Shown here one piece after another: positions 1 to 64,000 of a stretch of 64,000 bases of DNA. The position numbers and the translations under genes are program-made. Every line of letters starts with the position of its first letter. Within the stretch, counting starts at the first letter, position 1. The notes beneath the pieces were generated by a model, which saw only the letters and a list, made by a program, of their open reading frames with translations, did no database searches and was not told the origin of the DNA. The stretch comes from Ceratorhiza oryzae-sativae (taxonomy: Eukaryota; Basidiomycota; Agaricomycetes; Cantharellales; Ceratobasidiaceae): contig JARWMV010000243.1 of NCBI GenBank assembly GCA_030998015.1, forward strand, positions 496,001 through 560,000, in the 5' to 3' direction.

Positions 1-1482
1 GGCCAAAGCCGAGCTATGGATACTGACGATGTTCTAGACGCTGGCTGTGGCTGTTCTTGGCTATCGCGGGAGGATATTGAGTGGTGCACTCGACCAAATG
101 ATGATGTTGAGGTTTGCAAAGCTCGATAGATACAACTATGAAGAAGTATTTAACCTTTCAACGGCGGCCTGGCCACTCCAAGGGCGGATTTTCCTTGTCC
201 AACAGCTAGGCGCAGGGATTTTGTTCAAGTGAAGTCGTGTAGCCGGCGGGTCATGCGTCAAGGGCAATCACCCAAGTCCTACAAGAAGACTGAGCATCGG
301 GTCAACGATTGATCAAACCGTCCAACCTGGACGCTGACGCATTCTGAGTAATAAAATTGCGGATCGATCGGCGGCCTGTTCGGTCATAATCAAGATGAGG
401 GGTCATCTCATAGTTGCGCATGTTTCGATACCGCCGAGAGCCGAAATAATTGGAAGATGCATTTGATTAGCGACATCCCGGGCAGCTAGTCGTCTAGAAT
501 TGAGGTTTTGGTGTGTAATTCTCAAAGTTTGCATATCATTTGTAAATGCGACCAATAGATCATTGGTGATATCCAGCGGGACGAAGAAGCTCGCCGAGGC
601 TGACTTCAAACGGACGAAAGAAATAGTAGGTCTGCGATGGTTTAGACGATGGGTGGTAGTAGGGACCTGGCTAGTCCTTGCGCTTATGGGCATCGTGGCT
701 AATGACGTCATGATGGTCACTAAGACACCACAAGGCGTGGGAGCACGAGTTTACATCGGTGAACGCGATACTATGCCCCGAGTGGGATGAAATGGGCGGT
801 TAATCTATGTGTTGACGGTGGTGTAGAAGACCCAGCGCGAGACTTTGGTTGCTGACGGAGATCGAAGCTTAGCGCTTGATTGTAGCACGTTGCTATCAAG
901 GCACCATCATCGGATATCATGGATTTACCACGACATGCTCGAAGTCTTCCGCATTGCTCCTGCTAATCCCCCAAGATGTGGCTATCCAAAGCAGAGCGCA
1001 GTTGCGGCTTGCAGCCCCGAACAAGACCCATCGGACTCGTTCCCGTGGATGCGGGGTTCAAGCCGCGATCCGATGCCGCGCGGCTGTTGGCTCGGTATAT
1101 AAAATGCATCTAGCTCAGACGATCTCATCAAAAATAGTGGCCACTCGAGACCGATCACGATTCGCATAATAGTCTGGCGTATATGTTTTCCTAAACAGGC
1201 ACCCTTGGCTTTCTCGGAGAACGCGGCCACCTGGGCGAATAAATGCTCATCGAGCGGTCATTTCGGAAAACATGTAAGTTGTGTATTAATTTGCGATTCC
1301 GATTCGTGATGATCAATCTCAAGGCAGACACGCGTCCTCCAAGAACGCTGACACACGTGCGTATTCATCCTAGTTCTCCGTTGACAAATCCACGAGCGGA
1401 TGACTGAGCGCTGTACAGAGCTGAGCTCGATATATAATGCGCTTTGCACAAAGCGTTTCCACGATCCACGGTTGGACTCAAT
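1..1482. other. Upstream region without a recognised gene
   Basis: Short overlapping frames occur on both strands, but none has a recognisable domain, convincing splice pattern or conserved motif. A TATA-like TATATAAAA lies at 1096-1104 with no supported gene behind it. The last ~60 bases hold the core promoter of the first esterase. Confidence 0.5.
1431..1438 (+). promoter_or_regulatory. TATA-like box of esterase 1
   Basis: TATATAAT lies 52 bases before the ATG at 1483. The second esterase has TATATAAC 53 bases before its ATG at 4593. The matched spacing supports both ATGs as the ancestral starts. Confidence 0.55.
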
Positions 1483-3814
<2,332 letters not shown>

Positions 3815-4539
3815 TCCATAAATAGAATATTTTATTTTGATTCAATTGATGTTTACTTTTCTGGTTAATCGGATGCTTGCAACCACGAAAAATGATCGAC
3901 ACTGACCTAATCCATGTAAGCAGCCTGGGGATACTACTCCCCCGCAAACGGTACGGAGCAACTATTACCGCTTCTCACTGACGTGTGTCGTACGAAGAAG
4001 CAATGCGTGAGGAGTTTGTCCCAGGTTGGCTAATATACCAACACGTGTGTAAGTCGTTTTACGGCTAGGGTCGAATGCTCGCAATATGAGCGACCAACGG
4101 AGTGTGAAATTTACTCAAGCTGTTCATTCTAAGGATGATGATGATTGACAGACTGCAGATTGTTCGAGAGCCGCGCTTTGCCCTTATTGCCTATAGGAGC
4201 GCTGCTATGAACCTGCCGGTGCGTTAACACTTGAGTTAATGCTTACTCAGTTTCTTGGGCCATTTCAGTGGTTTGATTACGTGTCACATACCTCGGCTTA
4301 AATTACGACTTGGGTCGTTTCTCCGAGCAAAATTGCCTTCGTGCTGCTTCATTTGGATCAAAGAAGCACATTTGAGGCGAGATTGCCCCACGGCTATTAG
4401 TTGAAGCTGGAGAGGTTGTCTATTCGCTACCGGAACATATATCTGTTTGGGGCTTACTGGCGAAGCTCGCGTCAATCCGGCGGGTTCTTGACGAATCGCA
4501 ATGTGTAGTGGGTGGGATTCGGAGATCATATGCTGGTCA
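3815..4539. other. Intergenic region between the esterases
   Basis: Non-coding spacer between the two tandem copies. I see no gene, repeat or RNA in it. Confidence 0.5.
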
Positions 4540-4547
4540 TATATAAC
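4540..4547 (+). promoter_or_regulatory. TATA-like box of esterase 2
   Basis: TATATAAC lies 53 bases before the ATG at 4593. A G-run (about 4554-4564) separates the two. Confidence 0.55.
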
Positions 4548-4592
4548 ATGTGGTGGGGGGGGGGCGTGGATGCTATATCGTCGAGTCCAGCC

Positions 4593-6925
<2,333 letters not shown>

Positions 6926-7569
6926 TCTACCAATATGAAGAGTGATCAGTGTGGTCCCAGTGATCTAGATGTTTGTCTTGAATGCTATTGCCTCTATGTT
7001 ACTTGACATCTGTGTAGAAAACATGCATGTATGCTAGAAAGTACTAGAAAGATGAGTCAGTAATCAAGTCAAGTGAGTGTCAATCTCATATGACTAAGAG
7101 CAATTTGTAGGCATAATTAGAGGCCCTGTGGGCCCTCTGGACACCATTCTCTACTCAATCTCATCCCTCTCTTTTAGTGTACTTAACTTCATACTTTAAT
7201 ATACAGTTAGGAATAAAACTGTACAAATGCAAGCTACTGTAAGCTTGCACAGGCTCTAGCTCCAGGAATACAGCACCTTGATCTCTGCATTTGTAACCAT
7301 TATATAGATACAGATCCTGTCTACCAAATGAAAAATGGTATATATATGCAAAAAAAATTTGACAAACAGATATCAACAATGACACATCAATGCCTTACAA
7401 AGATTCTGGAATGTTCCTTGAGTCACATGACTGTTAAACTGTAGAAGAATATACCAAGGAAAATAAAATAATTAACAGAAAAATGGCATTGTCATGGCAG
7501 GTTGTGACACAGAGAGCTAGGATATTCAGACACTGACTGTGGGATAACATACTCAACTGTAAGTCCATC
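6926..7569. repeat. CpG-poor flank with possible decayed copia-type LTR
   Basis: From about 6950 the base composition changes sharply: CG dinucleotides almost vanish. The stretch 7015-7160 shares short segments (for example CAGTAATCAAG.CAAGTG and AGGG/AGGCCCTGTG) with 18180-18270, suggesting decayed copies of one LTR family. Boundaries cannot be fixed by eye. No gene is seen. Confidence 0.35.
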
Positions 7570-8158
7570 TCCAGTAATATATTTTTACTCAGAGGTGCAG
7601 CTATTTCACAGTCTGCTAAGAAGCAAGCCACTGTTGCTTTATTGATGATGGAAGCTGAGTACATGGCACTTTCACACACATGTACTCAGGCACTTTGGCT
7701 GTTCCAGTTTCTCAAAGAATTATATTATGAAGCTGACAAACCAACCCTAATAATTTCAGATAATCTTGCTGTCCTTATGCTTTCAGTTGAGTTACAATAC
7801 CACAGACACTTGAAGCATATTGACATTTGCCATCACTTATGCACAATACCATCAAGCAACAGAAAGTATCTACTTTGTACATACTGTCCAAAGAGCACCT
7901 TGCTGATGTGTTCACTAAAGTGTTGCTGGTTTGCCATTTTAGTTACCTTACTAAGTCAATCATGGGGGAACTGTACACAACAGTTACTGAAGTCAAGGAG
8001 GACAAGTAATCAACTTGTTTAATCAATCTAATAGTTGTATTGAAATAATGGAATTGGTTTGAATGCTTGAAAGTCTGAAATGGTCTCTTAAATTATTTAT
8101 ATTCATGTAATATGTTTCTGATTCTTCCTGTAGCTACACCTACTTGATTAAGGGGGAG
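7570..8158 (+). mobile_element. Ty1/copia retrotransposon 3' relic (RNase H end)
   Basis: The frame through 7642-7840 encodes MEAEYMALSH and HLKHIDICHH, hallmarks of the copia RNase H domain. The frame then shifts near 7835 and continues as KEHLADVFTK, the usual C-terminal end of copia Pol. At 8150-8158 a purine-rich AAGGGGGAG is immediately followed by TGTAGAATATAC, the expected polypurine tract and start of a 3' LTR. The 5' half (gag, protease, integrase, RT) is absent, so this is a dead fragment. Confidence 0.8.
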
Positions 8159-8840
8159 TGTAGAATATACATGTACATACTCAAATGATCTAGAATGTGT
8201 ATAAGTCAGTAATTGTCACAACCTGGACTCTAGGCCCTGACATGTACTATTGAAGTACAGTTAATGAGGATAAAACCTCTACTTATAGTCCTAATCATTG
8301 GCTTGGGTTCACCACTAGGTGTTGCCCAGTTGTCTACTAAGGCCTCTGGTTAAGGTGGGTCTGATGTGTGATTCCCTGAATAGGGTTGTCATGCCACTTA
8401 GGTAAGGTAGGGGCCAGGCAGATGCTGCAGGGCTTATCTAAGTGCCATCAAAACTGTGTGACATGCATCACATTTTCCTATGTAAAGCAATTGTAGAGAG
8501 CCTATAAAAACAAGGTTAAACCTATTTTTTGTTGAAGCACATATATAATGCATATATGTGGTGTCCATGTGCCAGGAAACAAAGTGGTTGAGGACAAGAA
8601 TCAATGATAACATGTAGGATCTTGTCACTTGGATGACTGATAAGATCATGTGAATTGGTCATGCAATTGTCAACCCTGTGATTTATGACCCACTGCTTTC
8701 TTTGTGCTGTTTTGACAACCTGCAGGAGATCCCTTGTCTCAAGAATCACTGGCATGTTTGTAATCTTGGAATTTATGCCCAGCCTTGCCACTCAAAAAGT
8801 ACAACTCTGGTGTATTCCAAGTGCATATATCTAAGTTAAT
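8159..8840 (+). repeat. Probable copia 3' LTR and degenerate flank
   Basis: The LTR start is placed at TGTAGAATATACATG, directly after the polypurine tract. The 3' end was not recognised, and no matching 5' LTR could be paired with confidence. The rest of the stretch has no coding signal. Confidence 0.4.
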
Positions 8841-8845
8841 TTAGG

Positions 8846-10125
8846 TTGAAAACACACAAGCAGTATTGCACCACCAATCTGGAACCCCAGTTTCCTCAGG
8901 CTCTGACTCGGGAATGTCCACTCCATTTTTTCAACCCCATTTTTACTCTTCCTGTACCACACTTTAGTATATACCAGCCTCCACTTTGGTCAATCATTGA
9001 AAAAACCATACCATTGCTGGAAGAACACATCAACCCCAAAATGAAATTGGGGGCAACTCAGACCATGCTTCAGCTCACACTTCATGCTCTTGAGGACCCA
9101 AAAAGCATCCTTGAGCTCTTCTGTACCTATGTCAAAAAACCCAAAATATCCTGGACAGAAGCATTGGTCAACATTGCTCTGGCCAAAGATCAGGGTGAGC
9201 CACATGCCCAAACCTTACACTCATGAGCTTGTGCAGTAATTATTGACCTGGATTTTACACTCTGTGATAGCTATGGTCACAGCCAAAATGCATTGATAGA
9301 GCATGAAGAGTTCCAAAAGTTACTCTTGGAACATCTGCATAGTGTTGGCAAATATGTGACTACTATGCATGTAATCCAATTTACTGCTTGGTCAGACATA
9401 CAAGAGGACTGGGGGCTTACCAAACCTGTGTCTAAGACCACAGCAAAACACTGGATGCATGCTCTGAGGCATGAGCAGGGCCAGGTCTTGAAGCAGACCT
9501 ACTTTGATGGTAACAAGTGCCCAGATGATGTTGAATACTGTCAGGGCACTTATGTCAAAACCTGGAAGCAACTGGAGGGTTGAATGGAGTTGTTTGCATG
9601 CAAGAGGGATGAACCATCTAAGCTGCACATGGATCCAATCATTTGCCAAATTGTTGTCTGGTTCCAGGATGAATCAACATTCTGCACCAATGACTGGCAA
9701 ATATTTGTTTGGGCACTGACATTAGTGAGCCAAGACCCAATGCAAAAGGGTGAAGGGCATATGCTTATGGTATCTGATACAATATCTGCAGAATACAGAT
9801 GGATGGCCTTGCCAGACAGGTAATTATCCAATGTAAAATCTGCATATACCCCAAAATAACATGCTGTTTCAGATCAGATCAGGTGCAAGTGCTGTTCCAT
9901 GCTGGGAAGAATTGCAAGGGCTATTTTAATGCAGCCCATATGTACAAGCAAATTACCCATGCATGCAACATTCTAGCCAAACATTATTCAGGCAAGGATC
10001 ACTGGTTTGTGTTCAAAAACTCACCAATTCATCTTGCCTGCAGGCTAGATGCACTGTTAGTGACAAATATGCCAAAGTTCACACCAAAGGTGGGGTTGAA
10101 GAACTTCCTTGTTGAGGTGACTGAC
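8846..10125 (+). pseudogene. DDE transposase-like protein of a basidiomycete element (relic)
   Basis: Consecutive frames resemble a widespread agaricomycete transposase-like family. There is a helix-turn-helix-like part (LLLEHLHSVGKYV ... SKTTAKHWMHALRH) at 9293-9583, then VVWFQDEST and KGEGHMLMVSD at 9584-9822, then VLFHAGKNCKGYF and LAKHYSGKDHWFVF after a frame change near 9830. The Asp-rich WFQDEST and the WFVF.NS segment are where the catalytic acids of such DDE domains are expected; an Asn-Ser appears where Asp-Asn is usual. An in-frame TGA at 9581-9583 and loss of frame near 9230 show that it is inactive. Assignment comes from remembered family motifs, not a search. Confidence 0.6.
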
Positions 10126-10422
10126 AAGGAAGGTGTCAGAGCCAATGACCTGAACAGTAACACCTAACACTTGTGGGGCAAAGGCAGATCCAAGGGCTGT
10201 GATGCTGAGGATCAAGACTGCAACATCTAAGAAGGGATGCACAGTGAGGAGGATGGGTGCAACAACATGCAGAGGGGTTTCAGAAGTGCACTTGACCTTA
10301 GAGGTCTGGGCAGAGACTGCTTGGCTTGGTGACTGTGCAGGTAGAAGGTAGATGTCAACAGGAGGTTGAGTTCTGAGGCTTAAAGCTCTCAGACTCTCCC
10401 TTATATATTCATGGATGAGGCT

Positions 10423-10427
10423 ATACA
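10423..10427. repeat. Target-site duplication ATACA (left)
   Basis: Identical to 17816-17820 on the other side of the LTR unit. Removing the unit with one copy restores continuity with the second foldback copy near 19720. Confidence 0.85.
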
Positions 10428-11096
10428 TGTTATGACCCATCAAACAGACATAACAGAGTAACCAAATATTTTTACAGATTTATGGCATTTTTCCTAAGCA
10501 GAACAAGCCATAAACAAGGTCATGTGACCTTGGCACTTAACTGGCGCTTACAGTGGTTACCCTGAACTCACTCCAGCATTTCTCTCCCTTGTTACTTGGA
10601 GCGAGGAGTGAGTTGTCACATGATCTTGGCGCTTACAGCAGGATCACATGACCTCAGTGCTTATGGTGGTTACCCTGAACTCGCTCCAGCATTTCTCTGC
10701 ATTGTTACTTGGAGCAAGGAGCAAGTTGTCACGTGATCTCAGCGCTTATGGCAGGATCATGTGACCTCAGCACCTACCCCTCAGACCTCACACAGCTCTA
10801 TAAGATTCGGAGCTGCACAAACTTAAGACAAACAATTACCTAACCCATAGTACTGTACATAACCTGCACCTACTGTGGATTGTGCTTAGATAATACATCC
10901 GCAGCCACTGCAGCCACAGGCATATATAAGAAGGATAAAGCAAGACTGGACACCTCAGCTTGCTTTATCTCATCAACCACCATAGACCATAGCAAACACT
11001 GTAACTAGAACACTCAATACATACTGCATAGCACCAAACCATCAATGCAACCACTACTTAAGTGCTTTGCAAGGAAGCATCCAGAGGGTCACAACA
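10428..11096 (+). repeat. 5' LTR of the composite element
   Basis: TGTTATGACC ... GGTCACAACA. It contains two tandem ~113-bp units with GGTTACCCTGAACTC at 10555 and 10668, each near a GTCACGTGAC-like palindrome. A TATA motif (CATATATAAGAAGG, about 10920) and CT-rich initiator sequence follow. Many CpGs of the solo copy at 14197 are TpG or CpA here. Confidence 0.85.
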
Positions 11097-12888
11097 TTAT
11101 AAAGCAAGCCTAGAAGGGACAGAAGAACCTATTGTGATATACACCAACCATAGGAACCTCCAGTACTGGCAAAATGCCCAGATGTGGAATAGAAGGCATG
11201 CCAGATGGTATCTCACTCTGGCACCCTTCAATTTTCAGATTGTGTATAGACCAGGGAAACTCTCACAGAAGCCAGATGCCCTTTCCAGAAGGAGCAACCA
11301 TGGGGACACCCCTATGGAACCACAGATCATGATTCCAGAAGAAAGGTTCATAGGTTTCAAGGCAGAGGTACAGGGGAATTTCTGGGAGGAGCTTAAAGAA
11401 GCTCAGGAAGAAGACAAATCTATCAGATCCTTAAGGCTGAGTGTGGCAAATAAAGAACAACTACCACCCTCAGTACAGAAGGAATTTAGATGGTACAAAA
11501 TGAAGGAGGGCCTATTAAGGTATGACGATAGGCTCTACATCCCAGATGACAAGGACTTGAGGTTGAGTCTCCTTGAGGAGTGCCATGATGCCCCTGTGGC
11601 GGGTCATCAGGGACAAGCCCAAACACTAGAATTACTATCAAGGGATTACTACTGGCCAGGAATGAAGGCCCAAGTAAACCAATATGTGGAATCTTGTGAA
11701 ACGTGTCAAAGAAGCAAAGGACACAAACAAGGCACTCCCCTGAAGCCCTTACCAATCCCATGGAAACCATGGGCAGATGTTGCATATGATTTCATCATCA
11801 AATTACCTGTCTCAAAGGGGTACGACAGCATCTTGACAGTTGTAGATCACTTCTCCTGGCAGGCCCATTTCGTACCATGTCTGGAGAGCACCAATGCAGA
11901 AGAACTGGCAGAAATATTCATAAGGGAGGTATGGAGACATCACAGGACCCCAGAAACCACTGTCTCAGACCAAGGGCCAACCTTTAACAGCCAATTCCTA
12001 AAAGCCCTATACAAGGGAATTGGGACAAAGCCCAGATTCTCCACTGCCTTCCATCCAGAAACAGATGGACTGTTGGAAAGAACAAATCAATGGGTAGAAG
12101 GGTTCTTAAGAACCTTCTGCAATTATAGACAAGATGATTGGGTAAAATGGTTACCCATTGCTGAATTCTGCCATAACAACCATGTAAATGCTACAACAGG
12201 ACAAACCCCATTTGAAATGGTATATGGAAAAAACCCAAGATGGGTTGTCTGAGAGGGAGAAGAACCATCTGAGGCACCCACTGCAGACAACATGTGTAAT
12301 CAAATGGAAAAGGTATGGGATGAGGCAAGAGCCTCAATGGAATTACACCAACAAATGGAAAAGAAAGGGAAGGAATTCAAGGTAGGAGACAAGGTTTGGC
12401 TGCTCCTAACAAACCTCTTGTCCAAGAGACCCTCCAAGAAATTGGACAACTGAAAAGGGGGCCCTTTTGAAATCACAGAAAAGATCTCATCCCATGCATA
12501 TCGCCTGGACCTACCTAAAACCATATGCATACACAATGTATTCCATGTAAATCTCCTCTTGCCATTCACAGAAGATAAAGACTTCCAAAGAAGGCAGGCC
12601 AAACCACCACCAATCATAACAGAAGAAGGAGAGGAGGAGTATGAGGTGGACCACATTGCAAATTATGAATGGCAGAATGGCAAGCTGTTTTACCAAATCA
12701 GATGGAAGGGCTACGACCCAATAGAAGACACAATGGAACGTGCCAGCAAGTTTGCTGACATGAAAGAGGTTCTAAATGACTTGCAAAGGTGCTTACCAGA
12801 TGCACCAATGCCAGTCAAGACGAGTCAGCACTCAGGTGACTCAAAAGGCAGGCCAAAGAGAACCAAACGAGGACCTGAAAAGCTTTAA
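11097..12888 (+). pseudogene. Gypsy chromovirus Pol fragment: RNase H - integrase - chromodomain
   Basis: One reading frame runs from the LTR edge to TAA at 12886-12888, broken only by in-frame TGA at 12250-12252 and 12451-12453. In order it shows the end of RNase H (YTNHRNLQYW ... YRPGKLSQKPDALSR), the integrase zinc finger (H..H ... CETCQ), the integrase core with YDFI, VSDQGP and the DDE glutamate in TDGLLERTNQ, a GPFEI-type C-terminal domain, and a chromodomain (EYEVDHI ... IRWKGYDP ... WE replaced by ME). This is the Tf1/sushi chromovirus layout. Gag, protease and RT are missing at the junction with the 5' LTR. Both stops are TGA, consistent with G-to-A decay of TGG or C-to-T decay of CGA. 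Confidence 0.9.
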
Positions 12889-12941
12889 AAAGAGCCATCC
12901 AGGATACCCAAGAAAGGCCAGAGCCCGCTCTACCACCTCAC

Positions 12942-13796
12942 TTGCACCACAATACACCCGCAAAACCCCAAAACATGCCTTTCATCACTCACCCAGTTGC
13001 ACATCCCAACTGTTACATGCCACTTGTTGAAAATCAGGTGGCCCCACTTTGGCAGCCACCCACCACTAGGCAGCCAGCACCCTACCCTGGCAGGGAAAAT
13101 CGTCCTAAACTAGGGATGTACTGCTCCAGCATGGAAGATGCCCAGAGGTACACCGAGCAACTGTTGCCAGGGGCTAACCTAGTGTACATCCCAAAGAAGT
13201 TAAGGGATGAAAGGAACTGGATCGACAATGACAAGTACCTGGATCCCAGGTTAGGGGTCCTGATATGGCATGGAAGCCAGAAGCCAACAACGAGAAACAC
13301 CTTGCTAAGAACACTGATGTATGTCATTGACAATATTGTGGGACCAATGGTCGATGTGGTGGCCAAGGCAGCAAGACAACAGAGGAGGTCTGCAGGCCAA
13401 ATGGCAGATGGGGGGGACTGGGAGGTGGAGTGCCAGGCCAAGGCATTTTTGGAAGAGTGGAAGTTGACACTGGCCACACCATATGTGGGACTGCTTGAAG
13501 CAACTACCACTGATGAGATGTTTACTGCTATCAGGACAAAGCAGGCAAACATGAGCAACTTCCGAAATTGGGTGAAGGTGCACCCAAACAAAAATGCCAA
13601 TTATGACACAGATATGACGAGCCTTATGTCAAGCCTAGAATCACTGGTCATGGCTGAGGAAGAAGCAAAGCCAGTGATAGAGGAACCCACCCTGGACCCA
13701 GCTGCGGAGGAAGCCAAACAGGACTGGGACTGGTGGGAAAATGAGCTTGTTGAAGCTCTGGAGGAGGTGCCACTGTTGGAACCAGCCCCCATATGA
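12942..13796 (+). CDS. Unknown ORF X beside the Rep-like gene
   Basis: An uninterrupted frame of up to 284 codons; the better start may be the internal Met at 13116. No family recognised. The middle is hydrophilic with several Trp (DERNWIDNDKYLDP, GVLIWHGSQ). The C-terminal third is Glu-rich and acidic (EEAKPVIEEP ... WWENELVEALEEVP). It lies downstream of the Gypsy chromodomain, on the same strand as the Rep-like gene, and converges with the Cys-rich gene on the other strand across only about 85 bases that include a T15-type run near 13840. An intact frame of this length in an otherwise decayed island is notable. It could be a captured replicon gene or a retroelement accessory ORF. Confidence 0.45.
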   Translation: MHHNTPAKPQNMPFITHPVAHPNCYMPLVENQVAPLWQPPTTRQPAPYPGRENRPKLGMYCSSMEDAQRYTEQLLPGANLVYIPKKLRDERNWIDNDKYLDPRLGVLIWHGSQKPTTRNTLLRTLMYVIDNIVGPMVDVVAKAARQQRRSAGQMADGGDWEVECQAKAFLEEWKLTLATPYVGLLEATTTDEMFTAIRTKQANMSNFRNWVKVHPNKNANYDTDMTSLMSSLESLVMAEEEAKPVIEEPTLDPAAEEAKQDWDWWENELVEALEEVPLLEPAPI

Positions 13797-13880
13797 CCAC
13801 AGTGCCTCTCACGGATTCTTTCTCAAATGTATAAGAGTTTTTTTTTTTTTTACATATCAAACCTAATACATTTTTGCTCT

Positions 13881-15088
13881 CTATTTACGTTTGCCCTTGA
13901 GGGGCTGGGTATAGGGTTTCTTGCCCTTTTTATCCTTCTTATTTGTCTGAACAACTGACTGGGTAGTGGGCTGCAGCCAAGGGGCCTCCCCCCCTGGGAA
14001 GTCAGCCATGTAGTTCTGGAAACACCCAGAACCGGACACTGCAAAGGGCGAAGCCTCATCAAACAAGGGGGCAGAGCCCTCCTTGAAGAATTTGGCAAGA
14101 GCAGCCTGGTGAGACTGCTCCTCAAAGGACTTGTAGTCCTGATCAATGAGCACCCAGACATGCTCAAGGGTGGCCTCATGGGCCTGACCATTGAGGTGTT
14201 ATGACCTGTCAAACAGACATAACAAAACAACCAAATATTTTTACAGATTTATGGCATTTTTTCCTAAGCAGAACAAGCCATAAACAAGGTCACGTGACCT
14301 CAGCGCTTAGCCAGCACTTACGGTGGTTACCCTGAACTCACTCCAGCATTTCTCTCCCTTGTTACTTGGAGCGAGGAGCAAGTTGTCATGTGATCTTGGC
14401 ACTTACAGAAGGGTCACGTGACCTCAGCGCTTACGGTTGTTACCCTGAACTCGCTCCAGCATTTCTCTCCATTGTTACTTGGAGCGAGGAGCGAGTTGTC
14501 ACGTGGTCTCGGCGCTTACGGCAGGATCACGTGACCTCAGCGCCTACCCCTTGGACCTCACGCGGCTCTATAAGATTCGGAGCTGCACAAACTTAAGATA
14601 AACAATTACCTAACCCATAGTACTGTACATAACCTACACCTACTGCGGAGTGTGCTTAGATAATACATCCACAGCCACCGCAGCCACAAGTATATATAAG
14701 GAGGATAAAGCAAGACTGGACGCCTCAGCTTGCTTTATCTCGTCAACCACCATAGACCATAGCAAACACTGTAACTAGAACGCTCAATACATACTGCATA
14801 GCACCAAACCGTCAACGCAGCCACTACTTAAGTGCTCCACAAGGGAGCCTCCAGAGGGTCACGACATGAGGAGTATGCACTCTTCTACAGAGCAAGTAAG
14901 TAACATGAGACCAATGAAGAAAAGGCACATGTACCTGGCACCCCATGGAAGGACCAGTCCCTGACACCTCCATAGAAGTCTTCAAGGGAGGTGTTGCACA
15001 TGGCATCGCAGTAGGCACAGTACTCCCCCTCAGGGAGAGACCAGCAGGTGCAGTCAAGGGGATTGTAGTTAAGGGAAATAACGCACAT
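13881..15088 (-). pseudogene. Cys-rich orphan gene Y, interrupted by a solo LTR
   Basis: Starts at ATG 15088 and ends at 13881. Exon 1 (15088-14935) encodes a Cys-rich head (DCTCW, YCAYCDAMC). A 50-base GT-AG intron (14934-14885) follows. Exon 2 then runs into the LTR at 14866 and resumes at 14196, continuing ILLNGQAHEATLEHVWVLID to a Lys-rich tail. Removing the LTR with one TGAGG duplication leaves a continuous frame of about 160 codons, so the gene was intact before the LTR landed. The Cys pairs suggest a metal-binding or disulphide head, but no family is recognised. It is transcribed divergently from the Rep-like gene and convergently with ORF X. Confidence 0.5.
14197..14866 (+). mobile_element. 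Solo LTR with TGAGG target duplication
   Basis: Same family as the LTRs at 10428 and 17147 (TGTTATGACC ... GGTCACGACA). It is flanked by TGAGG at 14192-14196 and 14867-14871, so it is an independent later insertion reduced to one LTR. It keeps many CpGs, including four CACGTG-centred palindromes, where the outer LTRs mostly carry TpG/CpA. That fits a younger age. Confidence 0.9.
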
Positions 15089-15820
15089 AGTAAAGATGGG
15101 ATGAGGAAGGGAAACAACAAAACCACAAACATTAAAAAATCACAGTGCAACACAATAACTTGCACAAACATCAAAACAAAGTCTGGTCAGGTGACACGAA
15201 CAGACATGTGACCATCTGCCAGAAAACAAACAACAAAGCACAGGAATCTCATGACCTAGCCTAGTCATGCAAATATACGCTATCCCCTAACTACTGGAGG
15301 GGTCGGAGAGGGGGCACCAACCAAAGTGGAGGAGCGGAGGCCCCAAGCGTAGCAAGGAATAAGGCCAATGCAGGGGAACACAGGAAGGGCACCCCTCAGG
15401 GATGCATCATAACCAGCACAAGCCTACATCAGGAAACCACATGACCACAACAACCAGAGAGGGTATATCTAGGGGACGCCTTTGGGGGTAAAAGGGGCTA
15501 TCATCTCATGCCCTCCCCATAAGACGCATCTACCTCTAAAAATACCAACAATGCTAAGCGAAGATGGCTTGAACATGGGAACACCCCAGCCAAACAAATC
15601 AAGCACAGGGCGGAGGTCAGCATCGCCATCACTGGTGCCCTTGGAATCAAGCTGAGCCCCCTCACCTGCTTCTATGTGGCTTATGCTGATGGATCGCAGG
15701 TCTGAAGAGCTGACTGAAACTGCACCAGCCCCCTGATTCTGTGTCCAGACCAGGGCGGTGCTGCTGACCTGGTCGAAGCTCTGCAATCAGCCCTCAAGTG
15801 GGCTCGCCACCTGATACGAG
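15089..15820. other. Intergenic region between gene Y and the Rep-like gene
   Basis: About 0.7 kb between divergent genes. A frame near 15720-15812 (ADLVEALQSALKWARHLIRG) could be an out-of-frame N-terminal part of the Rep-like gene. I found no canonical geminivirus nonanucleotide or clear origin stem-loop by eye. Confidence 0.35.
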
Positions 15821-16837
15821 GTGTTCTGCTGCCACTGGCCCAATCACTGGGCAACTTTAGCTGTGGTCAAACAGCACAACCCAGAGGAGCTGAACTATGA
15901 CCCAACCTGGCCCCTGCACGTCCATGCCCTTTCCATCAGTCAGGAACAGAAGGGCGGGTGGAACACCCAGAATGCAGGGTTTTGGGACTTCGAGGGGCAA
16001 CACCCCAACATACAGCCCAAAGACCTCAAGGACAGGCCAGGAGGCAACCCAGCAAGGGACACCTTCAACTATCTCTGGAAGGACGTCGGAGCTAATGGCG
16101 AGGAGATAGAGGATTTGATGGCAGGGGACCTGACCTTGGAAAGGTTGGAGGAGATCTTGGTGAAGGGAAAGGGCAGAAAACAGTCAAGGATGGAGGCAGA
16201 CTTGGAGGACAGGACGGAGATTGTTGCCTCAGTGATGAAACAGGAGTACTACCAGGTGTTCAAGCACCTCTGCCCCCTCCAGATGGTGATGATGTGGAAC
16301 TCAGTACGAGCATATGCTGAGTACACATACAAGGAAGACCAGGGTTGCATGCCTGCAATCCCTGTGGAGTTAGAGGTCCTGAAAGACTGGGAGCACATTG
16401 ACTGAGCAGACAGATGGTTTGCCGAGGAGGTCAAGAAGAGGGGAAGAGGGGTGCACCATCACATCCTGGTGATAGAAGGAGAAACTGGAACAGGGAAAAC
16501 AGTGTATGCACGATCCAAGGGCTGCCACAGCCAGATGTGCAATGTGTGGAACATGGGCAACTTGTTGGAAGATGCCAACATTTGGATCCTGGACAACATG
16601 GTCCAGTCAAACAGGAAGTACTTGCTCAAGGCCCTGAGCCAGTATGAGGCAGACTTCATGGGCAGGTATGCACACATGAAATTGATGAAGGTACAGCCAA
16701 CAGTTATTCTGGGAAATAGCCAGTCAGCAATCATGAAGTGTTGGTTGGACATAGAGGGGGAAGAGGGGGACTTATGGGTATCAAGAAATGTAGAATGGGT
16801 GTATGCAGGAGGAAAACCATTCTTTGTATTCCCTTAA
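15821..16837 (+). pseudogene. CRESS-DNA Rep-like protein (HUH endonuclease + SF3 helicase), broken
   Basis: Replication initiator of the geminivirus/genomovirus type; such proteins nick and rejoin ssDNA replicons. Counting from the frame's first codon at 15821, visible motifs are the HUH motif HVH (codons 15917-15925), a GRS-like segment FWDFEGQHPNIQ (about 15979-16014), the catalytic YLWK fitting YxxK (16070-16081), Walker A GETGTGKT (16478-16501), a Walker-B-like IWILDN (about 16579) and motif C ILGN (about 16710). An in-frame TGA at 16403-16405 separates the nuclease and helicase halves; both halves are in one frame. The N-terminus is also disrupted: an in-frame stop at 15812 precedes the frame, which begins with GTG. 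It is an endogenous, inactive copy inside an LTR unit. Helitron and rolling-circle plasmid Reps were considered, but the GRS plus SF3 order argues for the CRESS class. Confidence 0.8.
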
Positions 16838-16970
16838 AATAATTTACTGTATTGTACAACTTCTGCTATGCCCATCCAAACAGTTGGGGCATTCTGAGAA
16901 GAAGCAGATGACTCCTCACCCCTAAATAACCTCTGCAACAAGAAAAGAAAAAACAATCTCATGTAATGAA

Positions 16971-17065
16971 GAGGCTAAGGGGTCTAGCCTGACTCAGCCT
17001 GACCTCATCAAACAATACTGAATCAGCTGAAAGGTTGTTGGTTCAAGTCCAGCACCCTTAACCTC
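16971..17065 (+). other. tRNA-like / pol III SINE-like relic
   Basis: A B-box-like GGTTCAAGTCC lies at 17040-17050. The ends GAGGCTAAGG and CCTTAACCTC can pair over ten positions with one mismatch, as in an acceptor-stem-like fold with a long variable part. The A box is poor and no clean cloverleaf or anticodon could be assigned, so this is a relic at best. Confidence 0.35.
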
Positions 17066-17130
17066 CTTGGTGCATGAGATTCCTTTTGCATAAGGATCTA
17101 AACCATGTCTCAAGGTCCCCCAAGACATGT

Positions 17131-17146
17131 CCAAAGGGGGGGATAA
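17131..17146 (+). other. Polypurine tract before the 3' LTR
   Basis: CCAAAGGGGGGGATAA abuts the LTR start, the usual plus-strand priming site of LTR retroelements. Confidence 0.7.
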
Positions 17147-17815
17147 TGTTATGACCCATCAAACAGACATAACAGAGTAACCGAATATTTTTACAGATTT
17201 ATGGCATTTTTCCTAAGCAGAACAAGCCATAAACAAGGTCATGTGACCTCAGTGCTTAACTGGTGCTTACAGTGGTTACCCTGAACTCGCTCCAGCATTT
17301 CTCTCCCTTGTTACTTGGAGCAAGGAGTGAGTTGTCACATGATCTCGGCACTTGCAGCAGGATCACATGACCTCAGCGCTTACAGTGGTTACCCTGAACT
17401 CACTCCAGCATTTCTCTCCATTGTTACTTGGAGTGAGGAGCGAGTTGTCACATGATCTTGGTGCTTATGGCAGGATCACGTGACCTCAGTGCTTACCCCT
17501 TGGACCTTGCATGGCTCTATAAGATTCAGAGCCACACAAACTTAAGACAAACAATTACCTAACCCATAGTACTGTATATAACCTGCACCTACTGCAGATT
17601 GTGCTTAGATAATACATCTGCAGCCACTGCAGCCACAGGTGTATATAAGAAGGATAAAGCAAGACTGGATGCCTCAGATTGCTTTATCTTGTCAACCACC
17701 ATAGACCATAGCAAACACTGTAACTAGAACACTCAATACATACTGCATAGCACCAAACCATCAATGCAGCCACTACTTAAGTGCTTCACAAGGAAGCATC
17801 CAGAGGGTCATGACA
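17147..17815 (+). repeat. 3' LTR of the composite element
   Basis: 669 bp, the same length as the 5' LTR and similar along its whole length; ends GGTCATGACA. Differences from the other copies are mostly C/T and G/A at ancestral CpGs. Confidence 0.85.
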
Positions 17816-17820
17816 ATACA
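17816..17820. repeat. Target-site duplication ATACA (right)
   Basis: Matches 10423-10427. The sequence continues as ATACATTTGAAATA, aligning with GTACATATGAAATA of the second foldback copy. Confidence 0.85.
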
Positions 17821-17995
17821 TTTGAAATACAAAGGTGTACAATATAATGAAAGTGGTGCCATGTCAACAGAATATTCTTGAATACATCAACAATGGTCAA
17901 ACACAAGGTCATGTGACTCAGTCAATAATTCTATGCATATATCCAAATAAGTGGGACTTGTCCAAAAACCAGAAGAGAGAGGTAAAATAAAATAA

Positions 17996-18357
17996 TACAA
18001 AAATCAGAACAAAATTGCAGTCATGGTCTAGGCCATGAAAGTGCTGGTTCTAATAATAGACCCAGGTCCAACTGGGCACAGCAAAGGCCAGTGTCTGGCC
18101 AAGGTCTGGCCAAGAAAGAAAAGAGGGGAGGGAGACTGAGGGTGGCTTACAACAGTAATCAAGCCAAGTGTAAATGTGTCATGTATGCACAGAATATGTG
18201 CAGCAGCAAAGTATATGACTCACATGTACTTGTAGGGTATAAATAAGGGCTCTGCAAGCCTCTTGTACCCCATCAATTTTACTCATGTGCACACATTCCT
18301 TTTGTAAATCCTTTCTATACATTAAATATATACATTTGATTTCTATATGCTGTTGAG
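17996..18357 (+). repeat. Unassigned insert with LTR-like promoter
   Basis: Has no counterpart in the second foldback copy. A TATA motif (GGGTATAAATAAGGGC, about 18236) followed by a pyrimidine-rich tract and ATTAAATATATA resembles an LTR R/U5 region. It shares short stretches with 7050-7150. Confidence 0.35.
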
Positions 18358-18463
18358 CACAAGTGCACCTCTAAGCCCTCTAGACATTGTCACAACCTAT
18401 CCCTTCACTGTGCATCCACTCTTAGACATTGCAGTCTGGCCCCTGGCCATCATAGCCTTTGGG

Positions 18464-18832
18464 TGTCAACAATGACAAGTCAGGTGATAAGCAAAATATA
18501 GAGTAAAAGAGAAAGAACTTGTATTTGACAAGAGGTCAAGTTCTTGAGGAGTCCTCTGCAAACTTGACCCAGTTTATATACATTCTATGAGCCACATCAT
18601 AACAAACAAGTCCATAGAGTGAGTCACATCCAATAAGAGATAGAAGCTGCTGCAGAGCTGCAGAATTTCACATTAAAGTTGAAATACATCCTGGTCAGCA
18701 GTCTGGAACATTCCATGAGTCAGGTGATACAGATGTACCATAAAAGGCAAGTATGTTTTGAAAATGATCTCATAAAATATAATAAATTGAGAAAATATTA
18801 TGGAGTAGATATATGCATTTCAGCTTGTGACA
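18464..18832. mobile_element. Solo LTR with TTGGG target duplication
   Basis: A 369-bp unit starting TGTCAACAATGACAAG and ending CTTGTGACA, flanked by TTGGG at 18459-18463 and 18833-18837. Removing it rejoins CATAGCCTTTGGG to TCTGCCTTTGCC, which aligns with CATAGCCTTTGGGTCCACC at 20336-20354. It is a different family from the 669-bp LTRs. Confidence 0.8.
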
Positions 18833-18892
18833 TTGGGTCTGCCTTTGCCTCACCAGCATAGCTCTATTGTGTTCAGGTTGTTGGCTCTGATA

Positions 18893-19045
18893 CATACCCA
18901 ATTAAGACATGCCAACAGCCAAAGCTGAAGATGGTGGGATTTGACATGAGTGGAACAGGCTAGTTTTTGGACTTCAACGCAAGACAATTTAGTCCACTAG
19001 ACATGGGCAGCCTCCATACAGGGCTGGCAGGGCAGCATGCAGGGG
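18893..19045 (-). repeat. Inverted copy of 21126-21280
   Basis: The segment beginning CCCAATTAAGACATGCC and including CTAGTTTTTGGACTT and CATGGGCAGCCTCCAT recurs in reverse complement at about 21126-21280. It starts exactly where the foldback element ends, so the foldback probably inserted into it. Confidence 0.7.
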
Positions 19046-19275
19046 TATTTTCACAAAAAAATGCAATTGGTGCATATACCAAACAAAATGCACAGACAGG
19101 CCACTCTATTGTCCAGAATTGTTGGAGACCCTGACACATGGAGCTTTGTGAGCTCCACAGTTTGATTTTGAAATTTTAGGCTGTATGCTCACAGCATGCT
19201 CACTTGTCTGTACATTTTGTTTGGTACATGCACCAATCACATTTTTTTGCAAAAATACCCCCACATGCTGTGTCA
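19033..19275. repeat. MITE-like element with ~60-bp terminal inverted repeats
   Basis: GGGGTATTTT ... CCAAACAAAATG on the left recurs as CATTTTGTTTGG ... AAAATACCCC on the right, separated by about 125 bp. Flanks contain GCATGCA and ACATGC, but the target duplication is unclear. No coding sequence. Confidence 0.7.
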
Positions 19276-19425
19276 TGAGCCACAATCAAGGTCTTGTGGC
19301 TAACCATCATTTTCCCTTTTGTTTACCACCTTTGTCTCATGGCTTGACCACCTCCCTTCCATGAGTGAGCACCTCCACTTGCTTACTGAGCCACATCCTA
19401 TTCTTAGTCTTGTCATGGCCTAGAC

Positions 19426-20403
19426 TGTCAGAGCCAACAACCTGAACAACAATGCCAAACACTTATGAGGCAATGGCAGATCCAAGGGCTGTAACGTCAA
19501 GGATCAAAAGGCTGCAATGCCTAGAGGGGGACATGCAGTGAAGGGATAGGTTGTGACAACATGCAGAGGGGATTCAGAAGTGCACTTGTGCTTAAGAGCA
19601 CTGGGCAAGTACTAAGTGGCTTGGTGACCAACTCAGGTAGAAGGGATGATCAACAGGAGGTTGAGTTCTGAGGCTTAAGGCTCTCAGACTCTCCCTTATA
19701 TATTCAACAATGAGGCAGTACATATGAAATAGGAAGCCTAGGTAAATCATGTGATAACAGAAATGGTGCCATGTCAACAGAATATTCCAGAATACATCAA
19801 CAATGGTCAACAACAAGGTCATGTGACTCAGTCAGTAATTCTATGCATATATCTGAATAAACAGGACTTGTCCAAAAGGCAGGAAAAAGAGGTAAAGTAA
19901 ATCATAATAAATTTATCCAAATTTTATTATGATTTATTTTACCTCTATTTTTTTTTGGACAAGTCCTGGTTATTCAGATATATGTGTAGAATAACTGACT
20001 GAGTCATGTGACCTTGTTGTTGTTGACCACTGTTGATGTATTCCAGAATATTTTGTTGACATGGCACCATGTCTATCATTGTACAATTTACTTAGACTTC
20101 TTATTGCATATGTACTGCCTCTGCTGTGAATATATAAGGGAGAGTCTGAGAGCCTTAAGCCTCAGAACTCAACCTCCTGTCAATATCCCCTTCTACCTGT
20201 GTGGTCACCAAGCCTAACAGTTCCTGCCCAGACCTCTTTAGGTCAAGCACACCTCTGAACCCCCTCTGCATGTTGTCACACTCCCTTCCCTCACTGCACA
20301 TCCCTTCTTGGCATTGTAGTTAGGCCCTCAGCTGTCATAGCCTTTGGGTCCACCATTGCCTTATAAGCATTTGGCACTGTTGTTCAGGTTGTCAGCTCTG
20401 ACA
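19426..20403. repeat. 0.98-kb near-perfect palindrome (foldback element, copy 2)
   Basis: Left arm starts TGTCAGAGCC and right arm ends CTCTGACA. The two ~485-bp arms are reverse complements, including the TATATAAGGGAGAGTCTGAGAG block (19684-19710 against 20131-20157). They meet at GGTAAAGTAAATCATAATAA / TTATTATGATTTATTTTACC around 19892-19942 with a loop of about ten bases. It is either a foldback transposon or two head-to-head LTRs. Confidence 0.8.
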
Positions 20404-20900
20404 AGTCTCTTGCTTACTGGTCACTGCCATTCACCTTACTCATCTTACTGCTTGCTGACTGATGGACATACTGTTACTAGTAACTGGCTGACTGATCACC
20501 ACCATTCCTTCTTACTCATCCTGCATGTATGCTTAGTCACTCCCTTGGTTAGAATAGTATAAAAGCAAGGAGAGCAAGCTGGTCTACCCCAGCTTGCTCT
20601 ACCTTGTCAATTCCCCTCTAAAGCATCCAGTGTGAAGATCAGTCCCTAGCTGACTTATTAGCTCAAGTAACAGCTAGAAGGGCCTTGAGTCAAGGCCATG
20701 TTGCAAGCCCCAGCCCTAAGCACCTGACTTAGCCACTGTCCACAGTTGCTTACTCAGCAATGGGTGTCCATCAGCCATGAGCACATAAAGTGCATAAAAT
20801 GTCAAGCCACAAGATGGTAGACACACACAAGGCATCAAGCTGACATGAGCCACACATCAGTGGTAGTCAGGACATAGTCCAGACCCATTAGGGGCATTAG
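20404..20900 (+). repeat. Degenerate LTR-like sequence
   Basis: GTATAAAAGCAAGGAG near 20555, followed by CCAGCTTGCTCTACCTTGTCAA, resembles the promoter/R region of the 669-bp LTR (AGCTTGCTTTATCTCATCAA). Boundaries are not visible and there is no coding sequence. Confidence 0.35.
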
Positions 20901-20904
20901 CCAC

Positions 20905-21090
20905 TCTCTGCAAAATCTGTGGGTGCAAATAAACCAGGGGCTAGTTCATGCATTCATTGTATGCAATGAATGCCAATTGCACCAATGAACAGGTGTCAGT
21001 TGCACAAATTGCATGCCATGAACACATTTACTAGCCCCTGGTTTATTTGCATGTCATGAACTGCAATTGCACCCTGAGATTTTGCAGAGC
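20905..21090. repeat. MITE-like inverted repeat
   Basis: CTCTGCAAAATCT and GCAAATAAACCAGGGGCTAG on the left pair with CTAGCCCCTGGTTTATTTGC and AGATTTTGCAGAG on the right. A short internal palindrome (CATTCATTGTATGCAATGAATG) sits between the arms. Non-coding. Confidence 0.65.
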
Positions 21091-21125
21091 TTGTAAAGCA
21101 AAGTCCAACAACTGCTCTCAGAGGT

Positions 21126-21280
21126 TGTGACATGCTGCCCTGCTGGCCCTGCATGGAGGCTGCCCATGTCCAGTAGACCAAATTGACTTGTGTCAAAGTC
21201 CAAAAACTAGCCTGCCCCACTCATGTTAAATCCTGCCATCTTCAGTTTTGGTCATCAGCATGTCTTAATTGGGCATGCAT
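21126..21280 (+). repeat. Inverted copy of 18893-19045
   Basis: Contains AAGTCCAAAAACTAG and TGTCTTAATTGGGCATG. It is the reverse complement of the earlier segment with scattered transitions. Confidence 0.7.
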
Positions 21281-21591
21281 GTACATGTGGCTGTGTCTCA
21301 GGCTGCACTACTGGCTGATAGAACCACTTAGCTTAACTTCAACTTCACGGGAAGCTATCCAATGTGAGGCACACTCGTATACATGTGATTGTCAACTTCT
21401 AACACTCCTTAACCTTGTTTGATCAGCGCTGAGGAAAGGTTATTGCATGTGAACACTCCCGGTTGTGGCTTTAGGACATGAAGGATTCGATTGCAATCTT
21501 TTGTACTTCAGAGGATAAACAAATGCATTGTGCAGGCACAAAACGAGTAGCTAGATAATAACCAACAAAGGCACGCAAAGTCCTCAGTCGC

Positions 21592-24465
21592 TCAACTCGA
21601 TCTAGCGTCTCGGGTCAGATTGGAAGACCCTGGTTGGTACCCATCACTCACTGTCGCTGCAACCTTGCTCCTGGCACTTTTAGCAGCAGCTCGAGGTGCT
21701 CGCGTCGTAGTCGTTTTGCTGGTTCCAGTGGTTACTTTAGTTTGTCGTGTTTTAGCCTGAGGTTTTTTAGTCGCTTGGCTAGATTGGATGGGTTTGATTC
21801 ACGATCGCGCTAGTCTAGACAGATGCGCACCTCAAAACGCCGGCTCGCCCCTTTGGTTTTGGAGGCGGAGGGGCTTCTTCTTCCTCTTCTTCGGATGGCA
21901 AATCGATGACTTCTGCGTCCTCTTCATCACTCTCTGGAACAAACTATGCGAGCATATAAGGCTTGCATTTTCCTGGAGAAAATATCGTGGGTAGCTTACC
22001 AAGGTCTTCGACTTCCCCTTGGCTGGGGCTTTGGCCTTTCCCTTCCCAGCCGATTTTGCGGCAGGTTTTGCAGCCGGAACTTTCTTAGCTCGAGAAGTGG
22101 AAGTTTTCTTGGGGGCTGGGACCTCATCCGAATCTTCGTCGGTGTGTGCTACACCACCACCATGTCCAATGGCATTCATATCGTCGTCATCAACCTCCAT
22201 GGAGTCAACTGAGCGAGTTTCGGCCTCATCGTCTCCATCCGCGCGACTTTTTCCTTTTATTTTGGGTGCCTAGAATGCCTCGATGAGCATACTCCCCTGT
22301 CCAGTAGTTGGACGCCTTACTCTACCGACCTGGGTCTCCTGGTACTCTTTTTCGTGCTCTTCTTTAATTTTGTAGAGCTAGCGAAACGCGTCAATCATTG
22401 ATAGAGCAGATAATAAAAAGCAAAATAAAGCCTACCGCGTCGTCCAAATCGGCTTCTTGGATATCACCTCGACTGTTCAGCTTTTTCTCGTATGCTTTCA
22501 AAGAATTGGCGACAAATCTAACAAGGGGTACATGCCTTAGCAAGACTGGCTCAAAAGAATAACTTTTTACTTACTCGGAAATGCTTCTGTTCTCGTCTTT
22601 TTCAACAAACGTTTGGATTGCGTCTGACATCCCAAGCTCGCCAAGCAGCTGAAGCTCTTGCACAGCTAGGTATTCCCTAACCAAGTTTTGTACCCGTACC
22701 TTTTGAAGCTTCTCCGCGGCTGAGATGTTCGGGTCGTCAATCGATAGCTCAGGTACATCTGCCACTACTTTACTAGCTTAGATGATAAACTATTAATTAG
22801 CCAAGGAAACTCAACGAGCGATGAGGTCGACTTCTTACCTCGGTTAGCCATAGATTTCGCTCTATGGAAGACTAAGACATCTCGAGGATTGGCGACGCGC
22901 CCAATGAATTCCTGGCTGAACCGGACTGGATTGGACATGACCGAAACTCCCGTCGTTTCAACCTAGGAACACCTTCATCGGCGCTGGTTAAATCATGTAA
23001 CAAACGACCATACCTTCAATCGAACAAGAGGTAGCATCATCTGGCCGGCCTCTTTGGGCTAATACCTGCATCCGCGTTGCGCTGTTCCCATTCCTCCCGA
23101 GCTTGGTCGATAAGAGCATTGACCTGCATAAAAATGTTAGCTCGAGTCAAGTTCTAACTGGAAGCGCGCATACCCTTCCTCGAAGAAACTTCATGACCTC
23201 GATCTGGTTCGTAATATCCAGACCCTCAGCTTCAGCAGCTTCGGTCAAATTGACCTCATCAATCACAAACGGTCGCACGGTTCGAAGTGGGATGGGCGTT
23301 AGTTGAAAGGTATTATGTTGGATTTCAAGTAGGGCAACATGCCTAATAAAAATAAAGTAAAAAAACACGAAAGCATCAGGATAACGAGATGGACGAACTT
23401 CGGGATGGCCTCTCCGTCCGCTAGCGAAGTTGCAACCGAGGAACCGGGCTGTGTGATCAGGTATTCTTTGCCAGCAACAGGTTCGGGTTCTATTCGGCAA
23501 TCGTGCTCATGACCCCAAACAACGAGGTTAATGCTGTCGTCGAACATCCCTTCTGGTACAGCTTCTAGAGGTCCCCGCTTGACCCTAAAACTTCATCAAG
23601 AACCACTTGAACGGCGGAGATACCCGAGAAACGTACCGATTTTGGTGAACCAGCAAAATATTAAACCAGTTGTCCTTGTCCTTCGGCATAAACATCTTCA
23701 CACGATTGCTTCTAAGCTCGAAATGCATCCTCTGGTCTTTGATGTTTCCGACTCCATAGAGCGCAAGTTGGGTTGCGCCTTTCCTCAGCAGGACTGGCTT
23801 GATCTGAATCCCCGCATTGGGGTCGTCCGAGGCTGAGAGGTCGGACTTGCCGATATAGTTGATTACACCAGCTACGGAAAGCATATCAAGCGCGCATAGT
23901 GCGCCTTCCGGGCCAGCGCCTTGTGGATCGTCGTGATTCCCGTGAATTGAGAATACGGGGATTCCAACGTTAAAGTTGGGGTCCTCATAGTTGATAGCTG
24001 GGAAACTTAGGGTGGGATCAGATGGGTTCAAGGCAGTGAAATTTGGGTGCTTTGGCTTACGAGAATCCATCCGCCTTTCCTTCATCCGGATCGCTGAGTA
24101 GTTCAATCTGGACCGGTTTGTCCCCAAAGGTATATTCGCGCAGGAGCGCTATGGTACGATACAGGCAATCGCGCGAAGGTCGGTTCTCGTGGAACAAGTC
24201 TCCAGCCAGGAGAATAAAGTCTACCTTCGGATATGTATTTAGACTAATGCGCGGAATAGATCAGAAGTAACTCACGTCATGCTTCTTTGCTAACTCGAGG
24301 ATCTCTTTGAATGTGTTGATTGCATCCTGACCACGAATAGGATCCCGTTCATTGTATCCAATGTGGTTGTCGGTAGCCAGCATAATCTTTATCGTGTCGT
24401 CGGGCACTTTGGAATGACGTTGGTAGCTGAAATGGTTCGAACGAGTCTCTGTGGCTTACATTCAT
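21592..24465 (-). CDS. MRE11: Double-strand-break repair nuclease MRE11
   Basis: Manganese-dependent 3'-5' exo/endonuclease of the nuclear MRE11-RAD50-NBS1 complex. The calcineurin-like phosphoesterase motifs appear in order: [30 protein letters not shown] and GHEHDCRI. The DNA-binding/capping part follows ([31 protein letters not shown]), then a long acidic, Pro- and Lys-rich tail. Introns are short; one near 23345 joins EAIPK to HVALLEIQ. The last exon is reached by a GT-AG intron just after GRAGVL and ends at TGA 21592-21594 with a basic [14 protein letters not shown] tail; reading through it instead stops at 21815. The 5' end is uncertain: the ATG at 24465 followed by GTAAGC is not in phase with the next exon ([10 protein letters not shown]), so either the start lies elsewhere or a base is missing. 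Confidence 0.93.
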
Positions 24466-24713
24466 CACTAATGGGAGGAAGGTTTCCTCGTTGATTCCTG
24501 AGTATTTGTACTTTATTAGATTTATGATTATTGTGGTTAGATATTCAACTTGCCCCCCAGCGTCAGACATAGCTTCCAGACAAGTGGCGAGCGAGGACTG
24601 AAGAAGAGACGCGTTTGTCACGTGGCCGCGGCTCACCATCAACCACGTGATTTCTAACCCTTCCCAGCTTCATTACTTAACCGATTCCATCCTTCCATCT
24701 AACCACCGCAATC

Positions 24714-26086
<1,373 letters not shown>

Positions 26087-26321
26087 GATGCGCAACTATT
26101 GTATTTCAGAGCCATGTATGAAAGGATGTGATCATTGAAACAAATGCTATAGAAAAGCACCACCACAACCAATTTAGTCCATCAAGTAGCAGTAGTACTA
26201 AACACGAAATAAGGACATATAGGTATTACTGAGCAGCGAGTTCCAACAATCTTATACAATTGTATACAAACTGGCAGAAATGTTAATGCTGAGACCCATG
26301 TTGGTTCACTCGCAATTTTAC

Positions 26322-29300
26322 TTAAACCTCCGCCCCATCAGCCGCGTAGAGCCACTGTGCACCCTGAGGGGGGTCTGCCGAGATATTAGGTGTGGGCTGC
26401 GTTGAGCTAGAGCCATCGGTTTGAATCGGAGGCTGGGATTGGGCTTGGGATTGAGGAGTGGCATGTGGGGCGGTTGACGAGGGTGGCTGCGCCCTCGCCT
26501 GGTTCGACTTGGCCTGCGCTCTTGTATATCCTCCATGGCCTGCTCCTCGACCTCTCTACACAGTTCCGGTATAACGCGGGAATACCGTGCGCCGTTGGGG
26601 AGCCGTTCGCCCATGCGAGCCATGCCGTGTCGGAACGTCTCAATCTCGCTACGAATGATGGTCTAGAGAATAAGTTAGACCAAGGTTAACCTCTAACCGT
26701 TGTGGCTCACTGCTTGGTCGAAATCGCCCATAAAGAGAGCAGAACCGTATAACCTAATCATCCACCGAGCTGCCATAGTCCAGTGGCTCTAAAGAAATAC
26801 CCGTCAGCCTTTCTGGTTCAGATGAAAGCGATTATTTGCAAAATACGCACGAGCATATTGTGTGGGAGATGAGAGAAATCATACGTCGTGCTCAGCAGTC
26901 GGTATAACGCATCCAGTATTGCGCGTGATGCATTGGTACACTTGAGCACCGAAGGATCATTGCGCGAATCTGGATCGCAGTGTGAGTCATGCAACAGGAT
27001 GGTCGCTCTGCAGCAAGAACTGGTTAAAACGACGACCAATACAAATCTCGTCAATACTCACACATGTGGAACTAACAAGGCGGATAGCAAGATCCCATCA
27101 AAGACACCAGCTCCAGGTCCGACACCTCCTACTCCCATAGCAAGGCCACCTACCGTATTCATGCCCGGCAAACCAGCCCACCTCAGCACCCTTCCATGCT
27201 CATCGAAGACCGCACCGGGTGGTGGCGCATCAAACGCATCTCGGAAGGCACGGGGTATGCTGAGCCGGAATGACGCGATCTGCGAATCGAGGGTTTTGAA
27301 AGCCGGCACGGTACGCAAATCCATCGTGGTGGCTGCATCTCCGATGCGTGTGCGGAGACGAATGTTAAAGTTGGTGATACGCGAAAGCCTGAGTAACAAT
27401 CTTGTTAGCAACGCATATAACTGCTTGAAGGGGGGGAACATACAGTGCGTTGGCTTTGACCAGGAGCACAAAAGAATCCGTAAGCGGAAGATCGTGGCGG
27501 GTCAACAAATCTGGTGTCATAAGCTTTTGCCGCTTATAGCCGTTCGGTTCTTCCTGTGACCCACGGTTAAAATCTATTCCACAGCAGCTACAAAAAGTGA
27601 CTCACCCCGTTCTCAAAGAACGCCAAGGTCATCGGTAGATCCTGCCCTACATCCAAATCATCAATCGCCATTGGCCAGGCAGTTCCTGCCCCCTGTCCCC
27701 GATCAAGCACTACGAACAGAGCGCTCGGTCAGCCAGAAATGCCCGAAAAACTTTCTTCCGCCAAGCCCTCTCGGGCCCTGTCTCCCCTCTCGTACAAAAG
27801 CAGCTCCACTCACGTAGGCGTGCCAAAAAGTTCTTCTCCGTACCTCTGCCTCTACCACATCGGTTGTTGGCCTCAAAATCGACTCGCTTTTCCAGTTGCC
27901 TGCTCGTCCGCGTCCTCGTCGCGGTGGCCGCGCTTGTGGGATATTTTCCACGTTATATGGCACAGGTCCCGGCGTGGTCATCATCTGGGGAGACTTCGGA
28001 GAGTTGACGTTTGTGGGAGTTTGAGAGTACGACCCCAGCATGCTCATCCATTCCGGCATCGGCGTCGCGCTAGCTCCGGTGCTTGTCCCTGTTCTAGACC
28101 CAGTACCAACACCCGCGTTGTACGATATTCCTGTGGCTCCAAAGTTCAGAGTCCCATCGGGGTTGAAGCTCAATTCCTCGACGTTGAAACTTGTCGCTGC
28201 GTCTTCGGCAAAGCTAGGGACCCCGCTTGCGCTAGGATTTTGGACAGAGCCAGGCATGGGCGGAGCGCCCTCTTGAGCAAGCGCTGCGTTGAGGCTCGTA
28301 GTGCCAGGAGAGCTCAGACCAGGCGAGACCTCGGAGATGCTGGGAGAGTCCATGCCTGCCATCCCAGGAACACCCGGTCCACCAGTGATATGATCGTCAA
28401 AGGAAGCACAAGCAGTGAGTCCAATGGGAATGCAATATCCTTTTCAACAATAATAATACAGGATTCAGCCTTATACATAAATAGACAAGTATTGAGTCCA
28501 GACTCACGCATGATCATCCCTGTGATCGACCACGCCTCACTCCACCTTGCATTTGCAGACATCCACCAACACAACACAACCAGTGCTTGTACGCCCTCTA
28601 ACAGCCGTCGCCCGGTTCTGCAATCATCCAACGCCTTGGCAAAACACAAGGCCGCATGTTTTTCCCCAAACGAGAGATCATCCGACATCGTACTATTCCC
28701 ACTCCGACCAGAATATCCAGCGTACGTGCCCGAGCCCTTGGCGGCCTCGAGACGACTTCTCAATCTCTTGATTTTTTCGATCTCCTCGGGGGGTCGGAAT
28801 ACGCTCCCGAGGATCGGCCCCGAGTTGAAGTCGAGCGAGCCACCGCCGGGCTGTGGGGCGTATAGTGAACCCACGGCGGCGATGGCATGGAGGAGGGCTG
28901 GGGACGGAAAGGCTGCGTGTGTTGGGGGAAACGTGAGGCGGGTGAGAAAGGTTGGGCGATGGAGGAGATGGGGTGCCATGGCATGTGAGGCGAAGAATGT
29001 TCGAACGCTAGCCTCGAGTACGCATCAGTGATGGCTTGGAACCTGGAGGGAGCTACTTACAGGTGAGTCATTGTGTATGGGTCGGGGAGTTCCTCTGGCC
29101 AGCTGTACGGCAACAGAGAGTTGATCTCGGGAATAGGACCGATGTTGCCTACACCAAAAGCCGTGCTCTGCCCCACCACATAGGGATCAACTCCAGGAAT
29201 GTTCATCAGAGTGGACATGGTTGTGTTATTTCGTTGCAGAATTTCGGCGTCTTCGCCTATTAACATTGATGCGATCGTTCGATCCATTCCGATACCAGCA

Positions 29301-29915
29301 GACTCAAAGAGAGACGGCAGCTGCGAATGTCGGAGGTCCGGAACGTTTGACTGGGTAGGCGGAGGCGCAAAGAGCGATACACCCGGGCTAGCACCTGGAG
29401 TGATACCACCATGGCTTGTAGACGCATAAGCCTGAGCCCCATGATCGAGCTGGTTCTGGTTAGGCAGAGGCTGGTTGTTGGGAGAGTCTTCGTCAGCATC
29501 GCCGTCGTACACGCAATCGGGCTGAATCGAGTCGAGGGGGAGGCCCTGTTTAACGAGATTCCCGACGGCGGCGGCGTGGGTCCGGAGACAGGCTTTGCAT
29601 GGGCGACCAGCATCGCTATAGATAGGTGAGAAAGGGCAACGCTGAACGAGCAAGATGGACCTGCCATTTCTGAAAAAACCGTAAGTTTAGGCTCCCGAAG
29701 AAGACATGAGGGTCTCACCATCTTGCGTTTGCGACATTGCCTGCAGGCCTGTGTGCAGGTGAGTACCGAGGCAGATGGGAGGGGGAGATGGGGCTCGCCT
29801 GATTGCGTCTGAGTGTCGAGCCGGACTTTGGGTGCTGGCGCAGAGGCGCTGGGGGCTGGCCGGGCTGGGCAGGCGGGGCATCGGAGGCCGAGCCAGCAGA
29901 CGTGATCTTGGGCAT
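26322..29915 (-). CDS. Zn2Cys6 fungal transcription factor
   Basis: Nuclear sequence-specific regulator. The N-terminus (start ATG 29915, MPKITSAG) leads into a binuclear zinc cluster read across four exons: CRQCRKRKM, then K-C from a 5-nt exon, then [13 protein letters not shown] and a late Cys in PDCVYD (last spacing unusually long). Supported junctions are exon 1 29915-29799, exon 2 29748-29719, microexon 29669-29665 and exon 4 from 29615. The first and third introns use GC-AG. A long Pro/Ser/Gly linker follows, then the fungal_trans middle homology region ([38 protein letters not shown]). The C-terminus is Gln/Ser/Pro-rich and ends near 26322. The frame seems to change around 26515, so one indel is likely there. 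Target genes unknown. Confidence 0.85.
29665..29669 (-). other. 5-nt microexon in the zinc cluster
   Basis: AAATG on the minus strand supplies Lys and two bases of the third zinc-ligand Cys. The flanking introns are 29670-29718 (GT-AG, 49 nt) and 29616-29664 (GC-AG, 49 nt). Without it the C-x2-C-x6-C spacing is lost. Confidence 0.6.
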
Positions 29916-30029
29916 CGGAACACGGAATCGAAGAGCTGGGGGTGGTTCGCGTCGAGTTCTGGGTGCCTTGAGTGCCTCCACGGCGGTCCCGGGCGACTTA
30001 TATCCCACCCATCAAGAGCCGCGTGACGT

Positions 30030-32820
30030 AACACAGGCCATAAACTGATCCGCATTCGTGGCAGTGCCCCCATCAGCATCGAGCGCCTTTCGCCATCAAG
30101 CTTTTGTGCTGACTCCTGCTGCGTCGAGCATACGAACACCTGCCAGCCTTGGATCCATTTCTAGATCAGGATCTCACTCGAGCGCTTTCTCCGGCCGGCT
30201 CTGGCTGTTTCGGCAGTTTCATGACGCATACACCGCCGTGCACTCCACCCAATCCCGCCCCTTCACTGCATACGACTGCGTCCGACTGCCGCTTGGTATC
30301 GCGCATCGTACCGGCCTGCTGCGCTGGCCTAGCGGCCAATATAAGCACCCTGCACGAGCCTTGCTGCTGCTCGTTCTGCGCATCTACTTCCGGCATTTCC
30401 TCGCCCGCCCTGACGCTGCGCCGTAGCTGTCCCAATTCAGCGAATCTCAGGGCGATACCTCGTATTTCAAACGGATCAAGGCCCCGCTCTGGTTTGGGGT
30501 CTCAGAACGCATCCTAAGAGCGGAGTTGCTTGAACAGACGAGTATCGCACGCTCTTTGCACTTGTGAATCGTCTCATCACCCGGCAGCTCGCACTCAGCA
30601 CTGCTCTATCAACAGCATCCGCGTGCAGGCGCCCATCTACAATACCCGCACCCTCAATTTTCATCACGAAGCACCAGGCGGCTGATTGTGGGTCTTAGCA
30701 ACTGCAAGTCGTGGTCGCTCCTGTCAGGATACATGTGTTCGCTGGACTTCTCTTGTGGCTTCAGTCTCGGTTAAGCTCAGCCTAACGTTATTCGTTTCGC
30801 AGATCTTCATTCAAAAATTCGGTTTATCCAAGGATTCGATTGGATACCCCTCGGTGGCTTCCTTTGATGCACTGCAATACACACCTCCACCGAGCTATGG
30901 TTTGCAATCTCAACTACGACCATCTCTCTCGATTCCACACAATGACTTGGCTTGAACCGTGTATATCGAACTGAAACATGATACTCAATTATGCGCACCA
31001 CCATCTGACTAACGAAAATACTTTATTCTTACTAACGATGAGCACCGAACCCTAAAGTATAGCGATTGACTCGACTAGGCACCAAGAAGACGCGTGGCTC
31101 GGCTGTTAGATTTGGGAAGGACTGACGTGGCTCTTCTCAGATTGACCCTCTTGGCATAGTGCAATTTGCTGAATTTGTTATGCTTCCACTCCTATATGCT
31201 AGTCTCTTACCCCGGCCCTCCGTTCTCAGCCTTCTTTTCTCATCCCTGTTATTGTTATTGCACTTCATTTGTATGGTGAGTAGCCCTTGTTGCCCTTCTC
31301 GCACGGCATCCTGGATCGATAGATGCAGTCGGCTAACTCGAGAAAGACCAGACCAAACAACCCACCTCCCTCAACGAGCCCGCTCACATAGTTTGTTTCC
31401 CAGGTCTCTCTCGCTCGGTGCAAATCCCTTCCCACATTGAGCTTTTAGTGTGTTCGGTCTGATGGGTATGGATACAAATAGATACTTGACCTAGACCTCG
31501 AGTCGACCCTTGTTGCTAGGAGCAAAGATAATCCTCATCATGAGAACGTGCGCTTCCTTTTCCCTCGGCTAGTAAGTATCAAGTACGTATTCATCTCTTG
31601 CTTTTGTACAATATCGGTAGAGTGTTTGGTAACAAGTAGGGGGTCGTGGGCTGAACATAAACCACTGAAGCCCTCCAGACAATATCCGCTTTACTATCGC
31701 TCCATCCCTTGCGCTGAAAATAAACCAGCATCCCTGCCGGCTTTGGCCTGTTGAGCTACAGTATAACGATACAAGCCGGCCCTAAGAGCCTCCCCCCTTT
31801 ACTCAGTACTTACAGTCGTCTCATGTTCAAGTTCTATCCATGGCTCTAAACAGACGCCACTCCCACTTGTACGTATGAGCATGCACTTGTAGGCTGATTA
31901 CAATTATTGCGGTTCAAACTGTTACTTGGCCGTTGACCCAAGAACATCTTCCGGAGCTTGGTCGATTTCCGCCCTCCCAATTCGTCGATCCCTTCGCCTT
32001 GGCAGTGCGTTTCACATCCCAAAACGTCTGTGATATCTGATGGGGCAATTAGCCGCAGTAATATATGGTGATCTATCAGCCCCTTTTCAATACTCAAACT
32101 GTGCCCGCATTGAACTCGTACCTGGCCAGACGCACATGCAGCCCACCGATTTGCGATCAAACCTGGAACCTCACCTAAAAACGGCACACATCAATGCGCC
32201 CATGCTGTGCTTTTGATATAACAGCGATTGCTTTGAACGAAAACCGGGCGAGGACGGGTGACATTTGTGTTGTATATGCGGGGGCGGGTTGTTTTTCCGA
32301 TATTTTTGTCCGGGCTCCGCCGCCGGATGTGACTCGTGAATCCGTTTACCCCTGAGCAGCCGAATAAGGAGCCAAGGTGAATGCCGGTGGACGCGTAATT
32401 AGCGTATGCTGACAACTGTGTTGGGCAGTTGACTGTAGCAGGTGATCAAGAGTAATATAATATTGCCGGCATTGCATGCAGTCAGGTCGCACTCGAAAAC
32501 TCAACTCAATAAGGTACACAAGGCATATAATAGGATTCAAAGCCCCATTAACAAAATATCAATAATACAAGATCAATTAGCTATCTGTATACCTACCACA
32601 GTAGTTAAGCGCACTGTATAGCTTCTAGTGACATAGGATTCGTCAGAAGTCACGTTTGATCCGAATGACATTCCACCCATTCCATTTTTATGAGCCACTC
32701 TCTGAAAATTGGGGCTGAGAAAAACCTTGACCACCCTTCACAGCTGTGCCGTATGGTGAGAAATCAGTGTGACGGAGCTCGGGAGGAACTCAGTGTTCGT
32801 TCGTTCTTGTCAAGATTGTC
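30030..32820. other. Long region without a recognised gene
   Basis: Holds the promoter side of the Zn2Cys6 gene (GC-rich to about 30700) and then AT-richer sequence. Frames up to ~120 codons exist near 30058-30517 but have no domain and overlap each other. I see no RNA gene or mobile element. Confidence 0.5.
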
Positions 32821-33450
32821 ATGTCTACTAGTTCAATTCTCCGTTCCGGTCAGTCCTATGCCCCGGGCGTCCCAAATAAGGGCATTGAGCCATCTGAGGT
32901 GGAAATGATCCGATCGATACCTGGCGAGAAGACGATCGTTTGCACAGGCTCTGCGCGGCTCCACACTACTCTCCGATCGCAAGGTCACCTACCAATGCAA
33001 TTACAATCTCGAAGAGGCGATCTCTCGCACTGAAGCGTCGATCGGCTGTGGTGTCAACAATACATAGGAGCTCAGGCGAGAGCGTCACACAAGACCCCGG
33101 TTTCTGATGATGCGAGGATTACTCTGAGTGTGGGGTTCATGTGGATACGACGAGGACGTATACTCGAACCATCTAGTAGACGAGGTCTCCACATATCTTC
33201 TACGACAGTGATATCTGAAGCATTCCACATATTAGATCATACTTTAACCACAAATGGCGGCAAAGACACATAGATGCCTTGGACAGTACGATCGTTAGGG
33301 CTTGCGACGGAGCATATAACCAAAACTAACACTTCTCGTAGCGAAAGGGGTGGATATTCCATCCGATAAATCTTTCTACTTCCACAACCTAGCTACTGCA
33401 TGGATCATTACGGTGGCCTTTGCTTTGCACATGCCAGGGGCTATCAGGTG
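32821..33450 (+). CDS. Possible small unknown gene
   Basis: An ATG at 32821 opens a plausible frame (MSTSSILRSGQSYAPG ... GEKTIVCTGSARLH). It shifts near 32975 into KVTYQCNYNLEEAISR, ending at 33064. A later stretch around 33345-33440 reads GVDIPSDKSFYFHN and is preceded by an AG acceptor-like site. Codon choice looks coding, but no family is recognised and the frame is not continuous. It could be a multi-exon gene, a relic or chance. Confidence 0.25.
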
Positions 33451-34744
33451 ATCTACTAGATGCGTTGCTGGATCCCGACTTTTCTAAGATGTCGCTTCAA
33501 TAGATGGATAAATAAAATAATTTTGTTGAGATAGCTTGTTAGGTTCGTTCGTCTAGATCCAGTACATTTTGATCCAGTACATACGAGGATTAGACTGTGC
33601 ATATATTCAACCGGGGTTCCTTGTTCGTTATAGTCAAAAAGTGTTTTCATGCTCTGGCTGGTTGCACCTGTATTTCCCAAAGAGCCCTCATTCCAATTTT
33701 ATTTAGTAATCGATGCGTGTAGTGTTGAAAATACACGAGCGAGCTCCATCGCATGAAGCTTGAGCCATAGTAAGCCAAGCGCCGTTTGGACTTTATTCCC
33801 ACTGCCTCTCATCATATAGCTCCTTCGGCAATATCAGTGTGGGATGCTAGGGTTCAGTATGTCAGCAACACTCGGCTATGTGCTGCTCATCTTCCTTGGC
33901 TTCTTTGTATCCACTGAGATTACATTGTTAATGTTAATCATTGATTTAGTTCGTCTAGCTTTGTAGGCACAAGGGAGGCCGTAAACGCAAAAGCTCGTCC
34001 CTGATTCATCTCTACCTGATTTGGCAGTGTTTGGGGTAGTACCAGGCATTGTAACAGGTTTAGGTGCTTTGAGGTACTGGCAAAGTGCATCGATTTCGTT
34101 TGTAAGATTCGAGGCAGGAGCGATATAATCCTAGCGGCTTTGCGTACGCTTTCCACGCATTTCACAGAAGTCAAAATGAACGTAGTGAGACATTTAATTA
34201 GTAAATCACAGGAACGAAAGCAAAATGGGTGGCTAATCTAACCCTCACCTCTGATAGTGGCGGCCAGATATTTGAGCATTGTTGCATAGTTTGTGTCACT
34301 TGGCTTCTTCCACGTCTGATCCTTGTCTGGAGCCAGCGGTGGCGGAAATCTAAATATAATATTTTCTCAAGATTTTAGAATTTGATTAAATCATAGGACC
34401 TCCGAGGAGCATCAAAACTGCGAGACATGCTCGACTTTAAGTTACGGCTCGCGGTGTGGTAGGATGGCTCATGGCTAGAACAGCCCCAAGGGTCTTGGTG
34501 TAAATAAGTATAAACACCGATCGCAGCCTTGAGTGGGGTTAAGCCAGGATATATATAACAGCTCGGAATACTTGAAAGAATCATGTTTAACATGGTAGAG
34601 CATATAATTGTGGCATTGTGGCATGTCGTGGTGCGTAGATACAGTCACGTGGCATATGGTCGTGCTTCGCCTCTCAACTCGCCCAGATCTCAAGTGCAAA
34701 GTAAATCGATAGACAAAACGTACACGAGAGATAAAATACATCGC
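33451..34744. other. Region without a recognised gene
   Basis: AT-rich sequence downstream of eS17 with only short frames. Nothing supported. Confidence 0.45.
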
Positions 34745-35399
34745 TCATCGACCAGCACCCGGAACGTTGCGGCGACGCTCTCCGCGTGGCGGGGGTGCAA
34801 CGTATCCGGTAATGGGCGCGGAAACAGTGACTGGGATGGAGTCAAAGTTGAGAGAGCGGAGGAGATCCTGAAGTAATTGCGTGTAAATCAGCAGTTCACT
34901 ACTTGCGTAAAACAATACGCGCCTTGGTCTCAGGGTCGACCTCGATACCATTGCTGGGGTCAAGCGCCGAGACCTCGGGAACGTAGTTATCCTTGCGCTC
35001 TCGCTCCTCTTCTTGCAGCTTGAAGGAGATACCGCGCACAGGTCCACGTTGAATACGTTTCATCAAGTGAGTGGTGAAACCAGAGATTTTGTTGCGGAGA
35101 CGCTTAGATGGGACAACGGCCTATGGTCGAGGCGTGGATAATCTGAGTATATCTGAATATAGCTCATTAGTTATATTACGCACCACCTCATCGACGATAC
35201 GCTTGTTGGTGTGAAAATCAAGAGTCAGACGGGGGTAGCTGCCGAATACGCATTAGCTCTGGTTTAAGAGGTATCTGCCGAGAAACGTACTATTTCTCGA
35301 TGAGGACGCGAGAAGCCCTCTTGACAGTCTTGGTGCGAACGCGGCCCTACCACAGAAAATTAGCACATGTTATCATCACGCATATGCTCTAATCACCAT
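34745..35399 (-). CDS. RPS17: 40S ribosomal protein eS17
   Basis: Structural protein of the small cytosolic ribosomal subunit. The ATG at 35399 is an exon by itself, followed at once by a GT-AG intron. The next exons give [57 protein letters not shown] and [20 protein letters not shown], the canonical eS17 order. The last intron (34922-34868) fits only as GC-AG, joining DPETK to [16 protein letters not shown] site four bases further on would shift the frame. The C-terminus ([15 protein letters not shown]) is the basic tail. Head-to-head with uS8, about 320 bases between starts. Confidence 0.95.
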
Positions 35400-35716
35400 T
35401 TTGTGCTAAGTGTCGAGAGGTCTTTTGACGTCGCGGAAGTGTGATGATCCCAAATCGGCACCGGATGCAATCTGGATCCATCCGCTACGGTCCTGCATGT
35501 GTACAAGCCACTCCCGCTCGGATCAAGGCCGGGTGTAGCTTTCGTTGATCTCACGAATCGCCGCCTCGACGACCTCCCAAAACTCCCGCAAGGTGAACGC
35601 TACGCGACAGCTCGTTTGAATCGTGCTTTCAGTAGCACGACACTCATTCTGAGCTCGAAGGCTTACTTTTGTCTCGCTCTGTAGACCTCTTATCCTTGCC
35701 CCCAACTTGAGCTAAA
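35400..35716. promoter_or_regulatory. Bidirectional promoter of eS17 and uS8
   Basis: A 317-bp gap between two divergent ribosomal protein ATGs, a layout suited to co-expression. No element was identified with confidence. Confidence 0.55.
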
Positions 35717-36458
35717 ATGGTTCGCGTTTCCGTCCTGGTGAGTTCAAGTTATTCTCTCGATTTTTGTTCCTTATGTTAATGGCTGAACTAGAACGATTGC
35801 CTCAACAACATTGTCAACGCTGAGCGCCGTGGCAAGCGCCAAGTGCTCATTCGCCCAAGCTCAAAGGTCGTTGTGAAGTTCTTGAGTGTCATGCAACGTC
35901 ACGGTGCGTACGCATCTAGTTACTCCTCCATCCACACCCCCTTGATCTACTTCGGGTAATAACTACTCGGGGAGGGCACGTACTTCCACTTTCCCCTTGT
36001 TTTAACATCCCGAGACAACAATCTTGTCAACCTGATAAACTTTCTTGGCGACTGCAAGTGTCTTCGAGTATCATCTCCGGCATTACATTATTCATCCATT
36101 TCAGCTCTTTTTTTGTTTACGTACTAACCTACCAAGTCGATAGGCTACATCGGCGAGTTTGAGCAAATTGATGACCACCGTTCGGGCAAGATTGTCGTTC
36201 AACTCAACGGGCGTCTTAACAAGACCGGAGTCATCTCTCCTCGCTTCAACGTCCAGGTCAACCAGATTGAATCTTGGGTCAATTTGCTGCTCCCGGCTCG
36301 TGGGTTCGGCATCATCATCTTGGTATATTTTCATCTACGTATATTTCTTTGCAACTTCTAATTGAAATCACTTGCAGACCACCTCCGCTGGTATCCTTGA
36401 CCACGATGAGGCTCGTCGAAAGCATGTTGGAGGGAAGCTTCTTGGATATGTGTACTAA
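35717..36458 (+). CDS. RPS22: 40S ribosomal protein uS8 (RPS22/RPS15A)
   Basis: Conserved 130-residue protein of the small ribosomal subunit that binds 18S rRNA. Four exons: MVRVSVL, then [17 protein letters not shown] ... KFLSVMQRH, then [18 protein letters not shown] ... GFGIIIL, then [19 protein letters not shown], ending GYVY at TAA 36456-36458. All introns are GT-AG. The large intron before GYIGEF is about 230 bases, unusual for this window. The reading frame is intact throughout. Confidence 0.96.
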
Positions 36459-36635
36459 ACGTATACCCTCTTTATGAAATGCTTTTCCACGACATCTGCG
36501 GCTGTTGTTATATGGTTATATGCTTTCGACAGAGTAAAAATGGAGCCAACATTTTGAAGCCAGGCATATGATTTTTCTTGTAATATTGAGTACATTGGCA
36601 TACTCCGGTAGCCGAGGCACGAGTTTGGTAACCCC

Positions 36636-37569
36636 TCAATCGGTCCTTATAAACGCACCCCACCATACGTCCATCGTCCTCACTTTTCTCCCACTTTCCA
36701 TCTGCGATAACGCCCCGACCACTGAATCTTTCATCGCACCAACTAAAGCTCGCCCCCTCTCATCACGTACAAGCTTCGAGATGTCATCCTCGGATATGGT
36801 TGTTGCGAATGAAACTTCCCAACGCCCGTCCTCGAGGCCCGCATCAGGAATGAGTATTCCTTCACTACTTACCATCCAACCAGCCTCTTTCGCAATCCTG
36901 GTGATCTCTTTTGGGCTCATAACTGTACGAACGTTCGACTCGGAAGTCTCGCCGTCTTTGTGAAGCTCCAGCGCAGCTTGCGTCAAATGGCCAACACGTG
37001 CGGATAGGCTTCGGGAACAGACGCCGTCAGAGCATATTCTGCGATACAGAGTCGTTTGATGCTGGGCGCATTAACATGTAGCGCCTGGAGAGTGTTCAAG
37101 AGAGTTGTTGGCGAGGACATGTAGTAGATGCAGTGGGAGAGGACAGCCGTGTCGAATTTGTGTTCATTCTCTGGTGAAGCAATATATTCGATCGGGTTGG
37201 ATTTGACGAAAGTCATGCGGTTCCCAAGTTTTGACTGTTTAAGATGGGCCTGAGCCTGCCCGAGTGTTGATGGGCTACCTAGATTTTGAATTACAATCAA
37301 GGAGCATCCGCACGAGCAAAGACCGAACTAACCATAGTCTAGTGGCGCGGGGTCAACACCCGTAACATGGCCGCTCTCTCCGACGGCAGCCGCGAGCACC
37401 ATCGTACAATCCCTTGCCCGCATCCGATTTCTAACACTCGACTTCCCTCGGCGACATCCCAAGCCTGCGCTAATCGAACGCGATGAGCAGTTTGGTTGGT
37501 GGGAGCGGTCTTGAACCAGGGCTTCCAAAGGTTCAAGTTTGCGATCTCTTCAACGTTCAGAGGAAGCAT
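36636..37569 (-). CDS. Class I SAM-dependent methyltransferase
   Basis: Small-molecule-type methyltransferase; substrate unknown. It starts at 37569 (MLPLNVEEIANLNLW). SAM motif I reads VLEIGCGQG, followed by HVTGVDPAPLDYG (acidic loop), one GT-AG intron (37334-37280), then FDTAVLSHCIYYM and a C-terminal Rossmann strand/hairpin ending WWGAFIRTD. Two frame breaks are seen. After GCGQG (near 37418) the frame resumes as DCTMVLAAAVG, and after HVLAI (near 36985) it resumes as LTQAALELH. Both sit in short runs (GGG and TTT) where one extra base restores phase, so assembly error is the simplest reading. It converges tail to tail with uS8. Confidence 0.8.
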
Positions 37570-37811
37570 AAATGTGCTGGAGGGGGAGAAGTGGCACTAG
37601 AACAGAGATATGCCTATATATGCGCGCATAGGAGGCAAGGCGAGTCATTCTGGACCCGTTTGACCTTCTTGCGGAATTAGATCCCCGCGGAGCATATCAA
37701 ATTCCCAATCTTTCCTAATATCAGAGTATCTAAGTTCCATTCTAGGACACTTATCTACATAAGCATAGGCCCCTCATTATGATGGACAATGCATCTCTTT
37801 TGTTTGTCAAT

Positions 37812-38400
37812 TTACGCTGACAAAACACACCTAGCGTCCAACCACTTCACCGCTCGTTTACGAACATCCTGATCGTCCGGCAATGGGTCGAGCGTAATCC
37901 CATTTATGTCTCCTAGGCATCCATTGCAACGCGAGAACTTGCATTCGGGGCACACACTGTAGAAATCAGTAATCTTAGTAGGACTTCTAATATAAACAGC
38001 TAGCTTCTTAGCTCGAGTTATTAGACTCGTAAGTAAGCGTGTATTCGGCAGGAATTAGGGCGAAGCTCTTTATACATGCGCGAGACAATAGAGAGCGCTA
38101 CATAATGTGGTACACGTTCGATAAGCGAAATGCAAAGCATACATGCAAACCACCTGCGCAACAAAACACGAGAGAGAGAAGTGTACCTCGTGTATTACAT
38201 GCGTACAATTATTATTAGCCGTCATATTGCAACACATACATCCCCCCTTCACTTTCCCTGGGTGATCTTTGCGAAACCTAAAAATCAACACTGAATCGCC
38301 GACTCCGATTTTTCTAACCTCTGGCGTTGTCAGAGCATTTTCACGAAGACACAATTTGATGTCTCTTAAACGCATCCTCAAGGCGAGTGTGATCTATTCC
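37812..38400 (-). CDS. Possible SWIM/Cys-rich zinc-binding protein
   Basis: Upper exon (about 38381-38180) reads RLRDIKLCLREN, VGDSVLIFRF and KGGCMCCNMTANNNCTHV, whose C-x-C ... C-x-H spacing resembles a SWIM zinc motif. A downstream exon (about 37960-37812) reads CPECKFSRCNGCLGD and ends KWLDARCVLSA. The splice between the two and the true start were not resolved. Function unknown; this could be a gene fragment. Confidence 0.35.
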
Positions 38401-38559
38401 TCATTGCTGAGCACTTTTCCGCTGTCATGATCAAGTACTTACAAAAGTCCTCGAAGCCCCACATATCCGCCGGGCAACATGCGAGAATGATCACTAATAC
38501 TATAGGTCCCAGCTAGCTTTTCTCAAAAAGCCCAAATAGTGTGTAGGGTCAACCCCGAG

Positions 38560-39093
38560 AGTGAAGGCAGCCCCTCACTGAGGACGACCTGCGGCCACGT
38601 ACCTTGCGTTAGAGGGCTGTCAGGAGACGCTCAAAGTCTGAAGCCGAGGTTCCCTTCAAGACAAGTCCTGAGCATTCGCTGGGTTTATTCCCACTGCTTG
38701 ACTGGCCGGCGATTTCAAACATACTTGAGAAAGTCGTTGATTTCAATGGTTATCTCTTGTAGACAACGAAGATGGCGTTTCCGACCCTGAACCATGGCGT
38801 GAGCCGCCGCGGATGTCACCCATTTACCTTGGTCTCACCCGGAGTGAGACAAGATGACCATCAAAGGAAAACTTGGAATGTGGAAAGACCAGACCGATGT
38901 CTGGCGGTTGAGCATTTGTAGCTGTGGCCAATAAAGGAAACGGAATATCAGCTATCCTACCGAGCGATGCAAACCGATTTATTTGCTCATCGATACGTGG
39001 CGATGGGAGCGAGGCGCAATCGATGCCCGATTCTAGCCGGACCAAAGAGGACCAATGGAAATCCTTCATGAATCTCTGCGCGTGACTCTTCAT
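38560..39093 (-). pseudogene. Possible BTB/POZ-like gene or fragment
   Basis: The frame from 39093 gives an unrecognised 90-residue stretch ending VSLRVRPR. An intron-like gap leads to VGNAIFVVYKR, and further on the segment LKGTSASDFERLLTAL resembles the end of fungal BTB/POZ domains. Stops and phase changes prevent a continuous model, so it is either truncated or needs corrected sequence. Confidence 0.3.
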
Positions 39094-39244
39094 TAAACTG
39101 ACAAGACAACAGTTCGCTACTTTCGCAATCGATCCAACTGGTTAAATAATTGCAACTAATTATACACAAAAATATCTAAAGAAACAGTGTTCTCGTGAAT
39201 GGTGGCGTGTGACGAACGGAAGAAGAAAACAAGCGAGTATGCGA

Positions 39245-42200
39245 CTATGCAACAACCAAAGAATAAAAGGAGAACCATAGCAGAGCCCAAGACAGCATAT
39301 AAAGATCATGAACATAAACAAAAGTTGTTATACGATGTGTGAAACGAAAGAGCCATAAAACTAGTCGTGAGAGTTCATACGCGAAATAGATGTAGAATAG
39401 TTGTTGTTGTTGTTTTCCCGAAAACCGTCTAGGCCCGAACCCGGAGATGAGCTGGGGGGTTGTAAACTGGGGCCTCCTGGCTCGTCTTGCGCGCCAGGCA
39501 AACACGAATCTCGCGACGGTCACCACGTCCGACTCGGATTCATACCGCCAGGCGGGGAGAGGACCCATGGTCGCGGCTACGCGCGACTGCGCATCCGGCG
39601 GCGGGGACGTCGACTTGGGGCTCCGAAGCTCGCTCGAGCACAAGCCTTCGTTGATGTCGGACACGCCCGTGTCCCAATCGCTAAACGTCTGGAACGGATC
39701 CCGAAGCCCCAGACGATCGAACCGGCTCGACTCGTATTGCCAAAGCAGGTCCTCAAAGTCCTGGCGGTCAGCGACGCCCCGACCCTGTGCACACAGCTCG
39801 ACAAACTCAAAGAGTTGCTCCTTGGCAGCAAGAAGCACGTTGGTCGAGTGGGTCGCGTGAGCATAGACAGCCGCCGGAGACAATGGAAGCATCTTGTTTG
39901 GCATGACAATCAATCCAGTCGGCGGAGTTGACTTGCGAGACTCGGCGAATTCCTTGCCCAAGAGTTGGAGCATCTTGCGGTTTCGGGTCGATCGGATGCT
40001 ACCACTGCGACCACGGCCGCGGGGGAGAGCACTATCGGGGTGCAGACCCTCGACCAAGCCAAGATCACAATCGAGCTCTACGCGAGTGGCAGTCTCGTCA
40101 CTCACACCATCGCGGCGGGCAAGGCGGTCGATGACGTTGGCATCCGGCGACACAGCAAGGCGGAAATGCGCCTTTTCAGTCGATGTCGAAAAGTGCTGCT
40201 TGAGGAGTTCAGGAATAACCGGATAGGCCGAGAGGCGGTTGTACGTCAGCATGTTTTCGAAAGCCTTTTCAAGCTGGCTGCAGTGCGAGCCGGCGACCGA
40301 ATCAAAAGCCCTATTGTTGGGATTACCCGGAGAAGCGATCGAGGCAGACGGCACCACGTGGTTTTCGTCAATAACCTCGAGCTCGCCATCGACCTTGAGG
40401 ACGCGGAAGATTTCAGAAAACAGAGCACGCAAACGCCAATTATCGGCTTCGGGATCAGTGGGGAGAGCCAAGGTCATGTTGGCCAAACGAATAAGGTCGA
40501 ACGAATTGTCATCAAAAGGTAAAGGGGCATTAAGGCTGAGAAGACACATCTTAGCCTGCGCTCAAATCTGATAGAAACAAACGCACGTACCAGTCACCGT
40601 TGATCCACTCGATTCTATCGATAATCTCAGACGCATTTTTGACTCCTTGAAGCCTCTCCTGGAGGTTCATCTGGACAGGCATTAAATCGAATCCGACAAA
40701 CCGAGTATACTACACGCCCAATAGAGTGTCAATTAGCCAGCACGCTCGAAACTCTATAAAAAAATAAAAATAAAAACGTACCTTCCACTCTTTCGCAGCA
40801 CTCAAAACCCACAGACCCTCGCCACATCCAAGATCAAGCACCTTGCCACCCCTCAACTCTCTGCCCTTGAGCACCTCCTTCCTCCCGCTTCCGACACCAT
40901 AAAACTGCGAAAACGAGACCGTGGTCGTCGAACCGCGCAAGAGGCCACCCGCATTCGCCGCGTTTCGCTCGTCACCAAACAGGAGCGCATGGTTCCACCG
41001 ATCGGCAGCCATCATCGCAGGAGAGTATGCGAGCGGGTAAGGAATGACCGAGGACGGGAACGGGTGGTGTGGAACATTGTTCTTTTCGCGCAACGTCGGC
41101 TGGCGGAGTGTCTCAAACGACTTGACGGTGCGAGGACGAGGATACTGGAAATTGTGTGAGCGAGAACGGACATGCGACGGCACCGGCGGACCGGTAATGT
41201 TTTTCGGCTCTTCGACTGGGAGGATAACAGACGAAGCACGGGACGAGGACAAAGGTCGCTGCTTGGAACAAGGGCTGCCCTCGGAGCCACACGAAGAAGT
41301 GCTGCAGGCCGTTCCCCCGATACGCAAATTCTTTTCGAAAGAGGAAAACGAAGCGGCGTAGGAGCTCGAGTCTGTGGAGGATTGATACCCATGTCCGGGT
41401 TTGAAATCAGACGACCCTTGCTTGGTCCCACGCACAGGCTTGAACCCAGGCTTGCTAAACACGACCGATTTCCCAGTGGCAGACTGCTTGGCCGCTGTAT
41501 AGGATGTCGTGCAAGCCCGGTTATAGGATGGGCGACAGGGAGCAGCGTCAACGCCCTCGATAGAAGAGCTGTCCAAGCTGCTGCGTGCAAGCACGCTCTC
41601 GTCCGAGCTCGAGTCTTGTCCTGAGCCCGAACGGCCAGGAAGCCACCGGAACCTTTCCCTCAAGCCACCAAGGCGACTATGGTTCCGCTGGCCGACCAAC
41701 GGACGAACGGTAGATACCGAGCTCACCGAGCCACGAGGGTCCAAGTTTGATCCTCCGGGGACATCACAATAGTCATCGAGCTCGGTCTCCGGCTCGGGCA
41801 GAGACACAGCCGGTTCGGGAGATTTAGATGTATGCCCAATGTCGATGATCTCGGATCGGTCGTCTAGGGCAGCATCAAGCTGTGCCGGGTCGTAATAAGA
41901 ATAAGTGGAGTATACGGATGGAATATGGGAAAAGTTGTTGATGGGGGATGTAGGGCTGCGAACGTTCATAGCAGTAAACCGGTTCCTTCGGCTCCGGCGA
42001 GAGGCATGTGATCGGGTGAGACCTGATCATATGGTTGACGTCAAGCGCCAAACTTTAAATCAGGCTGAAATGTTTACTCACTTGCGCCTTTGACGAGTCT
42101 CGGAGAAAGGGGTCCCGAAGGCTTACGACGAATAGTATTACGACGAGTCGGGGAAACTGGGATAATGTCCTCCTCGAACGAAAAGTCCTCCCACTCGTCG

Positions 42201-42634
42201 TCTGTGGGCGAGGTGGGAAAGTCTTCAATCGGAATACTGGGACGTCGCTTGGAGGAAAGGGGAAGTACGAGGCTGGGGTTGTTTGTCGACAAATGTCGGT
42301 TCGAGATTGTGTTTATCGACAGTCGTGCAAGTCTGAGCGGGGGTGGTGACGAGGACTGAATATCAGGCAGAGGTGCCACCACGTCCTCGGGAAACTTTTG
42401 CTCATATACAGATGCAGAAGCCTCCTCGGACCTTGGTGGACGCTGTGGAGAGGTGCCGCTTGGTTTGCAGCCGCTTGGGCCAGCAACGACGCTTAGACCA
42501 TCGCATCTCCGAGCGGGCGAGGAGTTTGCCGAGGGGCCCGACTGGATGCTTCGCATAGACACGGGGGATTCTCGGCCAGAGCGCGACGAGGGGGAGGGGG
42601 ACGGGGGAAGAGGCTTCGAGATGGAGGATTGCAT
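39245..42634 (-). CDS. Large methyltransferase-domain protein
   Basis: A long Ser/Pro-rich N-terminal region (from MQSSISKPLPPSPS at 42634), probably disordered, precedes a class I SAM methyltransferase domain. The domain shows GGKVLDLGCGEGLWVLSAA (motif I), VGFDLMPVQMNL, WINGDW, LPFDDNSFDLIRLAN and ALFSEIFRVLKVDGELEVIDE. Introns lie near 42020-42080, 40715-40780 and 40550-40590. A C-terminal region of about 250 residues follows, containing LPAWRYESESDVV. The frame stays open to 39245, although the last ~60 codons look less coding-like and the true end may be earlier. Comparable proteins are common in agaricomycetes; the substrate is unknown. Confidence 0.8.
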
Positions 42635-42652
42635 CGTCGTTCTGATTATCAC

Positions 42653-44420
42653 TTGGGCCGAGGAATGACTCTCTGTACGGCAAGTGTTGACGCTCGGACG
42701 GGTAGCCTAGACTGCCAGGTGGCCACAAGCGCGAAGAACGAAAGGGGGGAGAGTAGCACTGAAACAAGCAGGAAGAATGACGGAGGACAGTAATAGCCAG
42801 GTGGAGAGCCGCTGGTTAATAAAGGTATACCGTGCGCCCGCGATGACGTTCCTGTGGTGGGGGAACACGAGAGAACAGAAACGTGAGGACGTGCGATAAT
42901 GAGTGGAAGCGCATATTTGACTTGCCTGTTCCCTTGTACTGTGCGACCCCCGTGTAGACGTTTGTTTGGAACAATGGGCTGGGTACAAACAAGGGCGGGA
43001 GGACCTCAGGTCAGGACTGGAGGGTATAAAGTCGGGTCAGTTGGAATGCCTGTCAACCCTTGAACGACCCGGAGAGTGGTATATATATTAAACTCCTGCC
43101 AATCAAGCTGTGGTCCGCACAGCTCGAGGAACCCGGGAACGGTGGCGAATGCATAGAGACGAGATCATAAGAAGCGAGATCGATAGACGTACCAACGCAC
43201 CACGCAGTATTATGCCAAAATGCCAATGGATTGTCCCAAGCCAAATCCCTTTAGCTCCTGAAAGCAATCGTCAAGTCCAAGTGCGACTCGAGCCCAGGTT
43301 GAGCTCAAACTCGAGCAGAGGGGTTTTGAAGAGAGCGAAGCGCGAACATCAGGCCAAGCTCGACACGCGACAAGCCTCGTAGATGCAACCCTGAACGCAT
43401 ATTGCAGCCACGTTGTTCTCTATCCAGTACACTGCTTGAAGCCGCCGCCAGGACAATGGAGCCTAGATTCTGCGCTTGTCCGTGTGATGGTCGGAATCGC
43501 CCTTCTTTTGTCGCTTTTCAGATTCCACTGACTAATCCGGATTTGTCACGTGCTGATAGCCGTCGAGACTCCCAGTTGGGGTAATTTATGCGTTGTGGGG
43601 AGGACTGCCGTCATATGAAAACACAGACACTATCAGTGATACTTCCCGCGGGGCACCGCCCGCCCGAGATCGCATGTCGAGGCAGCCGCGTCCAGCTCTC
43701 ATCCGCTCGCTATCGTGTCGGACTCGGCGCCACGAGCTCGCCCCAAACAGTGAGCTCCCTTTTTTTCAATCCAGATTGCTTCTCAAGCCTGTCCACAGCG
43801 TTGGTTCTGGGCTCGCAATCGACGTGTCTCGTCACGTGCCCCTGACATCCACCACGACAAGGCCCGCATACTCGCTCACCAGTCTCTCGTCTTGACCAAG
43901 GGCTTCTCCTTGTTCGGTCGCTTGCAGCACCTCTCTCAGATTATGGCGTAAAAGCCGCGCATACACACACCTACCAACTCTGCAGAAACACCTGCGAAAA
44001 GCCCTCAAACACGAGACGCTCCCCAGTGCATCCGCCGTTCACTGTAGATTCCACCCCAATGCTATTGCAATCACAGGTGTAAAAGAGTTCTCATGTGCTA
44101 TTCGCGCCCACGCAATGCATAGCAACTCGCTTCTCATTAGGGTAGGAGCAAAGGAACCATTGCAGTCTTCAATTCCAATGGAAACAAGTAAAAAGAAGGT
44201 AGAGATCGAAAAGATACAGCTTGCTCTAGGCTGGTGCCGGACCACAAAGACGCAAAGATCGAGTACAAATGGGATGCGAATGCTGAGCGGGGGAATGCAT
44301 AAAGTGAAGGACTAGGCATAAAATAAGAGACGAAAAAAAAAGTCGGAGAACCAGGTGTCTACGCTAGTTCGCACCTGTAACGACAGTCAGCTCTCGAACA
44401 TCACAGTAATCAACTGAAAC
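42653..44420. other. Intergenic region
   Basis: 5' region of the methyltransferase-domain gene and 3' region of noxR. A TATA-like TATATATATTAAAC lies near 43080. Short frames only; no gene recognised. Confidence 0.5.
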
Positions 44421-46444
44421 TTACCAAATCTCCAACCTCGGCTCTTTGCCCTTGCTCGTAGCAATCTTGATTCCCTCGATCGCAAGCTCGAAATCGCTCT
44501 CGTCCATGAGCGTGACACGCGCACCGTCCTCGTCCTGGAATTTGAGAACCAAATCCCCATACTCTTTTCCAAACTTGGAGCACACTTGGTCCATAAACTC
44601 GTCGCACGAAATATCGGGCATGATAGCCATACCCCGCAGCGAGTCGTTGAAATGGAGCTGTACAAGTAGAAATAAAACGTGAGAACCAAAGCAAAAAAAG
44701 GGTGAAGCAAAGAACAACGCACCCGCACACGAATCTTGGTCATCTCAAACGGAAGCTCCTCAGCCTCTCCGCTCACATAGCCCTCCTCCTCTTCATACGA
44801 ACGCACACTCCGCGCCTTGATCGTGCCCTTGCGAGACGGCGCACGTCGAACCGTATACTGGCTTGGCGACCGACTCGGAAGACTGCCCTGGCTCCTCGAC
44901 GGCGCACGTGCAAGTTCCAACCTCGACGGCGCCCGGCCCACAGACGGGTTCCAATCGTCCGTGCGAAGCGTGGGCGCGCGTTGCAATCCACCAGGCCCGG
45001 CCCCCGGCGCAGAGGACCCGTACGACTCGTAAATGCTGTCCACAGCTCCGGCGACTGGCGGAGACGTCGCTTTGAGCGCTGGACGCCGGACGCTCAAACC
45101 GCGAGTGGGGCCAGGGCCTGGTCCGGCCGCCATCGGCTCCGGCGACCGAACCATCACCGGTTCAGGGGACCGCGTCGCAGCAGCACGCGAGTCAATGGGG
45201 CGAGGTGGCGTCACGGGGCGAACGGGCCGGATGGTGGTGTTGGCACGGACAGGTGGGCGTACCCCCTCAAGTGAGGGTCGATTGGACAAGGCATCCACAG
45301 ACGGCCGCCGGCCAACCTCCGCTGAAGGTCGGCCAGATATGTTCTCCATCGACGGTCGACCAGACGGGGTATCCATCGAGGGCCGGGCAGGCACGGGCTT
45401 GTCCACGACAGGGGGCCTGGTCGTGACAGCAACAGTGGTGGCAGCCCTTGCGAGACCGGCAGGATTCTTTGGAGCACTCGTTCCTCCAATATCACTGCTG
45501 CTCCTTCCCAAATTCGCCCCCTCCTTTCTCCGCACCTCTGGCCTAAACGCCAACTCGCTCGGGTCCACACCATCGAACGCTTTGTAGCCACTCCCGTCCT
45601 TCGAAATCAGTCGAGCCTTGCCGAGATAATCTTTGGTCTGGAGGTTCTTGATCTTGTTGGGGTTCGGACGGAATAGGACGCCAACAGGTATAGAGAATAC
45701 GGTATAGCCGTCGCCACTGTCACGGATTGCGTCGTCTATCACGTCATGCTCGGGTGTCATTTTTTCCTTCTGGGCGGCCTGCAGATCAGCAAGCCCCTCG
45801 GATACGCGGTCTAAATTGAGAAGGCACAGGCCCCTAAAAGAGTGACAACGACGATCAGAATCGCGAGGAGGTATCTGTAAATAGATGCCGTACCTGTTGA
45901 ACAAGATCTCGGCAGTGTACAATCGGAAGTCAAGTCCAAGCTGTTCATAGTTTCTATGCAGAAACACGGGATTCAGCACGAGAAACCCCCAACCAACTTG
46001 AACCACAAACTTACATGGCCTGATTCCCGCGTAACCACATGAACGCAATGTCAAACTGCTCAAACGCCTCTTCATACCGGCCCAAGAGGAAACAGCTGAC
46101 CCCGGCCTGGAAGTAGGCGATAGCGAGATAGTTGTCCAACTCGGTTGCGCGCATAAAGTGTTCGACTGCGCGTTCGTGCTCGCCCACGGTGGCGAGGATG
46201 AGCCCAATATTGGTCAGGATTCGGGAGGTGTCGGCTATCGACTGTCCCAAGCCGTGAGGTTTGCCTGGTTACGAGACGAAAGTAGGGATAAAACTGACCT
46301 CGAAAAGCTCGAGAGCCTTTGAAAAGTCTTCTGCGTCGTATGCATTCAATGCATTGGCCCAAGCCTCGAGCTCAGCCTGGGGGTGCATTGATCAGAGCTT
46401 GGCGTTGAGCCCTGCAGGGGACGCACCTTGAGAGAAAGCGACAT
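44421..46444 (-). CDS. noxR: NADPH oxidase regulator NoxR (p67phox-like)
   Basis: Cytosolic activator that in fungi links Rac GTPase to NADPH oxidase during differentiation. It starts MSLSLK at 46444, splices to AELEAWANALNAYDAEDF, and shows tetratricopeptide repeats (HFMRATELDNYLAIAYFQAG, YEEAFEQFDIAFMWLRG, GLCLLNLDRVSEGLADL). After the repeats comes a p67phox-like activation region (GYTVFSIPVGVLFRP), then about 250 residues rich in Pro, Ser and Arg, and a C-terminal PB1 domain (KIRVRV, then LHFNDSLRGM ... FQDEDGARVTLMDESDFELA), ending LEIW at 44421. No SH3 domain is seen, as in other fungal NoxR proteins. Frames are intact. Confidence 0.92.
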
Positions 46445-47075
46445 CACTAAAGAAAGATATAGAAAGATACAGATAGATAGTCCTTGAACGAGAGGGAGCA
46501 GGAGGTCCGGCCTGCAGAAGAGAACGAGAAGAGAACGAAAATAAAGGCGGTGGAAGAAGAAAAGAGGCTGCACGTGTGTGATTAGCTTTCGTCCTCGGTC
46601 TTGCAAATTGAGACTCACCTGGCGTCAAGCACCGGGGCGGAAAAAGCAGCGCAGGCTTATTATACGCCAGTAGCAAGCGAGCCCTGCAGATCGCCCCTTC
46701 GTCCCCATCACGACCCCATGACAACCAGCACACCACCCATGCCGCCCGCACACTTATCTCCGTCAACGGCGCTTCGAAAACATCCCCGTTGTCGTCCGGC
46801 CATCGCACCAGGATCTCCCAGCACCCCCTCTGGCAACCTATAGCTTCTAGCCTGCCCAGTCATATTTTCATATTTCCCTATTTAGGTCATATGCATGTCA
46901 AATTTGTCGCTCATTAATTATCCCACGTGCCAGTTGCAAATCCCGCTTGACAACTTCATGACAGCTTCCCCAGGTCCCACACATTACCTCACACCTCGTG
47001 TATCTGGTGCACATATATTACTACAATTGGGTCGCCCCGATGCAATCCGGGAGAACAAAAAAAAAAAAGCGACGG
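46445..47075. other. Promoter/intergenic region upstream of noxR
   Basis: About 0.6 kb between the noxR start and the MSH4 stop. Probable noxR 5' UTR; no gene seen. Confidence 0.5.
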
Positions 47076-50000
47076 TTACTCGTCTTCATCCATTGGGGAT
47101 CCAGCCCGGGCATCTTGCAGGGGCAGCAGATCCCTCAGCGCAAGAACCGTATCCCTTTGAATCCCCTCGAGGTACTTTAATAAACCTGCGTCATCCAGTG
47201 CAGAATGGTCAAGTGCCTGTCGAAGCTGAACTCGGAGCTAATTCGATCATGCCAAGGCACCCATTCGGTTTGCTTCGCGACGGCCAAGGAGAAAAGAACA
47301 ACGAAACTTACACGACTCAGGATCCTTCGTCTTGCAGCGATCGCGTTGCTCTCGCTTGCTGCCTGTCGAGCGTCGTCTTGGACTTTGAGTTTACTCGAGA
47401 CCGCCCGGGCGACGGTTAGAACTTCAGTTGGCAAATCGGCCAGCCGAGCGAGCTCGAGTCCTGTCAATGGGTGGTTAGGGAAAATACCGCGAAATGCTTT
47501 GTAGCAATACCATAGTGGTCGATCGTATTCACCTTTCCGTCCACAATCCTAGAACAATAGGGGCTCAAGCGTCCATGTTTCGGCGAAAACAAAGGCAAAC
47601 TTACAGATGCCGAAACTTGAGCCCAAAGCTACTTGGATCCACACGTGTACTCTTCTACATAGTCTCGCCGCAATCAATGCGCAGCACCAGAACCATTTGA
47701 AAGCAAATCACCTCGACGGCAAGGTGCAGGCTGCCCCATCAACATCAATATCAGCGCATATAATCAACTCAGCCCCTATACCACTCACTTTACAACGGTC
47801 GGGTACTTGGATAGCGTTTGCGTCAGCTGATGGAAATGACTATCGAGCAATTACGTGGGCAGGAATACATCTTCTTGCCATAGAAACCTACGTCGTGAAG
47901 AACGTGAAAGCCTAGGAACCGTTACGATCTCAACTAAACTACGTCAAGGCCGTGAAAGGGGGACGAACGCCAATACGAATAATATCCTCTGCGATCGCAT
48001 GCGCCAGTCCAATCCCTTCGATTGGAGATGTTCCTCGACCGAGTTCGTCGATCAAGATAAGCGAATTGTTTGTTGCGACGCCTTCCAACACTACATGAGA
48101 CACATTGCACACGATAGCCAATAGGAGAAGCCTACTGAGAATCATGCTACTGGTGACCATTTCTTTGGCAAACGTACTCAAACTCCGTTCAGGGTCATCG
48201 TCGTTGGACAGGCGAGTCAGGAGTGCGTCATGAATCCTTGGCAAAGACAGGGGTGAGCATACTCCTGGAAATCAGGGGTGCTTTGTTACCTGAAGCTAGC
48301 ATACTCTGCTGGAACACTGCGCAGATCCTTTTAGTTGGAATCGTTTGCGAGATAGATGGCTCTCCAGAAACTCACAAACATCCACACATGGCTAGAACAA
48401 CCAACACCCCAATTTGTCTCAGGTATGTACTCTTCCCTATGTCGTACCATTGCTGCCCCTGCTTCTTAATTTGACTGAGGAACATACCTGACATATTTGG
48501 TCCTTCCACGATCTGGAAACACGAAGCGTCACATGCATAGGTATCATTGGGCACAAAATTCCCGGCCGCCTGAACTGTTTCGAGAACAGGGTGACGTCCA
48601 GCTTTAATGGCGAGCGTGCCCGTGAATTCGGGACGGATGTAATGATGTACTGGTAGCGCTGGTTGGTTCAATATACGTAGTGATTTCGACAAAACACGTA
48701 CCAATCGAAGTATGGACAAACGCCCAAAGCATGTCCATGACTGCAATCTGTTTCGAAACTGAGATGCTGAGCAACAAGGGTGAAACAGAAAACCTGCCGC
48801 TTCTGAAGCTTTGTATAGTACGCCCACGTCTTCCACGATTTTTTCAACAAGCGCCTTAACAATCCTATCCACGCTTTAGTAGGCGTTGGAGTACGCCGAA
48901 TTGACAAACCTACTGATCACTCAGTATAAGGGCCTCGTCCAGGGAGTCACGTAGCCGTGCATTTCGCTTTTTCTGTGATAAACATGTGGCATTTGAGACA
49001 GCTTTAGGCATCCCTACTCAGACACTCACCAACTCCAAATGCGAAAACGACCATCGATTTTTCTTTGCTGTCACATTGATAAATACGACAGGCAACTTGC
49101 CACCGTCTGGCAAATCCCCTTTTTCACAGTAAATACGAAGCCATTGTCTTGGTACTGCAAAGACAGTGGCAAGTCATGTTCTTTTGAGAGTTCATTTTGA
49201 AGGTCGATTATATCGGATACATTCTCTCGGTAAGTTTCGCGTGCGACGTCGAGGAATCTGTTGAAATTGGCCCGGACGGCGTAAACCTTTTTTGTAATCG
49301 CGCCAAAGCCACCGCCGCCGAAGCCACCGCCACCCTATTCAATCCAGTCCTACTCAAGCCACCCCGTCCGCATAAAGTACAATGGTAAGCTCACCGCGGC
49401 GGAGATCGCATCGTCGTTTAAACCCTGACTAACCATCTCGTCAATCGACCTTACCCGTTCGTCGTCTAACATGTCCGAAATCATCTCTAACAGCCAGCTC
49501 CGGCAGCCTTGGAGAGCCTTGACGATTTTAGGCAACCCACGAATAACGTTCCGTAGATTCATGAGTTGCTCAACTCTCACCGAGGCACCCCTGGCGTTTC
49601 CTGTTGAACCTCCAACTGGACGGGATTCAGAAGTCGTCAGTTGAGCAATAAGCTTGTCGAGATCAATCTTCTTGAGAGGTTTCAGAGCATCTCGAATGGC
49701 CGTGTACTTTTCCTCGTCATTCACCAACTCTGTTTAGTCACGAGTTCAGCCCAAGGACCATCAATAGGATTGATATGGACCCGTGCCTTGAACTACGTTT
49801 AAACGGTGATTGATCGCTCGTGACCTAATTGGGGTACATTGAAAATACTATGTCTCCAGGAACAATGTCGCTCACTTGTAATGGGGCCTAGTATATTGAC
49901 CCGAAGCAAGCGGCAACCCATTGGGGTGAATGTGTGATTTAGTAACCTAAACGTTTGGATCAGCCAGGAGTAAGCGCAAGGTAATTATTGCACAAACCCG

Positions 50001-51040
50001 AAGAGAGAATGCTTGCTTCTCCTTTCCGCATTGTTTTGAACCAACTCCAGATTCCGCGCCGTTTCGCAGTCGATCATCATAGTACCTACAATGCTTCAAG
50101 ATCCGGATTCGATGTCACAATAGCCACGGGATACCTTCCACAGACCGAAAGCTTATGCGAAGCGAGTGTGGAGCAAATATAGTGTCCATTTTTGCTTCAA
50201 CATACTTAAACAGTGCTCCGGCGGCAGACAACGCGTAGTATCTATTGGAACATATCAATTGGAGTCAACTTTGTCGAGGTATTCTCTTACTTGTTTGAAA
50301 TAGCCACGAGTGTCCCAGCCTTTTCTCCATCATCGATAATGAGGCGATTAATCGTCTCGATGCCTGCGCACAAATATGTCGGATGGAGCGGACACAACTT
50401 ACAAGACTATGCCAACCATTTTGGTCGTTCCAGTACTTGCGCGCAACGGGAACAAATTCTGTGGTGCCGCCGACCCCGAATTCTTCTGCATGCTATCCAC
50501 CAGCAAGGACTGTTTTTGTTTTGAGGAAGCTCCCATAGAAAGGAAGGTGTCCGGAACTAGAATCAAGGATGGATCGTGTACTTCGAGACGGGTAAACGGA
50601 TGTGTCTAAGCCGAGACGGCAGCGAGGAACGTACAATGCAAATGGTGCAGGGTCTTGACATACGTCTGGCAATCGGGTATCTTGTGTAAAGGTGGAAAAT
50701 CATCAAAATAATGCGCATACATTGCTGATCAAGCTTGATAACCGACCTGGAATAAGACGCATCGTCCAGTCGAAACGTCGAGGGCCGTCATGCCAATCTC
50801 GCGCGCTACGCCTAAAGTAAGCGCTCGTAAACTGAAACGTCCCCGCAGATAAACTTTTAAAGCTTTACCCCTTCCTTCTAGCACCGCGACCACATAGCTT
50901 GAACCATCTCCATTTACCGAAATACCGGTTGTAGCGCGCCCAGTTGAAGGGCGAGAACCATGATGGCGTGAAGTACTTCTTCCTGTTCGACTAGATTTAT
51001 CTCGGCGAGGCGCCGTCAGATCAGAGTTAAGCTCAGACAT
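47076..51040 (-). CDS. MSH4: Meiotic MutS homologue MSH4
   Basis: Acts with MSH5 in meiosis to stabilise Holliday-junction intermediates and promote crossovers. It starts MSELNSD at 51040 with a Ser/Arg-rich leader, then SYVVAVLEGRG and AREIGMTALDVSTGRCV (connector domain). Core and clamp domains follow (LMNLRNVIRGLPKIVKAL, LRDSLDEAL). The C-terminal ATPase has a P-loop split by an intron (GPNMSG | KSTYLRQIG), ST.F..EM and Walker B LILIDELGRG, then GIGLAHAIAED. The last exons (GLELARLADLPTEVL, then LRQALDHSALDD after a GT-AG intron) end at TAA 47076-47078. DDDPE with STFAKEM around the signature loop points to MSH4 rather than MSH2/3/6. More than ten short introns; some exact junctions were not resolved. 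Divergent from BPL1, 274 bases between starts. Confidence 0.88.
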
Positions 51041-51314
51041 GGCCTCGGTAATGGTTGAATTTGGGAGAACGAGTGGCGCGTGTGGCGTACTGAGTCACAT
51101 GATAGCTATGAGCGCTCGGCGCCTATTGTGCAACAAGTTCACACAATCACGGATAGGCCTGGGAACCGTGCGCATTTATACCGCCAACCAACCACCACCT
51201 CTGTATCAGCCCTCGCTGCATCCTCCAAGAGCCTACAAATAACGATTTATCTGTTGTCTTTGACCCTCCTATATCTGTGAATTATTCATAATATCGCATA
51301 TTATCACTAGCTTC
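51041..51314. promoter_or_regulatory. Bidirectional promoter of MSH4 and BPL1
   Basis: A 274-bp gap between divergent starts. No element assigned. Confidence 0.5.
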
Positions 51315-53473
51315 ATGCCACCGATAGACGTTCTGATCTACAACGGGCCCGGTGTCTCTGAGACCTCTCTGTATCAGACTCAAAAAACTCTGAAAGATAT
51401 TCTGACGCCTAACTATACTGTCAAAGAGGTCGACGCCAAACTGATAGAGACAGAACCCTGGCCGGAGAGCTGTGCTTTGCTAGTTATTCCTGGCGGTCGA
51501 GATTTGCCCTACGTCCAACATTTGGCTAATTCGATCGACAAGATCAAAAAATTTGTTAGAGAAGGTGGTGCATATCTCGGTATTTGTGCTGGTGCCTATT
51601 TTGCGTCCTCCCGGGTCGAGTGGGAGGTCGGCACACCACTCGAGGTAGTAGGGGATCGCGCACTCAAATTCTTCCCTGGAACCTGTAGAGGCTGCGCATA
51701 TCCCGGGTTCGAGTACGAAAGCGAAAAGGGGGCGCAGCTACTGGATATCACTGCGACAATCCACGGCGACGAAACCGAACAGCCTTTCGAGGGGATATAC
51801 TATAACGGCGGAGGTGTGTTCGAAGGCGCGGATAGTCCACAAATGCGCACCCTCGGCGTAAAGGTAGTCGCTCGGTATCCTAATGGGAAACCTGCCGGGG
51901 TCACCTGTGTAGTTGAGCGAGGGACGGCTGCACTCTGGGGGTTGCACCCTGAGTACTCGACCAACCGAGATCCATACCGGACTGTCCTCGAACATACCTC
52001 CCAAGCGGATACGGGCAATATGCCAGTTAGAGAACAGAGGCGTCTCGAGCTCATGCGAGGAGTTTTAGGCGGCCTAGGTCTCGATATTCCCGGTGGCGCG
52101 GCGAGCAATAGGCTTCCAACAGCGCCTTTGCCACAGCTATTGTCCGCGTCTCCCTATCGACCAGGGGTGGTGACGACCATCTGGAATGAACTTCGACCCC
52201 ACCTCCAACCATCTCGAGAGGCCCAAGGGGTTTACATACTGGATGACTCTCAGGACAAATTCAGGTTCTTTAATAGTTCAAGCGGTAGACTTGCTATGGC
52301 ACGAAAGGAAGCCGAGGCTGAAGAGTCGTCTGGTCCTCCACCCAACACGCCACGAGACATCATCTACTACGATTCATCCCTCCCCCCTGATATAGACACT
52401 CCACTTTTCAGTGTGGCCTCCTATTTCGAAGCACTTCATAGAGCTCGAGAAAACAAATCTTTCATATCCAACGCGAAATGGGGTATTGGTGAGGCCCTGC
52501 TATATGGAGAAGCTGTAACGAGTACCCAATCTCTCTTGGACAGGCTAGTACAATTATCTTCTATCGCGTCAGCCCAGCTCTTAACCTGGTCTACTAGGAA
52601 TGCTACTCTCCTTTCTTCGCTGCCTCATCCACTGCTCTCCTTGGCGACTATACAGCTGGCTGGTAGGGGCCGCGGAACCAATGCTTGGCTTTCCCCTTTA
52701 GGGTGCTTGCAATTCTCAATCCTGCTGAAGGTCCCAAAAGAGATTCAATTCCATCGCATGGTGTTCATCCAGTACCTCTTCGGTTTGGCTGTTACTGAGG
52801 CTTGCCGCAAAGTTCTGCCTGACACTGAGGGCGGCCGAGTGCGGCTCAAATGGCCGAACGACGTTTACATTCTCCGAGAGGATGGGACAAAGAGTAAGAT
52901 CGGCGGGATACTAGTCACAACAAATTATATGGGCGATACGATGCACGTCGTAATAGGTGAGTATTGCGTGTGTGAATATTTGCTAGCCAGTTAAGGCCAT
53001 TCATTGTATACACCACTAGGTTGTGGACTCAATGTCCTTAATAACCAGCCAACCGTAAAGTCTCTGGCCCAACTATTCTCCAGCGGCCCTCCTGAATCCC
53101 TGACGATGGAAAACATGGCTGCAAATCTCATGGCGACATTCGAGGTCATGTGGCGACAGTTTGCTGAAGCAAAAGGCTCTTTCGAACCATTCTTTAACTT
53201 GTACCTGGAACGGTGGTTACATTCGTACGTGATTTCTAAAATAGACGCGGTTGATATTTGCGGAGTCTAATGGTTCGCAGGGATGAGCTTGTTACGCTCG
53301 AAACCACTACCCCATCAACCCGTGTCCGTATATGCGGGATTAGCATGGAAAATGGCTTCTTGCAAACATTGCCTGAGCCGGGTCAATTGCTGAGTACGGG
53401 AGAGTTCATTTATTTACAGCCAGATGGGAATAGTTTCGATATGATGAAAGGACTAATCAAAACGAAGAAATAA
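51315..53473 (+). CDS. BPL1: Biotin--protein ligase (holocarboxylase synthetase)
   Basis: Attaches biotin to carboxylases such as acetyl-CoA and pyruvate carboxylase. The N-terminal half is the glutaminase-like domain typical of fungal BPL1 (VLIYNGPGVSE, LLVIPGGRDLPY, GGAYLGICAGAYFAS). The C-terminal half is the BirA-type ligase: VTSTQSLLD, the biotin-binding loop LAGRGRGTNAWLSPLGCLQFS, LKWPNDVYI, K-IGGILV, IGCGLNVLN and a C-terminal cap domain ending GLIKTKK. Introns are 52544-52597 (GC-AG, 54 nt, in frame), 52957-53019 and 53225-53280 (GT-AG). Removing the first joins SLLDR to NATLLSSLP, as expected for the family. Reading through it adds 18 unconserved residues without a stop. Confidence 0.94.
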
Positions 53474-53476
53474 ATA

Positions 53477-53975
53477 CACTTGGTCCAATCTGTAGATAAA
53501 TGGTAGGAATATAACACACCTTCTGAAATTGTGAGCACATACGAAGCACTATCGGCTTGCATCATATCATGACATCCTTGGGAAATTGGAGCAGATAGTA
53601 TAGAATTTACGAGGGCACGTGTGCTTGAAATTGTCTCCATTGATGTCACTCATTTGCGACATATTTCGCCTCTTGATCTTCGAGAATATTGCGTTCACGT
53701 TCCTGCGACCGATAGCCTCGTCCTCAGGTGGAGCCGCCGGGCTGACCCAGGCAATTACTTTATCCGACCACCTAAATGTGTTTGTCTACCCAGGAACCCA
53801 AGTACGTATAACTGAGCTTGCATATGCATGGTACGTCCCGAATGTAGTGGGTTGAGAGTGAGGATAGGTGATATGCGGCTTTATGCATTCTTTTACACGA
53901 GCTGACTCTTGGGTGTTGCTTGCCTTTGTGGTGTGCTCATGTGCAAACTCAAATCTATTATATTGATAGTCAGTA
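53477..53975. other. Intergenic region
   Basis: Between the convergent BPL1 and membrane-protein genes. A frame at 53619-53855 has no recognisable features. Confidence 0.45.
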
Positions 53976-54801
53976 CTACTGGCCTGCCTTGCCGTTTGGT
54001 AAAGTAGGTTTCGACCCAGAACTCGTAACAACATCCTTCATCCCAGCCATATCAACGAGTCCAAACCGCATCATCGTTTCAGCCTTCCACGCACTCAAAC
54101 CACGACCTTCTGGTAATCTCACGTGGAAGTAAAGTCGATAGAAAATATAAGCTATGAAGCCACTTGTGGCCAAGAAGAGTGAAAAGCCAAAAGTCATCGA
54201 GATTACGCCAAGTAACATTGTACCTAATGGATGACACATGTCATGCAGCCGAACAAGGCTATTTACGAAAAGGTGACGTACCGGCTCCCAGGACAACCAT
54301 GCCAGCGAGGATGAGTGCGAATATTAAGGCGGTCGAGACGAACGTTGTGAGGATAAATGCTGAGAATCCACTGCATAGGTTGAAACCCCGTTGCAAGTGT
54401 TTCGGCGAGAGCTGGGAATAGTTTGAGTGTGAAAGACTCACAGAAAAATCAGGATAGGGAATAGAGATAGCGCTAAGAATACAATTCCGAGTGCCTGAAT
54501 AGGTGTTTATAATCAAGGTGGAATCGAAGGTTAAGAAAAATTGAACTCCTTACCGTTGTAAAAGGATAGGCACTACCAACAGTCAAGAGTTTCTTGCGAG
54601 CTAGGATACCATACTGCTTCTCATATCTGCGAGTCGCATTGTGTTACAAGTTATCTCATCAGAAGACACTTGAAATTCCACTTGCCTTTCTCCCGTCCGA
54701 TACGCCTCTGACATAAAACTGTTCCACGCGCCGCTCACCCTCTTCCCTGGAGTAATCTCCTCCCGGGCAGGGGTCGGTTGAACTCCTGAGCCAGCATCCA
54801 T
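53976..54801 (-). CDS. Small multi-pass membrane protein (Promethin/LDAF1-like?)
   Basis: Starts MDAGSGVQPTPAREE at 54801, with a hydrophilic N-terminus (about 45 residues), then YGILARKKLLTVGSAYPF. Four hydrophobic segments follow across short exons (ALGIVFLALSLFPILIFL, ILTTFVSTALIFALILAGMV, GVISMTFGFSLFLATSGFI and a short adjoining stretch). The soluble C-terminus ends GSKPTLPNGKAGQ at 53976. Hairpin-like paired hydrophobic stretches and size recall the Promethin/LDAF1 lipid-droplet family, but that is only a resemblance. A PRA1- or reticulon-like protein is possible. Confidence 0.6.
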
Positions 54802-56062
54802 TTTAGCCTATTTTTATTTTATTTTATGTAGTTGATATAGATGGGTGAAGTCACGGTACGAAAGCTGTCAAGGTTGTAGGGAAGATGGTGTTCGTTATGA
54901 CTACATCATCGTTCCTCACCGATCAAAATTGGTCACGTGCACTTCTCGTTCCCAATCAAGAAGCAGGCTTGGGGATATGGCAAGTTATTTTGCACGAGAT
55001 TGAATCTTTTCTAATCAGGGATATAGCAGGGAACCAGATCATGGGCGGACGTCTGAAAGGGAAGAATACTATCCTTAACTACGGGCCTCATCTCACCCAT
55101 GCATTCTGGAATACATGTAAGAAAACCGCGCAAGCTACATCCATACGTACGAGGAGGCAGAGCTAACAGATTGTTCGTTTTAGCACAAAGATCGGAACAG
55201 AGATATTTGCTTAGGCAGCGCCAGACGGGCTAAGTTCAATGCTCATTTCTTTGCGGTACTTTCGCGTTAACCTATACCAATCTCCAAGATTATACTAGCT
55301 CAACACCCAGCTCAGACGATATTGCTTTCTACGAAAAAGGATGGATTCTATGTATATGGAAGCTATTCCTATTAATACATTTACCCAGAAGTTCTGGATG
55401 TAAGTTTTAAATGACTGGGGTACATTTCCGCAGTACTGATGATCTCCAAAGAGCAATACCTACGTTTGGAGAGCGACGGGCAACATCAGCGTTTATTTCA
55501 AGTATTGTCATCGAAGGGGTATATGCTGACATATGTGATAGTACTACAATCGAGCAGCAGCAGGTCTGAAAATTATAAAAATAAAAATAAAGAATGTCAA
55601 CCGGAACAGGAGATGTTTGTATCAAAAACGTTCGTCCTCTAGTTCAAAACCGAGGCTCATCCTTTGGAGGCACCATCGGCTCTACGCTTTTACTAGACAC
55701 CTCTACAAAAGCCAAATGCCCGGAATTCTACCTCAAAGAACTATACCGCAACAGTTACCGAGATCAGCCCTGCTCTTGGAGTAGGCAGGAAACTATCCGA
55801 TATTATCGAGCGAATCCTCGGCCAGATACAGTTTATACAGAGATGACCAGCAACAAATGACGAGTTTATTTATTTATTGCGACTCATTTTCGGACGCTCA
55901 AAGCATGTTTTCGTCATGCCGCATCCTATATCGCTATCAGCATAAACAGATCTGCATATTTGCTGAAACTGTCTTGATGTAGACAAATAGACCTCTCAGG
56001 GACTGTGATCAACCTGAACCAGATGGGATCACGTGAATGACTCTATAATTTCCCGAGCCACC
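54802..56062. other. Region without a recognised gene
   Basis: Frames at 54885-55166 and 55594-55860 are open but match nothing I know and lack convincing splice partners. The last part is the RPC6 promoter. Confidence 0.4.
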
Positions 56063-57947
56063 ATGTCGACTCTCACTCCAGCTGAGCTGGAGATTTACCA
56101 AGCATGCTCCGAGGCGGAGGACGGTGTAAGCTGTTTCGAATGTTGATAATTCACTCTGTTTTGACTTTCTGGCTAGATACGCCAAAAGGAGTTGGAAAAG
56201 AAGATTACAATCAAGGGGCCAGAAATGGCAGCCGCTGTGAATGGGTTGCTCAAAAAGGTGCGCATAGGCCTAATGGCGGCGTGAAAGGGGACTAAATTGA
56301 TGCTGTAGTCTCTGCTCAAAGTCTTGAAAGACAGCAAGGGGGCATTGTCGTACAAAGCCGTCGACAAAGCTGGGGCCAAAGTGTCAGTAGACTTGACCTC
56401 ATTCGTTGGAGACTATGCCTCATATAGCTATTAGCATGGGCCTCATGGACGCGGAAGAGAGTATAGTGTATAAGAAAATCCAGGAAGCCAAGAACGAGGG
56501 TACATCATTGCGCCAATGACATTTCACAGCAGACTTATATTTGTGTAGGCATCTGGACCAAACACTTGAAGAGCACAGAGCTACACCAATCGGTCATCAC
56601 CCGCGTGTTGAAATCTCTAGAGAAGAAAGGTCTCATAAAGTCTATCAAGTCTGTCAAGGTACGCCGCAGCTACCTCCATTTCATCTAGCGGTTGGTCTAA
56701 TACGTTTATCAGCACCCGACTCGCAAGATCTACATCCTCGCCAACCTCCAGCCGTCGCTCGAAATCTCTGGTGGACCATGGTATAACAACAGCGAATTTG
56801 AAACGGAATTTGTCCAGACGCTATGCAACGTCTGCCTCAACTTTATCCAAAAACGTGTAGGTCCATTTCGTTCTTTGCTTTTATTTATTTATTTACAGCA
56901 CGCTCAATGAAAACAACGCAACAACGACAGTCTTTCCCAGTGCTCAAATCAAATTCGAAACTCTCCCCTCGGGCGCTGTTCCCCGTCTCGGAATCGCTAC
57001 GCTACCCTACCGCTGCAGACGTTCTCAATTTCCTCAAACAGACCAACGTCACGGACGCCGCACTTGATATCACCCACGTTGAAGCTCTTTTGCAGGTCCT
57101 AGTGTACGACGGCGCTGTCGAAGCTCTCCCCGGATGGGTCTAAGCCGGATCGACCACGACGACGAAAGCGATGACGAAGATAAGAAGAAGCGCAAGAAAA
57201 AGGAGAAAGAAAGTCGAGCAAAAAAGGAAAGAAGCGCGCTCGAGACGATTCGGACGAGGATGAACACTCGAGCGACAGGGAGGATTCAGAGTCGGACTTG
57301 ACGGCTGGACGCGAACGCAAGCGGAGGAAACGCTCCGGTTCAGATTCGGACGAGCCGGAGGCATCCAACTCGGGCTCGGGCTCGGATTCGGATTCGGACG
57401 ACCGCAAGAAGCGGGGCAAAAAGTCCAAGTCGAAATCCAAATCCAAATCCCGTTCGAAATCCAAATCTTCGAAATCCAAGTCCAAGTCGAAATCCCGCCG
57501 AGGGTCGACCGGCTCGGACTCTGACGCGAGCTCCGACGCTGGTTCTGAACCCGAGTCAGACTCGGACTCGGGCGACGACCGCCGCAGCAGATCCAAAAAA
57601 TCCAAGAAACCAAAGCGCGAACCCTCACCCGTAGAATTAACCGATTTAGTAGATATCAGCGCCATGACATGTCCAAGGTGTATCGCGCGATCCGTCCGGA
57701 GCGTGTCGCGCTCGGGTGGTCTCAGAGCCCCTGTGCGGCTTGTCCGCAGTTTGAGTTTTGTGCGGATGACGGACCGGTCAATCCGCGCGAGTGCCAATAT
57801 TATTCGACGTGGTTGGCAGCTGGCGTTGCGGACGGAGGTAGCGGACAGGAAGCCAGTAGCCTGGGTGTCGAGTTTTTGTTGTGGATTATGTACTTTAGTG
57901 TATTCAAATTGAATACTGCCACTCGTTTGACTATTAATTACAATTGA
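56063..57947 (+). CDS. RPC34: RNA polymerase III subunit RPC6 (RPC34), with insertion and indels
   Basis: Subunit of the Pol III initiation subcomplex that opens promoters with TFIIIB. It starts MSTLTPAELEIYQACSE. The winged-helix part is clear: IRQKELEKKITIKGPEMA, GIWTKHLKSTELHQSVI, VLKSLEKKGLIKSIKSVK, KIYILANLQPSLEISGGPWY. The last winged helix follows (YPTAADVLNFLKQTNV, EALLQVLVYDGAVE). The C-terminal Fe-S-type segment is YRAIRPERVALGW with CAACPQFEFC and ECQYYSTWL. Between them lie ~165 residues of Ser/Asp/Glu- and Lys-rich low complexity absent from yeast and human RPC6. The frame changes about four times (near 56985, 57138, 57220 and 57675), mostly beside C or A runs, which suggests sequence error rather than a dead gene. 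Confidence 0.85.
57400..57515 (+). repeat. Low-complexity Ser/Lys-encoding repeat
   Basis: Imperfect AAATCC/AAGTCC hexamers encode alternating Lys-Ser inside the RPC6 insertion. The same bases give a spurious 440-codon frame on the other strand. Confidence 0.7.
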
Positions 57948-58263
57948 ATTAAGATAAATGATAGTGTATTTTTGATGCATAGTGAAGGATACATGCACTA
58001 AGCGAGCGTATGTGAATACTATGAGTGAAGAGGAGACAGGAGACAAGGCTAGTACATGGCGAAACGATACAAATGAAAGGCTGTGAACACATGAACAATA
58101 AAATAGGAAAGAACCAGATGGAAACCCATGGTCCGGATCTCGGAATACAACAAGGAAACCCGGTCGAAAGAGGAAGCAAACCGCGCATAACCCCTCTGAA
58201 CCGTGAAAGAACAGGAAAGAAAGAAAGAAAGAAAAAAAAGCAAAAGATAGGGGCTCAAAAACA

Positions 58264-59353
58264 TCAATAAGCGATTCGCACCCTGCGCCCGCCCCAGGTT
58301 CCCCACTCGCCCAACGCACGCTCGACAACAAAGTGGGCAACATCTCGCTTGCTGATCGTCCAGCCGCCGGACCACTCTTCTTGTATCCGATAAGGCACCG
58401 ATGACTCGGCTTTTGTGTCACCTCGGCAACGCCGGCGCATCAGCGAAGCTGGTCGCACGACAAGCGTGTGCTTCGGATCGAGCCACCCGCCCGAGCCGAG
58501 CGTCGATGCGGTCTGGTGCGATTCGGGGAACAGCGAGGTGAAACCCGGCGGCTTTTTAAAATGGCCCGAATCGGACGAGTGGATCGAGTGGGCGTCGGTG
58601 AGGATGGGTGTGCCCGGTTCCGTGCCGGGGCTCTGGGCGATGACGGTCGTGGAACTCGTACCGACGCCGGACGAAGACGATGATGATGATGATGATGATT
58701 TTTTGCCAGTCGCCCACGCGACAAGATTCTCCTCCGCAGCTGTCCGGAGTCGTTTAAGCGGCGAGCGCGAAGGCGAGATGAGGATGAGCCTAGGCGAGCG
58801 GGATGAGTAAGACGGCGAGCGCGGCACGCGCACTTGGAGTGACACGGTTCGCGTGCGGGTGAGATTGGGATTGAGGTAAGACGATCTCGAATAGGCAGAT
58901 TGGCTCGAGCTCTCGCGTCTGAACGGCAGCTGCGGGTAGGGATAGCCCGGGAAGCATTTCAGGATGGAAAGGAGCTCGTCGGCGTGGGTCTTGGCTGACA
59001 CTGCATAAATTTGTCGTTTAGTCAGATTTTAGTCATGACGCAGTCGTCCAGGGCAGAGACGGCTCACCATCGCTGACGATAACGGCCTCGATCCCGCTGC
59101 ACTCGCTATCGATTCCCATCTCGGCGACGTGCCATGCACGCTGGACGTCGTCCAGATTGCGGGCATCGCCGTTGACGATAAGCGCAGACTTGGTTGTTCG
59201 GAAACGCGATAGGCGCGGGTCGGATAGCCAGAGATGGGCTTCGGCCGGGGCGACGAGAAAGGTGCAGACGTCGTCTGGGTCGTCTTGCTCGAGGATGCGG
59301 AGGGCGGCGAGGTAGGCGATCCCGCCATGGGCGCTGAGGACAAAGTAGCGCAT
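58264..59353 (-). CDS. NAD(P)-binding Rossmann-fold protein (atypical SDR/NmrA-like)
   Basis: Starts MRYFVLSAHGGIAYLAALRIL at 59353 with a beta-alpha-beta opening. The usual GxxGxxG is altered to HGGIAYLA. ALIVNGDARNLDDVQRAW and a second strand pair (GIEAVIVSD) follow, then one GT-AG intron (about 59067-58999). Exon 2 contains an Arg/Ser-rich stretch and a ten-Ser tract encoded by a GAT-complement repeat (58678-58699). The end WTISKRDVAHFVVERAL ... WGGRRVRIAY matches the C-terminus of fungal NAD(P)-binding epimerase-like proteins. Substrate unknown; the inserted Ser-rich segment is unusual. Confidence 0.7.
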
Positions 59354-60349
59354 GGTTGTGGGGGAGTCGAGAACACGGTGGGTTGATGGATGACGGCGAG
59401 CGGTGCGTCACCGAGGCGGGTGTCTGCGCAAGTGTATTTGTGTGTTGCCAAGGGGGAGAAGGCTAGTCGTGGCCGTCGTCCATGAGGCGGGTGGAAGCTG
59501 GGATCAGGCGCACGAGGCGTAGTTATATAAAGATGTGCAAAAAAGCCGCACGCTGAGGTCCAAAGGTCTCGGCTGCCGGACATGGATGTTGGATATGCGC
59601 GCTAGCTCAATCCGACCGAGACCCAGACGCGGCCCGTGGGACAGCGGACCCCGGGTTTACTTCTCGTTCAGCGCGCATACAGCCAGGCCCAAGTGACGTA
59701 GAAAAGCTGTAAAAAAATAGTGTGGCTCTGCAACTGTGCGTCCAATCTCGGTGCCACGTCGCGTGCCCGCGATCCCGGCCATCCTCGGGCCACGTTCTCG
59801 CCCGCACACAGCCACAGCACCACACAGCACCAAGCCATGCGGGCCCGTTCGGGGATAATCACCGCCGAATCCGGCAACCCTAGCAACCTGGGTGAAACAA
59901 GCACAGGCCGTCGTCAGCGACGAGCAGATTATCGAAAAGCTGATGGGAAATGCAAATCTTTCACGAGCCAGTGCTTGAAATCCCATCTGCGAGTGCTCGA
60001 CGTTATCGGATAATCCCAAATCGATTTCTTCGAGGGCGATCGCACCGATTCATCGGCGATTGCGAAGCCCAGCAAGAGAAATACTATATACACCCAAGAT
60101 GATCAGACCCATGTACAGTAAAACGATAACGATACCAGAGAACGCGATGTTACACAAGAAAGCGAGCAGTGGGCATGCCGATGGCACAGATTCCAGAACA
60201 TAGATGAACGAGATGCATGGACAAGCAACCAAAAAAGAATCCAGTTAAACCTGCCGCCACACAGTCAGCCATCGGCACCCCACGCAACGACCCAGGGTAC
60301 TCACGAAGAACTAACAGCGTGATGGAATTCCAGGAGTCGACCGAGGCCG
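59354..60349. other. Intergenic region
   Basis: Short frames only, including a 60-codon hydrophobic one at 60050-60232 with no supporting context. No gene, repeat or RNA supported. Confidence 0.45.
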
Positions 60350-60848
60350 TTAACGTGCGGCATCGGCAACCACCCGCCGCTTTTTGATGGCCGCCTCGCC
60401 GTCCTGGAGGCCGACGCCGTCGATCGCTCGCTTGTTGTAATTGCGGACCGCCAAGCCGCCGTCCGGCCGCATCTCGTACGACAGCCCGGGCAGCTGATAG
60501 GCCGGATACGGCTTGGCAGCCATCGGCGCAGGCGCGTACGGGTTCTCGACGATGCCCATGTCAAAGTTCTCGACGCTGCGCGGGTGCTGTGGGTGGAAAA
60601 ACATAGGGTCATTGACGTTGACGGGGGCATAGTGGCTCCCTGGTCGCTCGATCGGTCAGCCCGCATCTCACGCAAGCAACGCACGGCCTGGACGCACCGC
60701 TCATCCCTCGATCAACGCACGCCTCGGCGGCATTCCCGTTCCCAGGCCGGATTTCCCGACAGGCGATCAACCGATCCCAGGTGTTGGAGTACCCATATCC
60801 CGGCGCGTTCACTGCCGGCAGGTGCTGGAGCGAGCCTTGGACGACCAT
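60350..60848 (-). CDS. Small unknown gene
   Basis: An upper exon from ATG 60848 reads MVVQGSLQHLPAVNAPGYGY. A lower exon reads SHYAPVNVNDPMFFHPQHPR, VENPYAPAPMAAKPYPAYQ and NYNKRAIDGVG, ending RRVVADAAR at 60350. It is Pro/Tyr/Ala-rich with a basic KKRR near the C-terminus, possibly a nuclear signal. The junction between the exons (about 60630-60770) was not resolved and more exons may lie upstream. Codon bias is strong (GC-rich), but no family is recognised. Confidence 0.45.
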
Positions 60849-60859
60849 AGGATGAGCAG

Positions 60860-63800
60860 CGGCCGGACGAAAGCAAGAGACCGCATCGACAAACCTTGCT
60901 TATATCCCAACGACAGCATGGGACGGCGACAGGCAAACTAGACTCGAATTTCGTCGGTTCGGCGCGTGGCCAGGGTTGATCAGCCTCTTTCGATGACACC
61001 AGGGATCAATTCAAACTCGACGGGCAGCTCCGAACGCAGCGCACTTACGTCTTTGTCCGCTCTCCTCCCGTCGACGAAGGAACCAGGAGACACTCGCCCC
61101 ACACCACCCCGAACGCCGTTAATGAGGCCCGTCGAACCCCCAATTTCGAATAGCTCGACAGAACGCTCACGTGATACCCAGCTCCCCCTTCTTCCCCCGT
61201 GCTACTTTGCGCCTGGGAAATGGACCTTGTAAAAGTTAGACCGGGCGCATTGCGGACGCTCGTACTTTTTTGTGACTAGTCTCACATTTCTTTTCCCGAT
61301 CTCTGGGTCGTCGAGATGAGCCCACGCCGCTGAAAACGCCTCGAGGCATGCCCGAAAACCGGATTTCTCTCGAGAGTATATGAGTAATATGCCTCCACTA
61401 GGGTATTTCTTCCCCGCTCGTATTTTCCAATAGCCCTATTCTGGCCCTTGGGCATCGGTGATGACGTTTACGCCGTCGAGTCTGGGTTGGACGTGTGCAT
61501 TCCCCGCACGCGAACGAGACAGGACAGGGGGCCACCACCAAGCTTCTCAAGACCGGGGGTCACTTGAGTATGGCAGTACGTAATGTGATGTTGCGAATGG
61601 CACAGATGATAGTCGGAAGTCTGCCATCGACGGTTCCGTTCGTCTCTGGTGCAAGGGCCTATCACCTCGCACCGTATTTCGTCTGCCCTTCGAAGCGCCT
61701 CGCTTCGCACCCGCGCGCTGAAACCTCTTCGATGAGTGACACACACACTCTCTCTCTGCGCGTTCCAGAGATCAGGCGCCCGTCTGCCGGGATCATCCCC
61801 GCCGACGCCTGTCCCTTTCATGCGATCGCATTTTAATGATTCGAGTGCCTTGCTTACGTTCAGCCCCCCCGTTAGCCCTGATCGACATGGCCGAACCCCC
61901 CTTGTTTTCGGATCGTGCTGCGTCGAGTGGCGTCATTTCATAGCCCGGATCATCCTCCCAGGCTTGCCGCCTTATTTTGGGACCGTTATTGCGGTGCTCA
62001 ATGGAATCTGGAGGGGGAGGGGGAGGGGGCGACAACTGGGGGCAAGGTGTGTATGTGGCTCGTTTGATAGGCATGTATTTGATGCCTGGGTAAAAAGGGC
62101 TCAAGGCTTCGAACTTGATCACCGCGCATATACCCTGTTTGGAACTGCTGCACGGCGAGATTGAGGATGTTGCGTTGATCACATGAAAGGACCAAGCTGG
62201 CGATCGAGTCGTCCAAACCTTAGTGCAGTAGATTATGTAATACTCTGGGGCGAAATAGAGTCGTGGTGTTGTGTGCATGGTTTGATCTGGCTGAAACTCT
62301 TGGCTTTGCGAGGGAGAGTCGAGTGAATTTGGACGTGGTAAATCGTGTGGGGTAAGTTTTTTGTTCCCAGCACGGTGGCGCAGACTTAATCTGAGTCAAC
62401 TCGTCTCACTCGGGTTGGTACTTTAGAATCCGAATATAAACTACGGACTTTGCCGTACATAGGCTGTTATGACGTCACCAAGTTGTGTCATATACGCGGT
62501 CGAGGCAGCGCTTCAAGTTACGCTACGCATGTACGAATCTTGCATTCCAAATAGGCATCGCCGGCCAACCTAGAAATACAAAAAAAGCCTGTATATGCGT
62601 CGCAATTATGACCTTAAACCAAGCATCCCCCCCTGGGTCCCAGAGGGACAATAGCCGCTGACCTGAATAACCTGACGAGTTGAGAGACTGCAGAGCAAAG
62701 GACGTCGACTAGGAATGAGTCCTCACGAATTCTCGCGAATGTAACCTACCAAGCCGCTTCAGCGACTCTATGCACCCATTGATGAGCGACCAATGTGGTA
62801 TTTGTATGGCGCCACGTGGACAGTTTATTGCAACCCAGGGTATATGGCATCGGACGAGATGGTGTAGCTAATTTCTCATCTTCGAAGAGAGGGAACCTAT
62901 TTTATCCGTCCTCAAGTAAGTTCATTAGGATGAATATAAGTCATTAATTTGAGGTGAACTGGCAACGTAAAGGGGAGCGAGTGGGGCTCTTGATTTAATT
63001 ATAGGACCTTTTGGCCCGGGGATTTCGTAGCCTTCACAGCACCAAACCAGGTTGATGTTCGTTTCCCCTGGATAGCGGGCGAGATATTGTACAAAATACA
63101 TGTCCTTTTCTTGCTTGAGCTGGTCTGGCAGTGTAGATTCGACATGACGAAGCCATGGTCTATTGTGTCGATCACATTCTGGATTATGGCTTGAATATGC
63201 ATGAGAGCTCCATTCGATAAATAGGATATATTGCTTAGTACAATGTATACACATTCCACGTTAATATGATGGAAATGTACTGAGCACCAGGCCTTTAGGG
63301 AGGTGAGGGTAGAACGACTCGGGGAAGAGAAGGTGGCTACCAGCTTGGGGAATTTGGGGCTTCAAACGCCTGTACAATCCGAGCGCTTGATTATTCTGGA
63401 AACGTTGAAGGGTGGCTGACGCTTAGACAATCGAAAGATGGGTATTGTGGGCTAGATCAAGGAGTTCGTACAAACTATCAACTGTTTGCTGGACTCGAAT
63501 ACTATTGGAAGACATTTGGCTTCAAGAAGGGGTCGGGGTCGTTCTGGCGAGTCATGCAAAAGTGCCAAATGTCTCTCAACTCGGTACTTGGGTCAAAATG
63601 AAAGCGATGGACTCATCAATTCGACATTTGATATGCAAGCATGGCCATGCCAAGGATATCCCAGGAATGCCAAGCTGTGACTATGACCCAAATAGACTGT
63701 ATGCATGTTTCCAATGTCTCGATATGTGAGATGATAAACGTCAACACATGCAAACCAATCCCGACATCGCTGAAACTCTCACTTGGATCGAACGTGGCGT

Positions 63801-64000
63801 CACTGGCGGTGCCCCATGTCGTGCCAAGGTTCTCGGCTGGTTCTCGACCCTCTATTTTTGACTGCGCCGAGCCGTTTATCGGCCGAAAAGGGGAATAGGG
63901 GTGCGTTTTGTATGCACAGACCGACCACAACGTCATATCACTCTGCCGAAAATAGGTGCCAAGGCTGGTGAGAAAGGAGTGGGAATAATGGGCACGGACC
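60860..64000. other. Terminal region without a recognised gene
   Basis: To about 62200 it is GC-rich and probably promoter or UTR of the gene at 60350. Beyond, it is AT-richer with short frames only. A G4-type motif lies at 62011-62029. No tRNA, repeat or domain was recognised. Confidence 0.45.
62011..62029 (+). other. G-quadruplex-type motif
   Basis: GAGGGGGAGGGGGAGGGGG carries three runs of five G separated by single A, with a further GG just upstream. Intergenic. Confidence 0.6.

Follow-up and report, generated by a model that had tools for sequence, protein, structure and literature searches.

A CRESS-type Rep gene as a probable accessory gene of a Ty3/gypsy retrotransposon family in Ceratorhiza oryzae-sativae

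Does a viral-type Rep frame lying among retroelement sequences of a fungal genome record the integration of a virus, or does it belong to the retroelement? The question is raised by a locus in the window analysed here, a stretch of 64,000 nucleotides from Ceratorhiza oryzae-sativae, in which the original prediction saw an endogenous Rep of the geminivirus/genomovirus type, placed at 15821–16837 and split by a single TGA. The motifs on which that prediction was built are present as claimed in one frame of the forward strand, namely, HVH (motif II, about 15917), a GRS-like segment FWDFEGQHPNIQ (about 15980), YLWK (motif III, about 16070), GETGTGKT (Walker A, about 16478), IWILDN (Walker B, about 16583) and ILGN (motif C, about 16703). 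The TGA at 16403 is also there, but it is one of four in-frame stops (15653, 15734, 15812 and 16403), all of them TGA. Likewise, the end of the proposed span holds but its start does not: position 15821 merely marks where a GTG first occurs past a stop, the homologous frame, judged by intact copies, begins 270 bases further upstream, at 15551, and motif I (LTWS, 15764) falls outside the span first given. We therefore delimit the decayed Rep-like gene as 15551–16837.

The Rep-like gene and the element around it

The Rep-like gene is the last gene of an element that spans positions 10428 to 17815 and has the anatomy of an LTR retrotransposon. Its 5' LTR (10428–11096), which begins with TG and ends with CA, and its 3' LTR (17147–17815) are direct repeats on the forward strand, edged on the outside by the target-site duplication ATACA (10423–10427 and 17816–17820). 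The 5' LTR carries a TATA box at 10923 and, at 10957, the self-priming complement AGCTTGCTTTAT of 12 nt, to which the primer-binding site TTATAAAGCAAGC (11097–11109) is complementary; the match extends over 11 bases in this copy and 12 in others, and we take it to correspond to the self-priming of Tf1-type elements. A polypurine tract, AAGGGGGGGATAA (17134–17146), stands directly before the 3' LTR. No tRNA was found at 16800–17300, nor any Rfam family at 10000–18000.

Between these termini, the copy in the window is incomplete. Gag, protease and reverse transcriptase are deleted, and what remains of pol is the end of RNase H and an integrase (11110–12251; H2C2 present, rve below the cut-off), followed by a decayed pol end (12252–12878) in which a Tf2-like SH3 domain and a chromodomain were named from a natural copy, L039. 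ORF2, of 305 residues, occupies 12879–13796. On the opposite strand lies a two-exon gene, whose cysteine-rich exon 1 of 51 residues (14936–15088) is separated by an intron (about 14885–14935, boundaries set by eye) from exon 2, represented by its 5' end (14867–14884, the boundary being read by eye from the splice signal) and by its larger part (13881–14196). Exon 2 is cut by a further LTR of the same family (14197–14866, forward strand), identified from the direct repeats and flanked by its own duplication, TGAGG (14192–14196 and 14867–14871). As the two outer LTRs are both edged by ATACA and the middle one by TGAGG, the latter is a solo LTR nested within a single element, which the outer pair bounds; this rules out a tandem of three LTRs.

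The two LTRs differ by a K2P distance of 0.0845, with 52 changes, of which 50 are transitions and 2 transversions, compared with distances of 0.012–0.034 in five other copies. The CpG observed/expected ratio is 0.19 and 0.05 in the two Rep pieces of the window, against 0.63–0.82 in seven natural copies. Taken together, the LTR divergence, the excess of transitions and the CpG depletion point to an old, probably methylation-decayed copy of a more recently active family, and the stops in its Rep are best read as decay. Recoding of TGA is ruled out by the four TGA stops, the CpG-depleted state of the copy, the transition-biased LTR divergence and the open frames found elsewhere.

The surroundings of the element include nested inverted repeats at 18890–21280 (arms 19631–19816/20017–20202, 19528–19630/20202–20304 and 18890–19039/21131–21280), some of which share sequence with 10134–10428, just left of the element; they may represent a different repeat family that was the target of the element's insertion. 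Further along the window, two ordinary host genes were recognised, encoding a biotin-protein ligase (51264–52994; Pfam BPL_N and BPL_LplA_LipB) and a protein with a fungal-specific transcription factor domain (28314–29024, reverse strand).

The Rep-bearing family in the genome

A search of the 48.8-Mb assembly (253 contigs) revealed that Rep is repeated many times over. The N-terminal piece has at least 150 matches (the best 150 of 201 candidates), the C-terminal piece at least 150 (the best 150 of 190), and the integrase was scored at 105 loci out of 1112 first-look candidates. The two Rep pieces adjoin at 137 of the 150 scored N-piece loci. ORF2 is found 1–6 kb upstream on the same strand at 109 of the 150 scored Rep loci, at a median distance of 2.29 kb, and the integrase 2–10 kb upstream at 80 of the 150 N-piece loci. 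Conversely, Rep lies 2–12 kb downstream of 88 of the 105 scored integrase loci and, among the matches listed, within 10 kb downstream of 120 of 129 ORF2 loci; again among the Rep matches listed, 15 of the 105 integrase loci have no Rep within 16 kb. The opposite-strand control, run for the Rep–ORF2 and integrase–ORF2 pairs, gave 2/150 and 0/105, respectively. The polypurine-tract string AAGGGGGGGATAATGT occurs 145 times genome-wide and 0 times in the control, and 96 of the 100 tracts listed (out of the 145) have a Rep within 3.5 kb upstream. In these linkage counts, two second-piece rows of the integrase search and one row of the ORF2 search had been dropped beforehand, the Rep set was enlarged by 13 C-piece loci lacking an N-piece hit when Rep was related to polypurine tracts and to integrase, and one C-piece anchor (on contig C253) was placed at its far end, an offset of 335 bases.

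Ten copies, selected because their Rep frames are open, were fetched with their surroundings. The order integrase, chromodomain, ORF2, antisense region, Rep and 3' LTR is kept in all ten, some of them bearing nested insertions, and the junction of polypurine tract and LTR is present in each. A 5' LTR was found upstream in nine, every one of which has the 12-nt complement between LTR and primer site, with AGCTTGCTTTAT about 34 bases past the TATA box. Exact 5-bp target duplications flank all five copies for which both ends are in hand, as well as the window copy. These paired TG...CA LTRs with target duplications, and the polypurine tract and self-priming site that go with them, are the termini and priming sites of a Ty3/gypsy element. 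The corresponding domain set is found in two copies taken together: L023 encodes gag (Ty3 capsid domain and a zinc-knuckle match), protease, reverse transcriptase and RNase H, and L039 reverse transcriptase to integrase, a Tf2-1-like SH3 domain and a chromodomain (E 5.7e-5), its rve and Chromo matches being significant but just under the Pfam cut-offs. In gag, protease, reverse transcriptase, RNase H, integrase, SH3 domain, chromodomain, self-priming and 5-bp duplications, the element resembles the Ty3/gypsy chromoviruses of the Tf1/sushi type, to which it adds ORF2, the spliced antisense gene and a CRESS-type Rep before the 3' LTR.

Two loci, L042 (C26:117384–126383) and L041 (C42:29182–38181), carry a more divergent chromovirus pol, with 52–69% identity in the matched stretches. 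No Rep was found in the 9 kb at either locus, and other pol sequence follows in both. After the chromodomain of L041 there is a faint ORF2-like stretch (34% identity over 50 residues, E 0.001), a hint that the element may have had ORF2 before it had Rep. Elsewhere, at C143:11017–15535 (reverse strand), two Rep matches lie on one strand only 3.9 kb apart; they may be a tandem or nested pair, possibly a sign of multimeric circles.

Selection on the accessory genes was assessed from codon substitutions. The same 429-codon Rep frame is open in all ten copies, which were chosen for this feature, and 428 codons were compared. Among these chosen copies, the 21 pairs that join different subfamilies have dN/dS values of 0.088–0.152 at pS values of 0.29–0.37; within subfamilies the ratio is higher (0.14–0.78), as expected once inserted copies decay. 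Fixed differences between groups fall mostly at third positions in the C-terminal half of Rep, in contrast to those 1.3–1.9 kb upstream, and are almost absent from the N-terminal half and much of the region between, so that the copies are mosaics. Judging from these substitutions, Rep is kept by purifying selection in the element family. A count by eye puts 31 of the 150 N-piece matches listed in open frames 429 residues long or longer, with the match itself free of stops. For comparison, the pol of L039 gave dN/dS values of 0.11–0.58 against other stretches, one far-diverged stretch yielding no value.

ORF2 is open in many copies, with dN/dS values of 0.23–0.41 when the window copy is compared with 11 homologous stretches, and of 0.06–0.51 for the ORF2 of L025 in ten stretches. 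It has no convincing known domain: a weak match to Pfam RE_XamI was obtained for four of six alignment members (best E 0.0037). Natural copies of the antisense gene consist of an exon 1 of 51 residues, a GT-AG intron (by eye) and an exon 2 of about 105 residues with a basic tail. Exon 2 is free of stops in all 12 stretches compared (the query copy included, one being partial) and has dN/dS values of 0.11–0.23 between subfamilies, and exon 1 has one stop, in 1 of 12 stretches. Both ORF2 and the antisense gene are thus apparently under purifying selection. The intron of the latter would survive retrotransposition because the sense RNA does not splice it.

Identity of the Rep-like protein and its relatives

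The assignment of the protein begins with its motifs, for which we assumed the usual CRESS definitions. A loose pattern demanding six motifs in the CRESS order is matched by 11 of 77 homologous proteins, many of which are fragments, and by none of 200,000 composition shuffles of one of them (P0001), in which the HUH trio alone and the helicase trio alone each occurred 14 times. The ordered motifs are not due to chance. Of 24 natural rows that are full-length and were picked because they contain YLW and GKT, 13 retain motif I exactly, 20 motif II, 23 HPN and 24 motif III, and on the helicase side 21 retain Walker A, 24 Walker B and 20 motif C. Motif columns are also somewhat better conserved than their surroundings, at 0.92 versus 0.79 in the HUH part and 0.91 versus 0.87 in the helicase part. 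The natural proteins hence display the HUH motifs I, II and III (YxxK) in order, and Walker A, Walker B and motif C of an SF3 helicase as motifs. Between motifs II and III lies a conserved block, FWD(F/Y)EG.HPNI, which we take to be GRS-like.

Profile searches, as the original prediction had advised, were also made. The Pfam family Gemini_AL1_M was matched at E<=1 by 9 of 22 and 10 of 33 alignment members, its best match (E 0.001, 19.5 bits) being below the cut-off of 24 bits. At E<=0.5 it was matched by five of ten proteins (P0008, P0009, P0021, P0023 and P0024), with positions 10–12 to 106 of its 107 covered and the match ending at the P-loop; P0003, P0006, P0022, P0027 and P0038 were unmatched. 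Neither an HUH nor, with single sequences and alignment members against Pfam, an SF3 profile matched the family, and neither Gemini_AL1 nor Gemini_AL1_M was found above its cut-off. Against the genome, Gemini_AL1 (PF00799) returned nothing at E<=1, its controls giving no match either, and Gemini_AL1_M hit no Rep locus but two weak sites elsewhere. No solved CRESS Rep was matched by the family profile in the PDB, and single-sequence searches of Pfam, PHROGs and the PDB with the two halves found nothing. An AlphaFold2 model (mean pLDDT 36) is too poor for reading the fold.

Could the protein then be a P-loop protein, SF3-like or of another kind, whose HUH-like motifs arose by chance? Besides the missing HUH profile match and the unusable model, it may be held in favour of this that other families matched the alignment below threshold, nSTAND3 as often as Gemini_AL1_M (21 of 33 members, best E 0.043), and also Jiv90 (0.0048) and P53_TAD (0.0052). 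However, nSTAND3 covers about 20–40 positions round the P-loop and Gemini_AL1_M nearly its whole length, and the ordered HUH trio and the six motifs arose in 14 and 0 of the 200,000 shuffles, respectively, which makes such a coincidence very unlikely. We have good confidence, drawn from motif order, spacing, conservation and the Gemini_AL1_M match, that Rep is of the CRESS type (HUH and SF3). The narrower claim of the original prediction, that it belongs to the geminivirus/genomovirus branch, we grade as likely, since Gemini_AL1 and solved CRESS Reps were unmatched. With the Reps of these viruses it shares motifs I, II and III, Walker A, Walker B and motif C in order, and the weak Gemini_AL1_M match, a putatively GRS-like block lying between motifs II and III; it differs in falling below the Pfam cut-off and in its surroundings, where neither a virus genome nor a capsid nor a recognised origin was found.

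With regard to an origin, no hairpin with a nonanucleotide, as a rolling-circle replicon would have, was found: ten copies were scanned for one nonanucleotide pattern, over an interval reaching 2.7 kb upstream and 2 kb downstream of the Rep anchor, and showed no conserved CRESS-like hairpin. The string TAATGTTAT spans the junction of polypurine tract and LTR in all ten, and was rejected as an origin since its flanking stem does not exceed 3 bp; it is also simply the polypurine tract plus the LTR end.

Intact copies, whose search in related fungi had been proposed at the outset, exist in this genome as the ten open frames, and relatives of Rep occur in other Ceratobasidium. An intact natural Rep retrieved 49 proteins, from Ceratobasidium sp. 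AG-Ba, 395, 428, 394 and UAMH 11750 (all annotated as hypothetical protein) and, for the remainder, from unnamed entries on short contigs with sources labelled jgi and lgn. The Rep profile extended this to 77 proteins, adding Ceratobasidium sp. 414 and a jgi entry, P0070, annotated as a Cdc6-like AAA superfamily ATPase; among the 8000 scored candidates sharing most words, the profile found nothing outside the Rep family. Six named Ceratobasidium records thus contain Rep relatives at the protein level. AG-Ba belongs to the Ceratobasidiaceae, and its Rep proteins share 0.63–0.74 identity with those of this genome. In a FastTree phylogeny of 28 proteins, midpoint-rooted and devoid of support values, the sequences group largely by source; with this identity, Rep is a gene that several species have in common, through descent or transfer. 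ORF2 has five relatives, all in AG-Ba and 41–46% identical. The C-terminal part of an AG-Ba protein, P0028, resembles antisense exon 2 (E 6e-4 against 82 proteins). One scan of IMG/VR with 44 pattern matches contained no Rep relative, a plasmid search with P0001 gave two chance-level hits, and a phage search with P0009 gave none.

Role of Rep and competing explanations

With high probability, the gene is an integral part of an LTR retrotransposon, which would have captured a CRESS-type Rep and retained it as a functional accessory gene. In this Tf-like Ty3/gypsy chromovirus of Ceratobasidiaceae fungi, a module of three genes lies between chromodomain and 3' LTR, namely, ORF2 in sense, the two-exon antisense gene, and Rep with its putative HUH nickase and SF3 helicase. 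Its anatomy fits LTR-driven transcription, self-primed reverse transcription and integration with 5-bp duplications, and the window copy is an old, 5'-deleted member that was probably decayed by methylation.

The reading from which this study started, in which a gemini- or genomovirus-like virus had integrated here and the retroelements are mere neighbours, draws on the Rep-like motifs and on precedent: geminivirus-like Reps integrated in fungal genomes, which the original prediction had rightly invoked, are described in the available text of PMC3198968, as are several endogenous viral sequences inside host genes or transposons. A viral gene of that kind would be flanked by host DNA, outside the termini of other elements. 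Here, in contrast, Rep lies within one LTR pair and one target duplication, before the element's polypurine tract, and its position is constant among the ten copies fetched; it is linked to the element genome-wide, and its protein family spans several species. We regard this reading as extremely improbable, the shared LTR pair and target duplication ruling out a separate viral integration; Rep is an internal module of one retrotransposon family, copied and selected with it. As for the further suggestion that a related replicon once entered this lineage, a Rep that is copied and selected with a retrotransposon says little about when a virus last did so. That Rep is passive cargo, caught with a stretch of DNA and bearing the constraint of an earlier life, would agree with the many broken copies and the small share of open frames given above. 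However, there is little chance of it, in view of dN/dS values of 0.09–0.15 at synonymous distances of 0.29–0.37 within one genome (among copies chosen for open frames) and of conservation across species.

If Rep acts for the element, as these considerations suggest, the question is how. We tentatively propose, as a possibility somewhat short of even, that it acts by nicking and unwinding extrachromosomal DNA of the element itself (linear forms or one-LTR circles), the most direct role for a nickase-helicase, and would thereby raise the number of DNA copies available for integration. A more elaborate, and in our view doubtful, version supposes a two-mode element, in which reverse transcription would be followed by rolling-circle multiplication of the circular product by the captured Rep, with ORF2 and the antisense protein assisting. 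The main alternative to a role on extrachromosomal DNA is that Rep counters host cytosine methylation, as geminivirus Rep reportedly lowers plant maintenance methyltransferases, a precedent cited in PMC6338049 as far as that text is available. The CpG decay of the family would be consistent with this, but most of the HUH and helicase motifs have been preserved, to a greater extent than binding alone would require, and we consider it unlikely. It has also been proposed, in the accessible part of PMC6338049, that virus-derived accessory domains of retrotransposons are antiviral, and the element-borne Rep might accordingly interfere with genomovirus-like CRESS viruses of the fungus to the profit of the host. 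This is very improbable, as the IMG/VR scan offers no matching virus and as selection on a gene of a many-copy element is easier explained by a benefit to the element.

Among the closest known systems is the geminivirus-like TIR transposon of Tuber melanosporum, with 42 Rep genes or remnants that, save for one, form a single clade; it has 37-bp terminal inverted repeats, transposase ORFs, an interrupted Rep and no obvious target duplications (PMC3198968, available text). Both cases concern a gemini-like Rep amplified within a fungal mobile element. They differ in that the present element has, in place of terminal inverted repeats and missing target duplications, direct LTRs with target duplications, as well as a reverse transcriptase and Rep copies that are open and under selection. 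The main text of PMC3198968 contains none of the terms retrotransposon, LTR, gypsy and reverse transcriptase. Retroelements that have retained an extra ORF gained elsewhere are found in bdelloid rotifers, as LTR retrotransposons with a captured ORF3 (PMC5408684), and in insects, with a viral SF1 helicase (PMC6338049). As far as the available portions of these two reports go, the captured genes are env, esterase, exonuclease and RNA-virus helicase, with no rolling-circle initiator. Nor did we find a Rep inside an LTR retrotransposon described in the open-access literature, including the accessible parts of PMC7758297 and PMC10707223.

Gene capture by LTR retrotransposons and Rep capture by eukaryotic genomes were both known already. 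Where a rolling-circle initiator is a standing gene of an abundant Ty3/gypsy family and subject to purifying selection, two replication worlds meet that are usually separate. With Rep inside an RNA-copying element, one element carries two kinds of replication gene. On the sequence evidence gathered here, we take the many-copy, selected viral-type Rep of a fungal Ty3/gypsy retrotransposon to be real, and dual replication to be a possibility; if the two-mode version were true, a CRESS-type replicon and a Ty3/gypsy element would have merged into one selfish unit. The Rep-bearing element provides a system for testing whether a retroelement can make use of a further step of DNA replication or of a viral protein that counters silencing, and the number of Rep genes in a fungal genome need not record viral infections.
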